Below are positions 1 through 64,000 of a DNA stretch of 64,000 bases, piece by piece; the stretch's first letter is position 1; every line of letters begins with the position of its first letter. The position numbers and the translations under genes were made by a program. Source of the DNA: Porticoccaceae bacterium (lineage in GTDB: Bacteria; Pseudomonadota; Gammaproteobacteria; Pseudomonadales; Porticoccaceae); assembly GCA_021773435.1 (NCBI GenBank), contig JAJFKC010000036.1, positions 62,001-126,000 of the forward strand, written 5' to 3'. The notes beneath the pieces were generated by a model. That model saw only the letters and a program-made list of their open reading frames with translations, was not told the origin of the DNA and ran no database searches.

Positions 1-1
1 T

Positions 2-355
2 CACCACGCCATGAAGCATAATAACCGTAGCAAATTTAATTTATGGTTGGCTATTACCGTGTTATTAGGCGCTATCTTCCTGGTTGTTCAGTACGTTGAA
101 TATCATGAAGCCTATGTGGAAATGGGATTGACTCTGAGTTCTGGTATATACGGTACCACCTTCTTCATGCTTACAGGCTTTCATGGATTTCATGTGACCT
201 TGGGTACCTTTATGTTGTTTGTTCAGCTAATACGTGGCTTTAAAGGCCACTTTGGTGCCGATGATCAATTCGGTTTTGAAGCGACATCCTGGTACTGGCA
301 TTTTGTTGATGTGGTCTGGCTGGGCTTATTTATATTTGTCTATGTTTTGGGCTAA
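2..355 (+). CDS. coxC: Cytochrome c oxidase subunit III, C-terminal part (5' end outside window)
   Basis: Subunit III of the aa3-type cytochrome c oxidase, an inner-membrane protein that stabilises the catalytic core. The frame is open from the first base, so only the last 117 residues are present; the first in-frame ATG at 11 is internal. Family signatures are visible: GFHGFHV in a membrane helix, and WHFVDVVWL near the C-terminus. Three hydrophobic segments can be seen. It is followed by a strong hairpin terminator and by oxidase assembly genes, as in Pseudomonas, so it is probably the last structural gene of a coxB-coxA-ctaG-coxC operon lying to the left (inference). Confidence 0.95.
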   Translation, partial: HHAMKHNNRSKFNLWLAITVLLGAIFLVVQYVEYHEAYVEMGLTLSSGIYGTTFFMLTGFHGFHVTLGTFMLFVQLIRGFKGHFGADDQFGFEATSWYWHFVDVVWLGLFIFVYVLG

Positions 356-412
356 GATCTGGGGCCTGAGATACGGGTAGGCACCCCTTTTTATAAAGTG
401 TTATTGATGACT

Positions 413-440
413 AAAGGCCAGGGCTTCCCTGGCCTTTTTT
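413..440 (+). terminator. Rho-independent terminator after coxC
   Basis: A perfect 11-bp inverted repeat (413-423 with 427-437) with a 3-base loop is followed by a run of T. It sits between coxC and the convergent DUF2909 gene and has A residues on the other flank, so it may stop transcription from both sides. A weaker GGGGCCT / AGG-CA-CCCC pairing with five T lies just upstream (361-391). Confidence 0.9.
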
Positions 441-462
441 GTCATTACCTATGCTGTATGGC

Positions 463-744
463 CTATTGGTTTGCAGGGTTTTGAGGTGGATTGTGGGCTG
501 GCTGTTGCGAGATAGCTCCCGGGTGTAATTTTCTGTCCCAGGGTGCCTGGCTAGATAACTGGCCTGTGTAAAACCCGTAAAATACGGTGGCGATTAACAG
601 CGTGGCAAAAGTAATGCGAATACCCAGCGCGTATAGAATCCGCTTCCTGGGGTTGCCAACATCTTTCATTAAAAACACCAGAGCGCTGCTGAGGCTAATA
701 AGTACGCCAACGAATAGAAACACAATGATCGCTTTGAGTAACAT
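463..744 (-). CDS. DUF2909 twin-transmembrane protein
   Basis: A 93-residue membrane protein of the DUF2909 family with two hydrophobic helices (about residues 3-23 and 45-65) and a Pro/Gln/Asn-rich C-terminal tail. Function is unknown. In Pseudomonas-type genomes it lies in the cytochrome oxidase cluster, as here, between coxC and SURF1 but on the opposite strand. The open frame extends up to 816, but the ATG at 744 is preceded by GGAG at good spacing and begins right at the first helix, so that start is preferred. It is divergent from SURF1, with about 40 bp between them. Confidence 0.85.
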   Translation of the reverse strand: MLLKAIIVFLFVGVLISLSSALVFLMKDVGNPRKRILYALGIRITFATLLIATVFYGFYTGQLSSQAPWDRKLHPGAISQQPAHNPPQNPANQ

Positions 745-785
745 GGCGTATGCTCCACAAGAAAAGAGTTTTGATTTAACCATAG

Positions 786-1592
786 ATGGACGATGAGCTG
801 CAGACTCCACAAACAAATATATTCCAGTGGCAGTGGAACAAGAAAGTACTGTGCTTTGCCGGTATATTTTTGCCCCTGATGGTGTCTTTGGGATTTTGGC
901 AGTTAGATCGTGCTGAGCAAAAACGCGTCATACTAGAATTACAGCAGCAGCGGGTTGGCGCTACGGTGGTTGATCTAGCAAATGTAGTAAGGGAAACTGA
1001 TAATCAATTTCGAAATGTTGCTACAAATATTGTCGACGATGTACGGGTATTTTTAGTCGATAACAAAGTGCGCCATGGTCGCTCCGGTTATGAGGTTTTG
1101 ATGCCCCTAAGGGTGAGAGTCGGTGACGGGGAGCAGTGGCTGCTGCTTAATCGAGGCTGGCTTCCCGGTGGCTCAGATCGCAGTGCTTTGCCTTCGGTTC
1201 CAGCGTTTAAGCCGGGCATGATTAACGGATACTTGTACCGGAGCCAGGGTAAGGGCATTGTGCTCAAAGCTCAGGTCTGGCCAAAAAATAAATGGCCGCT
1301 GGTTATCCAGTCTATTGATATTGATAAAATATCGGCCCATCTCGGAGTCGATATTTATCCTTATTTACTACGTGTCGTAGCAAATTCGGTGGCAGACAGT
1401 GGTAACACCCCAGGTCAAAGAAGTTCGCTGGAAACAGGCTGGCAGGTAGTGAACGCGCTTCCCGAAAAAAGCGTTGCTTATGCCGTTCAATGGTTTGCGA
1501 TGGCTTTCGCGCTGGTTATCCTCACTATTTTTGCGAGCTCAAATTTGGCAGATGTGCTCAGGGGGCGTAAGCAGGAGACCAATAGTGAGTGA
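786..1592 (+). CDS. SURF1-family cytochrome oxidase assembly protein
   Basis: A 268-residue SURF1/Shy1 homologue that helps insert or stabilise heme in cytochrome c oxidase at the inner membrane. It has the family layout: an N-terminal helix ending in GFWQLDRAEQK, a periplasmic domain containing the conserved LLNRGW segment, and a second membrane helix near the C-terminus (about residues 235-253). It starts the plus-strand assembly operon SURF1 - unknown - ctaA - ctaB - sco, and its 3' end overlaps the next gene by 8 bp, which suggests translational coupling. Confidence 0.9.
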   Translation: MDDELQTPQTNIFQWQWNKKVLCFAGIFLPLMVSLGFWQLDRAEQKRVILELQQQRVGATVVDLANVVRETDNQFRNVATNIVDDVRVFLVDNKVRHGRSGYEVLMPLRVRVGDGEQWLLLNRGWLPGGSDRSALPSVPAFKPGMINGYLYRSQGKGIVLKAQVWPKNKWPLVIQSIDIDKISAHLGVDIYPYLLRVVANSVADSGNTPGQRSSLETGWQVVNALPEKSVAYAVQWFAMAFALVILTIFASSNLADVLRGRKQETNSE

Positions 1593-2205
1593 ATCAAACA
1601 GCAATCGAGGCAAATTTCAGTTGTGGCTTATTATTTTGATGGTCGCTAGCGTCTTTATTGCTGGATTTCTCATGATGCCAGGCAATGAGGAAGACAGGGC
1701 TCGTTTATTGAATTTTCTTGGCACCAGTAATAAAGGGGTGTTATTGAGGCCAATGGTGCCGGTCGCTGGCTTTTCTTTTGAGCAGGATGATAAGCCCTGG
1801 TCGTGGCAGGAGCAAAAGCCTAAGTGGAGGCTGCTGCTACCTATTACAGATGGATGTAATAAGGCTTGTCGAGATATTTTGTATATATCGCGCCAGGTAC
1901 ACATTCGCCTCGATAAAAAATCTCACCGTGTAGAACGGGTTCTGCTTAATCTGGGTTCACCTCTTGATGAAGAAACCCAGGCTTTCCTGCAACGGGAGCA
2001 TGTTTATCTGAAACTGATTTCAGGCGACAAAGAAGCCTTTGCCGATCTGTTGGCGCAGACCAACGGACCATGGAATGAGACGGCAGGACAACTATTTTTG
2101 GCTGATCAGCGGGGCGATTTGATGATGTTTTACACATCAGATCATGAAGGTGGTGATATGTTGGCAGACCTTCGGCATTTACTGAAATATTCACCCGAAC
2201 AGTGA
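1585..2205 (+). CDS. Membrane-anchored thioredoxin-like protein of the cox assembly cluster
   Basis: A 206-residue protein of unknown function in the position of the uncharacterised gene between SURF1 and ctaA in Pseudomonas. The GTG start at 1585 is chosen because AGGAG lies 7 bases upstream; a longer frame opens inside SURF1. One N-terminal membrane helix (about residues 13-31) is followed by a periplasmic domain with DGCNKACRD, a CxxxC spacing like the copper site of Sco proteins. This suggests, but does not prove, a Sco/thioredoxin-like fold with a role in oxidase copper or thiol chemistry. I see no clear equivalent of the Sco copper-binding histidine. Confidence 0.75.
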   Translation: MSESNSNRGKFQLWLIILMVASVFIAGFLMMPGNEEDRARLLNFLGTSNKGVLLRPMVPVAGFSFEQDDKPWSWQEQKPKWRLLLPITDGCNKACRDILYISRQVHIRLDKKSHRVERVLLNLGSPLDEETQAFLQREHVYLKLISGDKEAFADLLAQTNGPWNETAGQLFLADQRGDLMMFYTSDHEGGDMLADLRHLLKYSPEQ

Positions 2206-2211
2206 TCTCAG

Positions 2212-2243
2212 GGCATAGAGGGCATAGAGGGCATAGAGGGCAT
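2212..2243 (+). repeat. 9-bp tandem repeat (3.5 copies) at the ctaA translation start
   Basis: The unit GGCATAGAG occurs three times (2212-2220, 2221-2229, 2230-2238), followed by GGCAT, which runs into the ATG of ctaA at 2242. The GAGGG that recurs at each junction is the only purine-rich sequence available as a ribosome binding site, so the repeat itself appears to form the initiation region. Confidence 0.9.
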
Positions 2244-3306
2244 GGGGATTTCTAAGCAAAGTGCTACTGGAAAGCAATTTCAATCGGCTTACCGCCTGGC
2301 TGCAGTCGCCACTATTGTGGCGGCAACCGTGGTTGTTCTTGGAGCGTTTACGCGTCTTTCGGACGCAGGACTGGGATGCCCTGATTGGCCCGGTTGCTAC
2401 GGTCACTTGTTATGGCCAGATGAAGCTCATGAAATAGCGCGTGCAGAAGAACGCTTCCCTGGCTCGAAAGTGGAGCAGGATAAAACCTGGCCGGAGATGG
2501 TGCATCGTTATTTTGCTACCGCTCTCGGTATGCTTATCGTTGGTCTGGCATTTATGGCCTGGCGCTACCGAGACACCATGGCGTTCCCCTTCCGCCTGCC
2601 TTTATTGCTGCTGTTTTTAGTGGTTTGGCAAGGTTTATTTGGTATGTGGACGGTCACTTTGAAGCTATGGCCCCAGGTGGTGACTTTGCATCTATTGGGC
2701 GGCATTAGCACGTTTTCGCTAATCTTCTTATTGGCACTACGTCTTAGTGATGATCGCTGGGTTTTAATGGAATCCAGTTGGCAAAAACTCAAAAAATATA
2801 AACCCTGGCTGATCGGTGGTGTGGTGATTTTGTTTTTCCAGATTGCACTGGGGGGCTGGCTCAGCTCCAATTATGCGGCTTTTGCCTGTGGCGATTTTCC
2901 GAAGTGCCAGGGACAATGGTTACCAGCCATGGAGGTCGCTGGAGGCTTTAACATCCTGCAGAGTGTTGGCCCCAATTATTTGGGCGGCTTGATGACCAGT
3001 GAGGCGCGTGTAGCTATACATTTTGTACATCGAGTCGGTGCTTTGGTGACATCCATCTACTTATTTGGGTTTTGCCTCGGACTTTTCTTTGTCGGTGACC
3101 GAAGGGTCAGTCGTATGGCGATAATTATTTTTTCCGCGCTGTTGGTGCAGGTAGGCCTGGGTATTAGCAATGTGCTGTTGGCTATTCCACTGCTCGTAGC
3201 GGTTTTGCATAATGCCGGTGCAGCTTTACTGATGCTGACCTTAGTAACGCTGGGGGTAAAAATGTGGACGGCTCGTCAACACCGGGAAAATCTTTTCAAT
3301 GACTAG
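2242..3306 (+). CDS. ctaA: Heme A synthase
   Basis: CtaA/COX15 oxidises the C8 methyl of heme O to the formyl group of heme A at the inner membrane. The 354-residue protein shows the expected eight-helix pattern. Near the first helix is [19 protein letters not shown], with its paired cysteines, and there is a second pair in FACGDFPKC of the second half. Candidate heme-ligand histidines occur in [26 protein letters not shown] and AVLHNAGAA. It overlaps ctaB by 8 bp. Its start codon lies at the end of a 9-bp tandem repeat. Confidence 0.95.
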
Positions 3307-4240
3307 TGTCGAATCAACAAGGGAAAGCGCTGGATGGCGGGATTTTCTGGAATTGTGCAAACCGGCTGTCGTCGTAGTGATGATAGTAACGTCTTTGATT
3401 GGCATGTTTTTAGCGGTGCCAGGAATGGTGCCGGTAGATGTATTGGTGTTAGGCAACCTGGGTATTGCCTTGAGTGCCGCATCGGCAGCGACAGTTAATC
3501 ACCTGGTAGATCGGCAACTGGATATGAAAATGGCCAGAACGCTTAATCGACCCTTAGCCCAGGGCAGAGTAGAGCCGGCACAAGCCGTTATTTTTGCTGC
3601 TGTGCTCGGCATAATTGGCATGACAATTCTAGTGGTATATATCAATGTCTTGACTGCCTGGCTTACCCTCGCATCATTGCTCGGTTATGCTGTGGTCTAC
3701 ACCATTTATTTGAAGCGCGCGACACCACAGAATATAGTGATTGGTGGTTTGGCCGGTGCTGCACCACCACTCCTTGGCTGGACAGCTGTCACCAATCAGA
3801 TTGATCCCCAGGCACTTTTGCTGGTGCTGATCGTTTTTATCTGGACGCCGCCCCACTTCTGGGCGTTGGCAATACACCGTAAAGCAGAATACGCCAAAGC
3901 CGATGTGCCCATGCTGCCTGTGACCCATGGAGAGAGCTATACCAAATTGCACATATTGCTTTATACCATTGTCTTAATTCCTGTCACGGTTTTCCCCTGG
4001 TTGGTGGGCATGAGTGGCTGGATGTATTTGTTGGGCGCGCTGGTGCTGGGCAGTGGGTTTATATACTGGGCCATCGTATTAATGGTCAGTGATAAACCCG
4101 ATCTTGGCATGGCGACATTTAGATATTCCATCATTTATCTTTTGACGCTCTTCGCCATCATGTTAGTTGACCACCATTTAGTAGAAGCATCGTTGCCGGT
4201 GACATTAACAATGGCCATCCCTGGGGGGCTGGCATCCTGA
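3299..4240 (+). CDS. ctaB: Protoheme IX farnesyltransferase (heme O synthase)
   Basis: A UbiA-family prenyltransferase that transfers a farnesyl group to heme b to give heme O, the substrate of CtaA. It has 313 residues and many hydrophobic helices. The first Asp-rich motif reads [20 protein letters not shown], and the second-half loop [20 protein letters not shown] is typical of CyoE/CtaB. The start overlaps the ctaA end by 8 bp and its stop codon overlaps the ATG of sco by one base, so the genes are likely translated as a coupled set. Confidence 0.96.
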
Positions 4241-5001
4241 TGGATAATGTCCGCAATGACAAAATAACCCGACGTAATATTCGCTTCGTTGTGGTGGGCG
4301 TATTGGTGTTTAGTGCGATTACGATCGCCGCTTTGGTCAATAAATTATCGCAGCCGCGAATATTGAATAAATATGAACTCCCTGAATATGGCGCACTGCT
4401 GCTTGATGAACCGCAAGCTCTGCTGGATTTTACTTTGCAGGATCAGCAGGGCGAGCGCTTTGATAAACAGCGGCTGTTAGGGAAATGGTCGATATTCTTT
4501 TTTGGTTTTACACACTGCGGTGATATTTGTCCGACCACAATGTCGGTACTTGCCAAAACGTATGGCGAGCTAAAAGCGGTGGAAAAAAATGACTTCCAGG
4601 TGATACTGGTTACTGTAGACCCGGAGCGAGATACGCCTGAGGTTCTCAGGGATTATTTATTACGCTTTAATTCAGACTTTATTGGTGTCACCGGCGTTAC
4701 CAGGAATTTGATAAATTTTGCCAGCCAAATGAAGGTGCCTTATTTGCCAAAGGTAAGTTTGCCAAAGGTAAGTTTGCCAAAGACAAGCTCTCCAATAAAA
4801 AGCCCACCGTCGTCAACTGGTCAGGCAGCGTTGGGGACTGAACCAAGCATTGCTCAGGTTCAACAAGATCAACCACAACACAGTGCTAATCTAATAATGA
4901 TTAATCCAGCGGGCGAATTGCACGGCTTTATTCGACCACCACTTGCCCATGGTGGACTGCGGGTTGTCTGGCGTTCACTGCAGGCGAGCTTTTCCGATTA
5001 G
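4240..5001 (+). CDS. SCO1/SenC-family copper chaperone for cytochrome oxidase
   Basis: A 253-residue membrane-anchored thioredoxin-fold protein that delivers copper to the CuA site of cytochrome oxidase. One helix lies near residues 13-32. The copper motif CGDIC sits in FFGFTHCGDICPTT, and the third ligand is the His of QHSANLIMINPAGEL near residue 217. Between the core and this His lies an unusual Pro/Ser-rich insert (about residues 167-205) that contains three copies of LPKVS-type pentapeptides encoded by a 15-bp tandem repeat. It is the last gene of the assembly operon. Confidence 0.93.
   Translation: MDNVRNDKITRRNIRFVVVGVLVFSAITIAALVNKLSQPRILNKYELPEYGALLLDEPQALLDFTLQDQQGERFDKQRLLGKWSIFFFGFTHCGDICPTTMSVLAKTYGELKAVEKNDFQVILVTVDPERDTPEVLRDYLLRFNSDFIGVTGVTRNLINFASQMKVPYLPKVSLPKVSLPKTSSPIKSPPSSTGQAALGTEPSIAQVQQDQPQHSANLIMINPAGELHGFIRPPLAHGGLRVVWRSLQASFSD
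4743..4787 (+). repeat. 15-bp tandem repeat (3 copies) inside sco
   Basis: The unit TTTGCCAAAGGTAAG is present at 4743-4757 and 4758-4772, with an imperfect third copy at 4773-4787. The unit is in frame, so copy-number change adds or removes five residues (LPKVS) in a linker of the Sco protein without breaking the frame. Confidence 0.9.
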
Positions 5002-5094
5002 CCTGGTTAAGCTGATGGGCCTGCTACGATGTCAAATCGTTATAGGTAAGCTCGCAGATAATTCGAACCATAACATCGACACAGGGGACACTGT

Positions 5095-5400
5095 ATGCCT
5101 GCTTACGTGATTACTGATATTCGAGTGACTGATCCAGATATATATGCCCAGTACCGCGAACTGGGGCCTGACATTGTTGAAAGCTTTGGCGGCGAATATC
5201 TGGCTCGTGGCGGTGCCACTCAAGTACTGGAAGGCAGCCCTTCGCCGAACCGCACGGTTATTTTGAAGTTTGAAAGTATGGACAGAATTCGGGAATGGAT
5301 CGATTCACCTGAATACCGTGAAGCACGGAAATTACGCCATAAATCGACTATTACCCGCATGTATATGGTGGATGGGATAGATGGAGCAATACCCGCTTAG
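5095..5400 (+). CDS. DUF1330 family protein
   Basis: A 101-residue soluble protein of the DUF1330 family (ferredoxin-like dimeric alpha+beta barrel). Conserved features visible are the N-terminal PAYVITDIRVTDPDIYAQY, the central GGEYLARGG, and FESMDRIREWIDSPEY followed by a Lys/Arg-rich stretch. No enzymatic function is established for the family. GGGGAC lies upstream of the ATG. It is 12 bp ahead of a VOC-family gene, so the two are probably co-transcribed. Confidence 0.85.
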   Translation: MPAYVITDIRVTDPDIYAQYRELGPDIVESFGGEYLARGGATQVLEGSPSPNRTVILKFESMDRIREWIDSPEYREARKLRHKSTITRMYMVDGIDGAIPA

Positions 5401-5412
5401 GGGAGGTTAGCG

Positions 5413-5817
5413 ATGATAACGGGCTTTGATCACGTTGCGATTCCGATGGCGGCGGTTGATAGCATGTTGGCCTTCTATAAGGGCATGGGTTTTGGCATCA
5501 GCGATGATTATGGTGGCCGAGTGTATTCAGTACATTTTGGTGATAATAAAATAAATCTGCACACGCCTGAAATCTGGCAATCTGGAAAATTCACCTTGCG
5601 TGGCCCCACTGCTCAGCCCGGCTGCGGTGATTTTTGTTTTGTCTGGGGCGACACCCAAGAGTCCTTGCACAGTGTCCTTGCAAGCCTTAATGCCGTTGTC
5701 GAAGAAGGCCCGGTGGAGCGCAAGGGGGGGCGTAACGGTGGTGAGGATGTCGGTATCAGTGTTTACACCCGTGACCCGGACGACAATTTGCTCGAGTTTA
5801 TTGTTTACGCCGATTAA
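5413..5817 (+). CDS. VOC (glyoxalase/extradiol dioxygenase) superfamily protein
   Basis: A 134-residue single-domain VOC protein. The N-terminal GFDHVAIPMAAVDSMLAFYKGMGF and the C-terminal DPDDNLLEFIVY give the two beta-alpha-beta-beta-beta modules. The likely metal ligands are the His near residue 7, the His of INLHTPE, and the Glu of LLEF. The substrate cannot be read from the sequence; members include glyoxalase I, fosfomycin-modifying enzymes and dioxygenases. A strong GGGGAGG lies upstream of the ATG. Confidence 0.85.
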   Translation: MITGFDHVAIPMAAVDSMLAFYKGMGFGISDDYGGRVYSVHFGDNKINLHTPEIWQSGKFTLRGPTAQPGCGDFCFVWGDTQESLHSVLASLNAVVEEGPVERKGGRNGGEDVGISVYTRDPDDNLLEFIVYAD

Positions 5818-5881
5818 TTTTGCCTTCAGATATTTGTTCTGCCTCATGATTGGTCGCCTTTGTGTTTGATAATAAAGGTGT

Positions 5882-6493
5882 TTGATCGATACCGTGTTTG
5901 ATTTATACCGGGCTAACCGGAATGAAACTTGCCGATTTATATTAGGTAAATCCGGTGTTCGACCGCTATTTATCGTTGGCCTCAATCCGAGCACTGCGAC
6001 GCGTGATAAATCAGACGTCACGGCAACCAAAGTCGAACGGGTCGCGCAAGCAAACGGCTATGACGGTTTTGTTATGACGAATCTCTACCCGCGTCGCAGC
6101 ACCCTGCCTGATAATTTGCCCAGGCGTGGTGACAGGCGTTTGATAGACCGTAATGTCGAGATGATTGTTGAACAGGCAAAGCATCAGGCCACACCGCATT
6201 TTTGGGCGGCCTGGGGTGCTGATATTTGTAAGCGTCGCTACCTGGTTTCGGCCTGTCAAACACTGGCAGATAAAGTCGCCGATATGGGTGGAAGCTGGTG
6301 GTGTTTTGGCCCCGTGGCCGATGTAGGGGTGACAGATATAGCCGTTGTAGAAGGCCCCGTGACAGAAAGCTCCGCGATAACTAGTCCCTTAACCAAAGCC
6401 GGTCATCCCCGACATCCATCCCGATTGAGCTATGCCTGGGCTTTGCAAGGCTTTGATATGCCTGAATATCTTGACAAGATTGACCGTAAATAG
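5882..6493 (+). CDS. DUF1643 family protein
   Basis: A 203-residue protein of the DUF1643 family, recognised by FIVGLNPSTATRDKSDVTATKVERVAQ and TNLYPRRST. The function is unknown; the fold is thought to resemble uracil-DNA-glycosylase-like nucleotide-binding proteins (weak inference). The start is uncertain: the frame opens with TTG at 5882, with AAAGG close upstream, and an in-frame GTG lies at 5894. It converges on ridA. Confidence 0.75.
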   Translation: MIDTVFDLYRANRNETCRFILGKSGVRPLFIVGLNPSTATRDKSDVTATKVERVAQANGYDGFVMTNLYPRRSTLPDNLPRRGDRRLIDRNVEMIVEQAKHQATPHFWAAWGADICKRRYLVSACQTLADKVADMGGSWWCFGPVADVGVTDIAVVEGPVTESSAITSPLTKAGHPRHPSRLSYAWALQGFDMPEYLDKIDRK

Positions 6494-6554
6494 TTATGGC
6501 AGCTAGTCATGGGAGACAGGGTGCTACCTGCGCCGAGCGTGATCCTCCTGGCGG

Positions 6555-6938
6555 TTACACAACAACAATACCATCCATTTCTACCATCGCATCTCTCGGT
6601 AAGGAACTCACGCCGATGGCCGCCCGGGCTGGGTAGGGCTGGTCAAAAAAGCTCGCCATAATTTCGTTGACGGTGGCAAAGTGGCTGAGATCGGTGAGGA
6701 AAACATTTAGCTTAACGATATTGTTTAGATCGCCCCCAGCGGCCTTGCAAACGGCTGAAAGATTACGAAAAACCTGGCTGATTTGAGCGCTGATATCGTC
6801 GCTGATCAGCTCCATCGTATCGGGCACCAGTGGTATCTGTCCGGACAGATAAACCGTGTTGTGAACTTTAATGGCCTGGGAATAGGTGCCAATTGCGCGG
6901 GGCGCGTTTTCGGTTTGAATAACAGCTTTGTTGGGCAT
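6555..6938 (-). CDS. ridA: RidA family reactive intermediate deaminase
   Basis: A 127-residue RidA/YjgF/YER057c protein that hydrolyses 2-aminoacrylate-type enamine/imine intermediates released by PLP enzymes. Visible signatures are GTYSQAIKV near the N-terminus, YLSGQIPL, and the catalytic Arg in [16 protein letters not shown]. The usual trimer-forming length is conserved. It lies directly downstream of spoT on the same strand, the standard gammaproteobacterial arrangement. GAGGT lies 5 bases upstream of the ATG. Confidence 0.94.
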
Positions 6939-7044
6939 TTGTGACCTCTTATATATCAGCTTTGATTAAGTAAAGGTGAGGTATTGCCGAGTGCCAGGCG
7001 CAGGACAATAACTGCCTAGCAATAAATTCGGCGTAAAAAGAGCG

Positions 7045-9159
7045 CTAGTTCTTCACTCGCTGTACGGTTTGCACTGCTTTTAGGCTGCGAATGCGGCGCA
7101 TGATATTGGCCAGATGAATTCGGTCTCGAGCACCGATGACCAAATCCACAACACTGGTCTGTGCGTCTCGCTCGTTGACGCTGATTTGATCGATGGTGGC
7201 ATCCTGATCAGATATTCGTGCCGCCAGCGTGGCGATAATGCCGCGGTCAGAAATAATTTCCAGCTTTAACTCCACCGGAAATTCGCCGCGCACTGTAGGT
7301 GACCAGCTGAGGGTCATACATTTTTCGGCGTTGCCGCGTATATCCGAAAGGTTCTTGCAGGAATCCCGATGCACTACCAGGCCACGACCCGGACTCAGAT
7401 GGCCGAGGATAGGGTCACCGGGAATGGGGTGGCAACAGCGCGCATAGCTGGTAACCATGCCGTCGGCATTGTCGACCAGAATCGCTGAATCCAGGCTGGC
7501 TGTTGCCACCGGTTTGCGTTTTCCTTCCGGGATCAACACATTTGCCACCGCGTAGGCGACTCGGTTACCCAGGCCAATTTGTTGTAGTACCGACTCAAAA
7601 GTGGTTGCGTCGGTTTCTTCGAGCAGATGTTTGATCTGGGATTTGCGAATTTTCTTATAACTCGAGCCGACGCCTGTCAGAGCATGATCGAGCAGCCGTT
7701 TGCCCAGCTCAACAGATTCCTCGTGTTGCTGGTTTTTCAGAAAGTGGCGAATCGCACTGCGGGCCTTTGCGGAGCGGACAAAATTTAGCCAGGCAGGATT
7801 TGGCTGAGCACCCGGAGCGGTAATGATGCGCACCCGTTCACCACTCTCTAAGTTTTGAGACAGCGGACTCAGCTGGCCGTTGATCTCACAGGCCACACAG
7901 GTGTCACCCACCTGGGTGTGTACCGCGTAAGCAAAGTCCACCGGTGTAGCCCCGGCGGGGAGTTCGACGATAACGCCATCGGGGGTGAATACATAGACTT
8001 CGTCGGGGAATAAATCGGTTTTTACGTGCTCGATAAACTCCAGGGAATCGCCGGCCTGCTCCTGCATTTCAAGCAGACCTTTGACCCAACGATTAGCGCG
8101 GGTATGGTTACCTTCAGCGTGTTCAAGACCAGACTTATAGAGCCAGTGTGAGGCGATACCGTAGTTGGCGAGGTCGTCCATTTCCCGAGTGCGAATCTGT
8201 ACTTCGATGGGTACCCCGTGCATACCCACCAGCACGGTGTGTAGCGATTGATAGCCGTTGGATTTAGGGATGGCAATGTAATCTTTAAAATCCCCCGAGA
8301 TGGGTTTGTACAGGTTATGAATGATGCCCAACACGCGATAGCAGTCATCAACGCTATTGACGACAATCCTGAATGCGAACACATCGGTAATATCTTGGAA
8401 AGACCGATGTTTGGTCTTCATTTTTTGATAAATACTCCAGAGATGCTTTTCGCGACCGGTCACGGTGGTTGCGATGTGGTGGGCATAAAGGCGCTCTTCG
8501 AACATGCCTTTTATTTCGGCGACCAGCTCGGTGCGTGGGCCGCGAGTCGCTTTAAGGGCTTCGGTGATGCGACGGTGACGTAGGGGGTAAAGCGCGGCGA
8601 AACCGAGATCTTCAAACTCGACACGCATATCGTTCATGCCCAGCCGTTGCGCAATCGGGGCATAAATGTCGAGAGTTTCTCGGGCGATACGGCGCCGCTT
8701 GTCATTGTTGAGTACGCCGAGGGTGCGCATATTGTGTAAACGGTCGGCCAGTTTGACCAGCACCACTCTGATGTCTCTTGCCATGGCAAGGGTCATCTTC
8801 TGGAAGTTTTCGGCCTGTTGTTCGGCCTTCGACGAGAATTCTATTTCGCTGAGTTTACTGACGCCATCAACCAAAATCGCAACGGTGCGACCGAAGCGCC
8901 AGCTCAACTGACTCTTGGTGAAATCAGTGTCTTCGATAACGTCATGGAGCAGGGCAGCGACAATGCTTTCATGATCCATGTGCATGTCGGCCAATATATG
9001 CGCCACGGCGAGAGGATGGGTAATGTATTCTTCACCGCTTTGGCGTAACTGGCCCTGGTGACCTTTTTCAGCAAATCGATAGGCGCGACGCACTTTTTTA
9101 ACCTGTGATGTCTCCAGGTAAGAGGAAAGCTTGTCGCTTAGCGGGTCAATAGCCTCCAA
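7045..9159 (-). CDS. spoT: Bifunctional (p)ppGpp synthetase/hydrolase SpoT
   Basis: Controls the stringent-response alarmone (p)ppGpp. The 704-residue protein has, in order, an HD hydrolase domain (HDVIEDT near residue 70), a synthetase domain with the G-loop NGYQSLHTVLVG and VQIRTREMDDLANYG, a TGS domain (YVFTPDGVIVELPAGATPVD near 390) and a C-terminal ACT domain. The intact HD motif and the acidic MDDLA in place of RelA's MHxxAE mark it as SpoT rather than RelA. It starts with TTG, supported by GGAGG six bases upstream. It follows gmk and rpoZ in one minus-strand unit. Confidence 0.97.
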   Translation of the reverse strand: MEAIDPLSDKLSSYLETSQVKKVRRAYRFAEKGHQGQLRQSGEEYITHPLAVAHILADMHMDHESIVAALLHDVIEDTDFTKSQLSWRFGRTVAILVDGVSKLSEIEFSSKAEQQAENFQKMTLAMARDIRVVLVKLADRLHNMRTLGVLNNDKRRRIARETLDIYAPIAQRLGMNDMRVEFEDLGFAALYPLRHRRITEALKATRGPRTELVAEIKGMFEERLYAHHIATTVTGREKHLWSIYQKMKTKHRSFQDITDVFAFRIVVNSVDDCYRVLGIIHNLYKPISGDFKDYIAIPKSNGYQSLHTVLVGMHGVPIEVQIRTREMDDLANYGIASHWLYKSGLEHAEGNHTRANRWVKGLLEMQEQAGDSLEFIEHVKTDLFPDEVYVFTPDGVIVELPAGATPVDFAYAVHTQVGDTCVACEINGQLSPLSQNLESGERVRIITAPGAQPNPAWLNFVRSAKARSAIRHFLKNQQHEESVELGKRLLDHALTGVGSSYKKIRKSQIKHLLEETDATTFESVLQQIGLGNRVAYAVANVLIPEGKRKPVATASLDSAILVDNADGMVTSYARCCHPIPGDPILGHLSPGRGLVVHRDSCKNLSDIRGNAEKCMTLSWSPTVRGEFPVELKLEIISDRGIIATLAARISDQDATIDQISVNERDAQTSVVDLVIGARDRIHLANIMRRIRSLKAVQTVQRVKN

Positions 9160-9221
9160 GACGGGCCTCCACGTTTGCCTCTCCGGGATGGAACTACTCG
9201 TACCGGATTATTTGCTTTGGG

Positions 9222-9560
9222 TCATTCGTCTTTGGCCGCAAGCGGTGCGGTTGCGGGCGTATCAGTAGCGGAAGTAGGAGCGCCATTGGTTTCCGATCCA
9301 TCAGTGTCTGCCGCATCGAGGTCAAACATATCGAAAGACAGGATTTCTACTGGCTCGTCTTTCTCTTCCAGTATAGAGGCATCGACGAAACCCTGCTCGA
9401 TCTCGCGCAGTGCCACCACGGTGGGTTTATCGCTTTCCCACTCAATATGCGGTTCTTTGCCACCAATAGCGATTTGTCGGGCACGCTTTGAGCTGACTAA
9501 AACCAGTTCGAAACGATTAGCAACGTGTTCCAAACAATCTTCAACGGTAATTCTCGCCAT
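9222..9560 (-). CDS. rpoZ: RNA polymerase omega subunit
   Basis: The omega subunit assists beta-prime folding and forms part of a ppGpp-binding site on RNA polymerase. The N-terminal half is canonical: [20 protein letters not shown], then RARQIAIGG, then [10 protein letters not shown]. The 112 residues exceed the roughly 90 of E. coli omega; the extra length is an acidic and then Ala/Thr/Pro-rich tail. It lies between gmk and spoT, linking guanine nucleotide synthesis, alarmone metabolism and the polymerase in one transcription unit. Confidence 0.95.
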
Positions 9561-9648
9561 TTTCTTTAACCTGTGTGATGTGGTTTAACTAGTTTGGTGG
9601 CCCAGATGTTGCAGCCGATGGGAACCGACCATTGTACCGGATATGCCC

Positions 9649-10269
9649 TTAGGCCAACAACTCCTGGAGCAAGTCTTGGCAGCGCTGGGTTTGTTTGGTC
9701 AACACTAATGTTTTGTTGAGTATTATGGCTCTCAGCTCATCTAACGCCGTATCAAAATTGTCATTAATAATCAGATAGTCGGCGTTTTTATAGTGGGATA
9801 TATCTTGCTTTGCCAACGCCAGACGTTGCGCAATGACTAGGTCATCATCCTGGCCGCGCTGGGTGAGGCGTTCGAGTAAGGCTTGTAGTGAAGGGGGCAG
9901 AATAAATATGGCGATAGCCTCTTTTATTTGCCGGTGGATTTGTTCAGCACCCTGCCAGTCGATTTCTAGAATAACGTCCAGGCCGGCTGCAAGAGTTTGT
10001 TTAACCCATGCCTCGCTGGTGCCGTAATAGTTGCTGTACACCAGGGCGTGTTCAAGAAAGGCATTTTCTTTAAGCATGGTTGCAAATTTGGCGTCATCGA
10101 CAAAGTGATAGTTTACACCGTCGATCTCGCCGGGCCGCATGGGCCGAGTAGTGTGAGAAATTGAAACCTGGATATCCGGATTCTGGGCCACCAGCGCGTT
10201 AACCAGGCTGGTTTTGCCTGCGCCCGACGGAGCTGAAATGGTATAAAGAGTGCCTTGATAGCGGGTCAT
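9649..10269 (-). CDS. gmk: Guanylate kinase
   Basis: Phosphorylates GMP to GDP with ATP. It has 206 residues, with the P-loop SAPSGAGKTSL at the N-terminus, the GMP-binding SHTTRPMRPGEIDGVNYHF and the lid/core EIDWQGAEQI. The ATG at 10269 gives the usual MxxxGTLYxxSAPSG beginning; a TTG at 10284, directly after the yicC stop, is possible but fits the family less well. It is followed by rpoZ and spoT. Confidence 0.96.
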   Translation of the reverse strand: MTRYQGTLYTISAPSGAGKTSLVNALVAQNPDIQVSISHTTRPMRPGEIDGVNYHFVDDAKFATMLKENAFLEHALVYSNYYGTSEAWVKQTLAAGLDVILEIDWQGAEQIHRQIKEAIAIFILPPSLQALLERLTQRGQDDDLVIAQRLALAKQDISHYKNADYLIINDNFDTALDELRAIILNKTLVLTKQTQRCQDLLQELLA

Positions 10270-10284
10270 GCTGGAGGTTTCCAA

Positions 10285-11148
10285 TTATTCAAGGTTCTGG
10301 ATTTGTTCTCGAATTTGTTCAATGAGTACTTTTATCTCGACAGCGGATTGGGTGCTGCTGCTGGCCATAGATTTGGAACATAAAGTATTGGCTTCGCGGT
10401 TAAGCTCCTGGGCTAAAAAATCCAGGCGTCTGCCCATGGTTTTGTCATTTTTCAGGATTCGATGAACCTCAGCAACATGCACTTGCAGTCGATCCAGCTC
10501 TTCGTCAACGTCGGCCTTTTGAGCTATATAAACTAACTCTTGTTCAAGGCGATCCCAGTGTAGTTGATCGCCAAATTCTGCGAGTTTATCGACCAATTTT
10601 TGGCGTTGTGCAGCAAGTAACTCGGGCATAGCCGTGCGAACGCTTGTTATATGTAAGCTGATTTCGGCCAGCCGTTTTTGGACGACTTCAGCCAGTTTAT
10701 CGCCTTCCCTCAAACGGGCTTCCACCAGCCTATCCAGTACTTGTTGGTATAGGGCTATGGTGGCTGATTTGAGTAGCTCGCGATCAATAGCAGTATCGAT
10801 TTGAATGCCCGGTTTGGCTAGAACATCCAGGGGGTAAATCGGTGCGGGGTTAGTGATGAGTTGCGCGATCGCCTCCCCCGCGTTGATATATTTCTGTGCC
10901 AGATCAGTATCAATCTCTATCCCGTTTAAACTATTTTTTGGTTCGAAACGCAGCGTGCAGTCCAGTTTACCGCGCTGCAGTATTTTGCTCGTTTGATCTC
11001 GGAGCGGCATTTCCAGCTCGTGAAGAGCATCTGGCAGGCGAAAGCTCGGTTCAAGATAGCGATGATTGATTGAGCGTATTTCCCAGCTGATTGTGCCCCA
11101 ATCGTGCTGAGCCTCGGCGCTGGCAAAAGCCGTCATACTGCGTGGCAT
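10285..11148 (-). CDS. yicC: YicC family endoribonuclease
   Basis: A 287-residue YicC/YloC family protein, the same length as the E. coli protein, which has been linked to RNA degradation and stationary-phase growth. The N-terminal MPRSMTAFASAE and SINHRYLEPSFRLP, and the C-terminal DUF1732 region with GRRLDFLAQELNREANTLCSKS, are diagnostic. The open frame extends to 11226, but the ATG at 11148 gives the family's conserved beginning. It is divergent from rph and is followed after about 15 bp by gmk. Confidence 0.93.
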   Translation of the reverse strand: MPRSMTAFASAEAQHDWGTISWEIRSINHRYLEPSFRLPDALHELEMPLRDQTSKILQRGKLDCTLRFEPKNSLNGIEIDTDLAQKYINAGEAIAQLITNPAPIYPLDVLAKPGIQIDTAIDRELLKSATIALYQQVLDRLVEARLREGDKLAEVVQKRLAEISLHITSVRTAMPELLAAQRQKLVDKLAEFGDQLHWDRLEQELVYIAQKADVDEELDRLQVHVAEVHRILKNDKTMGRRLDFLAQELNREANTLCSKSMASSSTQSAVEIKVLIEQIREQIQNLE

Positions 11149-11308
11149 CAAATTGTCCGTGGAGTCCAGATAGGCGCGTATCTTATCAAAGCCAGGTGCC
11201 ACCATCACCGACCAATTTCGGTACAATGCGCGCTATTTTTCACGGCACGATAATGATCCAGGCAGCGCCTAGTGCCATTGTTTTATCAGAGGCGTATAAG
11301 AGGTAAAT

Positions 11309-12073
11309 ATGGTAATCCGTCCCAGTGGTCGCAGATTTGAGCAGCTTCGCCCCGTCAAAATAACCCGGGCTTTTACTAAACATGCTGAAGGCTCGGTGTT
11401 GGTGGCATTTGGCGACACGAAAGTAATTTGTACCGCCAGTGTTGAACCTGGTGTGCCCCGGTTTTTGCGTGGCAAAGGCCAGGGTTGGGTGACGGCTGAA
11501 TATGGCATGTTACCCCGGTCGACTAATTCGCGAATGGATAGAGAGGCCGCGCGCGGTAAGCAGAGTGGTCGTACTCAAGAGATACAGCGCCTGGTTGGCC
11601 GCTCGCTGCGGGCCGCATTTGATCTAAGTAAGCTGGGGGAGAATACAATTAATGTGGATTGTGATGTTATTCAGGCCGATGGCGGCACGCGCACCGCTGC
11701 GATTACTGGCGCCTGTGTCGCGGTGGTCGATGCCTGCGCTTATCTACAGGGGCAGACAGCGGCGGGTCAGCAATTGCCGGTTAAAAAGCGTATCAACGAA
11801 AACCCTCTGGCGCACATGGTGGCGTCTGTCTCTGTAGGTATATACGAGGGTGAGCCGGTGCTTGATCTCGATTACGCAGAAGATTCCCAGGCCGATACCG
11901 ATATGAATGTGGTGATGAACAGTGCTGGTGGCTTTATTGAAGTTCAGGGTACGGCTGAGGGTGCGCCTTTTACCGAGAGCGAATTTTTAGCGATGATGGC
12001 ATTGGCCAAGTGCGGCATTGCTGATTTATTCAAGATTCAGCAAATGGCTTTGGCGACTTCAATAAGCGATTAA
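11309..12073 (+). CDS. rph: Ribonuclease PH
   Basis: A phosphate-dependent 3'-5' exoribonuclease that trims tRNA 3' ends. The 254-residue protein has the RNase PH signatures [35 protein letters not shown], the [16 protein letters not shown] segment and [18 protein letters not shown]. It is slightly longer than the E. coli enzyme, with a small extension at the C-terminus. AGAGG precedes the ATG. It is divergent from yicC, as in Pseudomonas, and converges on crc. Confidence 0.96.
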
Positions 12074-12083
12074 CCCACGGCGA

Positions 12084-12141
12084 GCTAATAACAGTGCGTT
12101 TAATGGCACAGCTGCTCCGGTTCGGCGCCTATGTTATTAGC
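12084..12141. repeat. 10-bp inverted repeat between convergent rph and crc
   Basis: GCTAATAACA at 12084-12093 is repeated as its exact reverse complement at 12132-12141, with 38 bases between. It fills the short gap between the ends of rph and crc. There is no T-run typical of an intrinsic terminator, so its role (long-loop terminator or mRNA end structure) is open. Confidence 0.6.
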
Positions 12142-12147
12142 GATAAG

Positions 12148-12924
12148 TTAAAGATCGTGAAGATCGTAGTCGATGATAATCGGAGCATGGCTGGAGAATG
12201 TTCTGGCTTTATACAAAACCGCGTATTCGACCAGGGGTGAGACATTGCTCGAGACGATTTGCGTGTCGCTACGCCAACCATCGCCCTCACCTATCTGCCC
12301 AGAAGGCCACCAGCTGAATTCATCATTATCGGCGCTGCTGGCCCGAAAAGCATCGGTATAGCCAATGTCGTCGTAGAGCTGATCAAGCCATTGGCGTTCG
12401 ACATCAAGAAAGCCAGACTGACCGCTGTGGGCGTCTGAATTTTCAACATCGATATTTTTATGGGCAATATTCAGGTTAGCGCAAATAATATAGTCGCGAC
12501 GTTTATGGGAAATTTTCAGTAAATGGTTTTGTAAGCCGTTGAGAAAGTCGATTTTGGTTTCATGTGCCGCATCGCCGGATTCCCCGTTTGGGGTAAGTAG
12601 GGAAATAACACTCAGGTGCTCGAAATCGGCCTGAAGATAGCGGCCGTTCATGTCCTCGCCACTCGATAAGCCAAAGCCAAACATGACCGCTTTGGGGGCC
12701 TGGCGGGTGTAAATAGCGACACCATTACAATGTTCATCTGGCGAATCAAAAAAATAAGCAAAATAATCGTCTAGCTGAAATTCCGGCGCGTCCTCAAGTT
12801 CGTGTGCACGGGCGCGTAAATCCTGAAGACAGATTATTTCTGCATCCTGACTGCCTAGCCAATCAAACAGCCCCTGCTGGGTGGCCTGATAAATGCCATC
12901 AACTGAAATGCTGATTACGCGCAT
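12148..12924 (-). CDS. crc: Crc-like catabolite repression control protein (exonuclease III fold)
   Basis: A 258-residue endonuclease/exonuclease/phosphatase-fold protein in the position of Pseudomonas crc, between rph and pyrE, and closely similar in layout: MRVISISVDGI, ICLQDLRA, GRYLQADF, FSWWPSG, SSHAPIIIDYD. In Pseudomonas, Crc lacks nuclease activity and helps Hfq repress translation of catabolic mRNAs. Exonuclease III catalytic positions are altered here: Ser7 and Asp9 replace Asn in the first motif, Asp35 replaces Glu, Asn150 replaces Asp, and Ser245 replaces Asp before His246, while Asn152, Asp220 and His246 remain. Nuclease activity is therefore unlikely (inference). Confidence 0.85.
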   Translation of the reverse strand: MRVISISVDGIYQATQQGLFDWLGSQDAEIICLQDLRARAHELEDAPEFQLDDYFAYFFDSPDEHCNGVAIYTRQAPKAVMFGFGLSSGEDMNGRYLQADFEHLSVISLLTPNGESGDAAHETKIDFLNGLQNHLLKISHKRRDYIICANLNIAHKNIDVENSDAHSGQSGFLDVERQWLDQLYDDIGYTDAFRASSADNDEFSWWPSGQIGEGDGWRSDTQIVSSNVSPLVEYAVLYKARTFSSHAPIIIDYDLHDL

Positions 12925-13065
12925 GACTCAACCTTTTGGTTTGTACCTCGTATAATACCTCAGGCCGAGATAACAGCGGGGAAAATTGGCAATTTTGGCG
13001 ACTGTTATCTCGCAATCACAGTACAAATGAATGGTCAGCAAACAATAACGGCCGGAGAAATTATT

Positions 13066-13710
13066 ATGCTGGAGGACTATCAACGCAAATTTATCGAGCT
13101 TGCGCTAAGCAAGCAGGTACTACAATTCGGCGATTTTCAATTGAAGTCTGGGCGAGTTAGCCCTTATTTTTTTAACGCTGGTCGATTTAGTTCTGGGACA
13201 GCATTATCTGTACTCGGCAGTTGTTATGCCGCGGCAATATCAGATAAATGTGCCGACTTTGATATTCTCTTTGGTCCTGCCTATAAAGGCATCCCGCTAG
13301 TTAGCGCGGCGGCAATTTCGTTGTCACAAGATTTCGATCTTGATGTGCCCTATTGTTTCAATCGCAAGGAGACCAAAATTCACGGTGAAGGAGGAATGCT
13401 CGTTGGGGGCCCGTTGGAGGGTCGGGTATTGATAATCGACGACGTGATTACGGCTGGGACAGCTATTCGGGAAGTATTAGACATTGTGGCGCAACAGGAA
13501 GCCGAAGTTAGCGGTGTGATTGTGGGTCTTGATCGAAAAGAACGGGGCAGGGGCGAACTGTCGGCTATTCAGGAAATTGAGTCAGATAGTGGGATAAATG
13601 TGACTAGCATCGTCGATATTAACGACATACTGGTTTATATTCGCGATATTGGCTTAGGTAGCGATATTTTGGAAAAAATAGAAAATTATCAGGAGCAATA
13701 TGGAATATGA
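13066..13710 (+). CDS. pyrE: Orotate phosphoribosyltransferase
   Basis: Transfers phosphoribose from PRPP to orotate in pyrimidine synthesis. It has 214 residues; FQLKSGRVSPYFFNAGRF, the FGPAYKGIPL loop, the flexible-loop FNRKETKIHGEGG and the PRPP motif VLIIDDVITAGTA are intact. The ATG at 13066 has GGAG 8 bases upstream and matches the family N-terminus, so it is preferred over the in-frame ATG at 13027. It is divergent from crc, and its stop overlaps the next gene by 4 bp. Confidence 0.96.
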   Translation: MLEDYQRKFIELALSKQVLQFGDFQLKSGRVSPYFFNAGRFSSGTALSVLGSCYAAAISDKCADFDILFGPAYKGIPLVSAAAISLSQDFDLDVPYCFNRKETKIHGEGGMLVGGPLEGRVLIIDDVITAGTAIREVLDIVAQQEAEVSGVIVGLDRKERGRGELSAIQEIESDSGINVTSIVDINDILVYIRDIGLGSDILEKIENYQEQYGI

Positions 13711-14390
13711 GTCGAGCTGACTTAGATGGTACTGGTACTAAGAAACTACAAATACGTTGGCACTGGCGCACAATAATTGGTCTTGCGCTACTTTCTGTAT
13801 TGATTTCGGAATGCCTACATGCTGGCAACCTGTATCGCTATAAAAACAAAAAGGGTTTTATCGTGCTCGATGATCGGGTGCCTCCACAGTATGTTGCCGG
13901 TGGCTACGAAGTGCTAAGCAAAGGTGGACAAGTGCTTAGGGTGATTCTGCCTAAGGAAGTTAAACCTCCAGGCAGCGCTGAGAAAGACAAAATAGAAGCG
14001 GAAGCGCGTAAACGGGAAGATAATTATATTCTAGCCAGCTACAGCAGAATTGAGGAAATTAACCAGGCCAGGGAGAGGAAACTGAATTTGCTTGAGCGTG
14101 AAATAAAAATTATCGAGGCAAACTTAGAAGATACCCGTAAACAACGTGCGATAGAGTTTGTGCGTGCGGCAAACTATCAGCGGGCCGGCAAGCAAGTACC
14201 TAATGTGCTAAAAGAAGTCTTAGAAGAGCTTGAAGAACTCGAGAAAAAAGCTGAACCATTGCTACAAAAACGTCGCAAAGAGGTTGCAGGTGTAGATACT
14301 TTGTATAAAAGATATGAAACTCGGTTCCTTGAGTTGACTGAGGCAAGCCCTGCTCTAAGCCCCTCTGTTCTAAGCCCCGCCGTCCATTAG
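13707..14390 (+). CDS. DUF4124 domain protein with coiled coil, probably exported
   Basis: A 227-residue protein coupled to pyrE by an ATGA overlap. An N-terminal hydrophobic helix (about residues 22-38) ends in a plausible signal peptidase site near LHAG. A DUF4124 motif follows (NLYRYKNKKGFIVLDD, about 41-56), a domain found in many periplasmic gammaproteobacterial proteins of unknown role. Residues about 95-205 are Glu/Lys/Arg-rich with a heptad pattern, predicting a long coiled coil. The C-terminal tail is Ser/Pro-rich. No function can be assigned. Confidence 0.8.
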   Translation: MSRADLDGTGTKKLQIRWHWRTIIGLALLSVLISECLHAGNLYRYKNKKGFIVLDDRVPPQYVAGGYEVLSKGGQVLRVILPKEVKPPGSAEKDKIEAEARKREDNYILASYSRIEEINQARERKLNLLEREIKIIEANLEDTRKQRAIEFVRAANYQRAGKQVPNVLKEVLEELEELEKKAEPLLQKRRKEVAGVDTLYKRYETRFLELTEASPALSPSVLSPAVH

Positions 14391-14420
14391 CAAAAAAGTA
14401 TAATAATTAAAAGAGTCCGG

Positions 14421-15005
14421 TTAACGGAACAGATTATTGCTTATATATTGCCATTGCTCAGCCCAATGGTTGGTGGGCAGGCGAGCAAAGTCACTGCGTA
14501 CAAACTGCCGGACTTTGCCTTCTGCGAGGGCCATTAACATCTCGGCCGCTTCGCTGACAGACAATACTGTACGCTTATTCTCACGATACTCAGCTTCGCG
14601 AAAAATTTGTTTAATCTGCGTTTCGAGCCGATCCAGCACCTGTGTTGCCTGGCTATGTAAGCGTTGGTTTTCTCCTACCAAGGCATCTCCAGCGATTAGG
14701 CGGCAGATCCCGGGATTGCGTTCGCAAAAACTCAACAACAAAACTAACAAAGCATGACATTGGGCTTCTGCGGTCTGTTCTTTATCGAGGGCAATGCGTA
14801 CCCGTGTAAAGATGGTATCTTCGGTAAATTGGAGCAGTCCTTCATACATTTTTGCTTTGCTGGGGAAATGCCGATACAGAGCCGCTTCCGATACGCCGAG
14901 ATGCCGCGCTAAAGCGGCGGTGGTGATTTTGCCGTGAGGCGTAGACTCAAGCATTTCGGCTAGAGCAACCAAGATTTGATCTCGACGTGAGGGGTTGGTA
15001 ACCAA
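14421..15005 (-). CDS. slmA: Nucleoid occlusion factor SlmA (TetR family)
   Basis: Binds chromosomal SlmA sites and blocks FtsZ ring assembly over the nucleoid. The 194-residue protein has the N-terminal TetR helix-turn-helix ITTAALARHLGVSEAALYRHF followed by PSKAKMYEGLLQF and a ligand-domain-like dimerisation region, all typical of SlmA. It begins with TTG; AGGA lies six bases upstream. It lies upstream of nothing on its strand and is followed by convergent genes; argB is the gene 5' of it, as in Pseudomonas and related genera. Confidence 0.93.
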   Translation of the reverse strand: MVTNPSRRDQILVALAEMLESTPHGKITTAALARHLGVSEAALYRHFPSKAKMYEGLLQFTEDTIFTRVRIALDKEQTAEAQCHALLVLLLSFCERNPGICRLIAGDALVGENQRLHSQATQVLDRLETQIKQIFREAEYRENKRTVLSVSEAAEMLMALAEGKVRQFVRSDFARLPTNHWAEQWQYISNNLFR

Positions 15006-15098
15006 ATTTTATCCTTGCATTGGTTTGTACTGTTTTGTGCTGGTTTTTCTTAATCCAGGCTGCCCGACCCTGGGGGGTCTGTGCTGGCCGAATAACCC

Positions 15099-18420
<3,322 letters not shown>

Positions 18421-18486
18421 TGTTTAATGCTCACATCTGTAGGTGTCGAGTCGGACTCTGATTATAGGGGTGTTGCAACTGATTAC

Positions 18487-19683
18487 CTATTTGCTGACAC
18501 AGCTGGCCAGATGTCTTATCAAGTGTATAGCAAGCGTTCCTTTGCTCATCAACGGTAACTTTTCAGTACTGTCGTTAGTTATTATGGTGACCTGATTGTC
18601 GTCGCTATTAAAGCCGATGGATTGATTGGACACATCGTTGGCAATGACAAGATCAAGCTTTTTGTTGTTTAATTTTTTCCGAGCGTGGTTTTCCAGATCA
18701 TTGGTTTCTGCCGCAAACCCTACGGTGAATGGGCGCTTCTCTAGCGATGCTATGGTGGCGACGATGTCGGGGTTTTTTGTGAGCGCTAGCGAGATATTAT
18801 CGTCATTTTTTTTTATTTTCTGGTGCGCATTATGTGCTGGTCGATAATCAGCCACTGCCGCTGCGGCTATAAAAATATCTGCATCGACAACGGCTTCAAG
18901 TGATGCGTCGAGCAAGTCCTGAGCTGAAACAACATGCATTATGGTGACACGTTCGGGCGCCTGGAGATTTACTGGCCCGCTGATTAATATGGTTTCTGCC
19001 CCGGCCTCCACGGCTGCAACTGCCAGAGCGTAACCCATTTTGCCCGAGCTATGATTGGATATGTAGCGAACCGGGTCTAGCGCTTCGCGAGTCGGACCTG
19101 CAGTAATCACCACTTTTTTGCCATCCAGCAGGTTTGAGGTAAATAATGCCTTGACCTGATCTGTTATTAGATCGGGTTCCTCCATTCGACCGGCGCCGAC
19201 ATCGCCGCAAGCCTGGTAGCCTTCGCCGGGGCCAATTATTTTAATGCCCCTGCTGTTGAGGTTGTTAACGTTTTTTTGGGTGCTGGCGTTGGCCCACATA
19301 GCTTGATTCATGGCTGGCGCGACGGCAATTGTACAGGAGCTTGCCAGGCACACAGCCCCGAGCAAATCGCCGCCCTCGCCGTGACACAATCGGGCAAGAA
19401 AATCTGCGCTAGCTGGTGCAATTAATATCAAATCGGCCCAGCGGGCGAGTTCGATATGGCCCATCGCGGCTTCCGCAGCGGAGTCGAGTAATGCTGTATG
19501 GACGGGGTATCCTGACAGTGCCTGGAGCGTGAGAGGTGTAATAAATTCCTGGGCAGCGGGAGTCATAATGACACGAACGGTGGCACCGGCTTTTTGCAGT
19601 TGACGAATCAGCTCCGCGCTTTTATAGGCAGCGATGCCGCCCGTGACCCCCATTAAGACATGTTTGTTGACCAGCGAACCCAT
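18487..19683 (-). CDS. coaBC: Bifunctional phosphopantothenoylcysteine decarboxylase/synthetase
   Basis: Performs two steps of coenzyme A synthesis: CoaB ligates cysteine to phosphopantothenate with CTP, and CoaC decarboxylates the product with FMN. In the 398-residue protein the flavoprotein domain comes first (GVTGGIAAYKSAELIRQL, APAMNQAMW, the GYQACGDVGAGRM substrate clamp with its Cys), then the synthetase domain (ITAGPTREALDPVRYISNHS, VDIFIAAAAVADYRP-type loop, KIKK, GFAAETN). The ATG at 19683 with AGGG upstream is chosen; the frame is open to 19926 but that part is antisense to radC. Confidence 0.95.
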   Translation of the reverse strand: MGSLVNKHVLMGVTGGIAAYKSAELIRQLQKAGATVRVIMTPAAQEFITPLTLQALSGYPVHTALLDSAAEAAMGHIELARWADLILIAPASADFLARLCHGEGGDLLGAVCLASSCTIAVAPAMNQAMWANASTQKNVNNLNSRGIKIIGPGEGYQACGDVGAGRMEEPDLITDQVKALFTSNLLDGKKVVITAGPTREALDPVRYISNHSSGKMGYALAVAAVEAGAETILISGPVNLQAPERVTIMHVVSAQDLLDASLEAVVDADIFIAAAAVADYRPAHNAHQKIKKNDDNISLALTKNPDIVATIASLEKRPFTVGFAAETNDLENHARKKLNNKKLDLVIANDVSNQSIGFNSDDNQVTIITNDSTEKLPLMSKGTLAIHLIRHLASCVSK

Positions 19684-19771
19684 AGCAACCCTGTGAAAAC
19701 CTGTGGCAGGGCGTAAGATACCACCAGTAAACGGATTTACGAAGTGCAGGCGACACACAAAGGAATGTGAT

Positions 19772-20446
19772 ATGACCATTAGAGATTGGCCAGAAAATGA
19801 GCGACCTAGGGAAAAACTGCTTGACCGAGGTCCGAAAGCGCTTTCCGATGCTGAATTATTAGCTATATTTCTCCGCACAGGGTTTGCTGGTCGTACCGCT
19901 GTTGACCTTGCCAGAGACCTCCTCAATGAATTTGGCAGTATCTCGGCGTTACTACGTGCCGATCAAAGTGCTTTTTGTGCAGTTAAAGGTCTTGGCTTGG
20001 CTAAGTACTGCCAGCTGCAATCGGCGCTTGAATTATCCCGACGGCATTTAGGTGAACAGTTAGCGCGGGATGCTGTGTTCAGCAATCCAGCTACCGTGAC
20101 GGACTATGTAAGGGCGCACCTGCAGGACTATCAGCATGAAGTCTTCATGGTGCTATTTTTGGATAACCAGCATCGCTTGATTGCTATGGAAGAAATGTTT
20201 CGGGGGACTATCGATGGCGCTAATGTCTACCCACGAGAAGTTGCCCGGCAAGCCCTGTATCACAATGCCGCAGCGGTGGTCTTCGCGCACAATCACCCTT
20301 CGGGTATTGCAGAACCAAGTCATGCAGATGAGCAAATTACACGGCGTTTGAAGGAAGCTTTGGGGTTGCTCGATATTAGAGTCCTTGACCATATTATTGT
20401 CGGTCGGGAGGGCGAGGTTTCTCTCGCCGAGCGTGGTTCAATTTAA
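19772..20446 (+). CDS. radC: RadC/YsxA family JAB1-domain protein
   Basis: A 224-residue protein with an N-terminal helix-hairpin-helix region ([28 protein letters not shown]) and a C-terminal JAB1/MPN metalloprotease-like domain carrying the metal motif [16 protein letters not shown]. Despite its name, a DNA-repair role is doubtful and the true function is unknown. AGGA lies 7 bases before the ATG at 19772. It is divergent from coaBC, with fewer than 90 bp between the starts, as in many gammaproteobacteria. Confidence 0.94.
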
Positions 20447-20454
20447 CGGCAAAA

Positions 20455-20495
20455 CAGCCCGTCTAAAGCAAATTGGATTTGATTTAGACGGGCTG
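20455..20495. terminator. Perfect 13-bp inverted repeat downstream of radC
   Basis: CAGCCCGTCTAAA (20455-20467) and its exact reverse complement (20483-20495) flank a 15-base loop. This is a stable hairpin 8 bp after the radC stop. On the plus strand it is not followed by a T-run; on the minus strand four T follow. It may still terminate radC or protect its 3' end, or it may lie in the rpmB leader. Confidence 0.55.
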
Positions 20496-20609
20496 CTCTG
20501 GTATAAAACGCGCCTCATTTTTTCCAGAATTTAAGCGTGCTGATTATTAGGTAAACGCGGAAGTTCTCGTTTTCATATAAGCATCAGTATTATTAACGGA
20601 GTCAAAGCC

Positions 20610-20846
20610 ATGTCTAAAATATGTCAGGTTACCGGCAAGCGGCCAATGAGTGGCAATAATGTATCCCACGCTAAAAACAGAACGCGACGTCGTTTTGAGC
20701 CAAATCTTCATGGCCACCGTTTTTGGGTCGAAGCTGAGAAACGCTTTGTGAAATTGCGGGTTTCAACCAAAGGTATGCGCATTATCGACAAGCGTGGCAT
20801 TGAATCGGTGCTGGCTGATATGCGTGCCCGTGGTGAGAAGGTTTAA
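20610..20846 (+). CDS. rpmB: 50S ribosomal protein L28
   Basis: A 78-residue L28, the usual gammaproteobacterial length. It begins [20 protein letters not shown] and has the Arg-rich ARNRTRRRFxPNLH-type segment and the C-terminal [11 protein letters not shown]. It is located 37 bp upstream of rpmG, and the two small ribosomal protein genes form the standard rpmB-rpmG operon. Confidence 0.97.
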
Positions 20847-20883
20847 TTCAGTAATATTAGTTTAAGGCTACAGGAGCTCAGAA

Positions 20884-21051
20884 ATGGCTAAGTCAAACCG
20901 AGATAAAATCAAGTTGGTATCCAGTGCCGGCACAGGCCACTATTACACAACCACGAAGAACAAACGCACCATGCCCGAAAAAATGGAAGTAAAAAAATAT
21001 GATCCTGTAGTGCGCCAGCATGTTACTTATAAGGAATCAAAGATCAAATAA
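20884..21051 (+). CDS. rpmG: 50S ribosomal protein L33
   Basis: A 55-residue L33. The translation begins [20 protein letters not shown] and ends in VTYKESKIK, typical of the gammaproteobacterial form. It lacks the CxxC pairs of zinc-binding L33 paralogues, so it is the zinc-independent type. AGGAG lies upstream of the ATG. It follows rpmB directly. Confidence 0.96.
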
Positions 21052-21097
21052 AGCTGTCGATTGTAGTTATAAACGCGTAGTTACAAAGTAGTTTCAA

Positions 21098-21128
21098 ACA
21101 GGCCTCGGTTATGCTGGGGTTTTTTTAT
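21098..21128 (+). terminator. Probable terminator after rpmG
   Basis: About 50 bases after the rpmG stop a short GC-rich hairpin (CCTC pairing with GGGG across a 9-base loop) is followed by seven T at about 21120-21126. The stem is short, so the call rests mainly on the position and the T-run. Confidence 0.5.
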
Positions 21129-21162
21129 GACTGTCACCTTACTATTCTGATATCAACGTCCC

Positions 21163-21978
21163 GTGCCAGAACTGCCTGAAGTAGAAACAACACGTTTGGG
21201 TCTTGCGCCCCATTTGTATGGTTGTCGTGTTCAAGGTGTGATTGTTCGCAATGGGGCATTGCGCTGGCCAGTACCTGAAGCGCTAGGGGAAGAAATCGTT
21301 GGGTACGAAATCAGTGCCATAAAAAGACGAGGCAAGTATCTTCTTATCGCTTTTGGCCATGGTCATCTGATGATTCATTTGGGTATGTCGGGCAGTCTTA
21401 CAATGGTCTCGCAACAGGCACCGGTGGGTAAGCACGATCATGTCGATATTGCGCTGGATTCTGGACTTATTTTGCGGTTTAACGACCCGCGCCGGTTTGG
21501 TTCGATATTATGGCTGGACGATGATCCGGCTCAGCATCCATTGTTAAAACATCTTGGCCCCGAGCCATTAAGCGCTGAATTCACTGGGCAATATCTCCAC
21601 ACCACCGCGCGCAAGCGTACTTTGCCAGTAAAGAGTTTGGTTATGGACAGCCGAATAGTGGTGGGTGTAGGGAATATCTATGCCAACGAAGCTCTATTCA
21701 TAAGTGGAATTCGGCCGCTGTCTAAATCCGGCCGTATTTCACTAAGCCGGTATCAGGTTTTAGTTGAAACGATAAAAAATGTACTCGAGTCGGCCATTAA
21801 GCAGGGCGGCACGACTTTGCGCGATTTTGTCGGCGGTGATGGCAGGCCCGGTTATTTTAAGCAGCAACTCCAGGTTTATGGTCGCGGTGGTTTAGCCTGC
21901 GAACGGTGTGATCGTCCATTGAAAGAAATTCGCCTGGCGAATAGAAGCACGGTTTATTGCACGGGCTGCCAACGTTGA
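21163..21978 (+). CDS. mutM: Formamidopyrimidine-DNA glycosylase (Fpg/MutM)
   Basis: A base-excision-repair glycosylase/AP lyase that removes 8-oxoguanine. The 271-residue protein begins (M)PELPEVETTR; Pro2 is the catalytic nucleophile and Glu3 the general acid. The start codon is GTG. Conserved KRRGKYL, HLGMSG and the VGNIYANEALF helix-two-turn-helix are present, and the C-terminal zinc finger is CERCDRP...YCTGCQR. It converges on coaD. Confidence 0.96.
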   Translation: MPELPEVETTRLGLAPHLYGCRVQGVIVRNGALRWPVPEALGEEIVGYEISAIKRRGKYLLIAFGHGHLMIHLGMSGSLTMVSQQAPVGKHDHVDIALDSGLILRFNDPRRFGSILWLDDDPAQHPLLKHLGPEPLSAEFTGQYLHTTARKRTLPVKSLVMDSRIVVGVGNIYANEALFISGIRPLSKSGRISLSRYQVLVETIKNVLESAIKQGGTTLRDFVGGDGRPGYFKQQLQVYGRGGLACERCDRPLKEIRLANRSTVYCTGCQR

Positions 21979-22035
21979 TAGCGGTAGCAGCCGGGCTAAG
22001 GCTCTATGTGAAACCTAGCTGGAAGAATCTGTGCC

Positions 22036-22563
<528 letters not shown>

Positions 22564-22615
22564 TCAAATACGGGACTGAAGGCCTGGATGAATATAACTT
22601 GTTAGCTGAATAGTC

Positions 22616-23227
22616 TTAATGTCGACGGTATAAGCGGTAATCCACCGCCCCGGTGATATTTTGCCGATGCAGTTGCCAGTGCTCGGTAGAAAAAGGAAAG
22701 TTGTCCGACCCCTGTTGGCTTGCCTGTTCGGTGTAGATCAACGCATTGGGTGACAAACACGTGCTCGCCTCAAGTATGGATAGCGTGCTTCCCAGCAAAT
22801 CTGAATCAAAAGGCGGGTCTAGGAAAACAATGTCAAAAATTTGGGTTCTCGCCTGTGCAGTTTCTAGCCACGCGATAGCATCTTGATGGATTATGTCCAG
22901 AGTGCTCGCTGCATGGGTGTCAGGTACCAGAATATCGGCGTTACTCTGCAGGGCATGGATGGCAGCCCGGTTTTTTTCAACCATCACTACGTTTGCGGCT
23001 TGGCGCGAGGCAGCCTCAAAGCCCAGTGCGCCGGATCCGGCAAATAGATCCAGACAATGGGCGCCATACAGATCGGCTTGCAGCCAGTTAAACAGCGTTT
23101 CCCTGATGCGATCACCCGTGGGTCGCAAGCCTGGCACATAAGGGAAATTGATGCGCCTCCCACGCCACTGCCCGGCAATGATGCGCACCTGGCCCTGCTT
23201 TACTGCACTTTTTTGCTGTTTTGGCAC
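22616..23227 (-). CDS. rsmD: 16S rRNA (guanine(966)-N(2))-methyltransferase
   Basis: A 203-residue SAM-dependent methyltransferase that modifies G966 in the small-subunit rRNA. Motif I is CLDLFAGSGALGFEAASR and the catalytic motif IV is VFLDPPFDSD. The N-terminal RIIAGQWRGRRINFP and the LRPTGDRIRETLFNWL segment are hallmarks of RsmD. It starts with GTG, with AGGA 9 bases upstream. It is divergent from ftsY, the common arrangement. Confidence 0.95.
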   Translation of the reverse strand: MPKQQKSAVKQGQVRIIAGQWRGRRINFPYVPGLRPTGDRIRETLFNWLQADLYGAHCLDLFAGSGALGFEAASRQAANVVMVEKNRAAIHALQSNADILVPDTHAASTLDIIHQDAIAWLETAQARTQIFDIVFLDPPFDSDLLGSTLSILEASTCLSPNALIYTEQASQQGSDNFPFSTEHWQLHRQNITGAVDYRLYRRH

Positions 23228-23316
23228 CCCGTAAATTCCTGCTGAACACGCTTAAATGGTAGGATACATGGCTTTTACGGATGTTGGTAAAAACCAGCAG
23301 TAGCTACCCAGACGCC

Positions 23317-24582
23317 ATGGCTTTAAACGACGATACCCCGACACAAAAACCAAAGAAAAAGCTGTTTGCTCGCTGGCGCCGTAAACAGCTGGATGCTGAT
23401 CAGGAAACAGTTCATCAAGAGCGGGAAGCGAACTCTGCCGACCAGATAACTGCCGTTGAAACAGCAGGTCCCCTGCGATATGAAGAGCGCGCTATCCAAA
23501 ACCCTGATGCTCCTACAGGTGATGCTTCGAATATTGAGGTAACAAGGCCCAAAGAGCCGGCAACTATTCTAGATGATAGTGAGCAGTTACAAGCATCCGA
23601 AGCGACGGCACCTGACAACATTGCGCCAGATACGCCTAAACTAGACACCCCCAACCGCCCTAATGTGTTCAGCCGAGCATTGTCGAAAACCGGTCGTGGG
23701 CTGGAAACGCTGTTTCTCGGGCGTCGGCAAATTGATGAGCAAATGTTCGAGGATCTCGAAACACAGTTACTGATGGCTGATGTCGGTATTGAGGTGTGTA
23801 GCGAAATTATCGATGTGCTCACCGACCGGGTAAAACGTAAGGAGCTTAACGATAGCGACGCTTTGCGCACCGCATTGCATCAGGTCATGGTCGAGATTCT
23901 TAAACCCTGTGAGCAAGCGTTGGATGTGACCGGTCGGCAACCCTTTGTGATTTTGGTGGTGGGGGTCAACGGGGTGGGCAAAACCACGACTATCGGCAAA
24001 CTAGCGCGGCAGTTCCAGAACCAGGGTGCCACTGTGATGTTGGCTGCGGGTGATACCTTTCGCGCGGCTGCGGTAGAACAATTGCAGGTCTGGGGGCAGC
24101 GCAATAATGTCGCAGTGGTCGCCCAACATACTGGCGCAGACAGTGCGTCGGTAATCTACGATGCCCTTGAATCGGCCAACGCCCGGCATATAGATGTACT
24201 CATCGCTGACACGGCCGGACGCCTGCATACCAAAAGCAATCTTATGGACGAGCTGGCAAAAGTTAAGCGAGTGATGGCAAAACTTGATGACCATGCCCCT
24301 CAAGAAATCTTGCTCGTCCTGGACGCAGGTACCGGGCAAAATGCTATTAAACAGGTGCAGGAATTTAATGATGCCGTTAATGTCACTGGACTCGCCATCA
24401 CTAAATTAGACGGTACTGCAAAAGGTGGCGTGGTGCTGGCATTGTCCCGACGCTTTGGTATTCCAGTGCGCTATGTGGGTTTGGGCGAGGGCCTCGATGA
24501 TTTGCAGGTCTTTGATGCAAAGGCCTATGTTGACGCATTATTAGCTGAGCCATTATTAACTGAGTCTCAGTCGCAGATATGA
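23317..24582 (+). CDS. ftsY: Signal recognition particle receptor FtsY
   Basis: A GTPase that docks the SRP-ribosome complex at the inner membrane. The 421-residue product has a basic start (KPKKKLFARWRRK), a long acidic A-region (about residues 25-130), then the NG domain: VVGVNGVGKTTTIGKLA (G1), AAGDTFRAAAVEQL, ADTAGRLHT (G3), TKLDGTAKGG (G4) and the closing GLGEGLDDLQVFD. The ATG at 23317 resembles known N-termini; an earlier in-frame ATG at 23281 is possible, and neither has a strong ribosome binding site. The stop overlaps ftsE by 4 bp. Confidence 0.95.
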   Translation: MALNDDTPTQKPKKKLFARWRRKQLDADQETVHQEREANSADQITAVETAGPLRYEERAIQNPDAPTGDASNIEVTRPKEPATILDDSEQLQASEATAPDNIAPDTPKLDTPNRPNVFSRALSKTGRGLETLFLGRRQIDEQMFEDLETQLLMADVGIEVCSEIIDVLTDRVKRKELNDSDALRTALHQVMVEILKPCEQALDVTGRQPFVILVVGVNGVGKTTTIGKLARQFQNQGATVMLAAGDTFRAAAVEQLQVWGQRNNVAVVAQHTGADSASVIYDALESANARHIDVLIADTAGRLHTKSNLMDELAKVKRVMAKLDDHAPQEILLVLDAGTGQNAIKQVQEFNDAVNVTGLAITKLDGTAKGGVVLALSRRFGIPVRYVGLGEGLDDLQVFDAKAYVDALLAEPLLTESQSQI

Positions 24583-25241
24583 TTCGCTTTGACGGCGTCG
24601 GTAAGCGCTACGAAGAGGGCTTTGAAGCCCTGAGCGGCATTGATCTGGCCATGGCTGCTGGTGAAATGGCTTTTTTAACCGGACATTCCGGGGCTGGCAA
24701 AAGCACCCTGCTGAAGTTGATCATGTTGATGGAACGGCCCAGTCGGGGCCAGTTACTGATTAATGGTAAAAACCTCAATCGGCTACATCGCAGCCAGATT
24801 CCGTATTATCGTCGACGCATTGGCGTGGTGTTTCAGCATCATCAACTACTTTTTGATCGCACCGTATTTGATAACGTCGCCCTTGCGCTGCAGGTGTCTG
24901 GACATCAACCTCAGGAGATTGGCCGGCGGGTACGGGCATCTCTCGACAAGGTCGGTTTGCTCGACAAAGAAAAGCTTAATCCCCTGCAGTTATCGGGTGG
25001 CGAGCAGCAACGGGTCGGCATTGCGAGGGCGGTGGTGCATAAACCGAAAATACTGTTAGCGGATGAGCCCACCGGCAATCTTGACCCGGACCTGTCTTCA
25101 GCAATCATGCAGCTGTTTCGGGACTTTAGTGATGTCGGCGTGACGGTGCTGATTGCCACCCACGATATTGATCTCGTCGAACGGATGAATGAGCGTGTCT
25201 TACATCTTAAAAATGGTCGGCTAAGTGCAGATGAAGCGTGA
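24579..25241 (+). CDS. ftsE: Cell division ATP-binding protein FtsE
   Basis: The ABC ATPase of the FtsEX complex, which activates peptidoglycan hydrolysis at the septum. It has 220 residues: Walker A GHSGAGKSTLLKL, the Q-loop VFQHHQLL, signature LSGGEQQRVGIARA and Walker B ILLADEPTGNLD are all intact. It overlaps ftsY by ATGA and ftsX by GTGA, so translation of the three genes is probably coupled. Confidence 0.97.
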   Translation: MIRFDGVGKRYEEGFEALSGIDLAMAAGEMAFLTGHSGAGKSTLLKLIMLMERPSRGQLLINGKNLNRLHRSQIPYYRRRIGVVFQHHQLLFDRTVFDNVALALQVSGHQPQEIGRRVRASLDKVGLLDKEKLNPLQLSGGEQQRVGIARAVVHKPKILLADEPTGNLDPDLSSAIMQLFRDFSDVGVTVLIATHDIDLVERMNERVLHLKNGRLSADEA

Positions 25242-26248
25242 ATCGATATAGAGATAAGCGCAGCGACGATGCCATTGTGCCCAGGGAAGTGTCGGGTGGT
25301 GCTGTGCTCAGGCGCCTCGGTTGGGGTAACAGAGTTGACGGCTGGTTGGATAGCCACCGAAATAATGGCCGTGACAGCCTGGCTCGCCTATGGGCAGAGC
25401 CCGTGCAAAGCATGACGACGATACTAGTGATAGCCATTGCCATTGCTCTACCGGCAGCACTGTGGGTAGCGGTTTCCAATCTTCAACAATTGAGTGGCAG
25501 CTGGCAAAACAGCGCGCGGGTGAGCGTGTTTATCGACAAAGATATTGCGCCAAAGCTTACCCAGCAGCTGATTGATAAGGTTCGGCTGATGCCGCAAATA
25601 GAGACGGTCGATTATATTTCACCAGAGGCCGCACTCAATGAATTTCAGCAGGCATCCGGTTTCGGCGAAGTGCTGGCGCTGCTCGATGTGAACCCCCTGC
25701 CCGGTGTTTTGGTATTGTCGCCAACGCCTGAGCTGGTCAGCGATATTGCAGGTATGACAGTTTTGCTTGATGAACTGGGTACCTTGGTCGGTGTTGCAGA
25801 CGCTCAGCTCGACATGCAATGGCTACAGCGTTTACAGCAGATTCTAGAAATGGGCCGACGGATGGCGGTGTTGCTTGGTTTTACCCTGGCATTGGGCGTA
25901 TTACTGGTGATTGGCAACACCATCCGGCTGGCCATAGAGAGCCGCCGCGATGAAATTCTGGTGGTTAAACTGGTCGGGGGCACCAACGGTTTTGTCCGGC
26001 GACCATTCCTCTACACAGGCCTTTGGTATGGATTGTTTGGCGGCATGATCGCCTGGGTCGGGGTAGTGCTGGGTGGTATATGGATTGACCATAAGGTCGT
26101 TAGTCTGGCGGTGCTTTACCAAAGCAGCTTTTCGCTGATTGGCATTGGCGGTGAGGGATTGCTGGTCTTGGCGATTCTGGGTGCGGCTTTAGGCTTGCTT
26201 GGCGCGACCTTGGCGGTCGGTCGACATATCGCTCGTATTGAGCCTTAA
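25238..26248 (+). CDS. ftsX: Cell division membrane protein FtsX
   Basis: The membrane partner of FtsE. The 336-residue protein has a cytoplasmic start, a first helix (about residues 63-85, near ILVIAIAIALPAALW), a large periplasmic domain that in other bacteria recruits EnvC-type activators, and three C-terminal helices around a loop with ESRRDEILVVKLVGGTNGF, the typical MacB/FtsX coupling segment. It starts with GTG inside the ftsE stop. rpoH follows. Confidence 0.95.
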   Translation: MNRYRDKRSDDAIVPREVSGGAVLRRLGWGNRVDGWLDSHRNNGRDSLARLWAEPVQSMTTILVIAIAIALPAALWVAVSNLQQLSGSWQNSARVSVFIDKDIAPKLTQQLIDKVRLMPQIETVDYISPEAALNEFQQASGFGEVLALLDVNPLPGVLVLSPTPELVSDIAGMTVLLDELGTLVGVADAQLDMQWLQRLQQILEMGRRMAVLLGFTLALGVLLVIGNTIRLAIESRRDEILVVKLVGGTNGFVRRPFLYTGLWYGLFGGMIAWVGVVLGGIWIDHKVVSLAVLYQSSFSLIGIGGEGLLVLAILGAALGLLGATLAVGRHIARIEP

Positions 26249-26391
26249 TAATGGGTGAAATATTAAATTACATGAAAAAACAGCCGCTTAAGGGAACTTT
26301 TTGGGCGTCTAGACATCTAATCCTGAAGTGGTAGACTATGCCTCCAAATTTAAGGGGCTGGTCTAAAGAGAGGCGTTCTTCTGAGGTAATT

Positions 26392-27246
26392 ATGAACAAA
26401 AACCTTCAATCTTTACAGTGGATGGCACCGGGTGGAAACCTGGGCGCCTATATGCAGGGCGCAAATTCTATCGCCGTGTTATCTGTTGAGGAAGAAAAAG
26501 CGCTAGCCGAGCGCTTATATTATGAGGATGACGTCGAAAGCGCCCGCCAACTGGTGTTGGCCCATCTGCGTTTTGTTGTCCATATTGCCCGATCCTACAA
26601 CGGTTATGGCCTGCCGCTGGCAGATTTGATTCAGGAAGGTAACGTCGGCCTGATGAAGGCGGTGCGGCGTTTTAACCCTGAAAAAGGCGTTCGCCTGGTG
26701 TCCTTTGCGGTGCATTGGATTAAGGCAGAAATCCATGAATACGTGCTGCGTAACTGGCGTATCGTGAAAGTCGCTACCACCAAGGCGCAGCGCAAATTAT
26801 TCTTTAATCTGCGCGGTGCGAAAAAACGCCTGGCCTGGTTGACCGACGATGAAGCGGCGGCCATTGCTCAGGATCTCGGTGTTGAAGTTAAACATGTGCG
26901 GGAAATGGAGAATCGGCTCTCCGCTCGTGATCCGGGTTTTGATGCAGGCGTTGACGATGATGACGAAGAAGCCTATCAGGCACCGGCGCAGTATCTTGAA
27001 GATCGTAGTGCTGATCCGGCGCTACTAATCGAAGATGCCGATTGGAAGGCCGATAGTAACAGCCGACTGGCGAGCGCGATATCGGGTCTTGACGAACGTA
27101 GTCAGGATATATTGCAGCAGCGTTGGCTGAATGAAGACAAGGTCACGTTGCATGACCTGGCCGCAAAATATTCGGTGTCTGCGGAGAGAATTCGGCAGCT
27201 TGAACAAGGCGCCATGAAAAAAATGAGGGCTGTACTCGAAGCTTGA
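26392..27246 (+). CDS. rpoH: RNA polymerase heat-shock sigma factor RpoH (sigma-32)
   Basis: Directs transcription of heat-shock genes. The 284 residues equal the E. coli length. Region 2 contains [26 protein letters not shown] and the core-binding, -10-recognition segment [18 protein letters not shown]; the RpoH box QRKLFFNLR follows, and region 4.2 is [24 protein letters not shown]. The ATG at 26392 has GAGG six bases upstream and matches the family start. A strong terminator follows. The conserved ftsE-ftsX-rpoH order is kept. Confidence 0.97.
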
Positions 27247-27278
27247 TCAATGGCATCAATGAAGTAATCAATATAGTC

Positions 27279-27321
27279 AGAAATATAAAAAGCCGCGATT
27301 AACGCGGCTTTTTATATTTCT
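27279..27321. terminator. Strong bidirectional terminator after rpoH
   Basis: A perfect 19-bp inverted repeat (27279-27297 with 27303-27321) with a 5-base loop. The GC core GCCGCG/CGCGGC is flanked by A-run and T-run, so it can end transcription in either direction. Confidence 0.92.
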
Positions 27322-27382
27322 GATACCAAATCTCGGCAAAGCATCGACGCATCAGTTATCGCTAACAGGAGAGGCCAATCAA

Positions 27383-27805
27383 TTGAATATAAACCGCCCA
27401 TTGGGCGCCACACGGTGGCTGATGATTATTGCAGCTGCCAATGGCTTTGTAGCGGTCGCGCTGGGCTCATTTGCCGCCCATGGCTTACACAGCTACGCGG
27501 CGGCAGAATTAGTTCCTACCTGGCAAACCGGGGTGCGCTACCACATGATTCACGTGATCGCGGCGCTGATAGCCGGCATGGTGGGGCGCTTTAGTGTGGC
27601 GGGAGGCGTGGTTGGCGGTATGGCGGCGCGAATGGCGACCATTGCCGGGTGGCTATTCCTTGGGGGTATCCTGTTCTTCTGCGGCAGCCTCTATTTATTG
27701 GTGTTAGCGGCGCAAGGCTGGTTGTCAATAACAGCACCACTTGGCGGCGTGTTGTTATTACTGGGTTGGGCGTCTCTTACCTGGTCATTAATAAGCAAGC
27801 ACTAA
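27383..27805 (+). CDS. DUF423 family membrane protein
   Basis: A 140-residue integral membrane protein of the DUF423 (YgdD) family with four predicted helices. The signature ANGFVAVALGSFAAHGL lies in the first helix, and TGVRYHMIHVIAAL begins the second. Function is unknown. It starts with TTG at 27383; a strong AGGAGAGG lies 8 bases upstream, which decides the start. It may be co-transcribed with trmB, which begins 23 bp downstream. Confidence 0.88.
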   Translation: MNINRPLGATRWLMIIAAANGFVAVALGSFAAHGLHSYAAAELVPTWQTGVRYHMIHVIAALIAGMVGRFSVAGGVVGGMAARMATIAGWLFLGGILFFCGSLYLLVLAAQGWLSITAPLGGVLLLLGWASLTWSLISKH

Positions 27806-27828
27806 AATACGCGAGTACTAAGCAAGTA

Positions 27829-28584
27829 ATGAGCGATCGAATACCTGGCACTGAATTATCTTTGGCTGGGGCGATGACAGTTAAAAACCCATTCAGCCCC
27901 GAGCACAAGAAAAAACCAATCCCAAGCTATGTAGTGCGTAGTGGCCGAATGACCGACGGACAACGTAAGGCTCTGTCGGGGCATTGGTCGCAGTATCGAT
28001 TGAGTCTGTTTGATGGCCCGCCGGCCTCCTGGCAGCAGGTCTTTCAACGCGAGGCTCCACTGGTTGTTGAAATCGGTTTTGGTATGGGGGACTCACTGCT
28101 GGACATGGCAGCCAATGAGCCGGAAAATAATTTTATCGGTATCGAAGTCTATCCGCCCGGCGCCGGTCGCCTGGTAAGCAAGGTAGTTGAACGCGGTATC
28201 AGCAACCTGAAAATTTATCTGGCCGATGCTGTTGATGTACTGGATGACTGTATCGCTGAGCAAAGCCTGTCGCGGTTACAAATATATTTCCCTGATCCCT
28301 GGCACAAGAAACGGCATCACAAGCGGCGGCTCGTGCAGGCACCTCTGGTTGAAAAAATACATACCAAACTGAAAGTGGGAGGAGTTTTTCATCTGGCTAC
28401 AGACTGGCAACCCTATGCCGAGTATATGGTCGAGGTGATAAACCAGGTCAGCGGCTTCTATAACCTTGCCGAACGCCCGCCCTATTGCGCTCGGCCTGCA
28501 TACCGACCGCAAACCAAGTTCGAGCGACGGGGTCTCAAGCTAGGACACGGTGTTTGGGATCTAATATACCAGCGCAGGCGTTGA
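27829..28584 (+). CDS. trmB: tRNA (guanine-N7-)-methyltransferase TrmB
   Basis: Methylates G46 of tRNA using SAM. Motif I reads EIGFGMGDSLLDMA; the family-specific YFPDPWHKKRHHKRRLVQ and TDWQPYAEYM are present, as is the C-terminal TKFERRG. Two starts are reasonable: ATG 27829 (251 residues) or ATG 27874 (236 residues, giving MTVKNPFSPEHKKKP, closer to the E. coli beginning). Neither has a clear ribosome binding site. The stop overlaps the next gene. Confidence 0.94.
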   Translation: MSDRIPGTELSLAGAMTVKNPFSPEHKKKPIPSYVVRSGRMTDGQRKALSGHWSQYRLSLFDGPPASWQQVFQREAPLVVEIGFGMGDSLLDMAANEPENNFIGIEVYPPGAGRLVSKVVERGISNLKIYLADAVDVLDDCIAEQSLSRLQIYFPDPWHKKRHHKRRLVQAPLVEKIHTKLKVGGVFHLATDWQPYAEYMVEVINQVSGFYNLAERPPYCARPAYRPQTKFERRGLKLGHGVWDLIYQRRR

Positions 28585-29084
28585 ACTTGGTTAGGGGTAT
28601 CGATGCAAACTCTTTTTGGGAGTTTTCAATATCCGTCTACAAACGTCCCGGTGTCGCGGACTATTGCCTTAACTTGCAGGACAAGCATGGTGCTCTGGTT
28701 AATCTTTTATTGTTTTGTTGTTGGCTCGGCCTTCAGCAGCGCAGGCTGGATAGAGCTCTCCTAAAACAGGTCGAGCGAGTTATTAGTGGCTATAACGGCC
28801 GCGTAACACAAATTATCCGTGCAGAACGTCGACAATTGCTCGGCACAGATTCGAAGCAACAGGTAAAACGAGCATTGCTGGCGCAGGAGTTGAACGCAGA
28901 GCGTGAAGAGCAGGACAGATTGTTTGCATGGTTTGCCGATGGTCTTGATCTGCCAGTCGATTATTCAGGCAGCGAGCTGGTGGCGATTAACGTTCAGTGT
29001 TACCTGAATGAGCTTGATGGGATATTGCCGAGTCCAGAAGTTCTGGTTGATGCAGCGCTCAATTGTTGTGCCGCTCGACTTTAG
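28581..29084 (+). CDS. TIGR02444/DUF2390 family protein
   Basis: A protein of about 167 residues in the DUF2390 family, recognised by SFWEFSISVYKRPGVADYCL and LNLLLFCCWLGLQ-type residues near the start, with an alpha-helical, Glu/Gln-rich remainder. Function is unknown. No ATG is available at the expected N-terminus; the best start is a TTG at 28581 that overlaps the trmB stop (TTGA), with AGG just upstream. A frame opening at 28485 inside trmB is less likely to be the true start. Confidence 0.75.
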   Translation: MNLVRGIDANSFWEFSISVYKRPGVADYCLNLQDKHGALVNLLLFCCWLGLQQRRLDRALLKQVERVISGYNGRVTQIIRAERRQLLGTDSKQQVKRALLAQELNAEREEQDRLFAWFADGLDLPVDYSGSELVAINVQCYLNELDGILPSPEVLVDAALNCCAARL

Positions 29085-29248
29085 CATCACCCATCAAAGG
29101 GTTTTTCACAGGCAGGTTCAGTCAGCCATATTGGTCGGCAAGTCTGTAACATTACGATCCTTATTAAGGTACTATTCGGGCCGGTATTTGAGGTCGCATT
29201 AGTGACAAATTGACTATTTTTCACAAAAGGTTAATCAGGAAAATGACT

Positions 29249-29986
29249 ATGGATAAAATTACATCTTATGCAGCGGTAGCGCTTATTACCATCGGTTTGT
29301 TGGGTTGTAATGAGTCCACCGTTTCTACGTCTGGGGTGACGACACTGGAAACCGAGGCACAGAAAGTCAGTTATATTATGGGGATAAATATCGGCTCACA
29401 AATCAATACCGATGACCTTGAATTTGATATGGATTCATTCAATATGGGTGTTACCGATGCCGTTTCCGGCGCTAAACCGCGTTTAAATGAAGACGAGGTC
29501 CAGGCAACCATAGAAGCTTTTCAGGTCAGGGTGACCGCTGAACAGCAGGAAGCCGACAAGGTGGCGGGTGAAGCCAATATTAAAGAAGGTGAAGCTTTTC
29601 TAGCGGAAAAAGCTAAGGTGGAAGGCGTGGTTGTGCTGGACAGCGGTCTTCACTACAAAATCATTGAACCGGGTACCGGTGCTTCGCCGACACCTGAAGA
29701 TACCGTCGAAGTGCATTATGCAGGTACCCTGATTGATGGCACTGAGTTTGATAGCTCATACAAACGAGGTGTACCCGCGCAGTTTGGTGTCACCCAGGTC
29801 ATCCCTGCCTGGGTTGAAGCACTACAGTTGATGAAAGAAGGCGGCAAATGGGAGCTGTATGTGCCCTCCACACTTGCCTATGGCCCAGGCGGTACCGGTG
29901 GTGTGATTGGCCCCAACCAGACGCTTATTTTTGAAGTCGAGCTACTAAAAGCTTCCGTTACTGAAGGTGATGCAGAAACTCCCTAG
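29249..29986 (+). CDS. FKBP-type peptidyl-prolyl isomerase, lipoprotein (Mip/FkpA-like)
   Basis: A folding helper acting in the periplasm or on the outer membrane. The 245-residue protein has a lipoprotein signal with lipobox LLGC (Cys20), an N-terminal helical dimerisation domain (QKVSYIMGINIGSQI to about residue 130) and a C-terminal FKBP domain with VEVHYAGTLIDGTEFDSSY and the LAYGPGGTGGVIGPN loop. The ATG at 29249 has AGGA 8 bases upstream; an ATG at 29243 is too close to it. Asp after the lipid Cys is absent (Asn-Glu follows), which favours outer-membrane sorting (inference). Confidence 0.92.
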   Translation: MDKITSYAAVALITIGLLGCNESTVSTSGVTTLETEAQKVSYIMGINIGSQINTDDLEFDMDSFNMGVTDAVSGAKPRLNEDEVQATIEAFQVRVTAEQQEADKVAGEANIKEGEAFLAEKAKVEGVVVLDSGLHYKIIEPGTGASPTPEDTVEVHYAGTLIDGTEFDSSYKRGVPAQFGVTQVIPAWVEALQLMKEGGKWELYVPSTLAYGPGGTGGVIGPNQTLIFEVELLKASVTEGDAETP

Positions 29987-30003
29987 CGCAGACGAGCAGA
30001 AGT

Positions 30004-30037
30004 TTAAAAAAGGGCTTTTAGGAGAGCCCTTTTTTAA
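30004..30037. terminator. Bidirectional terminator between FKBP gene and dsbB
   Basis: A perfect 13-bp inverted repeat (30004-30016 with 30025-30037), loop of 8 bases, with an A-run on the left arm and a T-run on the right arm. It lies between two convergent genes and can serve both. Confidence 0.92.
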
Positions 30038-30082
30038 TGGAAGATCAAATAACAAATTAACAGTGAACTCTGGGATAAGCGG

Positions 30083-30568
30083 TCAATGTTTACGAATAAC
30101 TTGCCATAGCCCCAGTATTGCCAGGCCGCCAAAGGCCAGTAGGGTATAGCCTGGGATGCTAATACCTAAGAGCGTCCACTGAACCTGTGCACAGTTGCCA
30201 TCGCCGCGCAGCAATACCGGAATCACTTCTATCAGGGGAAATGCATCAAAAAGATATTCTGCCGGTGGCCCACAGGCGGGCACTAAATCTTCAGGTAGAC
30301 TTTGCAGCCACAACTGACGGATCGAAAAACCACCACCACTGATTGCACTTAAAGCTGTAATCGCGCCATAAAGACGAAGGCCGGTAGGATCGGGGTTGTG
30401 AACAAAAGCGATCAGGGCGATTAGCCCGGTCAAAATAACAAAAACCCTTTGCACGATGCATAGATAGCACGGCTCCAGCCCCATTATGTGTTGCATAAAA
30501 AGTGCGGTGCCAATCAAGCCGGTAGTTATGGCAACAATAAGCAGGTTAATCGTGCGCGGTGCGGGCAT
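30083..30568 (-). CDS. dsbB: Disulfide bond formation protein DsbB
   Basis: An inner-membrane quinone reductase that reoxidises DsbA. The 161-residue protein has four helices; the first redox pair is in LEPCYLCIVQR and the second pair is Cys in LVPACGPP and GDGNCAQVQW of the large periplasmic loop. All four catalytic cysteines are therefore present. It follows acpH and gshA on the minus strand with 3 bp between the acpH stop and its ATG. Confidence 0.95.
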   Translation of the reverse strand: MPAPRTINLLIVAITTGLIGTALFMQHIMGLEPCYLCIVQRVFVILTGLIALIAFVHNPDPTGLRLYGAITALSAISGGGFSIRQLWLQSLPEDLVPACGPPAEYLFDAFPLIEVIPVLLRGDGNCAQVQWTLLGISIPGYTLLAFGGLAILGLWQVIRKH

Positions 30569-30571
30569 TGT

Positions 30572-31261
30572 TTAAAGTCTCTGAGTCAGTGCATCGTCAG
30601 AACGATGTTTGACTTCCGTGATACCCAGTATCGCCTGGACAGTGGAGTGGTTTTTATCACTAATATCAGGCACGCCGCAAACGTCGGTAAGAAAACGTTC
30701 TGAAAAAACGATTAATTCCCCCATCGCCCCCTGAAAAGCGTTGTCAAAGTGGTCGCGGTTTGCCGTCACAATGGGCCAGCTTTCACCCAGCGCGACGGGA
30801 CGTTTAAAGCGGTCACCGACCCTGTTCAAGATAGTTGTCATAATGTCAGGGTCAGCATAGCTTTCGAGCCAGGCGATTTTTGGGGCGCGGTCGTTAAACA
30901 ATCTGGCGCCAGTGGGCAGGCATTGACGATGCCAGTCGAGGTGGCGATAAAAGTTGTAGCAATACTCGCTCAGGGGCAGGTCATGGTAGTGCTGCCAACG
31001 CTTGGCCAACACATGATCGAAGGCTATATCGACAATGATTCCGGCGTACCGACGCCAGGGTTTTTCAAACAGAGTATAGAGTTGTGCGATTTGTGGCAGT
31101 TGGGCAGTCAACGTGTCTATGCGTCGATGCAGTTGAATGCCCTGCTCAATTTTATCTGGATAGTCACCCTGCAAAGGGCCTTTGACAAAGTCTCCGAGCA
31201 GGCCGCCGACCTGTCTGTCGAGGTCGTTGCCAGATAACAGCAGGTGGGCGAGATAATTCAC
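30572..31261 (-). CDS. acpH: Acyl carrier protein phosphodiesterase
   Basis: AcpH removes the 4'-phosphopantetheine group from holo-ACP. The 229-residue protein begins MNYLAHLLLSG and has the LLGDFVKGP and GIQLHRRIDTLT motifs with the metal-binding HD-like residues of the DUF479 family. It starts with GTG, overlapping the gshA stop (GTGA), so it is probably translated with gshA. At 229 residues it is somewhat longer than the E. coli protein. Confidence 0.92.
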   Translation of the reverse strand: MNYLAHLLLSGNDLDRQVGGLLGDFVKGPLQGDYPDKIEQGIQLHRRIDTLTAQLPQIAQLYTLFEKPWRRYAGIIVDIAFDHVLAKRWQHYHDLPLSEYCYNFYRHLDWHRQCLPTGARLFNDRAPKIAWLESYADPDIMTTILNRVGDRFKRPVALGESWPIVTANRDHFDNAFQGAMGELIVFSERFLTDVCGVPDISDKNHSTVQAILGITEVKHRSDDALTQRL

Positions 31262-32865
31262 GGGTTTTCAGCGGCTTTGTTTAAGGGGAAATCGTACTGG
31301 CTGTAAAAATCAGCCAGGTATTGTCCAAAGTTAGTGACGTCTGAAGTTTCAATAGCAGCCTGTTTGGCCAGCGACTGTTCGGCAGCTTCGCTAAAAGATT
31401 GAGCTTGAGATGGGTCGAGGGGATTGCTGAGGAAGTACTCGCGGTGCTGACGGGCGTGACCAAGCGCAGTTTGAAAGTAGGTTTTGCCTGAGCTAGCCAT
31501 TTCATTAAGTAATTGTGCGGCGGGGGTATGCTCTGGATCGTCGAGGCGAGTTTTTAATTTTTTAAGCGCAGCACTATGTACCGCCTTCGGTAGCCTCGAA
31601 TCCAGTATTCCCGCCACATCTTCAAGTTCCTGATACAAGCTGCCCGCCCATTTTCGCAAGGTAATTTCCTGACCATTTCGTTCGAGTTTGAGGCCTGGAT
31701 CGCGACCCTTATAGACGACCTTACGCTGATTCTCCAGCACTTGATGATATTCGTTATCATCGGTCGTGGGGCTGTCGCTCAATAAGCAATGTAGTAAAAA
31801 CACATCAAGAAAATAAATCTGCTCTGCGTCGATTCCTACCGGGGAATAGGGATTGAGGTCGATACAACGGATTTCGACATACTCAACACCCCGTTGCCAC
31901 AGCGCGACCGCCGGCGCTTCGCCACTATGAGTGACACGTTTAGGCCGAATGGTGCTGTAAAATTCGTTTTCTATCTGCAGCAGGTGGGTGTTCAGCTGCC
32001 GATAGTGGCCGCTCTTATCCTGAATGCCGATTTTCTGATAATCCGGATAGGGCGTGGTCAGCGCTTTGCGCAGGTTTTCAATATAGTTCGACAAGTCGTT
32101 ATAGCAAACCACCAGTGAATCTTGGGCCTTGCTTTGATAGCCCAGGTCGCCCATTCGCAATGACGTCGCAAACGGCGTATGCAGACTGTGAGCGTCGCCG
32201 TTAAAGGGCTGTAATTGATGTTGCCGATTACGTACAAAGGAGCGACACACAGCCGGTGCGCCGCCAAATAAATACAATAATATCCAGAAGTGCCGACGGA
32301 AATTTCGAATCAAGCCAAAGTACTGTTCGGTTTTGTAATCCTGCAAGGCGCCAGCATAGCTCGCGCTTTCTTTTAGCGCATGCCAGCAGTCATCGGGTAC
32401 CGACCAGTTGTAATGGATTCCTGCTATGGTTTGCATCAGTCGTCCATAACGGTTGCCGAGGCCTTCACGGTATATTTTTTTCATGCGACCGATATTGGAT
32501 GCTCCATAGTCCGCCAAAGGAATATCCCGGTCATCACCGAGCACGCAGGGCATGCTATTCACCCAGAGCAGCTCATCGCCGATATTCTGGTAGGTAAAGC
32601 GATGGATGTTTTCTAGCGTGGTTAATACATCTGGCACCGAAGTCAGCGGCGGGGTAATAAATTCGAGCAAGGCTTCGGAAAAATCTGTGGTGATGCTGGG
32701 GTGGGTCAAGGTCGAGCCAAGCGCTTTAGGGTGGGGCCGTTGAGACAGCTCTCCCTCGGGACTTACCCGCAGACTTTCCTTTTCGATGCCGCGCTTAATG
32801 CCGGATAATAAGGATTCATGCCCCGGCTTTGACAGGGCGGACAGGCGCTGTGTTAGCGTTGGCAA
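31258..32865 (-). CDS. gshA: Glutamate-cysteine ligase
   Basis: First enzyme of glutathione synthesis. The 535-residue protein belongs to the proteobacterial GshA class: GIKRGIEKESLRVSPEG near the N-terminus, TDFSEALLEFITPP with acidic metal ligands, and VEIRCIDLNPYSPVGID. It begins with TTG, supported by AGGAAGGAG six bases upstream. gshB, the second step, is 20 kb away in the same window. Confidence 0.95.
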   Translation of the reverse strand: MPTLTQRLSALSKPGHESLLSGIKRGIEKESLRVSPEGELSQRPHPKALGSTLTHPSITTDFSEALLEFITPPLTSVPDVLTTLENIHRFTYQNIGDELLWVNSMPCVLGDDRDIPLADYGASNIGRMKKIYREGLGNRYGRLMQTIAGIHYNWSVPDDCWHALKESASYAGALQDYKTEQYFGLIRNFRRHFWILLYLFGGAPAVCRSFVRNRQHQLQPFNGDAHSLHTPFATSLRMGDLGYQSKAQDSLVVCYNDLSNYIENLRKALTTPYPDYQKIGIQDKSGHYRQLNTHLLQIENEFYSTIRPKRVTHSGEAPAVALWQRGVEYVEIRCIDLNPYSPVGIDAEQIYFLDVFLLHCLLSDSPTTDDNEYHQVLENQRKVVYKGRDPGLKLERNGQEITLRKWAGSLYQELEDVAGILDSRLPKAVHSAALKKLKTRLDDPEHTPAAQLLNEMASSGKTYFQTALGHARQHREYFLSNPLDPSQAQSFSEAAEQSLAKQAAIETSDVTNFGQYLADFYSQYDFPLNKAAENP

Positions 32866-32983
32866 ATTGGGCTCCTTCCTAATGTTTTGATTTGAGAATG
32901 TTGAGTGAAAAGACTACGTTCTGACATGCCATTTGTTCATAAATAATCGCCGCTTGAGGGGTTTGATGAATGGCCAGCGGTGT

Positions 32984-33223
32984 TTATGCGGCAGATTGGT
33001 CGTCGTGAGTCTGAGCCAGCACCGGCCGGTTTTTATCGTCGGCTGCACAGGCCACTATTTCGGCGCGTAGTGCGATATTGCCGGCATTGAGTTCCAGTAG
33101 CTGGTTCAAGGCAATATCGCGATGCGGTGTGCTAAATAAATCTGTGGCCGCGCACTCCCGGGTCCACAACAACTCTTTGGTCAATAGCTTACCAGCGGCG
33201 TCTCTCACAACAAATAGTGTCAT
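32984..33223 (-). CDS. Small conserved-looking hypothetical protein
   Basis: A 79-residue open frame beginning MTLFVVRDAAGKLLTKELLW, with a purine-rich AGAGAA before the ATG. It contains TPHRDIALNQLLELNAGNIALRAEIV, which looks structured and codon-biased like a real gene, and I recall similar short proteins beside gshA in Pseudomonas-like genomes (memory, not checked). No signal peptide or membrane helix. Function is unknown. Confidence 0.6.
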   Translation of the reverse strand: MTLFVVRDAAGKLLTKELLWTRECAATDLFSTPHRDIALNQLLELNAGNIALRAEIVACAADDKNRPVLAQTHDDQSAA

Positions 33224-33558
33224 AAACAGTTCTCTGAGCTTCGGATAGTGCTCAGTTTAACGGATCATTAAAGCGGGGCAACTGTTTTGCTCCGCAATGC
33301 CCGGCTGAACCTGATCCTGCCATCGAAAGCGTAGCGCGTTTAGATTCAGATGGCGAACAGGCGGGCTGGATTGGCAGATATTGACAGTATCGCGATGTTG
33401 ATGGACGATGCGGGACTGTTCGCAGTAGGTGTTACGGCAGCGCCGGCTACGGTCGCATTGGACAATTAGTTTCGGGGAATTTACTTCGGGTAATTAGCTC
33501 TGATGTTAATGATGCTGGGGTATCTCAATAAATCAAACAGTTAACATAGGAGAAAAAT
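33224..33558. other. 335-bp intergenic region
   Basis: This gap separates the small minus-strand gene from the thiolase-type module. It must hold two divergent promoters, but no convincing -35/-10 pair could be chosen. It contains a 39-codon open frame at 33350-33469 (plus strand) with no ribosome binding site, possibly a gene remnant. The last 15 bases hold AGGAGA before the GTG at 33559. Confidence 0.5.
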
Positions 33559-34956
33559 GTGGCTGGTATTCTTGGATACGGGGCCTACGTGCCCTACTAC
33601 AGACTGACCCGGCAGGCCATAGGTGCCGGTCGCGGAGAGCGCGCGGTGGCGAGTTATGACGAAGATTCAGTGTCGATGGCTGTCGAAGCCGGGCGTGAGG
33701 CAAGTCCTAGTAACGAGGATAAAAATCATAGCGTCGATACGCTTATTTTTGCGACCACCAGCCCACCTTATGCAGAGAAGCTTAATACCGCCGCAATAGC
33801 AGTAGCATTGGATTTGCCCGCTTCGATACGCTCTATGGAGTTGGGTGGTAATACCCGCATGGGCCTGGCTGGTTTATTGCTCGGTACCGATTTAGGTTCA
33901 GCGGGCAAAACCACCATGATTTGTGCCGGTGATGTTGTGGTTGGCGGGCCGGGTGGCGCCAGGGAGCGTGATAGCGGTGATGGCGCTGTTGCCTTTGTTA
34001 CTGGGCCGGATGATCAGGCCATCGCCGTCGTGCTAGGTCAGGCATCGACCACCACCGAAGTGCTGGATGTGTGGCGATTACCCGGTGATCAATTTGCCCG
34101 GCAGTGGGAAGAGCGGTTTGGCATCGAAGTGCTCGGCCCGGTGAGTCTCGATACCGCTCAGCGCGCCCTGACCGATGCTGGTGTTGCACCAGACCAGTTA
34201 AGCGCAGTGATTCTTGATGCCACTAATAAGCGCGACGTTGCCGGTATTCCACGGGCATTAGATCTTAAAGCTGAACAAATGGTCGATATGCTGGCCGATA
34301 ATACGGGTCGCTGCGGGGCTGCCCACGCGGGACTTGTGCTAGCCAATAGCCTTGATACCGCTCAGCCCGGAGACAAGATTCTGGTGTTGTCCACGGCCGA
34401 TGGTTGTGATGCTGTGGTGCTGGAAGTGACCGATAAAATTAATAATGGTCGACCAAAACGAAGCGTTCAACACTGGTTAGCCTCAAGCAATAACGAACTG
34501 GCCTACAACACCTATCTTAAATGGCGAGGCGTCTTGCCCTTCGAGCCGCCACGGCGCCCAGACCCTGGTAGACCCGCAGCACCGATTATGAAAAGGAATG
34601 AACGCTGGAAATACAGTTTCTATGGATCCCGCTGTGGAAACTGTGGTCAGGGTCACCTACCGCCCCAGCGAGTTTGCGTTAAGTGCCGATCAGTTGACAA
34701 CATGAAAGAAGAGCGCTTTGCGGATGAGGCGTGTAAAGTAACCACGTTTACACTGGATCATCTGGCTTATAGTCTGCAACCGCCAGTGATTTCTACGGTC
34801 GCAGACTTTGATGTTGGTGGCCGACTTGCTTGTGAATTAACCGATGCCGACCCAACAGCGGTAAAGATTGGTAATCGACTTGAGATGACCTTCCGACGGT
34901 TTTATACCGGTCAGGGAGTCCACAATTATTTCTGGAAAGCGCGACCGCAGCGCTAG
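33559..34956 (+). CDS. HMG-CoA synthase-like (thiolase-fold) protein fused to a C-terminal DUF35 OB-fold domain
   Basis: A 465-residue two-domain protein. Residues about 1-300 have the condensing-enzyme fold of HMG-CoA synthase/KAS III (AGILGYGAYVPYYRL, SMELGGNTRMGLAG, CAGDVVVGG, DSGDGAVAF). Where the nucleophilic Cys of active family members is expected the sequence is Asn98-Thr99, and the usual His region reads DATNKRDV, so classical condensation activity is doubtful. Residues about 340-465 are DUF35: a rubredoxin-like zinc ribbon (CGNC...CVKC, about 357-375) plus an OB fold that binds acyl-CoA in related proteins. It starts with GTG after AGGAGA and is 11 bp upstream of a thiolase. Confidence 0.82.
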   Translation: MAGILGYGAYVPYYRLTRQAIGAGRGERAVASYDEDSVSMAVEAGREASPSNEDKNHSVDTLIFATTSPPYAEKLNTAAIAVALDLPASIRSMELGGNTRMGLAGLLLGTDLGSAGKTTMICAGDVVVGGPGGARERDSGDGAVAFVTGPDDQAIAVVLGQASTTTEVLDVWRLPGDQFARQWEERFGIEVLGPVSLDTAQRALTDAGVAPDQLSAVILDATNKRDVAGIPRALDLKAEQMVDMLADNTGRCGAAHAGLVLANSLDTAQPGDKILVLSTADGCDAVVLEVTDKINNGRPKRSVQHWLASSNNELAYNTYLKWRGVLPFEPPRRPDPGRPAAPIMKRNERWKYSFYGSRCGNCGQGHLPPQRVCVKCRSVDNMKEERFADEACKVTTFTLDHLAYSLQPPVISTVADFDVGGRLACELTDADPTAVKIGNRLEMTFRRFYTGQGVHNYFWKARPQR

Positions 34957-34967
34957 GGGAAAATATT

Positions 34968-36152
34968 ATGGCTAGTAACGGAATTAAAGATCAGGTAGCG
35001 ATCGTCGGTATGGGTTGTACCGCATTCGGTGAACACTGGGACAGAGATGCCTCAGATATGCTGATTGAGTCGGCGACCAGTGCCTATCAGTCCGCAGGTG
35101 TCGACCCCGAAGATGTCGATGCTTATTGGTTGGGAACCTTTGCCAGCGGTATTTCTGGCATGGTCTTTTCTGAAGCGCTGAAAACACCCTATAAACCGGT
35201 GACCCGGCTGGAAAATATGTGCGCCACGGGCAGCGAAGCGATTCGCAATGCTGCCTATGCGGTTGCTAGCGGTGCCTATGACCTGGTGATGGCGGTCGGT
35301 GTTGAAAAGCTTAAGGATGGCGGTTATTCAGGTCTAGTAGTACCTGGGCCCGACGGCGACGGAACAGAATCGAGCATGACAGCGCCCGCGATGTTTTCTC
35401 TCCTGGCTCCCGCTTATTGTGAAAAATATGGTGTAGAAGAGAAAGAACTAAAAGACGTGTTGTCCCGCATTGCCTGGAAGAACCATGTTGCCGGGGCAAA
35501 AAATCCCAAAGCGCAATTTCGTAAAGAAGTACCCATAGAGAAAATTTGTAATTCTCCCCGTATTGCCGGGATGTTTGGTGTATTTGATTGCTCGGGTGTT
35601 TCGGATGGCTCAGCAGCTGCCATTTTGTGTCGTGCTGAAGATGCCCATAAATATACCGACAACCCGATATACCTGAAGGCCTTTTCGATCGCTGCCGGAC
35701 CCAATGAGGGCTTTATCAGCGAAGATTATGATTTCACCACCTTTCAGGAAGTAGTGGTATCGGCTCAGGACGCCTATAAACAGGCGGGTATTACCAATCC
35801 CCGCGAGCAGATTAGTATGGCTGAAGTACATGACTGCTTCACGGCTACCGAACTAGTATTGATGGAGGATATGGGCTTTTCAGAGCGCGGTGAAGGTTGG
35901 CGCGATGTGATGGAGGGTAGATTCGACGGTGACGGCGAACAACCGATTAATCCCGATGGTGGTTTAAAAAGTTTTGGTCATCCCATCGGAGCCAGTGGCT
36001 TACGCATGATGTATGAAATGTGGTTGCAGCTACGCGGCGAGGCCGGAGAGCGGCAAATCGATAATCCCAAATTGGGATTAACCCACAATTTGGGTGGCCA
36101 GCCGGGGCGTTGTGTGAGTTTTGTTTCTATTGTCGGTAATGAGTTGGGTTAA
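34968..36152 (+). CDS. Thiolase-family acetyl-CoA acetyltransferase (SCP2-type)
   Basis: A 394-residue thiolase of the SCP2/archaeal type. The nucleophilic Cys is Cys85 in ENMCATGSEA; VHDCFTATE supplies the His-Asp-Cys-Phe motif and GHPIGASGLRM the second catalytic His. AGGGGAAAA precedes the ATG. Together with the HMG-CoA-synthase-like/DUF35 fusion it forms a two-gene module. The chain length and direction (degradation or synthesis) cannot be read from sequence; lipid, steroid or branched acyl-CoA metabolism are all possible. Confidence 0.88.
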   Translation: MASNGIKDQVAIVGMGCTAFGEHWDRDASDMLIESATSAYQSAGVDPEDVDAYWLGTFASGISGMVFSEALKTPYKPVTRLENMCATGSEAIRNAAYAVASGAYDLVMAVGVEKLKDGGYSGLVVPGPDGDGTESSMTAPAMFSLLAPAYCEKYGVEEKELKDVLSRIAWKNHVAGAKNPKAQFRKEVPIEKICNSPRIAGMFGVFDCSGVSDGSAAAILCRAEDAHKYTDNPIYLKAFSIAAGPNEGFISEDYDFTTFQEVVVSAQDAYKQAGITNPREQISMAEVHDCFTATELVLMEDMGFSERGEGWRDVMEGRFDGDGEQPINPDGGLKSFGHPIGASGLRMMYEMWLQLRGEAGERQIDNPKLGLTHNLGGQPGRCVSFVSIVGNELG

Positions 36153-36209
36153 AGCTCTGACCGTAATTTCGTCGCGCATTTATACGCCAAGAGCCATTAA
36201 AAAAAGCAA

Positions 36210-36241
36210 GCAAAAAGCCCGGTGAAAGCCAGGCTTTTTGC
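36210..36241. terminator. Bidirectional terminator between thiolase and rho
   Basis: GCAAAAAGCC (36210-36219) and its reverse complement (36232-36241) form a hairpin with A-run and T-run in the arms, between the convergent thiolase and rho genes. It can terminate both transcripts. Confidence 0.85.
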
Positions 36242-36266
36242 ATGTTACCGGTTTGTCTAAGCTCTT

Positions 36267-37526
36267 CTATTTACGCTTCATCGCCCCGAAAAAATCTTCA
36301 TTACTTTCAAAGCTTTTCAGTTTATCGACTAGAAACTCGGTGGCCGCCAGGTCTTCCATATCGTGTAATAATTTACGCAATATCCAAACTCTTTGAAGTT
36401 CTGCTTCGTCCATTAGTAAATCTTCGCGACGGGTTCCTGAGCGGCGAATATTGATCGCTGGATAGACGCGTTTCTCGGAAATCTTACGATCCAGGTGCAA
36501 CTCCATATTACCCGTGCCCTTGAATTCTTCGTAGATTACTTCATCCATTTTTGAGCCGGTATCGACCAGCGTGGTGGCGATAATAGTCAGGCTACCGCCG
36601 AATTCAATATTTCTTGCGGCACCAAAAAACCGTTTGGGCTTTTCCAGTGCGTGGGCGTCAACACCGCCAGTCAACACTTTTCCGGAGGACGGAATAACGG
36701 TGTTATAGGCGCGCGCCAGGCGGGTAATTGAATCAAGCAGGATGACTACATCTTTTTTGTGTTCGACCAGGCGCTTGGCTTTTTCGATCACCATGTCGGC
36801 AACTTGTACGTGACGGGCTGGCGGTTCATCAAAGGTTGACGCCACCACTTCTCCACGCACTGTGCGTTGCATCTCGGTGACTTCTTCAGGCCGCTCATCG
36901 ATTAACAGGACGATCATGATTGTTTCTGGGTTGTTACGTGTGATCGCCTGGGCGATGTGCTGCATCATGATAGTTTTACCGGCTTTTGGCGGCGCGACGA
37001 TTAAGCCTCGCTGGCCTTTGCCTATAGGAGCGACCAGGTCGATGATTCGGCCTGTGAGGTCTTCTGAACTACCGTTGCCTGCCTCCAGCACGAAGCGGTC
37101 ATCGGGGAATAAAGGGGTGAGATTTTCAAACAGAATTTTGTTACGCGCGTTTTCGGGCTTATCAAAGTTGATTGTATTGACTTTCAGTAGCGCAAAATAA
37201 CGTTCACCATCTTTGGGTGGCCGAATTTTGCCCTCTATACTATCGCCGGTACGAAGGTTAAATCGCCGTATTTGGCTGGGCGAAACATATATGTCATCGG
37301 GTCCGGCGAGATAACTTGAATCAGACGAGCGTAAAAATCCAAATCCGTCGGGCAATATTTCTAGCACGCCATCGCCATAAATATCTTCACCGCTTTTCGC
37401 GTGTCGCTTCAGGATATTGAAAATTATGTCTTGCTTGCGGGAGCGCCCCAGGTTCTCAAGACCTGTTTCGGCACCAATGGTTATCAATTCGTCAATTCGT
37501 TTGGTTTTTAGATCAGTCAGATTCAT
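36267..37526 (-). CDS. rho: Transcription termination factor Rho
   Basis: A hexameric RNA helicase that ends transcription at rut sites. It has 419 residues, the standard length. The N-terminal [15 protein letters not shown] and cold-shock RNA-binding domain ([19 protein letters not shown]) precede the ATPase domain with Walker [13 protein letters not shown], Walker [18 protein letters not shown], the Q-loop and the R-loop region [19 protein letters not shown]. It lies downstream of trxA, the common order, behind a 434-bp leader with a C-rich, G-poor stretch. Confidence 0.98.
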
Positions 37527-37616
37527 ATGTTTTCAAGATAGTGTTTAGTGGATATGATTTAGTGGATGTGGATTGATGGAGATAGTGTGCTTGGTGGGTA
37601 GTTTGGTGGGGCGATT
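37527..37616 (-). promoter_or_regulatory. C-rich, G-poor rho leader, candidate rut site
   Basis: In the roughly 90 bases directly upstream of the rho ATG, the plus strand has only three C but more than thirty G, so the rho mRNA leader has more than thirty C and about three G. Pyrimidine-rich, unstructured, C-over-G RNA is what Rho binds. An imperfect 15-base direct repeat (about 37543-37557 and 37558-37572) lies within it. It is well placed for autoregulation of rho by premature Rho-dependent termination, a mechanism known for rho in E. coli. Confidence 0.65.
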
Positions 37617-37960
37617 ACCAGTGGAATTTAATTAAAAACCTTGAAGGGTTAGTTAGCGATGATGGCTTTATAATGAATGCAGCCCTGTGTAACAGAACGC
37701 TGGGTTCGATTAAACAGTTGCGCAATTTGCGCTAGTTCTTATGTGTTACTGGTTTGAATATTCGGGGATTTAAAATTACGGTATTCGGGAAGAAACTGCT
37801 TTATTTCGCGAGTATACCGCCTGCACACGAAATAACAACTGGTTTTTCCAGACCTTTTAGCTTCAATTCAGCGTGTCAAAAAGGCGATGCTAGTATTGAT
37901 TTCCGGTCAGGATCGATGAAAAAACTTTCGCGCCTAATGTTTACAATCTGTGTTCACGAA
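37617..37960. other. Remainder of the trxA-rho intergenic region (344 bp)
   Basis: No gene is supported here. A 78-codon plus-strand frame (37754-37990) runs into trxA antisense and has no ribosome binding site. The stretch is long for a spacer between co-oriented genes and should contain the rho promoter and leader, but no convincing promoter pair or intrinsic terminator for trxA could be picked. Confidence 0.5.
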
Positions 37961-38287
37961 CTAGATGCCTGCATCAACAAACTCACTTAGCTGTGCTTTT
38001 GATAGCGCACCAACTTTGGTGTCTTGCAATGCGCCATCCTTGAACAGCATCAAGGTAGGAATACCGCGCACATTAAACTTGGCGGCGACTTCCTGATTGG
38101 CATCGACATCCAGCTTGCATATTTTAAGTTTGCCGTCGTAATGGTCGGCAATTTCGTCGAGTATTGGTGCGATCATTTTGCATGGGCCACACCACTCAGC
38201 CCAAAAATCGACCAGAACCGGGGTGTCGGCACCGAGCACATCATTATCGAAATTGGCGTCGGAGGTATGTACTATTTTGTCACCCAT
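37961..38287 (-). CDS. trxA: Thioredoxin 1
   Basis: A 108-residue cytoplasmic thiol-disulfide reductant. The active site is [13 protein letters not shown], and the cis-Pro segment is [12 protein letters not shown]. The length and N-terminal [15 protein letters not shown] are those of the standard TrxA. It is divergent from the TVP38-oxidoreductase gene and upstream of rho on the same strand. Confidence 0.97.
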
Positions 38288-38506
38288 TGAGTTTACTCCA
38301 GGCTATTTGAAGGGGCTGATACGAAGGCAGGCATGATAACACTCGTTTCGTTTCCCAAACAATCTAACGAAGCCCAAACAATCTGCCGACCGTTTGCGAT
38401 ATCAATATTCGAGCCAATAACACGGTTATTATGAACTACTTGATGGTTTGAGATTCTAAACCAGGCGAAAAAACTATCGCTTGCGGGCGATATTGAGGAG
38501 TCGGTT

Positions 38507-40657
38507 TTGTTGAAGAAAGTGCTGGTCGTTATGGCGGTTGCTATCGGCGTCGCTGTTTATTTTCTATTAGATTTACAGCGTTTTATCAGCGTTGAATTTT
38601 TTCAGGGCCTTTATCGACAACAGCCAAACGTAACAGCTGGCATATATTTCCTGATTTATGTCCTTGCGACGACCCTTTCGCTCCCCGTCGGCGCCCTGTT
38701 GACCCTGGCCGGGGGCGCGGTGTTTGGCTTAACCACCGGAGTTGTATTGGTGTCGTTTGCCAGTACCATCGGCGCAACATTTGCCTTTCTGGCATCTCGC
38801 ACCGTGCTGAGTGACTGGGTGCAAAATAAGTTTGAATCGCGGATGCAGGTGGTCAATCGAGGTGTTGAAAAGGAGGGTGCACTTTATCTGTTTTCGCTAC
38901 GACTGATACCTTTGTTCCCGTTTTGGCTGCTCAACCTGGCTATGGGCCTGACGACTCTCAAGATCCGCACGTATTTTTGGGTGAGCCAGTTAGGCATGCT
39001 GCCAGCGACGGTTGTGTATGTGAACGCGGGTTCTGAACTGGCGGCCATAGAGGAGTTATCAATTTCGGGTATTTTAACGCCAGGGTTATTATTGTCGTTT
39101 ACCCTCCTCGCCCTGCTGCCATTTTTTGCCAGAGCTGTGGTGACATTTTTGAAGCGTCGAAAAGTTTATCAAGCGTATAAAAAACCAGGGCATTTCGACG
39201 CCAACATGGTCGTGATTGGAGGTGGCAGCGCTGGTCTGGTAACAGCGTTGATCGGCGCAGCTGTGAAAGCCCGGGTTATCCTGGTGGAGAAAGCCGACAT
39301 GGGTGGCGATTGCCTCAATACCGGTTGCGTGCCGAGTAAGGCTTTAATTAAAGCCGCTCGCACCATGGCGGATATTCGCAGGGCTGATGAACTGGGTATA
39401 AGCGTCGATGAGCCCACGGTTGATTTCCCCAGGGTGATGGAAAGAGTCGCCGATGTTATTAACACCATAGCACCCCATGACTCTGTTGAGCGATTCACTG
39501 AGCTGGGCGTTGAGTGCATATCCGGTCAGGCTGCACTCGTATCGCCCTGGGAAGTCCAGGTCGATAACCAGGTTATCACCGCAAAAAACATCATCATTGC
39601 GACCGGCGCCAGGCCATTTGTGCCGCCTATCCCCGGTCTCGAAAAGCTTGATTATTTAACTTCCGACAATTTATGGAACCTACGTGAGCAACCTAAATCA
39701 ATGTTGGTCTTGGGCGCTGGGCCGATTGGCTGTGAACTAGCTCAGGCTTTTCAAAGGCTAGGGACGCAGATCACGCTAGTAGATATGATGCCCAACGTAC
39801 TACCCCGAGAAGACAGGGACGTGTCTGACCTCGTCCGCAGGCAACTAGAACGTGAGGGCGTTGAGGTTCTACTCAACCACAAGACCGTTGGTTTCGAGCG
39901 AGCCGACCAGGTGGACTTTGCTTTGCTTGAACAGGTAGAGCAAGGTCAACAGCAACCGATTACAGTGCAACAACGTAGAATAGCATTCGATAAAGTATTG
40001 GTCGCGGTAGGCCGTAAAGCCATAACAGATGGACTGGGTCTGGAAGCACTGGGTCTAGAAAAAACGCCCCAGGGCACTTTGGCGGTGGATGAATATTTGC
40101 GGACTAAATTCCCAAACATTTTTGCCTGTGGTGACGTGGTCGGACCTTATCAGTTCACCCATACCGCCTCCCATCAGGCCTGGTATGCTGCGGTTAACGC
40201 CCTGTTTGGAAGCGTTAGAAGATTTGCCGTTGATTACAGCGTTATCCCCTGGACAACGTTTACCGATCCGGAAGTTGCTCACGTTGGACTTAGTGAAGCT
40301 GACGCGCGAGAAAAAAACATCGCCTACGAGGTGACCACTTATCCATTAAGTGATCTGGATCGTGCAATAGCCGATAATACCGTCGAAGGCTTTGTTAAAG
40401 TGCTGACACCACCGGGCAAAGACCGGGTATTAGGCGCCACAGTGATTGGAGCGCATGCTGGTGAATTAATCACCGAGTTTGTCACTGCCATGAAACAAAA
40501 TCTGGGCCTGAACAAAATACTCGGTACCATCCACGCCTACCCGACCTTGAGCGAAGCCAATAAAATGGCCGCTGGTGTCTGGAAGCGTGGTCACGCGCCG
40601 GAAAAATTACTAAGCTATGCGGAAAAATATCACCGTTGGCGATTAGGGAGAAAATAG
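38507..40657 (+). CDS. TVP38/TMEM64 (DedA-like) membrane domain fused to a FAD-dependent pyridine nucleotide-disulfide oxidoreductase
   Basis: A 716-residue fusion. Residues 1-225 are a TVP38/SNARE-associated membrane domain (about five helices, with LPVGALLTLAGGAVFGL and RLIPLFPFWLLNLAMG). Residues 232-716 are a MerA/lipoamide-dehydrogenase-like flavoprotein: FAD motif VVIGGGSAGLV, redox pair Cys269/Cys274 in GGDCLNTGCVPSKA, NAD(P) motif VLGAGPIGCELAQAF, second FAD motif FACGDV. Near the C-terminus the lipoamide-dehydrogenase HAHPT reads HAYPTLSEA, so its base is a Tyr as in MerA; the N-terminal HMA domain and the C-terminal Cys pair of MerA are absent. The substrate is unknown. An ArsM-like gene follows after 4 bp. 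Confidence 0.88.
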   Translation: MLKKVLVVMAVAIGVAVYFLLDLQRFISVEFFQGLYRQQPNVTAGIYFLIYVLATTLSLPVGALLTLAGGAVFGLTTGVVLVSFASTIGATFAFLASRTVLSDWVQNKFESRMQVVNRGVEKEGALYLFSLRLIPLFPFWLLNLAMGLTTLKIRTYFWVSQLGMLPATVVYVNAGSELAAIEELSISGILTPGLLLSFTLLALLPFFARAVVTFLKRRKVYQAYKKPGHFDANMVVIGGGSAGLVTALIGAAVKARVILVEKADMGGDCLNTGCVPSKALIKAARTMADIRRADELGISVDEPTVDFPRVMERVADVINTIAPHDSVERFTELGVECISGQAALVSPWEVQVDNQVITAKNIIIATGARPFVPPIPGLEKLDYLTSDNLWNLREQPKSMLVLGAGPIGCELAQAFQRLGTQITLVDMMPNVLPREDRDVSDLVRRQLEREGVEVLLNHKTVGFERADQVDFALLEQVEQGQQQPITVQQRRIAFDKVLVAVGRKAITDGLGLEALGLEKTPQGTLAVDEYLRTKFPNIFACGDVVGPYQFTHTASHQAWYAAVNALFGSVRRFAVDYSVIPWTTFTDPEVAHVGLSEADAREKNIAYEVTTYPLSDLDRAIADNTVEGFVKVLTPPGKDRVLGATVIGAHAGELITEFVTAMKQNLGLNKILGTIHAYPTLSEANKMAAGVWKRGHAPEKLLSYAEKYHRWRLGRK

Positions 40658-40661
40658 TAAA

Positions 40662-41783
40662 GTGGAATCATCAAACGTTTACGAAAATGTAAAAGATCGA
40701 TATAGCGAAGGCGCGCAACTGCGACAGGAAACATTGTGTTGTCCGGTGGATTACGATCAGTCGCTGTTAACTGCCCTGCCCCAGGAAATAATCGATAAGG
40801 ACTACGGCTGCGGTGATCCCTCTCGTTATGTTCGCAAGGGTGACCGTGTGCTCGACCTGGGCAGTGGCGGCGGCAAGATATGCTATATGGCTGCGCAACT
40901 GGTCGGAGATGAAGGCCACGTCACGGGGGTCGATATGACCGATGACATGTTGGCCCTGGCCAGAAAATATCAGGCGGATATTGCCAGGACTTTGGGAAGT
41001 GATCGCGTCACATTTTTGAAGGGCAACATACAGGATTTGGCTCTCGACGTTGCCGCCACAGAAAACTTTTTAGGCGAGCGGCCAGTCAATAATACCGTTG
41101 AATTGCAGGCCCTTTTGGCCATGCAGGCTAAACAGCGAAGCGATCACCCGCTGATCCCAGATAGCTCTATAAACCTTGTGATTAGTAATTGCGTGCTCAA
41201 CCTGGTGGCAGAAACAGATCGAAAACAAATGATTAGCGAAATCTACCGAGTTCTGGCGCCAGGTGGTCGAGTGGCGATATCAGATATTATCGCTGACGAA
41301 AATGTACCTGATGCGTTAAAAAATGATCCCGATCTGTGGAGCGGTTGTATTTCGGGGGCATTTACAGAGACTGATTTCCTGGACGCGTTTGTTGATGCCG
41401 GATTTGTCGCTGTTGCTTATGATAAATGGGATAGCACTCCCTGGCAGGTCGTGGAAGGCATTGAGTTTCGTTCGGTAACACTGACGGCCACCAAACTGAC
41501 TAAAGATGATGACTACGATGGTGGTCATGCAGTGTTGTATAAAGGTCCCTACGCACAGGTGCAGGATGAGCTGGGTGTAACGTACCTGCGTGGCGAGCGT
41601 ATGGCCGTGTCAAAGCACAATCATGACCGCTTGTTGGCAGGCTGTTACGGAGAGGATTTCATTGGCTTCGAGCCAGAGCAGCTGGTTAATCACGGGCCAT
41701 ATAATTTGCCCGCTGGAGCATTGCGGTCAGCTGCCACCACCAGAGGTGGCAGCCTCAATAGCGAGGCCAAAAGTTGTTGTTGA
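40662..41783 (+). CDS. arsM: ArsM-like arsenite methyltransferase
   Basis: A 373-residue SAM-dependent methyltransferase. Motif I is VLDLGSGGGKICYMAAQL. The cysteine pattern is that of ArsM: Cys50 in DYGCGDPSRY, Cys177 in SNCVLNL and Cys229 in WSGCISGA, close to the spacing of the arsenic-binding cysteines of characterised ArsM. Extra cysteines lie at 26-27 and the protein ends in SCC. It would methylate As(III), but related thiol-reactive substrates cannot be excluded. It starts with GTG, 4 bp after the TVP38-oxidoreductase, so the pair is an operon. The symbol rests on this motif pattern, not on a tested activity. Confidence 0.82.
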   Translation: MESSNVYENVKDRYSEGAQLRQETLCCPVDYDQSLLTALPQEIIDKDYGCGDPSRYVRKGDRVLDLGSGGGKICYMAAQLVGDEGHVTGVDMTDDMLALARKYQADIARTLGSDRVTFLKGNIQDLALDVAATENFLGERPVNNTVELQALLAMQAKQRSDHPLIPDSSINLVISNCVLNLVAETDRKQMISEIYRVLAPGGRVAISDIIADENVPDALKNDPDLWSGCISGAFTETDFLDAFVDAGFVAVAYDKWDSTPWQVVEGIEFRSVTLTATKLTKDDDYDGGHAVLYKGPYAQVQDELGVTYLRGERMAVSKHNHDRLLAGCYGEDFIGFEPEQLVNHGPYNLPAGALRSAATTRGGSLNSEAKSCC

Positions 41784-41818
41784 CCGATCCTGGGCTACGG
41801 ATTTTAAATGCCAAATCG

Positions 41819-42955
41819 TTAGAGGCGCGATAACACCGTGTCTAAAAAACGTAGACCCAGTGGAGTTGTTGCGAGGCCCTTATCAGGACTGACCACCAAG
41901 CCTTCGTTTTCTAACTCTTGCCATACTTTTGCCATCACCTCGAAGTTCAGCCCTGTTCTCTGACGGAAATCAGACCTTGTTGCGCCGCCATTGAGTCGCA
42001 GAATATTCATAAAGAATTCGATGGGTAATTCTGCCTCGCTTAAAGTGCGAACTCCCGTCAGATAGTTTTTCCCCTCATTTAGGTAATCCCGAGGCAACCG
42101 AGTTTTATTGGTACGAATAATCTGCTGCTTGTCGGGCAGGGTAATTTTACCGTGAGCACCGGCACCAATACCTAGATAGTCGCCAAACTGCCAATAATTA
42201 ATATTGTGCCTGGCCTGGCGGCCGGGCTGAGCAAATGCAGCAATTTCGTATTGTTCAAAGCCAGCATTTTGCAACGCGGCGAGACCGATGTCCTGAATCT
42301 CTTCGAGCCGACGCTCATCGGGCAGCCGTGGTGGTGAAGAATAAAACGCGGTGTTGGGTTCAATAGTTAGTTGATACCACGACAGATGTGTAGGTTTAAG
42401 GGCGACGGCCTGCTCGATATCAGTGAGTGCTTGTGCGGCAGTCTGATCGGGCAAGCCGTGCATCAAATCGAGATTGAAGTTTTCAAACCCGGCCTGTTTT
42501 GCAGAGTTAATTGCTTGAATAGCTTCTGTACCACTATGAATACGTCCAAGGCTTTGCAGGTGTTGGTCGTGAAAACTCTGGGTGCCGATGGAAAGCCGGT
42601 TCACCCCGCCGCTTTTGTAACCCCGGAATTTTTCCTGTTCAAAAGTGCCCGGGTTGGCTTCTAGGGTAATCTCAGCATTTTCGGCGATGCCAATAATCTG
42701 TTGTACGGCGTTAATTATTTTTTCGATAGATAGCGCTGAAAACAGGCTGGGGGTGCCGCCGCCAAAAAAAATAGATACCAATTCGCGACCCTGACCTAAG
42801 TGCGCATCATTTTTTAAATCTTCAATCAGGTTTGTAACATAGATATTTTCGGGGAGATCGCCAGAGCTGGCGTGGGAATTAAAATCACAATAAGGACATT
42901 TTTTTACGCACCAGGGGATGTGGATATAGAGCGATAATGGCGGTAATTCAAGCAT
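41819..42955 (-). CDS. hemW: Radical SAM heme chaperone HemW
   Basis: A radical-SAM-family heme chaperone once annotated as an oxygen-independent coproporphyrinogen oxidase. It has 378 residues; the cluster motif is PWCVKKCPYCDF (CxxxCxxC), followed by FFGGGTPSL and LEANPGTFE. HemW differs from HemN by its shorter N-terminus. The ATG at 42955 is chosen; a TTG at 42970 in frame is possible. It follows rdgB, as in Pseudomonas and E. coli. Confidence 0.95.
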   Translation of the reverse strand: MLELPPLSLYIHIPWCVKKCPYCDFNSHASSGDLPENIYVTNLIEDLKNDAHLGQGRELVSIFFGGGTPSLFSALSIEKIINAVQQIIGIAENAEITLEANPGTFEQEKFRGYKSGGVNRLSIGTQSFHDQHLQSLGRIHSGTEAIQAINSAKQAGFENFNLDLMHGLPDQTAAQALTDIEQAVALKPTHLSWYQLTIEPNTAFYSSPPRLPDERRLEEIQDIGLAALQNAGFEQYEIAAFAQPGRQARHNINYWQFGDYLGIGAGAHGKITLPDKQQIIRTNKTRLPRDYLNEGKNYLTGVRTLSEAELPIEFFMNILRLNGGATRSDFRQRTGLNFEVMAKVWQELENEGLVVSPDKGLATTPLGLRFLDTVLSRL

Positions 42956-42988
42956 CGAGGCCGCCAGCAAAGGTAAGAAGCAAAGGGG

Positions 42989-43582
42989 TCAGCTCAACAA
43001 ATGATCTAACAGGTAAGCCATGGCTCTGCCACGATGGCTGAGTATGTTTTTATCCTCGGCACTTAACTCCGCCGCGCTGCATTGATGGTCCGGGACAAAA
43101 AAGAGTGGGTCGTAACCAAAGCCGTTGTCGCCCCGAGGGGCGGTTAAAATACGACCCTCCCAGGTGCCCTGACAAATAATCGGGGTTGGATCCTGAGCAT
43201 GGCGCAAATATACCAACAGGCATTGAAAGCGCGCGCTGCGGCCCTCTGCGGGGGCATCCTGCAACGACTCAAGTAACTTCTCGTTGTTGTCGCCATCGCT
43301 AGCGCCGATGCCCGCGAATCGAGATGAGTAAATGCCCGGTGCCCCACCCAGGAAGTCGACTTCTAGCCCAGAGTCATCGGCAATGGCGGGCAGCCGGGCA
43401 TGCTGGCTGGCATGACGGGCTTTGAGCAGCGCGTTTTCAATGAAACTCAAACCGGTCTCTTCAACTTCGCTGGTATTAAATTCAGCCTGGGGTGAGACTT
43501 TTATACGGGCATTCGCCAATAATTGCTGAAACTCTTTTAATTTGCCAGGGTTGCCGCTCGCCAGCACGATTTGGGTCGGCAT
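42989..43582 (-). CDS. rdgB: Non-canonical purine NTP pyrophosphatase (dITP/XTP)
   Basis: Hydrolyses dITP, ITP and XTP to keep deaminated purines out of nucleic acids. The 197-residue Ham1/RdgB protein has [13 protein letters not shown], the catalytic [38 protein letters not shown] and the [11 protein letters not shown]-type loop. A TTG precedes the chosen ATG at 43582. It is between the DUF4426 gene and hemW. Confidence 0.96.
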
Positions 43583-43588
43583 CAAACG

Positions 43589-44074
43589 CTACCTGTCATG
43601 ATAAAATGTTCGTTGGAAGGATATATCTTCTGCAGGCTCGTTGGGGTCAGGCTGGACCGTAATTTTAACGGTCATATAATCTTCGTTATCAAATCGGAAA
43701 GAGGCCAGGTAATAGGTAGCACTACCTTCGTTAACTTCAAAAAAGTCGAGTTGTTGTTTTTGCATGATGATATTTGACACGTAACCCTTCACCAACGCGG
43801 GTTTACCACCTGAGCCGGTTTTGGCGCTACGTGGTAGCACGGCGATATTCACCAGGCCGCGATTTTTAGCTCGGATAATGTTGTAGGTGCTGGCTACTTC
43901 GGGACTAATAAAGCGGCTATTAAAAGCGCTGTATAACACCTCGTAATCTTTAAAATTCCAGGAGGTTTGGTCAGCGGCCTGGCTTAGAGAGCCTAGGGAA
44001 ATGAAGGCTGAGAAAAAAAGAATAGCGAAGATTGTCGTTAACAATTTGTTGGCCGCACATAGTAATTTATCCAT
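43589..44074 (-). CDS. DUF4426 family exported protein
   Basis: A 161-residue protein with a signal peptide (hydrophobic residues about 10-28, likely cleavage after SLSQA) and a DUF4426 domain beginning SWNFKDYEVLYSAFNSRFI. The function is unknown; the family occurs in this position, between metW and rdgB, in Pseudomonas and relatives. The ATG at 44074 has GGAAGAG five bases upstream and starts at the signal peptide, so it is preferred to the frame opening at 44104. Confidence 0.85.
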   Translation of the reverse strand: MDKLLCAANKLLTTIFAILFFSAFISLGSLSQAADQTSWNFKDYEVLYSAFNSRFISPEVASTYNIIRAKNRGLVNIAVLPRSAKTGSGGKPALVKGYVSNIIMQKQQLDFFEVNEGSATYYLASFRFDNEDYMTVKITVQPDPNEPAEDISFQRTFYHDR

Positions 44075-44108
44075 TTTGACTCTTCCGCATTTGTTGCCTA
44101 TCAAGCGC

Positions 44109-44702
44109 TTATTTAGCTAAATGATAAATGGCTGTTTCAGCGAACATATTAGGCCAAAAGACGTTCAAGTGCTGATCGGGGCTGTGGGTGCTGACCGTTT
44201 CGCGGTGCAGAACCTGAATGCCTTTTTCGATACAGAGTTCTTCAAAATCGCGGATCGTACAAAAATGGATATTGGGTGTGTCGTACCACTGGTAGGCCAG
44301 CTGTTTGGTGACCGGCATTTTGCCCCGCAGCATCAAATAAGCCCGCGTGCGGATACTGCCAAAATTGGGAAAGGTGACAATGCATTCCTTGCCGACACGG
44401 AGCATCTCGTCGATAACCAGATCGGGACGCCTCAGCGCTTGCATGGAGTAAGTCATCACTACCGCGTCAAAGCTCTTATCATGAAAGTTTGCCAGGCCTT
44501 CGTTAATGTCTTTCTCGATGACATTAACGCCCTGGGCGATACAGGCGGTAATTTCATCGGGGTCAATTTCCAGTCCATAGCCCTCGATCTGGCGATTCTC
44601 AGCGAGGCTCTTCAGTAAGGTGCCGTCGCCACAGCCGAGATCAAGCACTCGACTGTTGACAGGCACCCACTGCTGCAAGATGTCGAGATCGATTCGCAAC
44701 AT
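44109..44702 (-). CDS. metW: MetW methionine biosynthesis methyltransferase-like protein
   Basis: A 197-residue SAM-methyltransferase-fold protein found beside metX, required with MetX for homoserine acylation in several proteobacteria. Motif I is RVLDLGCGDGTLLKSL; the characteristic YSMQALRRPDLVIDEMLRVG and FPNFGSIRTRAYLMLRG are present. The ATG at 44702, with GGAG 9 bases upstream, gives the family start; the frame extends further into metX. It starts 40 bp after the metX stop. Confidence 0.94.
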   Translation of the reverse strand: MLRIDLDILQQWVPVNSRVLDLGCGDGTLLKSLAENRQIEGYGLEIDPDEITACIAQGVNVIEKDINEGLANFHDKSFDAVVMTYSMQALRRPDLVIDEMLRVGKECIVTFPNFGSIRTRAYLMLRGKMPVTKQLAYQWYDTPNIHFCTIRDFEELCIEKGIQVLHRETVSTHSPDQHLNVFWPNMFAETAIYHLAK

Positions 44703-44742
44703 CAGCGTTTGCTCCTGTGTGTGCCGATTATCAACGGGGGCT

Positions 44743-45924
44743 TTAACATTCCTGGGCAACCTTGAGCATATAAGTGCGAAAAACCGATTCGTATCGTTCG
44801 TTGGGCAGCAGGAAGGCATCGTGGCCCATGGTTGACTCAACCTCGGTATAAACCACATCTCGATTTGCTGCAATCAGGGCATCGACAATCTCTCTGGAGC
44901 GGGCCGGTGAAAAGCGCCAGTCACTGGAAAATGACACCACTAAAAATTTACACTGGGCGTGGCCAAAGGCTTCCACGGGGTCGTTGTTGTATTCCCTGGC
45001 CAGATCAAAATAGTCGAGTATTTTGGTCATTAACAAATATGTGTTGGCATCAAAGCTTTCTGCAAAACGTTTGCCCTGATGATGTAGGTAGCTTTCTACC
45101 TGAAACTCAACCGGTGCTTCCAGGCCTTGCTGGAAAGAGCCGCTGCGCAACTCGCGACCGAAACGCTCACCCATTAATTCGTCAGAAAGATAGGTGACGT
45201 GACCGATCATTCGGGCCAGGGCCAGACCATCTCTGGGGATGGCGTCCTGTTCAAGAAAGTCGCCGTCAAAAAACTGCGCATCGCTGCGGATGGCGCGCCG
45301 GGCAATTTCATTAAAGGCGATATTTTGAGCCGTTAGCTTGGTCGCCGAGGCAATCACCGCGCAATGGCGAACCCGCTCGGGGTATTCGATGGACCAGCGC
45401 ATGGCATTCATGCCGCCGAGACTGCCGCCAATGACGGCGGCCCACTGGTCAATACCTAACCGGTCCGCCAGGCGCGCCTGACTGTGCACCCAATCGCGGA
45501 TACGCAATGGTGGAAAATCTTTGCCCCAGGGTTTGTCAGTGTCAGGGTTGATCGAGCAAGGCCCGGTGCTACCGTGACAGCCACCTAGATTATTCAGCGA
45601 GACCACATAAAAAAGAGTGGTATCGATGGGCTTACCGGGGCCGATATATTCATCCCACCAGCCTACCTTGGTGTCATTGGCCGAGTGATAACCCGCTGCA
45701 TGATGATCGCCGCTCAGCGCGTGACAAATCAGGATGGCGTTGGATTTTTTATCATTTAGCTCGCCATAGGTTTCGACAACTAGCCTGTATGCATTTAACG
45801 AGCGGCCACAGCTTAGCTCCAGAGGCTCTTCGAATTCAAAGACCTGTGGTTCGACCAGGCCGACCGAATTGAGTGGCAAGGAGTCTGGTATGTCAGGCGG
45901 CGAGCTGTCCGGTAGTTCCGGCAT
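44743..45924 (-). CDS. metX: Homoserine O-acyltransferase MetX (probably succinyl type)
   Basis: An alpha/beta hydrolase that acylates homoserine at the start of methionine synthesis. It has 393 residues. The catalytic Ser is in [14 protein letters not shown], the Asp in [10 protein letters not shown] and the His in MGHDAFLLP. The GGCHGSTGP segment resembles gammaproteobacterial MetX enzymes that use succinyl-CoA, so succinyltransferase is more likely than acetyltransferase (inference from published specificity work on MetX). Adjacent metW supports the pathway. Confidence 0.93.
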
Positions 45925-45998
45925 TGAGAGTGTTGCACTAGAAAAAACGAGGAGTCTAAAGAGCCGCGCCGGTCATAGCAAGGCAGTGCGTCGGGAGA

Positions 45999-46322
45999 CT
46001 ATCGCGCAGTGGACATAAATTCTGGCCGGATGATTTGAGCTTGCTCAGGTATCTTTTCTGGTGAATCAATGATAATGGTTTTATAACGACTACTTTGGCC
46101 TTTGGTGAGCTGAATTCGGCTTTTAGGTACGCCAAACTGAACGGCCAGAAACTTGATCAGACCTTTGTTGGCAGCACCTTCCGTGGCGGCAGCTGACACT
46201 TTAATTTTTAGGCGCTGATCGAATAAACCCGCGAAACCACTGTGCGCGGTATTGGCCTGAATATAGCAATAAATATTGAGAGTGTTGCGCCGATTATTAG
46301 CGTGCCAGTGGTAATGAGACAT
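45999..46322 (-). CDS. DUF167/YggU family protein
   Basis: A 107-residue protein of the YggU/DUF167 family, a small alpha/beta fold of unknown role, often beside yggT. The diagnostic KIKVSAAATEGAANKGLIKFLA and KGQSSRYKTIII segments are clear. The first ATG fits the usual beginning with a beta strand (YCYIQANTAHSGF). It lies 27 bp downstream of yggT. Confidence 0.88.
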   Translation of the reverse strand: MSHYHWHANNRRNTLNIYCYIQANTAHSGFAGLFDQRLKIKVSAAATEGAANKGLIKFLAVQFGVPKSRIQLTKGQSSRYKTIIIDSPEKIPEQAQIIRPEFMSTAR

Positions 46323-46349
46323 AGAGGGATACAGCTACTTTCTGGTCTG

Positions 46350-46940
46350 CTACATAATACCTGGCACAAAAGAGGGAACCAGACTCATGCTGGCTGCGAA
46401 GTTTCGGACTATTATTCGCAATACGTGAAGCAGGATAAATACGGGAATAATGGAGAGATCCAGCCCACCCAATGGTGGAATCAGTTTGCGAATTGGCGCC
46501 ATAACCGGCTCTGTCAATTGCCATAACAGAGCGATCGCCGGGTGCCGACTTTGTGGTGCGACCCAGCTGATGATGATGACAATAAATAGGCCATAGTAAT
46601 ATATGTTCAATAATAAGCTTGCTATGCCGAGCAAGGCCCAGCTGAGCAATAATACGATGGGTATCAAGGTGCCGTTGTACACCAGCGCCGAACCCTGGAT
46701 CGCGATAATCTGCACAATAAGGGCTAGCACCAGGCAGGCGGTATTAAAATTGCCAAAAGAAGGGAAGACTTTCTGTAAAGGTTCCATGGGTAAAGCTGTC
46801 GCTTTGACTAAGAATTGAGAAATGGGATTATAAAAATTGGCTTTGCAGATCTGTAGTAAAAGCCGCAGCAAGACAAACAGCAGGTAGATATTGGCCACAG
46901 TCTGAATCAAATAGATGCCGATTTCAGTCATTGTATTCAT
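46350..46940 (-). CDS. yggT: YggT family membrane protein
   Basis: A 196-residue inner-membrane protein with two YggT repeats, each with a pair of helices followed by an amphipathic segment: NPISQFLVKATALPMEPLQK and LLWQLTEPVMAPIRKLIPP. Function is uncertain; osmotic tolerance has been proposed for the family. It lies between proC and yggU, the conserved proC-yggT-yggU order. An ATG at 46931 is an alternative start. Confidence 0.92.
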   Translation of the reverse strand: MNTMTEIGIYLIQTVANIYLLFVLLRLLLQICKANFYNPISQFLVKATALPMEPLQKVFPSFGNFNTACLVLALIVQIIAIQGSALVYNGTLIPIVLLLSWALLGIASLLLNIYYYGLFIVIIISWVAPQSRHPAIALLWQLTEPVMAPIRKLIPPLGGLDLSIIPVFILLHVLRIIVRNFAASMSLVPSFVPGIM

Positions 46941-47050
46941 TAAGTATTTTCCCGGTTTATCCCTGTAATATTTGCAAACTTAAAATTTGGCGTGTGAAGA
47001 GTCGCGGCTTTTATGAGTCTTTCACATGGCTTATATAAGATGATCGAGCG

Positions 47051-47866
47051 TTACTGGGCTTCATCAGCCATTTCAATGGAGCGTTGAAAAGCCGCTTCCA
47101 TTGCCCGCTCAAATATATCGGGTAATCCGTCGGCCATAAATGTGTTCAGTGCTTTTTCGGTGGTGCCGCCCGGTGAAGTAACACGCTTGCGTAACTCTGC
47201 GGGTTCAACATTTCCCTGAGCGGCCATCGACGCAGCGCCGAGAGCGGTTTGTATGGTCATTTGACGAGCAGTGTCTCTATCCAGCCCCAGTGTTACCCCG
47301 GCATTTTCCATTGCCTCCATGACCAGGAAAAAATAAGCGGGGCCGCTACCTGACAGTGCTGTGACGCGGTCAATGTCTAATTCTGAATCAAACCAGTTCA
47401 CCGTGCCGACGGCGGTCATGATGTCTTCGGCCAATGCCCTTTGTGTGTCGGTAACTTGTTCAGTGGCGAATAAACCTGTCGCTCCTTGCTGCAACAAGGC
47501 AGGGGTATTGGGCATGCAGCGGACCAGGGGAATGTTATCTCCTAGCCAGGCCTGCAGGGCTGGGGCGGGAATGCCTGCTGCGATAGAAATAATCAAAGGT
47601 TGATGACTCACTGCGCTGGCGAGAGCTGTGGCTACGGCTTTCATAATTTGTGGTTTAACGGCTAGCACCACGATGTCGGACTCGCTGGCGTGGGCGTTGT
47701 CGGGAAAGGTGGCAATTTGGAAATCGCTTTCGAGTTGTAAGCGGGTTTCCCTGATTGGATCACAGACAGAGAGACTCGACGCCGGAAAACCCTGTTTGAG
47801 CAGACCGCCGATCAAGCTGGTGGCCATATTGCCGCCACCGATGAAAACTAATTTGGGCTTGCTCAC
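47051..47866 (-). CDS. proC: Pyrroline-5-carboxylate reductase
   Basis: Final step of proline synthesis. The 271-residue protein has the NAD(P)-binding FIGGGNMATSLIGGL, the VLAVKPQIM segment, RCMPNTPALLQQGATGLFA, ALSGSGPAYFF and the C-terminal TSPGGTTEKAL. The frame opens with a TTG at 47872, but a GTG two codons later (47866) has AGGAG 7 bases upstream and gives MSKPKLVFIGGG, so that start is used. Confidence 0.96.
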   Translation of the reverse strand: MSKPKLVFIGGGNMATSLIGGLLKQGFPASSLSVCDPIRETRLQLESDFQIATFPDNAHASESDIVVLAVKPQIMKAVATALASAVSHQPLIISIAAGIPAPALQAWLGDNIPLVRCMPNTPALLQQGATGLFATEQVTDTQRALAEDIMTAVGTVNWFDSELDIDRVTALSGSGPAYFFLVMEAMENAGVTLGLDRDTARQMTIQTALGAASMAAQGNVEPAELRKRVTSPGGTTEKALNTFMADGLPDIFERAMEAAFQRSIEMADEAQ

Positions 47867-47975
47867 CGCCAATCTCCTGGCTATTAATCAATTTATAAGC
47901 TTGTGCCATTCCCGTTAGCGGGAATATGGTCTGGAAACTCGATACTAACTACGGGCATTACTTGTAAACTTTGGC

Positions 47976-48698
47976 TTACAGGCTTTGACGCGGGCCAAAA
48001 ATTCCGGTGCCAATCCTTACAATGGTGGCTCCCTCCGCAATCGCGGCTAACATATCATGCGTCGTTCCCATGGAGAGTGTATCTAAAGACTGTAAACGGG
48101 GTGAACTGTTTTTGAGATTCTGGAACAGCTCAGCAGTTCGCCGGAAAGTGTCCTGCTGAGACGCAAAGCTAGTTTTTGGTGCCGGTAATACCATTAAGCC
48201 TCGCAATCTAAGGTGAGGTAAATCGATGATCGCGTTGGCCAGCTCGTGGGTGCTATCTGGATCAACACCCGACTTGCTTGATTCACGATCAATATTGACT
48301 TGAATACAAATGTTTAATGGCCCTGAGGAGCCTTGTCTATGCCGATTTAGGCGAGTGGCAATGCGTAGACGGTCGACGGTATGTACCCAGCTGAAGTGCT
48401 CCGCAATTTTGTTGGTTTTATTTGCTTGAATTGGTCCGATAAAGTGCCATTCGGGATTGATCGATGACAGAGCGTCTATTTTATTAAGCGCTTCCTGCAA
48501 GTAGTTTTCACCAAAACAATTGATACCTGCATGCCATGCCGCTAGCAATTTTTCAGAGCTTTGCCCTTTACTAACTGCTAAAAGCTTGACCCCATCTACA
48601 CTTTGTTGAGAATTTGTGCGAAATTCCCCCAGTAAGGCTTTGATTTGTCGTATGTTCTTGGCTATATTGGACGTTGTACATTGACTTGTGAGAGGCAT
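47976..48698 (-). CDS. yggS: YggS family pyridoxal phosphate homeostasis protein
   Basis: A 240-residue PLP-binding protein of the YggS/PROSC family that buffers PLP in the cytoplasm. The PLP lysine is in LLAVSKGQ; FGENYLQEALNK, WHFIGPIQANKTNKI and the C-terminal MGTTHDMLAAIAEGATIVRIGTGIFG are typical (MS usually precedes the DM; here GTTHDM). It is divergent from pilT and upstream of proC, as in Pseudomonas. Confidence 0.95.
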   Translation of the reverse strand: MPLTSQCTTSNIAKNIRQIKALLGEFRTNSQQSVDGVKLLAVSKGQSSEKLLAAWHAGINCFGENYLQEALNKIDALSSINPEWHFIGPIQANKTNKIAEHFSWVHTVDRLRIATRLNRHRQGSSGPLNICIQVNIDRESSKSGVDPDSTHELANAIIDLPHLRLRGLMVLPAPKTSFASQQDTFRRTAELFQNLKNSSPRLQSLDTLSMGTTHDMLAAIAEGATIVRIGTGIFGPRQSL

Positions 48699-48757
48699 GT
48701 GAGTTTTGTGCCCTAATAGCGATCGCGGCAGGTTATCAATTATTACAGGATTTGGTA

Positions 48758-49795
48758 ATGGATATAACAGAACTATTGGCTTTTAGCGCTAAGCAGGGCG
48801 CGTCAGATTTACACTTGTCAGCGGGCATGCCTCCATTAATCCGGGTTGATGGTGATGTGCGGCGGGTCAATCTTCCCGCCATGGAGCACAAGCAGGTTCA
48901 TGGCCTGATTTATGAAATCATGAATGACAAGCAACGCCGTGATTTTGAGGAGTTTTTGGAAACGGATTTTTCTTTTGAAGTACCTGGAGTAGCGCGTTTT
49001 CGGGTCAACGCGTTTAATCAGAATCGAGGAGCAGGTGCAGTATTTCGAACCATTCCGTCAACCGTATTAACGCTTGAAGAATTAGGCTTTGGGCAGGTTT
49101 TCAGAGATATTTCGATGTTGCCGCGAGGGCTAGTATTGGTTACAGGGCCGACGGGATCGGGTAAAAGTACGACACTGGCTGCAATGGTGGATTACGTTAA
49201 TGACAACCGCTATCAGCATATTCTCACCATCGAAGATCCTATTGAATTTGTTCACGAAAGTAAAAAATGTCTGGTTAATCAGCGAGAAGTTCATAAAGAC
49301 ACTCATGGCTTTAGTGAGGCGCTTCGGTCAGCCTTACGAGAAGATCCGGACATCATACTTGTCGGTGAACTGCGAGATTTAGAAACGATTCGCCTGGCCC
49401 TAACCGCCGCAGAGACGGGTCATTTGGTATTTGGTACTTTGCATACAACCTCAGCTGCCAAAACGATCGACAGGGTAATCGATGTGTTTCCGGGGGCTGA
49501 GAAAGAAATGGTGCGGGCAATGTTGTCCGAATCTCTGCAAGCGGTCATAGCGCAGACTTTGATGAAAAAAATTGGTGGTGGGCGAGCTGCGGCAAATGAA
49601 ATCATGATAGGTACGCCGGCGATTAGAAACTTGATTCGAGAGGATAAAGTGGCGCAAATGTATTCGGCGATCCAGACTGGGGCTGGGGCTGGCATGCAAA
49701 CCATGGATCAATGCCTTAAAAATATGGTAACTCAAAAAGTTATAACTAATGAAGCTGCTCGAGAGCGAGCAAAAATACCTGAAGATTTTGCCTGA
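48758..49795 (+). CDS. pilT: Type IV pilus retraction ATPase PilT
   Basis: A hexameric ATPase that powers pilus retraction in twitching motility. It has 345 residues. The N-terminal domain begins MDITELLAFSAKQGASDLHL; Walker A is VTGPTGSGKSTTLAAM, followed by the Asp box and Walker B (EDPDIILVGELRD), His box and the family AIRNLIRED motif near the C-terminus. ACAGGA lies 7 bases before the ATG at 48758; a TTG six bases earlier is less likely. Confidence 0.97.
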   Translation: MDITELLAFSAKQGASDLHLSAGMPPLIRVDGDVRRVNLPAMEHKQVHGLIYEIMNDKQRRDFEEFLETDFSFEVPGVARFRVNAFNQNRGAGAVFRTIPSTVLTLEELGFGQVFRDISMLPRGLVLVTGPTGSGKSTTLAAMVDYVNDNRYQHILTIEDPIEFVHESKKCLVNQREVHKDTHGFSEALRSALREDPDIILVGELRDLETIRLALTAAETGHLVFGTLHTTSAAKTIDRVIDVFPGAEKEMVRAMLSESLQAVIAQTLMKKIGGGRAAANEIMIGTPAIRNLIREDKVAQMYSAIQTGAGAGMQTMDQCLKNMVTQKVITNEAARERAKIPEDFA

Positions 49796-49848
49796 CAGAG
49801 AAGACGCCTAAAATAATCGTTAACCGGGAATAAGAAGAGGTAAAGATT

Positions 49849-51006
49849 GTGGATTTCAATAGTTTATTGCAACTAATGGTAGAGAAAGAAGCGTCGGATC
49901 TATTTATTACTGAGGGGGTGGCGCCTTCGATAAAAATACATGGCAAAATTATACCCGTCGGTAAAAAAGCCCTGGATTCCAAACAGTCTCGTGCCCTGAT
50001 CGAAGGCATTATGGATGAACGTCAACAACAGGAGTTTAATTCCCAGAAAGAATTAAATTTCGCGATCTCATCGGATCAGGTTGAAGGCGCACGTTTTCGG
50101 GTGAGTGCATTTTACCAGCGTGATGAAGTTGGCATGGTATTACGTCGTATTGAAACTAAAATCCCGACCGTTGAAGAACTACAGATTCCTCGGATACTCA
50201 ACGAGTTGGTGATGGAAAAACGTGGAATTATTATATTTGTTGGTGCCACTGGGACAGGCAAATCGACGTCTCTTGCGGCCATGATTGGGCATCGTAATCG
50301 TAACACTCAGGGTCATATCATATCGATAGAAGACCCAATTGAATTTGTCCATCAACATGAAGGTTGTATCATTACGCAGCGGGAAGTGGGTATTGACACC
50401 GAATCTTTTGAAGTGGCGTTACGCAATACTTTGCGGCAGGCACCGGACGTTATTTTGATCGGAGAAATACGTACTCGGGAAACCATGGAGAATGCAATCA
50501 CCTTTGCTGAAACGGGGCACCTGGTCCTTGCGACCCTCCACGCAAACAATGCTAACCAGGCATTGGATCGTATTCAGCATTTTTTCCCCATAGAAAGTCA
50601 AGGCCAATTGTGGATGGATTTGTCGCTCAATATGAAAGCCATTATTGCTCAACAGTTGCTGCCCACAGCGGATGGTGCTGGGCGTCGGGCGGCTATTGAA
50701 ATCCTTATTAATACGCCGCTTGTTTCGGATATGATTCGAAAAGGCGATGTGCATAAAATAAAGGAATTGATGACCCGATCCGCAGAACAGGGTATGCAGA
50801 CTTTTGATCAGGCGCTTTATGCATTGTATGACGAAGGCGTAATCACTTATGAAGATGCTATTGCGGCGGCGGATTCGAAAAATGATCTGCGTTTGCTGAT
50901 TAAACTAGAGTCCGAGACAGACGCTGGTTATCTTGATAGAGCGGCGGATGAGCTGACGATCAGAGAAACCGAAGACGATGATCACGTGAGTCTGTTTCAG
51001 CGTTAG
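49849..51006 (+). CDS. pilU: PilT-like ATPase PilU
   Basis: An accessory retraction ATPase that acts with PilT. The 385-residue protein has an N-terminal MDFNSLLQLMVEKEASDLFI, Walker A FVGATGTGKSTSLAAM, EDPIEFVHQHEGC, Walker B APDVILIGEIRTRETM and ATLHANNANQALDR. A C-terminal extension with DRAADELTIRETEDDD beyond the PilT length is typical of PilU. It starts with GTG, with GAGG 8 bases upstream, 53 bp after pilT. Confidence 0.96.
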   Translation: MDFNSLLQLMVEKEASDLFITEGVAPSIKIHGKIIPVGKKALDSKQSRALIEGIMDERQQQEFNSQKELNFAISSDQVEGARFRVSAFYQRDEVGMVLRRIETKIPTVEELQIPRILNELVMEKRGIIIFVGATGTGKSTSLAAMIGHRNRNTQGHIISIEDPIEFVHQHEGCIITQREVGIDTESFEVALRNTLRQAPDVILIGEIRTRETMENAITFAETGHLVLATLHANNANQALDRIQHFFPIESQGQLWMDLSLNMKAIIAQQLLPTADGAGRRAAIEILINTPLVSDMIRKGDVHKIKELMTRSAEQGMQTFDQALYALYDEGVITYEDAIAAADSKNDLRLLIKLESETDAGYLDRAADELTIRETEDDDHVSLFQR

Positions 51007-51094
51007 TTGAGAATAGTCAATAGCCTACCAAGTGGGTCGAGCTAGAGCGATAGCGGGCCAAGGTTTAGAAATTTATCTTGCGAAGAATTTTTGT

Positions 51095-51568
51095 TTAGGG
51101 GCTTATCGCGAATTCGGGCTGTAATAGCCAGCTCTGCAAAATAAGGCAAGCGGCCAATGCGTCGACGGGCGATTGGTGATTATTTTTTGATACTCGTCTG
51201 GGCTTTTTTCCTGTTGGCGTTTCTGATTTTGCTTCGACTGTCGATAAGCGCTCGTCAAACATAACCACATTACAGCCACTGCGTCCCCGTATCCGTCGCG
51301 CAAATTTGCGGGCATGTTTGCAGAAGTCACTTTCCGTGCCATCCATGTTCAGTGGTAGCCCAACTATCAATAGCCCAGGCTGCCATTCAGCGATATGTGC
51401 CAATATTTCAGGCCAATTTGGCTGACCATCCTTGACGGTAATTGTGGTCAATGGGCGCGCAGTGCGAGTCAGAGTTTGTCCGACTGCCAATCCAATTTGT
51501 CGAACGCCATAATCAAATGCCAACACTGACATCGGCTCTGCCGGGCGCTGGTCAGGCGTGTCCGACAC
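51095..51568 (-). CDS. ruvX: Putative pre-16S rRNA nuclease YqgF/RuvX
   Basis: A 157-residue RNase H-fold protein of the YqgF family, proposed to process 16S rRNA or act as a Holliday junction resolvase. VLAFDYGVRQIGLAVGQ carries the first catalytic Asp; LIVGLPLNMDGTES and VMFDERLSTVEA follow, and SPVDALAACLILQSWL has the last Asp. It starts with GTG and overlaps yqgE by 17 bp, so the pair is coupled. Confidence 0.92.
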   Translation of the reverse strand: MSDTPDQRPAEPMSVLAFDYGVRQIGLAVGQTLTRTARPLTTITVKDGQPNWPEILAHIAEWQPGLLIVGLPLNMDGTESDFCKHARKFARRIRGRSGCNVVMFDERLSTVEAKSETPTGKKPRRVSKNNHQSPVDALAACLILQSWLLQPEFAISP

Positions 51569-52130
51569 TATTGCTAAGCTGAGCGAGATCTATGCCGACG
51601 CGCGCTGCGGCAAGGTTGGCTCGTTTCTCAAAAGGTGTATCAAACAGAAACTCGGCATCAGCAGGCGCGGTTAACCATGCATTATCCAGTAGCTCCTGAT
51701 CGAGTTGACCCGCACTCCAGCCGGCGTATCCCAGAGCGACCAGAGATTCAGATGGCCCATCTTTAGAGGCAATTGCCTCGATAATATCCATCGATGCAGT
51801 GATACTTACCTGGTCGTTAACGACCACAGTAGATTGCCATTTTCTGATTGTATTGCTGTGCAGGATAAAGCCCCGTTGCTGTTGCACCGGGCCGCCCAAT
51901 AATAGTGGTTGGGTACGAAGCTGTTCAGGGCATTCCAGGTCAAGCTGTCTAAACATTTGTTCGAGAGGCAATTCCATGGGCTGGTTGATAACTATACCCA
52001 TAGCGCCTTCAGAGCTATGTTCACAGAGATAAATGACGGCCTGGGTAAACCTGGGGTCACGGAGCCCGGGCATCGCAACGAGCAACTGTCCAGCCAAATG
52101 TTTGGGCTCTTCGATATTAATGTCGTTCAT
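51552..52130 (-). CDS. yqgE: YqgE/AlgH family protein
   Basis: A 192-residue DUF179 protein. LAGQLLVAMPGLRDPRFTQAVIYLCEHS and GAMGIVINQPMELPLEQM are diagnostic, with LLGGPVQQQRGFILH in the centre. The precise function is unknown; the Pseudomonas homologue AlgH has been linked to alginate regulation. Order yqgE-ruvX is nearly universal in gammaproteobacteria. Confidence 0.93.
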   Translation of the reverse strand: MNDINIEEPKHLAGQLLVAMPGLRDPRFTQAVIYLCEHSSEGAMGIVINQPMELPLEQMFRQLDLECPEQLRTQPLLLGGPVQQQRGFILHSNTIRKWQSTVVVNDQVSITASMDIIEAIASKDGPSESLVALGYAGWSAGQLDQELLDNAWLTAPADAEFLFDTPFEKRANLAAARVGIDLAQLSNSVGHA

Positions 52131-52177
52131 ACAATCAATATTGGTGTTAGATCAGCATATTACAAGAAGAAAGTTTT

Positions 52178-53059
52178 TCATTGCGCGCGCAGCCGATTGT
52201 CCGGAGAAAATCGCCAGGTCTGGATGATTTCAATTTTGTCCCACTGATACATTTCTTCCGGAAATGGTGCGAAGGGTGAGGCCAGGCGGACGGTTTCGAC
52301 TGCAGCCTGATCGAGTATAGGGTGATTTGAACCCTGTAGTATCTCAACGCCCTCAACCGACCCGTCAGGAAGAACAGTAACGGCAAGACGAAGCTCGCCA
52401 AATAATTTAAGACTGCGGGCATCTGCCGGATAATGAAGGTTGCCGGTTAACTCTACCGTGTCGATCCAGTATTTAAGATAAGCGGCATGATCGGCCTGGC
52501 GAGTGCTGGCAGAAGTGAGACGAAGTATATTGGGTAATTTGCTATAGGCTAGTTTCTGTGTGTCTAGCTTTGCTTTCAGACTGCTAAATTCTTTAATGAT
52601 AGAAGGCGCGATCTGATTCTCAGCAGTGACTGATTCACGGTCTCCAGATTCTGCAAGCAGTGGCTTTATTGCTTGGCTGCTGCGATTACTCATAATTGTT
52701 CGTTCCTCCCGATGGGCGGTGGTTTGCTCTGTCTGAGTCGGCGTCATGATATCGGTTTCGCGCAACACATCTGCGGAATAATCAGCTAGTGTATCGGTTG
52801 TGATTTCATTTTTATCATCGGTGATGTTGCCACTACCTTGCTGGGTGGCCTGGGCTATAAAGTTCGCATCTTCTACGTCCTCGTCAGTGGCATGCTGGGC
52901 CAATGTTACATCAAGGGCAATCGCTGCTGGTTGTGATCGCAAAAAGTTGAAACCGATGCCGAATATAACCAGGCTGTGTAACGCAAGAGCGAGGAAAAAA
53001 GCGAAGCCGAGGCGGTCGTATCCCTGGTGCGGATCCGCTGCTGTGAAGTGTTCAGCCAT
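52178..53059 (-). CDS. Energy transducer TonB-family protein (TonB3-like)
   Basis: A 293-residue protein with an N-terminal helix (about residues 17-38), a long periplasmic linker rich in Thr/Glu/Asp rather than the usual Pro-Lys repeats, and a C-terminal TonB domain (GNLHYPADARSLKLFGELRL, LPDGSVEGVEILQGS, ASPFAPFP, WRFSPDN). Its place between yqgE and gshB next to pilG matches TonB3 of P. aeruginosa, which is required for twitching motility and pilus assembly. A role here is inferred from that context. The tonB start and gshB stop are 2 bp apart. Confidence 0.88.
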   Translation of the reverse strand: MAEHFTAADPHQGYDRLGFAFFLALALHSLVIFGIGFNFLRSQPAAIALDVTLAQHATDEDVEDANFIAQATQQGSGNITDDKNEITTDTLADYSADVLRETDIMTPTQTEQTTAHREERTIMSNRSSQAIKPLLAESGDRESVTAENQIAPSIIKEFSSLKAKLDTQKLAYSKLPNILRLTSASTRQADHAAYLKYWIDTVELTGNLHYPADARSLKLFGELRLAVTVLPDGSVEGVEILQGSNHPILDQAAVETVRLASPFAPFPEEMYQWDKIEIIQTWRFSPDNRLRAQ

Positions 53060-53061
53060 CG

Positions 53062-54012
53062 CTAAGCGCTTAGTTTATGTCTGATGGCAGTCATAAGGCG
53101 GCGGCCGATGGCAGTGCTTTGTTCACGATCAATCTCTCTAACACAGGTGGGGCTGGTAACGTTAATTTCTGTCAGGTAGTCGCCAATAACATCGAGGCCA
53201 ACAAACATAAGTCCTCGCTCGCGCAAGTGAGGGGATACCTGGTTCGCAATCCATCGGTCGCGGTCGCTTAGCGCTTGCACGATGCCTTGGCCTCCCGCAG
53301 CGAGGTTACCGCGAGTCTCACCTACAGCTGGAACCCTTGCCAAACACCAGGGTACCGGCTCGCCGTCAACCATCAATATGCGCTTGTCTCCTTGTGTGAT
53401 TTCAGGAATATAGTGTTGCACCATAATTGTCCGAGTGCCGTGTTCTGAGAGGGTTTCAATGATTACGCTGACATTTGGATCATTTTCGCGAGCGTGAAAA
53501 ATACCGGTGCCGCCCATGCCATCCAGCGGTTTGAAAATAACGTCTTTATATTGATCGTGAAAGGCTCTTAGCCGCAGGGGGTCTCGACTGACCAACACTG
53601 GCGGCGTGCATTGCGGAAATTGAGTGGCAAAAATTTTCTCATTGCAATCCCTGAGGCTCTGGGCTCGATTGACAACTAGAACACCTAGTTTTTCGGCTGC
53701 TTCAAGTATATAAGTGGCGTAGACAAATTCGCTGTCAAATGGTGGGTCTTTCCGCATTAAAATACAGTCAAGATTCGCGAGAGGCGTATCGACTGGTTCG
53801 CCTAGTTCATACCAATGTTGTTCAGAATTAAATACCTGGAGGGGTGTTTGGCTCGCAAACGGGACGCCGTCGACAAGTGCCAGGTCAGACATTTGCATAT
53901 ACATGAGTGACCAGCCTTCTTCCTGAGCCGCAAGAAGAAGTGCAAGCGTCGTGTCCTTTTTATAATTGATTGCGTCGATAGGATCCATAATGACGCCAAC
54001 AGAAATTGCCAT
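53062..54012 (-). CDS. gshB: Glutathione synthetase
   Basis: Second step of glutathione synthesis, joining glycine to gamma-glutamylcysteine with ATP. The 316-residue ATP-grasp protein begins MAISVGVIMDPIDAINYKKD and has LMRKDPPFDSEFVYATY, the KPLDGMGGTGIF glycine-rich loop and the C-terminal INVTSPTCVREID. It is first in a minus-strand gshB-tonB-yqgE-ruvX unit and divergent from pilG. Confidence 0.96.
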   Translation of the reverse strand: MAISVGVIMDPIDAINYKKDTTLALLLAAQEEGWSLMYMQMSDLALVDGVPFASQTPLQVFNSEQHWYELGEPVDTPLANLDCILMRKDPPFDSEFVYATYILEAAEKLGVLVVNRAQSLRDCNEKIFATQFPQCTPPVLVSRDPLRLRAFHDQYKDVIFKPLDGMGGTGIFHARENDPNVSVIIETLSEHGTRTIMVQHYIPEITQGDKRILMVDGEPVPWCLARVPAVGETRGNLAAGGQGIVQALSDRDRWIANQVSPHLRERGLMFVGLDVIGDYLTEINVTSPTCVREIDREQSTAIGRRLMTAIRHKLSA

Positions 54013-54070
54013 AAAAAGCCCTCTATTATATACCCGTGCAGATGGTCGACTCTGGTTCTACACTGACCGA

Positions 54071-54085
54071 GTACAGATTTTGTAC
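54071..54085. promoter_or_regulatory. Short palindrome in the gshB/pilG divergent region
   Basis: GTACA and TGTAC are separated by five bases, 59 bp upstream of the gshB start and about 165 bp upstream of pilG. The spacing and dyad symmetry suit a dimeric regulator. The downstream 54120-54230 part is very A/T-rich and probably holds the pilG promoter. No regulator can be named. Confidence 0.35.
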
Positions 54086-54249
54086 ACGTTACGGGCAGGG
54101 CTCCAGCCTGGCAACTAATTATGCAAAAAATGAGATATAAATACTCGAAAAATTCTACAGTTATAGATAATATATCAATATTGTGTTAAAAGTTATTTAA
54201 TGCAATTAGAGAGTTTTATTGTGCAAACAGATCTCCAATTGAGGTGGCT

Positions 54250-54666
54250 ATGACAATCAACTTTGAAGCAATGAAGATCATGGTCATTGATGACAGTAAT
54301 ACTATTCGGCGTACTGCGGAAACCCTCCTTTCAAAAGCCGGGTGTGAGGTGATTACTGCGGTCGATGGTTTTGATTCGCTTGCAAAGATCGCCGACACTG
54401 AGCCCGATGTGATTTTTGTCGATATTATGATGCCGAGGCTAGATGGTTATCAAACATGCGCCCTGATAAAAAATAATGACCAATTTAAAAGCACCCCAGT
54501 GATTATGTTATCTAGTAAAGACGGTTTGTTTGACAAAGCGAAGGGCCGGATTGTTGGGGCAGATGAATATTTAACAAAGCCGTTCAGCAAAACTGAGCTG
54601 TTTGAAGTGTTGGAAACTGTCGTTTCTCGAAAAAGTGGTGATCAAATGATTTCCTCTGTAAGTTGA
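54250..54666 (+). CDS. pilG: Type IV pilus response regulator PilG
   Basis: A 138-residue CheY-like receiver of the Pil-Chp chemosensory system, which promotes pilus extension and cAMP signalling in Pseudomonas. The acidic pair is in MVIDDSNTIRRT, the phosphorylated Asp in VDIMMPRLDG, the Thr/Ser in MLSSKDG and the Lys in LTKPFSK. There is no output domain. The ATG at 54250 follows GAGG by 5 bases; a GTG six bases earlier overlaps that site and is less likely. Confidence 0.96.
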   Translation: MTINFEAMKIMVIDDSNTIRRTAETLLSKAGCEVITAVDGFDSLAKIADTEPDVIFVDIMMPRLDGYQTCALIKNNDQFKSTPVIMLSSKDGLFDKAKGRIVGADEYLTKPFSKTELFEVLETVVSRKSGDQMISSVS

Positions 54667-54730
54667 TATGAATGATGACAAAGTGTTGTTTGAATAACTA
54701 CACGCCAGATTGAGGTTTGCACAAGATAAC

Positions 54731-55096
54731 ATGGCCACCGTTTTAATTATTGATGACTCCCCTACTGAAATCCATAAGTTGACGCAAATTCTGACCAAGC
54801 ATGAATACACCGTATTATCATGCAACAATGCGGAGGAAGGGATGGATGCGGTGAAGCGCGACCACCCAGATGTTGTACTAATGGATATAGTCATGCCCGG
54901 TATGAATGGTTTTCAAGCTACGCGACAACTAAGCAAGGATGGTGAAACACAGGACATCCCCGTTATCATTATCACGATGAAAGATCAGGAAACTGATAAA
55001 ATCTGGGGGCAACGACAAGGCGCAAGCGCCTACTTAACTAAGCCGGTTTCCGAAAAACAATTATTGAATACCATTGCACAGGTGGAGCGGGGCTGA
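54731..55096 (+). CDS. pilH: Type IV pilus response regulator PilH
   Basis: A 121-residue single-domain receiver, the standard PilH length. VLIIDDSPTEIHKL carries the acidic pocket, LMDIVMPGMNG the phosphoacceptor Asp, and YLTKPVSEKQLL the conserved Lys. In Pseudomonas PilH counteracts PilG and favours retraction. The ATG at 54731 gives the family start; the frame opens slightly earlier at 54710. It lies 64 bp after pilG. Confidence 0.95.
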   Translation: MATVLIIDDSPTEIHKLTQILTKHEYTVLSCNNAEEGMDAVKRDHPDVVLMDIVMPGMNGFQATRQLSKDGETQDIPVIIITMKDQETDKIWGQRQGASAYLTKPVSEKQLLNTIAQVERG

Positions 55097-55114
55097 TCCG
55101 ACCCGCTATTTTCG

Positions 55115-55657
55115 ATGACGGCAAATAATACTGTATTTGAAGTTGTAAATAGTCTCGCAAAGAGTTTTTACTGCGATGCTAAAGCACTGCCGGCACAAAT
55201 TGATTTCAGGCCGCTTACAGCAACATTATGTTTTACGGTTTTGGGTGTTGACCTTGCTATCCCTGTGGAAGATTTGACAGAAGTTCAGGAACTGCCCAGT
55301 TACACGCGCTTACCTAGAGTTAAACCCTGGATGATGGGTGTTGCTAACATGAGAGGTAAATTGGTGCCGATTATTGATTTAGCGCAATTTTTGGATGTTG
55401 AACCTAGGATTGGAGCCAAGTCGCAACGGTTATTGGTGGTCGAGCTTTCCGGCAATTTAATTGGACTCATAGTAGAGCAAGTGTCGGGTGTTAAGCATTA
55501 CGACACGGAGCAATTCGATCCTGCCCCGGTTAGTGTGCCCGACCCCTTTGTGCCCTATGTTGAGGGCTGCTATATAGAAAGTGATGGCACTACAAAGTTC
55601 TTATTCAGGCCACATCAGCTTGTCGAAGATCAATCTTTCCAAAATGTGGCCCAGTAA
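55115..55657 (+). CDS. pilI: CheW-like coupling protein PilI
   Basis: A 180-residue CheW-domain protein that couples the receptor PilJ to the kinase ChpA. The domain shows LCFTVLGVDLAIPVEDLTEVQEL, MMGVANMRGKLVPIIDLAQFL and VEQVSGVKHYD. No clear ribosome binding site precedes the ATG, but the length and start match PilI. The preceding pilH stop is 18 bp upstream. Confidence 0.94.
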   Translation: MTANNTVFEVVNSLAKSFYCDAKALPAQIDFRPLTATLCFTVLGVDLAIPVEDLTEVQELPSYTRLPRVKPWMMGVANMRGKLVPIIDLAQFLDVEPRIGAKSQRLLVVELSGNLIGLIVEQVSGVKHYDTEQFDPAPVSVPDPFVPYVEGCYIESDGTTKFLFRPHQLVEDQSFQNVAQ

Positions 55658-55711
55658 CCTTAGCTGAGTCAGATGGAGATACCCAAAAGGTAAAGCTCGG
55701 AGCTTAAAAAT

Positions 55712-58159
55712 ATGAATACTGCTGATACAAAACCCAAAGCTAGTCCACTGATAATAGCGCTTGTGGTCACTATGATCTTATTGGTTGGGTACCTTATCTT
55801 TGCATTTTTCAATGATAGTGAAAACGGTAGTAAACATAGAGCTAATCTCCAGAAAGTAAGTGGAATTAGGGCGATGGCTACGCGATTTCCGGCTCTGGCG
55901 ACGAAGGCTCGCGAAGGTGATGAGGCTGCATTCGACCAAATTGAAAAGCTCAGAAGTGATATGCAGAGTAAGTGGGAAGCAATTCGGACGGCTCTTACAG
56001 ATAGCGGTAATAAAAAAATTGCAGGAGAGTTTAATACCGCCTGGAATAAAACCAACGAGGCTGTTGCAGCCTTGGTGCAAAGCAGGGAAGCGGTGCTTTT
56101 TGTTAATCATGTGAAAACGCAGTTTGGTGATGGACAAGCCGAGCTGGAACAGGAGTTGACTACGATAGTAGACATCCTGTTGGCGAGGAGAACTGCTGGC
56201 TATCAGGTGGCACATGCTCAGGCGCAATTATGGCGTACAGAGCGAATTAAGAGAGCTCTTTCAGAGCTGTTGTCGGGCGGCCAGGGACCCGAGTCGGCCG
56301 CTGAGCAAATTGCTAGCGATGCAGAATTATTTGGCCGCGTACTTAATGGCTTTAAAAATGGCGACAATACCCTTCGGCTCACTAAGCTACGGGCGTCTGT
56401 AGCCCAGGCAAGCCTCGATAACATAGCGCAATTATTTAATATTATTGATAGCTCTGCAGATGAACTGGTTGGCTCTGCAGCAGAATTGATGATCGCGGGG
56501 CGATCGCGCGAATTGGTGCTGACAAGTTCGCCAGCCTTAATCAAACAGTCTGCTCGGTTGACAGATCATATGCGCAACTTAAATTCTGCGGGGAATTCAT
56601 ATGGTCCGCAGGTGACCGTATATGTAGGGATTTTTTTGGTGATTGGCCTAATTTTATTAGGCCTTATTTTCTATTTTGGTACCCGGAGTAGGTTGAAGGA
56701 GACGGCCGAGGCAAACCGAATTAATCAAGACGCAATATTACGTCTGCTTGATGATATTGAAGGGCTAGGTGAAGGCGATTTGACTGCCGAGGTGACGGTT
56801 ACGGAGGGTTTTACCGGCGCCATTGCTGACGCAATAAACCTGACTATCATTCAGCTTAGAGAGTTGGTGTCCCGTGTTGTTGAAGCTGCCGGCAAAGTAT
56901 CCGCCTCAGCAAATGAGACTCGTACGACCGTTACTCAATTGACCGAGCTGTCGGAACACCAGGCAGAAGAAATTGCCGGTGCCTCGGCAGCTATTAATGA
57001 GATGGCGATCACTATTGATCAAGTATCAGCAAACGCTGCGGAATCTGCTTCGGTGGCTGACCGTTCAGTTTCAATCGCCAATAAAGGCGCAGTTGTGGTG
57101 CAAAGTACTATTGCTGGTATGGATAATATCCGCGGGCAGATTCAAGATACTGCCAAACGGATTAAGCGTCTGGGCGAAAGCTCGCAAGAAATTGGCGATA
57201 TCGTTTCACTGATCAACGATATCGCGGATCAAACTAATGTACTCGCTCTCAACGCCGCTATTCAGGCCTCAATGGCGGGAGATGCTGGTCGCGGGTTCGC
57301 AGTTGTTGCTGACGAAGTTCAACGGTTGGCGGAGAGATCTGCTAATGCGACCAAACAGATTGCGGCACTGGTAAAAACTATTCAAACCGACACTAATGAA
57401 GCTGTGTCTTCGATGGAGCAAACTACTGCTGAGGTGGTGGCGGGTGCTTCGTTAACTGAGGACGCGGGTATTGCCCTCAACGAAATTGAAACCGTATCGA
57501 CCAACTTGGCAGAATTGATTCAAGATATTTCGACGGCCGCACGTCATCAGTCGACAACGGCTGGGCATATTTCAAACACGATGAATGTTATCCAGGATAT
57601 AACTTCGCAAACGCTGGATGGTACTAACCGAACCGCTAGATCCGTTGAGGAATTGGCCGAAATGGCAATAGATCAGCGGGAATCCGTATCGGGATTCAAG
57701 TTGCCCGACCATGCTATTTCTAGCGTCAGCGATGTCGATCCATTTGCAACGGTTGCTGAGCGCGAGCATGTTAGCTGGCTTGATGATAGTCAAAATGATG
57801 AAGAGGATAAGTCAGCCGATCCGGAGGTGATGTTAGACCAGGAACAACATCAAGCTGAACCAGAGACGAACCATGTTGTCAATTTCACTGGACATACCCA
57901 CGAATTTGGTCAAGGTGCTTCCCCCCAAGGGCAGACGTCGGAACATATCAAGCAGGTGCTTGAAGAAAATAGTTCGGCCATGGATGAGATTGACTACCAT
58001 TCTGAAATGGAAAGTGCAGACGAAGAGCTGGCTGATTTGGACTCTGAGTCTACCTCAGTAACAACATCATTTTCTGCGAATCTTGAAGCCGAGCTTGCTG
58101 GCATTGATTTGGATGAATTTGATATTGAGCCAGGGGGTCATGCACACAAACCGTCTTGA
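55712..58159 (+). CDS. pilJ: Type IV pilus methyl-accepting chemoreceptor PilJ with long acidic C-terminal tail
   Basis: The membrane receptor of the Pil-Chp system. Order: helix at about residues 11-29, a periplasmic domain with two PilJ-type four-helix segments, second helix at about 304-326, HAMP, and a methyl-accepting signalling hairpin whose tip reads [19 protein letters not shown]. Family members usually end soon after the GFKLP motif, here at residue 661; this protein continues for about 150 residues to 815 with a strongly acidic, Glu/Asp/Gln/Ser-rich tail. The pilK start overlaps its 3' end by 20 bp. Confidence 0.95.
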
Positions 58160-59051
58160 TACGGGTTATAAAATGTTGCTTTCGAACCATCACGTGCTAC
58201 GCACAAAGCCCCAAAATTTACCAAAGCTGAACAGCCGACAATTCAGATTGTGGGAGGATATGCTTGAAAAGCGCACTGGCGTTCGTATTACTTTGCAGCG
58301 GGAAGATCATGTTCGTACTCAAATTGCCCAAAGAATGTGTGAAAGCGGTTGGGTTGACCCGGACAGTTATTTTCGTGAAGTACTGGAAACACATGCGGGC
58401 CCCCGTGAATGGGGAGTATTACTAGATCGCTTGTTGGTCAAGGAGACAGGTTTTTTCCGGCACCAACCTTCCCATAACTTCGTTAGCAAACGTGTGGCTT
58501 CGCTGGTCACTAATGATCGTCATTCGCTGCCGTTAAATATTTGGAGCGCTGGGTGCGCGAGCGGGGAGGAAGCCTACAGTCTGGCGGTGGATGTGATTGA
58601 AGGGTTCGCCCTGTCTGGACGGCCTGAGCGTTACTCTATTATTGGTACTGACGTGAGTCATGAAGCAATAGCTCGTGCGCGTCAGGGGGTGTATCAGCGT
58701 AGTAGTCTTAAAAATACTTCGACAATAGTAAGAGAAAATTATTTTTCCTTGGTCGATTCACAATACTGCAAAGTGCTTAAGTCTGTCAGGCAGAAAACGG
58801 CCTTTTTTGTCGCTAACCTGCTGGAAAGGAAACCGAGAGACATCAACCAAATGGATTTGATATTTTGTCAAAATGTGTTGATTTATTTTAAACGGTGGCG
58901 TCGTCGCGATATCGTTAATTATTTTCAGGATTGTTTAAAACCGGGAGGCTGTTTGATTATCGGGCCGGGGGAATTACTGGACTGGGAGCCTGAACAGTTG
59001 CGGCGTATTGATGCCCCAGGTGTCCACGCTTATGAAAAGCTGCGTGTCTAA
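58140..59051 (+). CDS. pilK: CheR-family chemotaxis methyltransferase PilK
   Basis: A SAM-dependent methyltransferase expected to methylate glutamates on PilJ. The N-terminal CheR helical domain includes [16 protein letters not shown]; the catalytic domain has [38 protein letters not shown] and [14 protein letters not shown]. The start is uncertain: the ATG at 58140 (303 residues, AGGGGG just upstream but close) overlaps pilJ; an ATG at 58173 (292 residues) is possible. Confidence 0.92.
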
Positions 59052-59075
59052 AGTTAATGATTAGGCGAATCTGAC

Positions 59076-62000
59076 GTGGGTTCAAATCAGAATATTCTAG
59101 GGCTTGAATGGCTTGTCAACGAGGTTGAGGCAAATCTTGTAGAGGCCGGCTTCGCTTTAGATCGCTATACCCATGACAATGCTCATGACAGCCAACTCAG
59201 GTTTTGTCAGGGCTATATTCACCAGGTTACCGGGTCGCTCAAATTATCGGCGTGTCATGGCGGCGCATTTCTCAGCGAAGAAATGGAGGCCGTTGTTGAG
59301 ATGCTGCTGAGCGAAGCTGCTGGCGCCGATGATGACGCAATCAAGGTGTTGAGTGCGGCCATGACAGAAGTGGCGCGCTATTTGCGCCTGTGTATAACAA
59401 GCGGTCACGATCAGCCAATATTATTGCTCAACCTCCTGAATGATCTAAGAGCGACTAGAGCTGCACCGCTCGTGTCCAGCTGTCATTTTTTCAATCCTGA
59501 TTTGGCCGCAGTTTGTGGTATACCGTCAGCGAATGTTGGCGTATTAGGTGCCCAGGAACAGCTAAGACGAGAAGAGTTCATAGGTAAACTTAGCCAGGCC
59601 TATCAATATGGATTATTGGCATTCTCAAAGGGAACGGATGATAAAGCCCATCTCGGTCAATTAATTAAGGTGCTACTGCGCTTAAAAGAAGTCGCGCATG
59701 GAACTGCGCTAGCGAAGTTGTGGCAGGTTGCGGGTACAATATTAGAGTGCTTGTCATCAGGAGTTTTGGTTAAGGGCCCAGCGGTACAACGTTTGCTCTG
59801 GGAGCTTGGCGCCTATCTTCGTAGAATATCAGGTGGGGCCGACAGGATATTTGATGATCAATACCCCAGCGAGTTGTTTAAAAACTTACTGTACTACGTA
59901 ACTAGCGTTGACTCAGGCTCTTCAGTAGGCATGTCTGCTGACCCAATGACTGACGTGGCTTCCCTCAGCAGCGAATTTAAGCTTGACGAAGCATTGCCGG
60001 CTGGTGTGTTGGCCGATGCGAGCACAAGCCTGGCTTCGGGTGATGCACTTGGCTACAGAGTAGAAGTAGTTGAAGGCCTTGTTAAATCTCTTGGTGAAGA
60101 ACTGGATGGTATAAAGGAGTTGCTTGATTCCCCGGTAGATAAACCAGAGGGATTTGGCACGGTAATTGAAAATATAAAGCCTGCTATTAATCGCATTGCA
60201 GACACCCTGGCGCTGGTTGGGCAAACAAAGTTATGGCGCCTTGTTAAGGAAATAGATGTTCTCACGGAGGCCCTTTTAGTCGAGGTAAGGCAGGCAGATA
60301 CAAAGCAATTATCAGAGATTCATACTCGTATAGCTGATGTGGAGACCGCCGTTAAGTCATGGGTCAATGATTATCAACCTGGTGTCGTTGTTCAACATGC
60401 TGCCTCGGAAACGGCCTATTTGATAGATGATGCACAACGTTCGCTAATCCACGAAGTACGTAATAACCTTGAAATTGTTAAAGAGTCAGTTGTTGGTTTT
60501 ATCTCATCCCAGTGGGATAGAAAATTTTTGCAGGACGTCCCGGCGCTGATAGCAAATATACAAGGTGCCATCGATGTTGTCGGCATGGCTCGCCCCGCTC
60601 GTATAGTAATTGCGTTGGGCAAATATATGAGTGACGAGCTTATAGCCAGCCAAATACCGCCAGACTGGGAAAAGCTAGATTTGTTGGCGGATGCAATCAC
60701 GAACCTTGAGCATTTTCTCGAAGCCGTGGCTGGCAACACCAATGTTGACCAACAAGCGCTGCTGGATATGGCAGAGTTGGCAATGTCTGCTTTGGGGTAT
60801 GGCGATGTGCATGATAAGGAATTTGACGCTCAGGCAATCGTTATACAGGGAGCTGAGCCCGGGGAAGAAACCGAAATACAATCACAACCTGATCCGATAG
60901 TTGAAAAAATTGGCGCTGATTTCGCAACGGCTGCCGTCACTGAGGGTCAGGTGGATGATGAGCTTGACGAAGACATCGATGAAGAGATCATTGAGATTTT
61001 TGTCGAGGAGGCTAGAGAGATACTCCAAAGTATCAAAACGGATTACCCAGAGTGGCTGCAACATAGAGATAACAATGACGCGTTGAGTGACGTACGGCGA
61101 AATTTCCACTCATTAAAAGGTAGTGGACGCATGGTGAATGCGCGTTATATCGGTGAGTTAGGCTTCGGTATTGAGGAGCTATTTAACCGGGTTATCGAGA
61201 ATAAATTGGTTTTCGATAATCATTGTGAAGAGCTTATGGGTGTCGTACTAGAATGGCTGCCCACCATGGTCGATGATTTTGAAGCTCACCGCCAAAATGA
61301 TGACGATAGGTTCATAGCAGCGTTGATTGGTACAGCGGGTGCGATTGTTCGTGGCGAGGCCGTTGCTGAGATTCCCGCGATACCAGTGCCTGGTGCGGTT
61401 GAAAGGGCGCCAGAACAAGTGGTAACAAAAGAAGAGACAAATAATATTTTGGGCGTGGATGAAGAATTAATCAAGATTTTCATTCCGGAAGCTCAAGGCT
61501 ATATTGACACTTTGGCGCAATTTATTCGGGTGTCGAGAGACCCTTCCTTAAAGGGTCTGGCTAGTGATGCTGACATATTAAGATCACTGCATATGCTAAT
61601 TGGCAGTGCCTCCGTAGCGGAAGTGGAGGCTGTTTCTGTAATAGCCAGGGCGTTAGAGAAAGTTGTTAAAGATATTATCCGGGGCATTTTGAGAATAGAT
61701 GAGAAATTGTTATCTGTTTTGGAAGAAGCGTCGTTGGGTTTACGTGCGCTAGTCAAGCACGCTGGTGACGGGCTAATTGAGAATCCAGTTAATAGCGACA
61801 CTTTAGTGCGTCGCATTGAAGCGCTTTGCGTGAGCCATCGTGTCTCGAGTGCGCAAGACTCCGAGAAAATACTATTTAACGCTATGTTGGCGAGCGGTCT
61901 GAATATAACTCTCGATGCGCCTGAGGTGCTAAAGAAATGGCAAAGTCAATCAGTTGGGCCAAATGATTTGGTGACCGAAATGGTTGGCGAGTTAACCGAG

Positions 62001-64000
62001 TTGGCGCAAAGTGCGATCGCTGCCAATTGCGCTCCCATAACGATATTTGCCAAACAATTTGCCGATTGCCTGGCGGCCTGTAACAGCGACCAAATCCCCG
62101 CCGATAATAAAGTCTTCGATGTTTTTAATCAGGCTTATGAATCCTTGCTTGCCATGATCGATTCGTTTGGTGCTGATCAGCCCCCCAAAGATGTTTCCAA
62201 GCAATTGGTCAATGATCTTAATGAAATACTGGGACAGGCGCAGGCAGAAAACCGAGCAAGTATACGGGAGCTCAGCACAAAAGATGAAGAGACTGATCGT
62301 GTTATGGAGACCATTGCTGAAGAGGTTACGGTTGACGAAGCATCAGCTGACGAAGAAGTAGATCCTGAAATTGTTGCTATCTTCAATGACGAGGCCGAGG
62401 AACTTCTTGAGCATATAGAGCAATCTATCCAGGCGTGGCGTGATAGCCCTGATGATAATCGCTACTACCAGTCTTTAGTGCGAGAGTTGCATACTTTTAA
62501 AGGGGGTGCTCGGGTGGTGGGCTTGAGCGATCTGGGGGATCTCAGTCATGATTTTGAGTCATTTGTTGAAGGTAACGGAAGCCTTGCCGAGGTAGGATCA
62601 AGTGGATTTTTTGATGAGCTTTTAAAGCGCTATGACCAGTTAGTCGCACAGTTTGAATCCGTCAGTGACGAGGTGCCCCCCAAACTAGAATCTGCGCCGT
62701 CTACACCCAACCCTACTTTACCTAACCCTATTGTCCAGAGCGAAAAACCGGACATGACCTCGTTGCCTAGCGGTATAAATGTACTTGCAGCTGGGTTGAG
62801 TAAACCCGTCCATCACGAAAGTGTGAGCGCGCGTCTCAAGAAGGCTGCATCAGCCCAGGTTTTGCCTATTGGTCGGAGAGTTCAGTCACCTGTCAAATCC
62901 GAGCAACCGTCCAGAAAGCAATCTGCGCCTGCTCAGGTGCAGGAGATGGTCAAGATTTCTGCGGTGACCGTCGACAAGCTGGTTAATCTAGCCGGTGAAA
63001 CTAATATTACTCGAGGTCGTGTTGAACAAAAGATAGACCAATTCAGTAAATCATTAGATGAATTGGAAATGACCGTAATCCGGCTACAGAATCAGGTGGG
63101 CCGCATGGGTGCAGAAACTGAGGCACAGATACTTTTTCGAAAAGAACAAATCGAATCATCTGATGACAGCCACGAATTCGATCCCCTTGAGCTGGACCGA
63201 TATTCTCATTTCCAGAACCTCTATAGTGCGTTGCAGGAGTCGGCATCAGATTTGCAGGATGTTAAAGATACACTGATAGAGAGCGCGAAATCAGCAGAGC
63301 TGTTACTGGCCCAACAGTCGATAGTGACGACAGATTTACAGGAAAACTTAATTTTAACTCGGATGGTCCCCGTCTCTCGTTTGGTGCCCAGGCTGAAGCG
63401 CGTCGTACGACAGGTGAGTAATGAGCTTGATAAACCGGTCAAGTTTACGCTCGACAATGTTGATGGCGAGCTCGATCGGGCCGTACTCGAGAAAATTACC
63501 GGCCCTCTCGAACATATGATCAGGAATGCGATCGACCATGGCTTAGAAGATACTAAAACCCGCGCAGCCAATGGCAAACCAGAGGAAGGGCGCTTATCCC
63601 TGAGCTTCGGCAGGGAGAGTAGCGAGATTATCATTCGCGTAGCTGACGATGGCGAAGGCCTTGATGTAGATGCGATAAGAGCCAAGGCTGTGACGCGAGG
63701 ACTAATTAACGAAAGTACTCAAGTCGCTGAAAAAGAACTGCTCCAACTGATTTTTTTACCCGGATTTACTACTTCAGATAAAGTCAGTCAAATATCCGGT
63801 CGAGGTGTTGGTCTTGACGTTGTATTGAACGAAGTCCGCGAATTAGGTGGTGCCATTTCGGTTGCTTCAGAGCCAGGCCTGGGTACGGAGTTTAATATCA
63901 GGGTTCCATTTACAGTCGCAGTCAATCGAGCCCTGATGGTTCGCAATAATAGTGAACGATATGCCCTGCCTCTCAACAGTATTGTTGGTGTGGTAAAGAT
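59076..64000 (+). CDS. chpA: ChpA hybrid chemotaxis histidine kinase (3' end outside window)
   Basis: The multi-domain CheA-type kinase of the Pil-Chp system; about 1641 residues are present and the gene continues past the window. It opens with GTG at 59076, 24 bp after pilK. In order: N-terminal Hpt-like bundle (His49), helical Hpt-like regions without clear phosphorylatable His, canonical Hpt domains with HSLKGSG (His678) and HTFKGGA (His1139), an atypical one HMLIGSA (His839), a Pro/Ser/Lys linker, a dimerisation helix (KISAVTVDKLVNLAGE), the ATPase domain (N box MIRNAIDHG near 1485; ADDGEGLD; GRGVGLDVV) and the start of the CheW-like domain. Confidence 0.95.
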   Translation, partial: MGSNQNILGLEWLVNEVEANLVEAGFALDRYTHDNAHDSQLRFCQGYIHQVTGSLKLSACHGGAFLSEEMEAVVEMLLSEAAGADDDAIKVLSAAMTEVARYLRLCITSGHDQPILLLNLLNDLRATRAAPLVSSCHFFNPDLAAVCGIPSANVGVLGAQEQLRREEFIGKLSQAYQYGLLAFSKGTDDKAHLGQLIKVLLRLKEVAHGTALAKLWQVAGTILECLSSGVLVKGPAVQRLLWELGAYLRRISGGADRIFDDQYPSELFKNLLYYVTSVDSGSSVGMSADPMTDVASLSSEFKLDEALPAGVLADASTSLASGDALGYRVEVVEGLVKSLGEELDGIKELLDSPVDKPEGFGTVIENIKPAINRIADTLALVGQTKLWRLVKEIDVLTEALLVEVRQADTKQLSEIHTRIADVETAVKSWVNDYQPGVVVQHAASETAYLIDDAQRSLIHEVRNNLEIVKESVVGFISSQWDRKFLQDVPALIANIQGAIDVVGMARPARIVIALGKYMSDELIASQIPPDWEKLDLLADAITNLEHFLEAVAGNTNVDQQALLDMAELAMSALGYGDVHDKEFDAQAIVIQGAEPGEETEIQSQPDPIVEKIGADFATAAVTEGQVDDELDEDIDEEIIEIFVEEAREILQSIKTDYPEWLQHRDNNDALSDVRRNFHSLKGSGRMVNARYIGELGFGIEELFNRVIENKLVFDNHCEELMGVVLEWLPTMVDDFEAHRQNDDDRFIAALIGTAGAIVRGEAVAEIPAIPVPGAVERAPEQVVTKEETNNILGVDEELIKIFIPEAQGYIDTLAQFIRVSRDPSLKGLASDADILRSLHMLIGSASVAEVEAVSVIARALEKVVKDIIRGILRIDEKLLSVLEEASLGLRALVKHAGDGLIENPVNSDTLVRRIEALCVSHRVSSAQDSEKILFNAMLASGLNITLDAPEVLKKWQSQSVGPNDLVTEMVGELTELAQSAIAANCAPITIFAKQFADCLAACNSDQIPADNKVFDVFNQAYESLLAMIDSFGADQPPKDVSKQLVNDLNEILGQAQAENRASIRELSTKDEETDRVMETIAEEVTVDEASADEEVDPEIVAIFNDEAEELLEHIEQSIQAWRDSPDDNRYYQSLVRELHTFKGGARVVGLSDLGDLSHDFESFVEGNGSLAEVGSSGFFDELLKRYDQLVAQFESVSDEVPPKLESAPSTPNPTLPNPIVQSEKPDMTSLPSGINVLAAGLSKPVHHESVSARLKKAASAQVLPIGRRVQSPVKSEQPSRKQSAPAQVQEMVKISAVTVDKLVNLAGETNITRGRVEQKIDQFSKSLDELEMTVIRLQNQVGRMGAETEAQILFRKEQIESSDDSHEFDPLELDRYSHFQNLYSALQESASDLQDVKDTLIESAKSAELLLAQQSIVTTDLQENLILTRMVPVSRLVPRLKRVVRQVSNELDKPVKFTLDNVDGELDRAVLEKITGPLEHMIRNAIDHGLEDTKTRAANGKPEEGRLSLSFGRESSEIIIRVADDGEGLDVDAIRAKAVTRGLINESTQVAEKELLQLIFLPGFTTSDKVSQISGRGVGLDVVLNEVRELGGAISVASEPGLGTEFNIRVPFTVAVNRALMVRNNSERYALPLNSIVGVVK

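Follow-up and report, generated by a model that had tools for sequence, protein, structure and literature searches.

What do the two adjacent genes at positions 38507-41783 of the window, i.e. of the whole 64,000-nucleotide stretch of Porticoccaceae bacterium DNA analyzed, do together? One encodes a flavoprotein fused to a membrane domain, the other an arsenic methyltransferase. An earlier note, made from the sequence alone, had pictured a two-step path for a thiol-reactive element (arsenic, perhaps selenium, tellurium or mercury) or for arsenolipid synthesis. Judging from sequence comparisons, the most likely joint task of the two genes is the synthesis of sugars that contain arsenic.

Composition of the gene pair

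Both genes lie on the forward strand. The first (38507..40657, TTG start) encodes 716 residues, a fusion of a TVP38/VTT membrane domain with a class-I flavoprotein disulfide reductase; after a gap of 4 bases (40658..40661), the second (40662..41783, GTG start) encodes a 373-residue ArsM-type arsenic methyltransferase, of a divergent, insert-bearing type. The layout originally described, a 716-residue fusion with an ArsM-type gene 4 bp further on, is confirmed by the open reading frames, the Pfam matches and the structural model. A promoter and terminator scan at the gene pair gave no excess over shuffled sequences; a tRNA scan across the window found none, and a single scan of viral contigs, with the methyltransferase as query, returned no match.

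In the fusion, the VTT domain (PF09335, TVP38/DedA) covers residues 62-176 (38690..39034), with an E-value of 3e-24 and 86 bits against a gathering cut-off of 34, and is mostly helical in the AlphaFold model (pLDDT 79 for the fusion). Residues 233-688 (39203..40570) form the FAD/NAD(P)H disulfide reductase, composed of Pyr_redox_2 (residues 233-558, E 5e-65) and a dimerisation domain (residues 580-688, E 4e-31); among its PDB matches are lipoamide dehydrogenases and MerA. Fold and CxxxxC motif are common to these enzymes. The redox-active dithiol, Cys269/Cys274 (GGDCLNTGCVPSK, motif GGDCLNTGC; 39311..39328), is where the earlier note had placed it: both cysteines are found in all 36 fused-length rows, while among the 76 aligned flavoprotein rows Cys269 is present in 72 (2 X, 2 gap) and Cys274 in 73 (2 X, 1 gap). 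The MerA-like tyrosine holds as well: Tyr678, in the HxYPT motif (40538..40540; Y in 75 of 76 rows), aligns with the Tyr of mercuric reductase 5x1y and with the His of lipoamide dehydrogenase 1ebd. In dihydrolipoyl dehydrogenase this His, preceding PT, is catalytic; the fusion lacks it and adds a membrane domain, and passes the corresponding model, TIGR01350, by 0.9 bit (409.7 against a cut-off of 408.8). MerA features a C-terminal cysteine pair. The final cysteine of the fusion is residue 541, so that no such pair is present, and no HMA domain is matched by Pfam; both absences, already remarked upon from the letters, distinguish the fusion from MerA, as does the added membrane domain.

The fusion architecture is already published and named: homologues carry the NCBI product name 'bifunctional TVP38/TMEM64 family protein/FAD-dependent oxidoreductase', and the same domains (COG0398 DedA/TVP38 with PF07992 and PF02852) make up the commonest COG0398 fusion in a survey which, in its available portion, links it only to aerobic metabolism (PMC10127716). 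The fusion of the window is, in contrast, tied to ArsM and arsS gene sets, as described below.

The methyltransferase is predicted to act on arsenite, as indicated by fold and cysteines. A search with its AlphaFold model (pLDDT 73) gave ArsM/AS3MT structures for all of the best 13 PDB matches (E 6e-24 to 3e-21), the next one dropping to 1e-11. The four conserved ArsM/AS3MT cysteine positions are present: Cys26-Cys27 (40737..40742), Cys50 in YGCGDP (40809..40811), Cys177 in SNCVLNL (41190..41192) and Cys229 in SGCISGAF (41346..41348), the last three being spanned by the PDB alignments. All are conserved in 20/20 canonical ArsM rows and, together with Cys74, in 88/88 rows of the window's own type. 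The three-cysteine pattern proposed at first has therefore to be extended to four positions, while the terminal SCC stands as far as its cysteines are concerned: Cys372-Cys373 (41775..41780) correspond to a CC within the last four residues of 84 of the 88 own-type rows and of all 20 canonical ones.

Fold and cysteine positions are shared with canonical ArsM/AS3MT (4fs8, 5evj, 8xt7). What sets the window's protein apart is an insert of 32 residues (129-160; 41046..41141), largely helical in the model, along with an identity of only about 30–34% to the canonical ArsM of relatives. The insert is 32 residues long in 85 of the 88 own-type rows, 28–29 in the other three, and missing from 20/20 canonical rows. 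The cut-off of the NCBIfam arsenite methyltransferase model NF008823 is not reached (187 bits, cut-off 263); three canonical ArsM of relatives likewise fall below it (176, 177 and 198 bits). The NCBI 'arsenosugar ArsM' model is not reached either (115 bits, cut-off 400).

Linkage to arsenosugar genes

Related genomes keep the pair together, and linkage of each partner to arsS recurs. The fusion lies within 1 kb of ArsM (distances between alignment pieces) in 28 of 55 ArsM-bearing relatives; the ArsM is of the window's type in 7 of them and canonical in 21. Given this frequency, and given that the linkage comes back under different gene orders and also outside the phylum, the pairing is far beyond chance. 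Co-occurrence in 144 related genomes, given as raw counts which include shared ancestry, follows the same line: the fusion, or its flavoprotein part, is found in 53 of 56 arsS-bearing genomes versus 27 of 88 without arsS, and in 52 of 55 ArsM-bearing genomes versus 28 of 89 without ArsM.

In two relatives (G125 and G092) arsS, the fused TVP38-flavoprotein, (DUF547), TIGR04283 and TIGR04282 are contiguous; a third (G103) has the same run, with a stop codon splitting TVP38 from the flavoprotein. On an Acinetobacter plasmid the run is followed by a methyltransferase, 60% identical to canonical ArsM. Other orders are found at locus L086, a tight run of flavoprotein-TVP38-arsS-ArsM-TIGR04283-FA_hydroxylase-TIGR04282, and on a plasmid of the cyanobacterium Pseudanabaena, where TVP38, mercuric reductase, arsM, TVP38 and arsS are annotated consecutively; the reductase features the GGDC..GC and HxYPT motifs, as in the fusion.

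When the neighbourhoods of window-type ArsM are considered, 47 of 80 named loci have arsS within 6 kb; within the same distance, both TVP38 and flavoprotein are found as separate genes in 14 loci, and fused or abutting in another 14. In 17 of the 80 loci, neither arsS nor a TVP38, flavoprotein or glycosyltransferase gene is matched within 6 kb, only 3 of these loci having less than 4 kb of upstream sequence. This distribution suggests that, in the genomes sampled, which are mostly gammaproteobacterial, the insert-bearing ArsM lineage often serves arsS sets; its studied member, BgArsM, makes arsinothricin.

All four families of the arsenosugar set (ArsM, ArsS TIGR04167, TIGR04282 and TIGR04283) are present in the window's own genome, ArsM being the one in the window: arsS scores 451 bits (cut-off 300), TIGR04283 257 bits (cut-off 182) and TIGR04282 192 bits (cut-off 134). 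The set is split over two loci, with arsS and the two TIGR families side by side on contig C6 and the gene pair on C30, and its ArsM is not of the NCBI 'arsenosugar ArsM' type. Pair and arsS thus do not share an operon in this genome, whereas in relatives one or both genes do so with arsS. The 'arsenosugar' names of the TIGR04282 and TIGR04283 glycosyltransferases are NCBI's inference; the TVP38-flavoprotein, unlike the members of the set, bears no arsenosugar name in the database records examined.

As to the origin of the fusion, separately encoded flavoproteins beside arsS mostly form, in a tree, a sister clade of 16 members, not nested in the fused ones, and were accordingly rejected as its direct ancestors; a few separate or abutting flavoproteins do fall among the fused ones.

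Proposed role of the fusion and alternative explanations

Arsenosugars and arsenolipids are major arsenic forms in marine food webs. ArsS, one of the enzymes of their synthesis, is thought to act on trivalent arsenic. The same substrate form is used by ArsM, as stated in the accessible portion of PMC8552651; something must therefore keep the methylated intermediates reduced. In the portions of the literature at hand, the reactions assigned to the pathway are methylation by ArsM and adenosylation by ArsS only. For the reducing task, the gene neighbourhoods point to one definite candidate, the commonest COG0398 DedA fusion, which thereby receives a putative function from its context: it appears to be an arsenosugar pathway component that has so far gone unassigned. 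A literature search, covering titles and abstract openings of the top matches, found no link between TVP38-flavoproteins and arsenosugars, and an earlier mention is possible.

In the proposed scheme, ArsM would methylate arsenite to a dimethylated form; ArsS, whose gene is at a separate locus of this genome along with TIGR04283 and TIGR04282, would add the adenosyl group from SAM, and the two glycosyltransferases would complete the sugar. At the inner membrane, NAD(P)H would feed electrons to the FAD of the fusion, and from there they would pass to the Cys269/Cys274 dithiol. The electrons may be used to bring pentavalent methylated arsenic (or arsenic-thiol/disulfide species) to the trivalent form used by ArsM and ArsS or, alternatively, to regenerate the reducing thiols of ArsM. 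TVP38 would anchor the fusion and may handle a lipid-linked product. The coupling of reduction at the membrane to methylation, suggested earlier, is plausible in these terms.

Among the elements and pathways first considered, arsenic and the arsenolipid/arsS option are supported by the conservation of the pair and by the repeated linkage of both partners to arsS and to NCBI-named arsenosugar glycosyltransferases, while mercury is not (see below). It is quite likely that the pair belongs to an arsenosugar or organoarsenical pathway. The whole explanation, in which it represents one half of an arsenosugar, or possibly arsenosugar-lipid, pathway whose genes are dispersed, with the fusion as reductase, may be regarded as probable; the specific reductase step assigned to the fusion is tentative. 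Still more speculative is a generalization, whereby TVP38 and a MerA-like flavoprotein, fused or neighbouring, would be a widespread, unrecognised redox component of arsenosugar and arsenolipid synthesis from Proteobacteria to Cyanobacteria: a membrane NAD(P)H methylarsenical reductase feeding ArsM and ArsS, with TVP38 handling a lipid-linked arsenic product.

The fusion might instead be a general membrane thiol/disulfide reductase of aerobes, with the ArsM neighbourhood reflecting only a favourable or old gene order; the survey of COG0398 fusions links the architecture to aerobic metabolism alone. Indeed, 19 of the 80 fusion-bearing genomes feature neither arsS nor ArsM. In the two genomes of genus g10 that were examined, the fusion occupies the same chromosomal position without an ArsM; four plasmids carry it with an ABC transporter and a CDP-alcohol phosphatidyltransferase, in stretches where no arsS or ArsM is annotated, and a fifth with a TonB receptor, a nucleoside transporter and the phosphatidyltransferase. 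Three plasmid stretches with arsS, conversely, have no annotated fusion. Because of these genomes and plasmid cassettes, the fusion is not strictly a part of an arsenic pathway everywhere. Yet the recurrence of the linkage in several gene orders and in a cyanobacterium, and the presence of the fusion in nearly all arsS genomes, make a purely general role rather unlikely. The g10 genomes bear also on the thioredoxin-like gene at 37961-38287, considered as a possible ArsM reductant: no special link is claimed, because there the same trxA-rho pair lies beside the fusion in the absence of ArsM.

A comparably low probability is given to plain arsenic detoxification, where reduction and methylation would lead to volatile or excreted methylarsenicals, with no arsenosugars. 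ArsM is by itself enough for arsenic methylation, the window's genome has an acr3 gene over cut-off, and its arsS is on another contig. That same genome, however, encodes ArsS and both arsenosugar glycosyltransferases, and the frequent vicinity of arsS to window-type ArsM argues for arsenosugar synthesis.

Methylation of an arsenic amino acid, in an arsinothricin-type pathway, is very improbable. NF040538, the model for arsinothricin ArsM, is the closest curated model to the window's ArsM and its top NCBIfam hit, at 331 bits, far under the cut-off of 500. The cysteines of BgArsM, the arsinothricin methyltransferase, are at 30/54/181/233 (PMC8552651, available part) and those of the window's protein at 26/50/177/229, with equal spacing, so that the same insert is likely in BgArsM. 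Against this pathway, ArsL was matched in none of the 144 genomes at E 1e-15, nor in the window's own at E 1e-3, in a search that did find it on the query's own plasmid; the frequent neighbour is arsS rather than arsL, the 80 loci having been searched for arsS, TVP38, flavoprotein and glycosyltransferase genes.

Hardly tenable is a MerA-like enzyme that reduces mercury, tellurium or selenium in a reaction coupled to methylation: in its favour are Tyr678 and a score of 377 bits with the MerA model TIGR02053, but the C-terminal cysteines are missing, and mercury appears an unlikely substrate since the fusion stays under the MerA cut-off of 454, which another protein of the same genome, on contig C32, exceeds with 537 bits. 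For tellurium and selenium, nothing in these analyses, whose searches covered MerA and MerR, gives any indication. Five MerR-model matches are present in this genome, none on the window's contig; a MerR-like gene, below the MerR cut-off, lies about 1.7 kb from the C32 protein.

The fusion and its methyltransferase

The 716-residue fusion ORF (38507..40657, forward strand) is followed after 4 bases, on the same strand, by a methyltransferase ORF of 373 residues (40662..41783). Domain search finds in the former a VTT domain, a pyridine nucleotide-disulfide oxidoreductase and its dimerisation domain, in this order; the latter matches methyltransferase domains, ArsM models and solved ArsM structures. 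The AlphaFold models agree with these assignments, with predictions of pLDDT 79 for the fusion (13 sequences) and 73 for the methyltransferase (alignment depth 9 sequences). The top 13 PDB matches of the methyltransferase model are ArsM/AS3MT, after which they fall from about 3e-21 to 1e-11. All 50 matches listed for the fusion model are lipoamide dehydrogenases and mercuric reductases, on the flavoprotein part; not one of the 50 is to the VTT part by itself, which the model shows as helical. ORFs, domain matches and models all concur with the earlier note, which had described a TVP38-flavoprotein fusion next to an ArsM-type gene.

Among 76 flavoproteins aligned from fetched loci, the window's included, the positions of the redox dithiol, Cys269 and Cys274, are cysteine in 72 (2 X, 2 gaps) and 73 rows (2 X, 1 gap), and that of Tyr678 is tyrosine in 75; all three are kept in 36 of 36 fused-length rows. 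At the Tyr678 position, lipoamide dehydrogenase 1ebd aligns a His, while mercuric reductase 5x1y aligns a Tyr. The flavoprotein (38507-40657) scores 0.9 bit above NCBI's cut-off for dihydrolipoyl dehydrogenase despite having no catalytic His; automatic annotation may therefore misname it.

In the window's ArsM type, Cys26, 27, 50, 74, 177 and 229 are cysteine in all 88 rows, and the spacing is identical to that of BgArsM cysteines 30, 54, 181 and 233, as given in PMC8552651. The type carries an insert of exactly 32 residues in 85 of the 88 rows (28-29 in the others), its length being 0 in the 20 canonical ArsM rows of relatives used for comparison. A quick phylogeny of 52 rows, made up of 30 of the 88, the 20 canonical, one arsinothricin ArsM and one staphylococcal relative, places the window's type on a single branch (SH-aLRT 96); the last two fall on its side, on long branches, their exact place being unsure. 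On a Staphylococcus plasmid (L161), a methyltransferase 44% identical to the window's lies after an ArsR/SmtB-family regulator and a permease gene.

Co-occurrence and chromosomal slot

The methyltransferase, the fusion (E <= 1e-150) and the arsS model TIGR04167 were searched in 144 related genomes. The fusion occurs in 80, five of which (G003, G018, G091, G122, G142) match with the flavoprotein part only, and arsS in 56. Clear ArsM-type matches, among the matches listed, are present in 55, weak general-methyltransferase matches (E about 1e-7 and worse) being left out. Fusion and arsS occur together in 53 genomes, arsS without fusion in 3 and fusion without arsS in 27; for ArsM, the corresponding numbers are 52, 3 and 28. 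Neither accompanies the fusion in 19 of the 80 genomes. Each association has a Fisher p < 1e-14, a descriptive figure, because the genomes share ancestry. The pair is conserved in other genomes, the fusion lying within 1 kb of ArsM in 28 of the 55 ArsM-bearing ones; in 7 of these the ArsM is of the window's type, in 21 it is canonical. The window's type is found in 9 genomes, in two of which the fusion is not within 1 kb: in G132 just 164 bases of contig precede ArsM, and in G033 ArsM directly follows arsS.

The window's genome measures 3.4 Mb and is 98.7% complete. The pair sits between rho-trxA and hemW-rdgB (gene names assigned by visual inspection) in the window, and likewise in its congeners G001 and G004. 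In congener G002, whose contig starts inside the fusion, only the hemW side is visible, and G003 shares only the rho side with the window. In sister genus g4, the slot holds fusion and canonical ArsM in G040, G044 and G067, and canonical ArsM without fusion in G019 and G076. Since canonical and insert-bearing ArsM occupy the same slot, the comparison of 36267-42970 with fetched loci L047-L051 looks like replacement, or strong divergence, of ArsM in place.

Arsenosugar gene neighbourhoods

The earlier note had proposed looking for the pair next to arsS in other marine genomes; in the genomes compared here, each of the two genes recurs beside arsS. The fusion lies about 250 bases or less from arsS in 8 genomes (G011, G022, G092, G103, G109, G125, G138, G142). 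The order arsS, TVP38-flavoprotein, TIGR04283, TIGR04282 is seen in G125, G103 and G092, the last with DUF547 before TIGR04283; TVP38 and flavoprotein form one frame in G125 and G092, and are split by a stop codon in G103. Both TIGR families are named 'arsenosugar biosynthesis glycosyltransferase' by NCBI. The genome of the window has arsS, TIGR04283 and TIGR04282 together on contig C6, each over cut-off; as ArsM is in the window, the known set is present, split into two loci. Contig C19 carries acr3.

A species-genome collection was scanned with an alignment of nine window-type ArsM proteins, and the best 80 of at least 545 confirmed stretches were kept, a set biased to near relatives and with many metagenome-assembled members. 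Within 6 kb of ArsM, arsS is present in 47 of these best 80 loci. In the same range, TVP38 and flavoprotein are fused or immediately adjoining in 14 loci and stand as separate genes in another 14, and 9 have flavoprotein without TVP38 (two at just 26% and 31% identity); in 17, no arsS, TVP38, flavoprotein or glycosyltransferase was matched in that range. Among these 17, 3 have less than 4 kb upstream and 7 a fatty-acid hydroxylase gene. A gene of this family lies immediately upstream of window-type ArsM, with no arsS within 6 kb, in L105, L108, L113, L115, L119, L131 and L133, and is possibly a lipid-modification partner. Locus L086 contains seven nearly gapless genes: flavoprotein, TVP38, arsS, ArsM, TIGR04283, fatty-acid hydroxylase and TIGR04282.

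An Acinetobacter portensis plasmid (L164) carries arsS, fusion, DUF547, TIGR04283, TIGR04282, a methyltransferase and a phosphate transporter, then, on the opposite strand, MTA phosphorylase, whose gene is also near the arsenosugar set of a Burkholderia glumae plasmid (L139). This enzyme could phosphorolyse dimethylarsinoyl-adenosine, yielding ribose-1-phosphate for the glycosyltransferases. A plasmid from Pseudanabaena galeata, a cyanobacterium, has the annotated order TVP38, mercuric reductase, arsM, TVP38, arsS; this reductase and the flavoprotein of the window have 41% identity and share the redox motif and HxYPT, and the reductase has no cysteine among its last 40 residues. On Cupriavidus sp. 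KK10 plasmid p1 (L052, 7947-12998), ArsM is directly followed by a YciW-like, peroxidase-related gene, then by arsS, and finally by flavoprotein and TVP38, which are unfused here and stand in the opposite order to that of the fusion. A 13-kb Hymenobacter plasmid stretch has arsS and TIGR04283 with no annotated TVP38 or flavoprotein, and stretches of Burkholderia glumae and Thiodictyon plasmids have arsS with no annotated fusion; TVP38-flavoprotein is therefore a frequent, not universal, arsS partner.

The fusion architecture is already known, as reported in PMC10127716, and has an NCBI product name; ArsM/ArsS arsenosugar synthesis is known as well. Searches of open-access literature found no link between the two, a scope outside which key subscription papers fall; as far as those searches go, this link is the new element.

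Possible roles of the fusion

Flavoprotein disulfide reductases pass electrons from NAD(P)H through FAD to a dithiol, which in the fusion, as expected from the fold, would be Cys269/Cys274. In arsenosugar synthesis, arsenic is adenosylated by a radical SAM enzyme (PMC12159101); ArsM substrates and products are trivalent, oxidation to pentavalent forms being non-enzymatic (PMC8552651). The flavoprotein would reduce methylated arsenic back to its trivalent form, or recycle the thiols of ArsM; this, we infer, is the missing function best fitting a MerA-like flavoprotein in these operons. The VTT domain would be at least a membrane anchor; the fatty-acid hydroxylase and phosphatidyltransferase neighbours are the sole hint that it might also transport a lipid product or load it.

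The fusion also occurs apart from arsenic genes, which counts against its being specific to arsenic. Two genomes of genus g10 (G014, G031), without arsS and ArsM, have it in the same slot, with no ArsM there. In Catenovulum, Pseudooceanicola, Pseudoalteromonas and Klebsiella plasmids it lies beside an ABC transporter and a CDP-alcohol phosphatidyltransferase, with no arsS or ArsM annotated in the stretch shown, the plasmid gene tables being incomplete. The cassette recurring on these plasmids (L054, L135, L136, L137; the Klebsiella one is conjugative) unites the fusion with DUF547 or an FAD oxidoreductase, with an ABC transporter comprising binding protein, permease and ATPase, with the phosphatidyltransferase and sometimes with a sterol desaturase. 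A quick phylogeny built from 63 flavoproteins, after removal of short or duplicate rows (17 loci), intermixes fused sequences that have ArsM or arsS as neighbours with fused ones that do not, and groups 16 separately encoded flavoproteins beside arsS and window-type ArsM into a sister clade. The fusions without arsenic genes, with the mixed tree, thus point either to a redox function of wider scope that was recruited to arsenic or to organoarsenical handling also where organoarsenicals are not made.

A mercury role of the window's fusion is unneeded to explain the genome, since a separate protein, on contig C32, is the top match to the MerA model (537 bits, over cut-off), the fusion being second (378 bits, below cut-off). 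The MerR model has five matches, all below cut-off and none on the window's contig; two lie close to the MerA of C32. With a protein over the MerA cut-off and MerR-like genes close by, the C32 region (about 24905-28871) is probably a genuine mercury locus.
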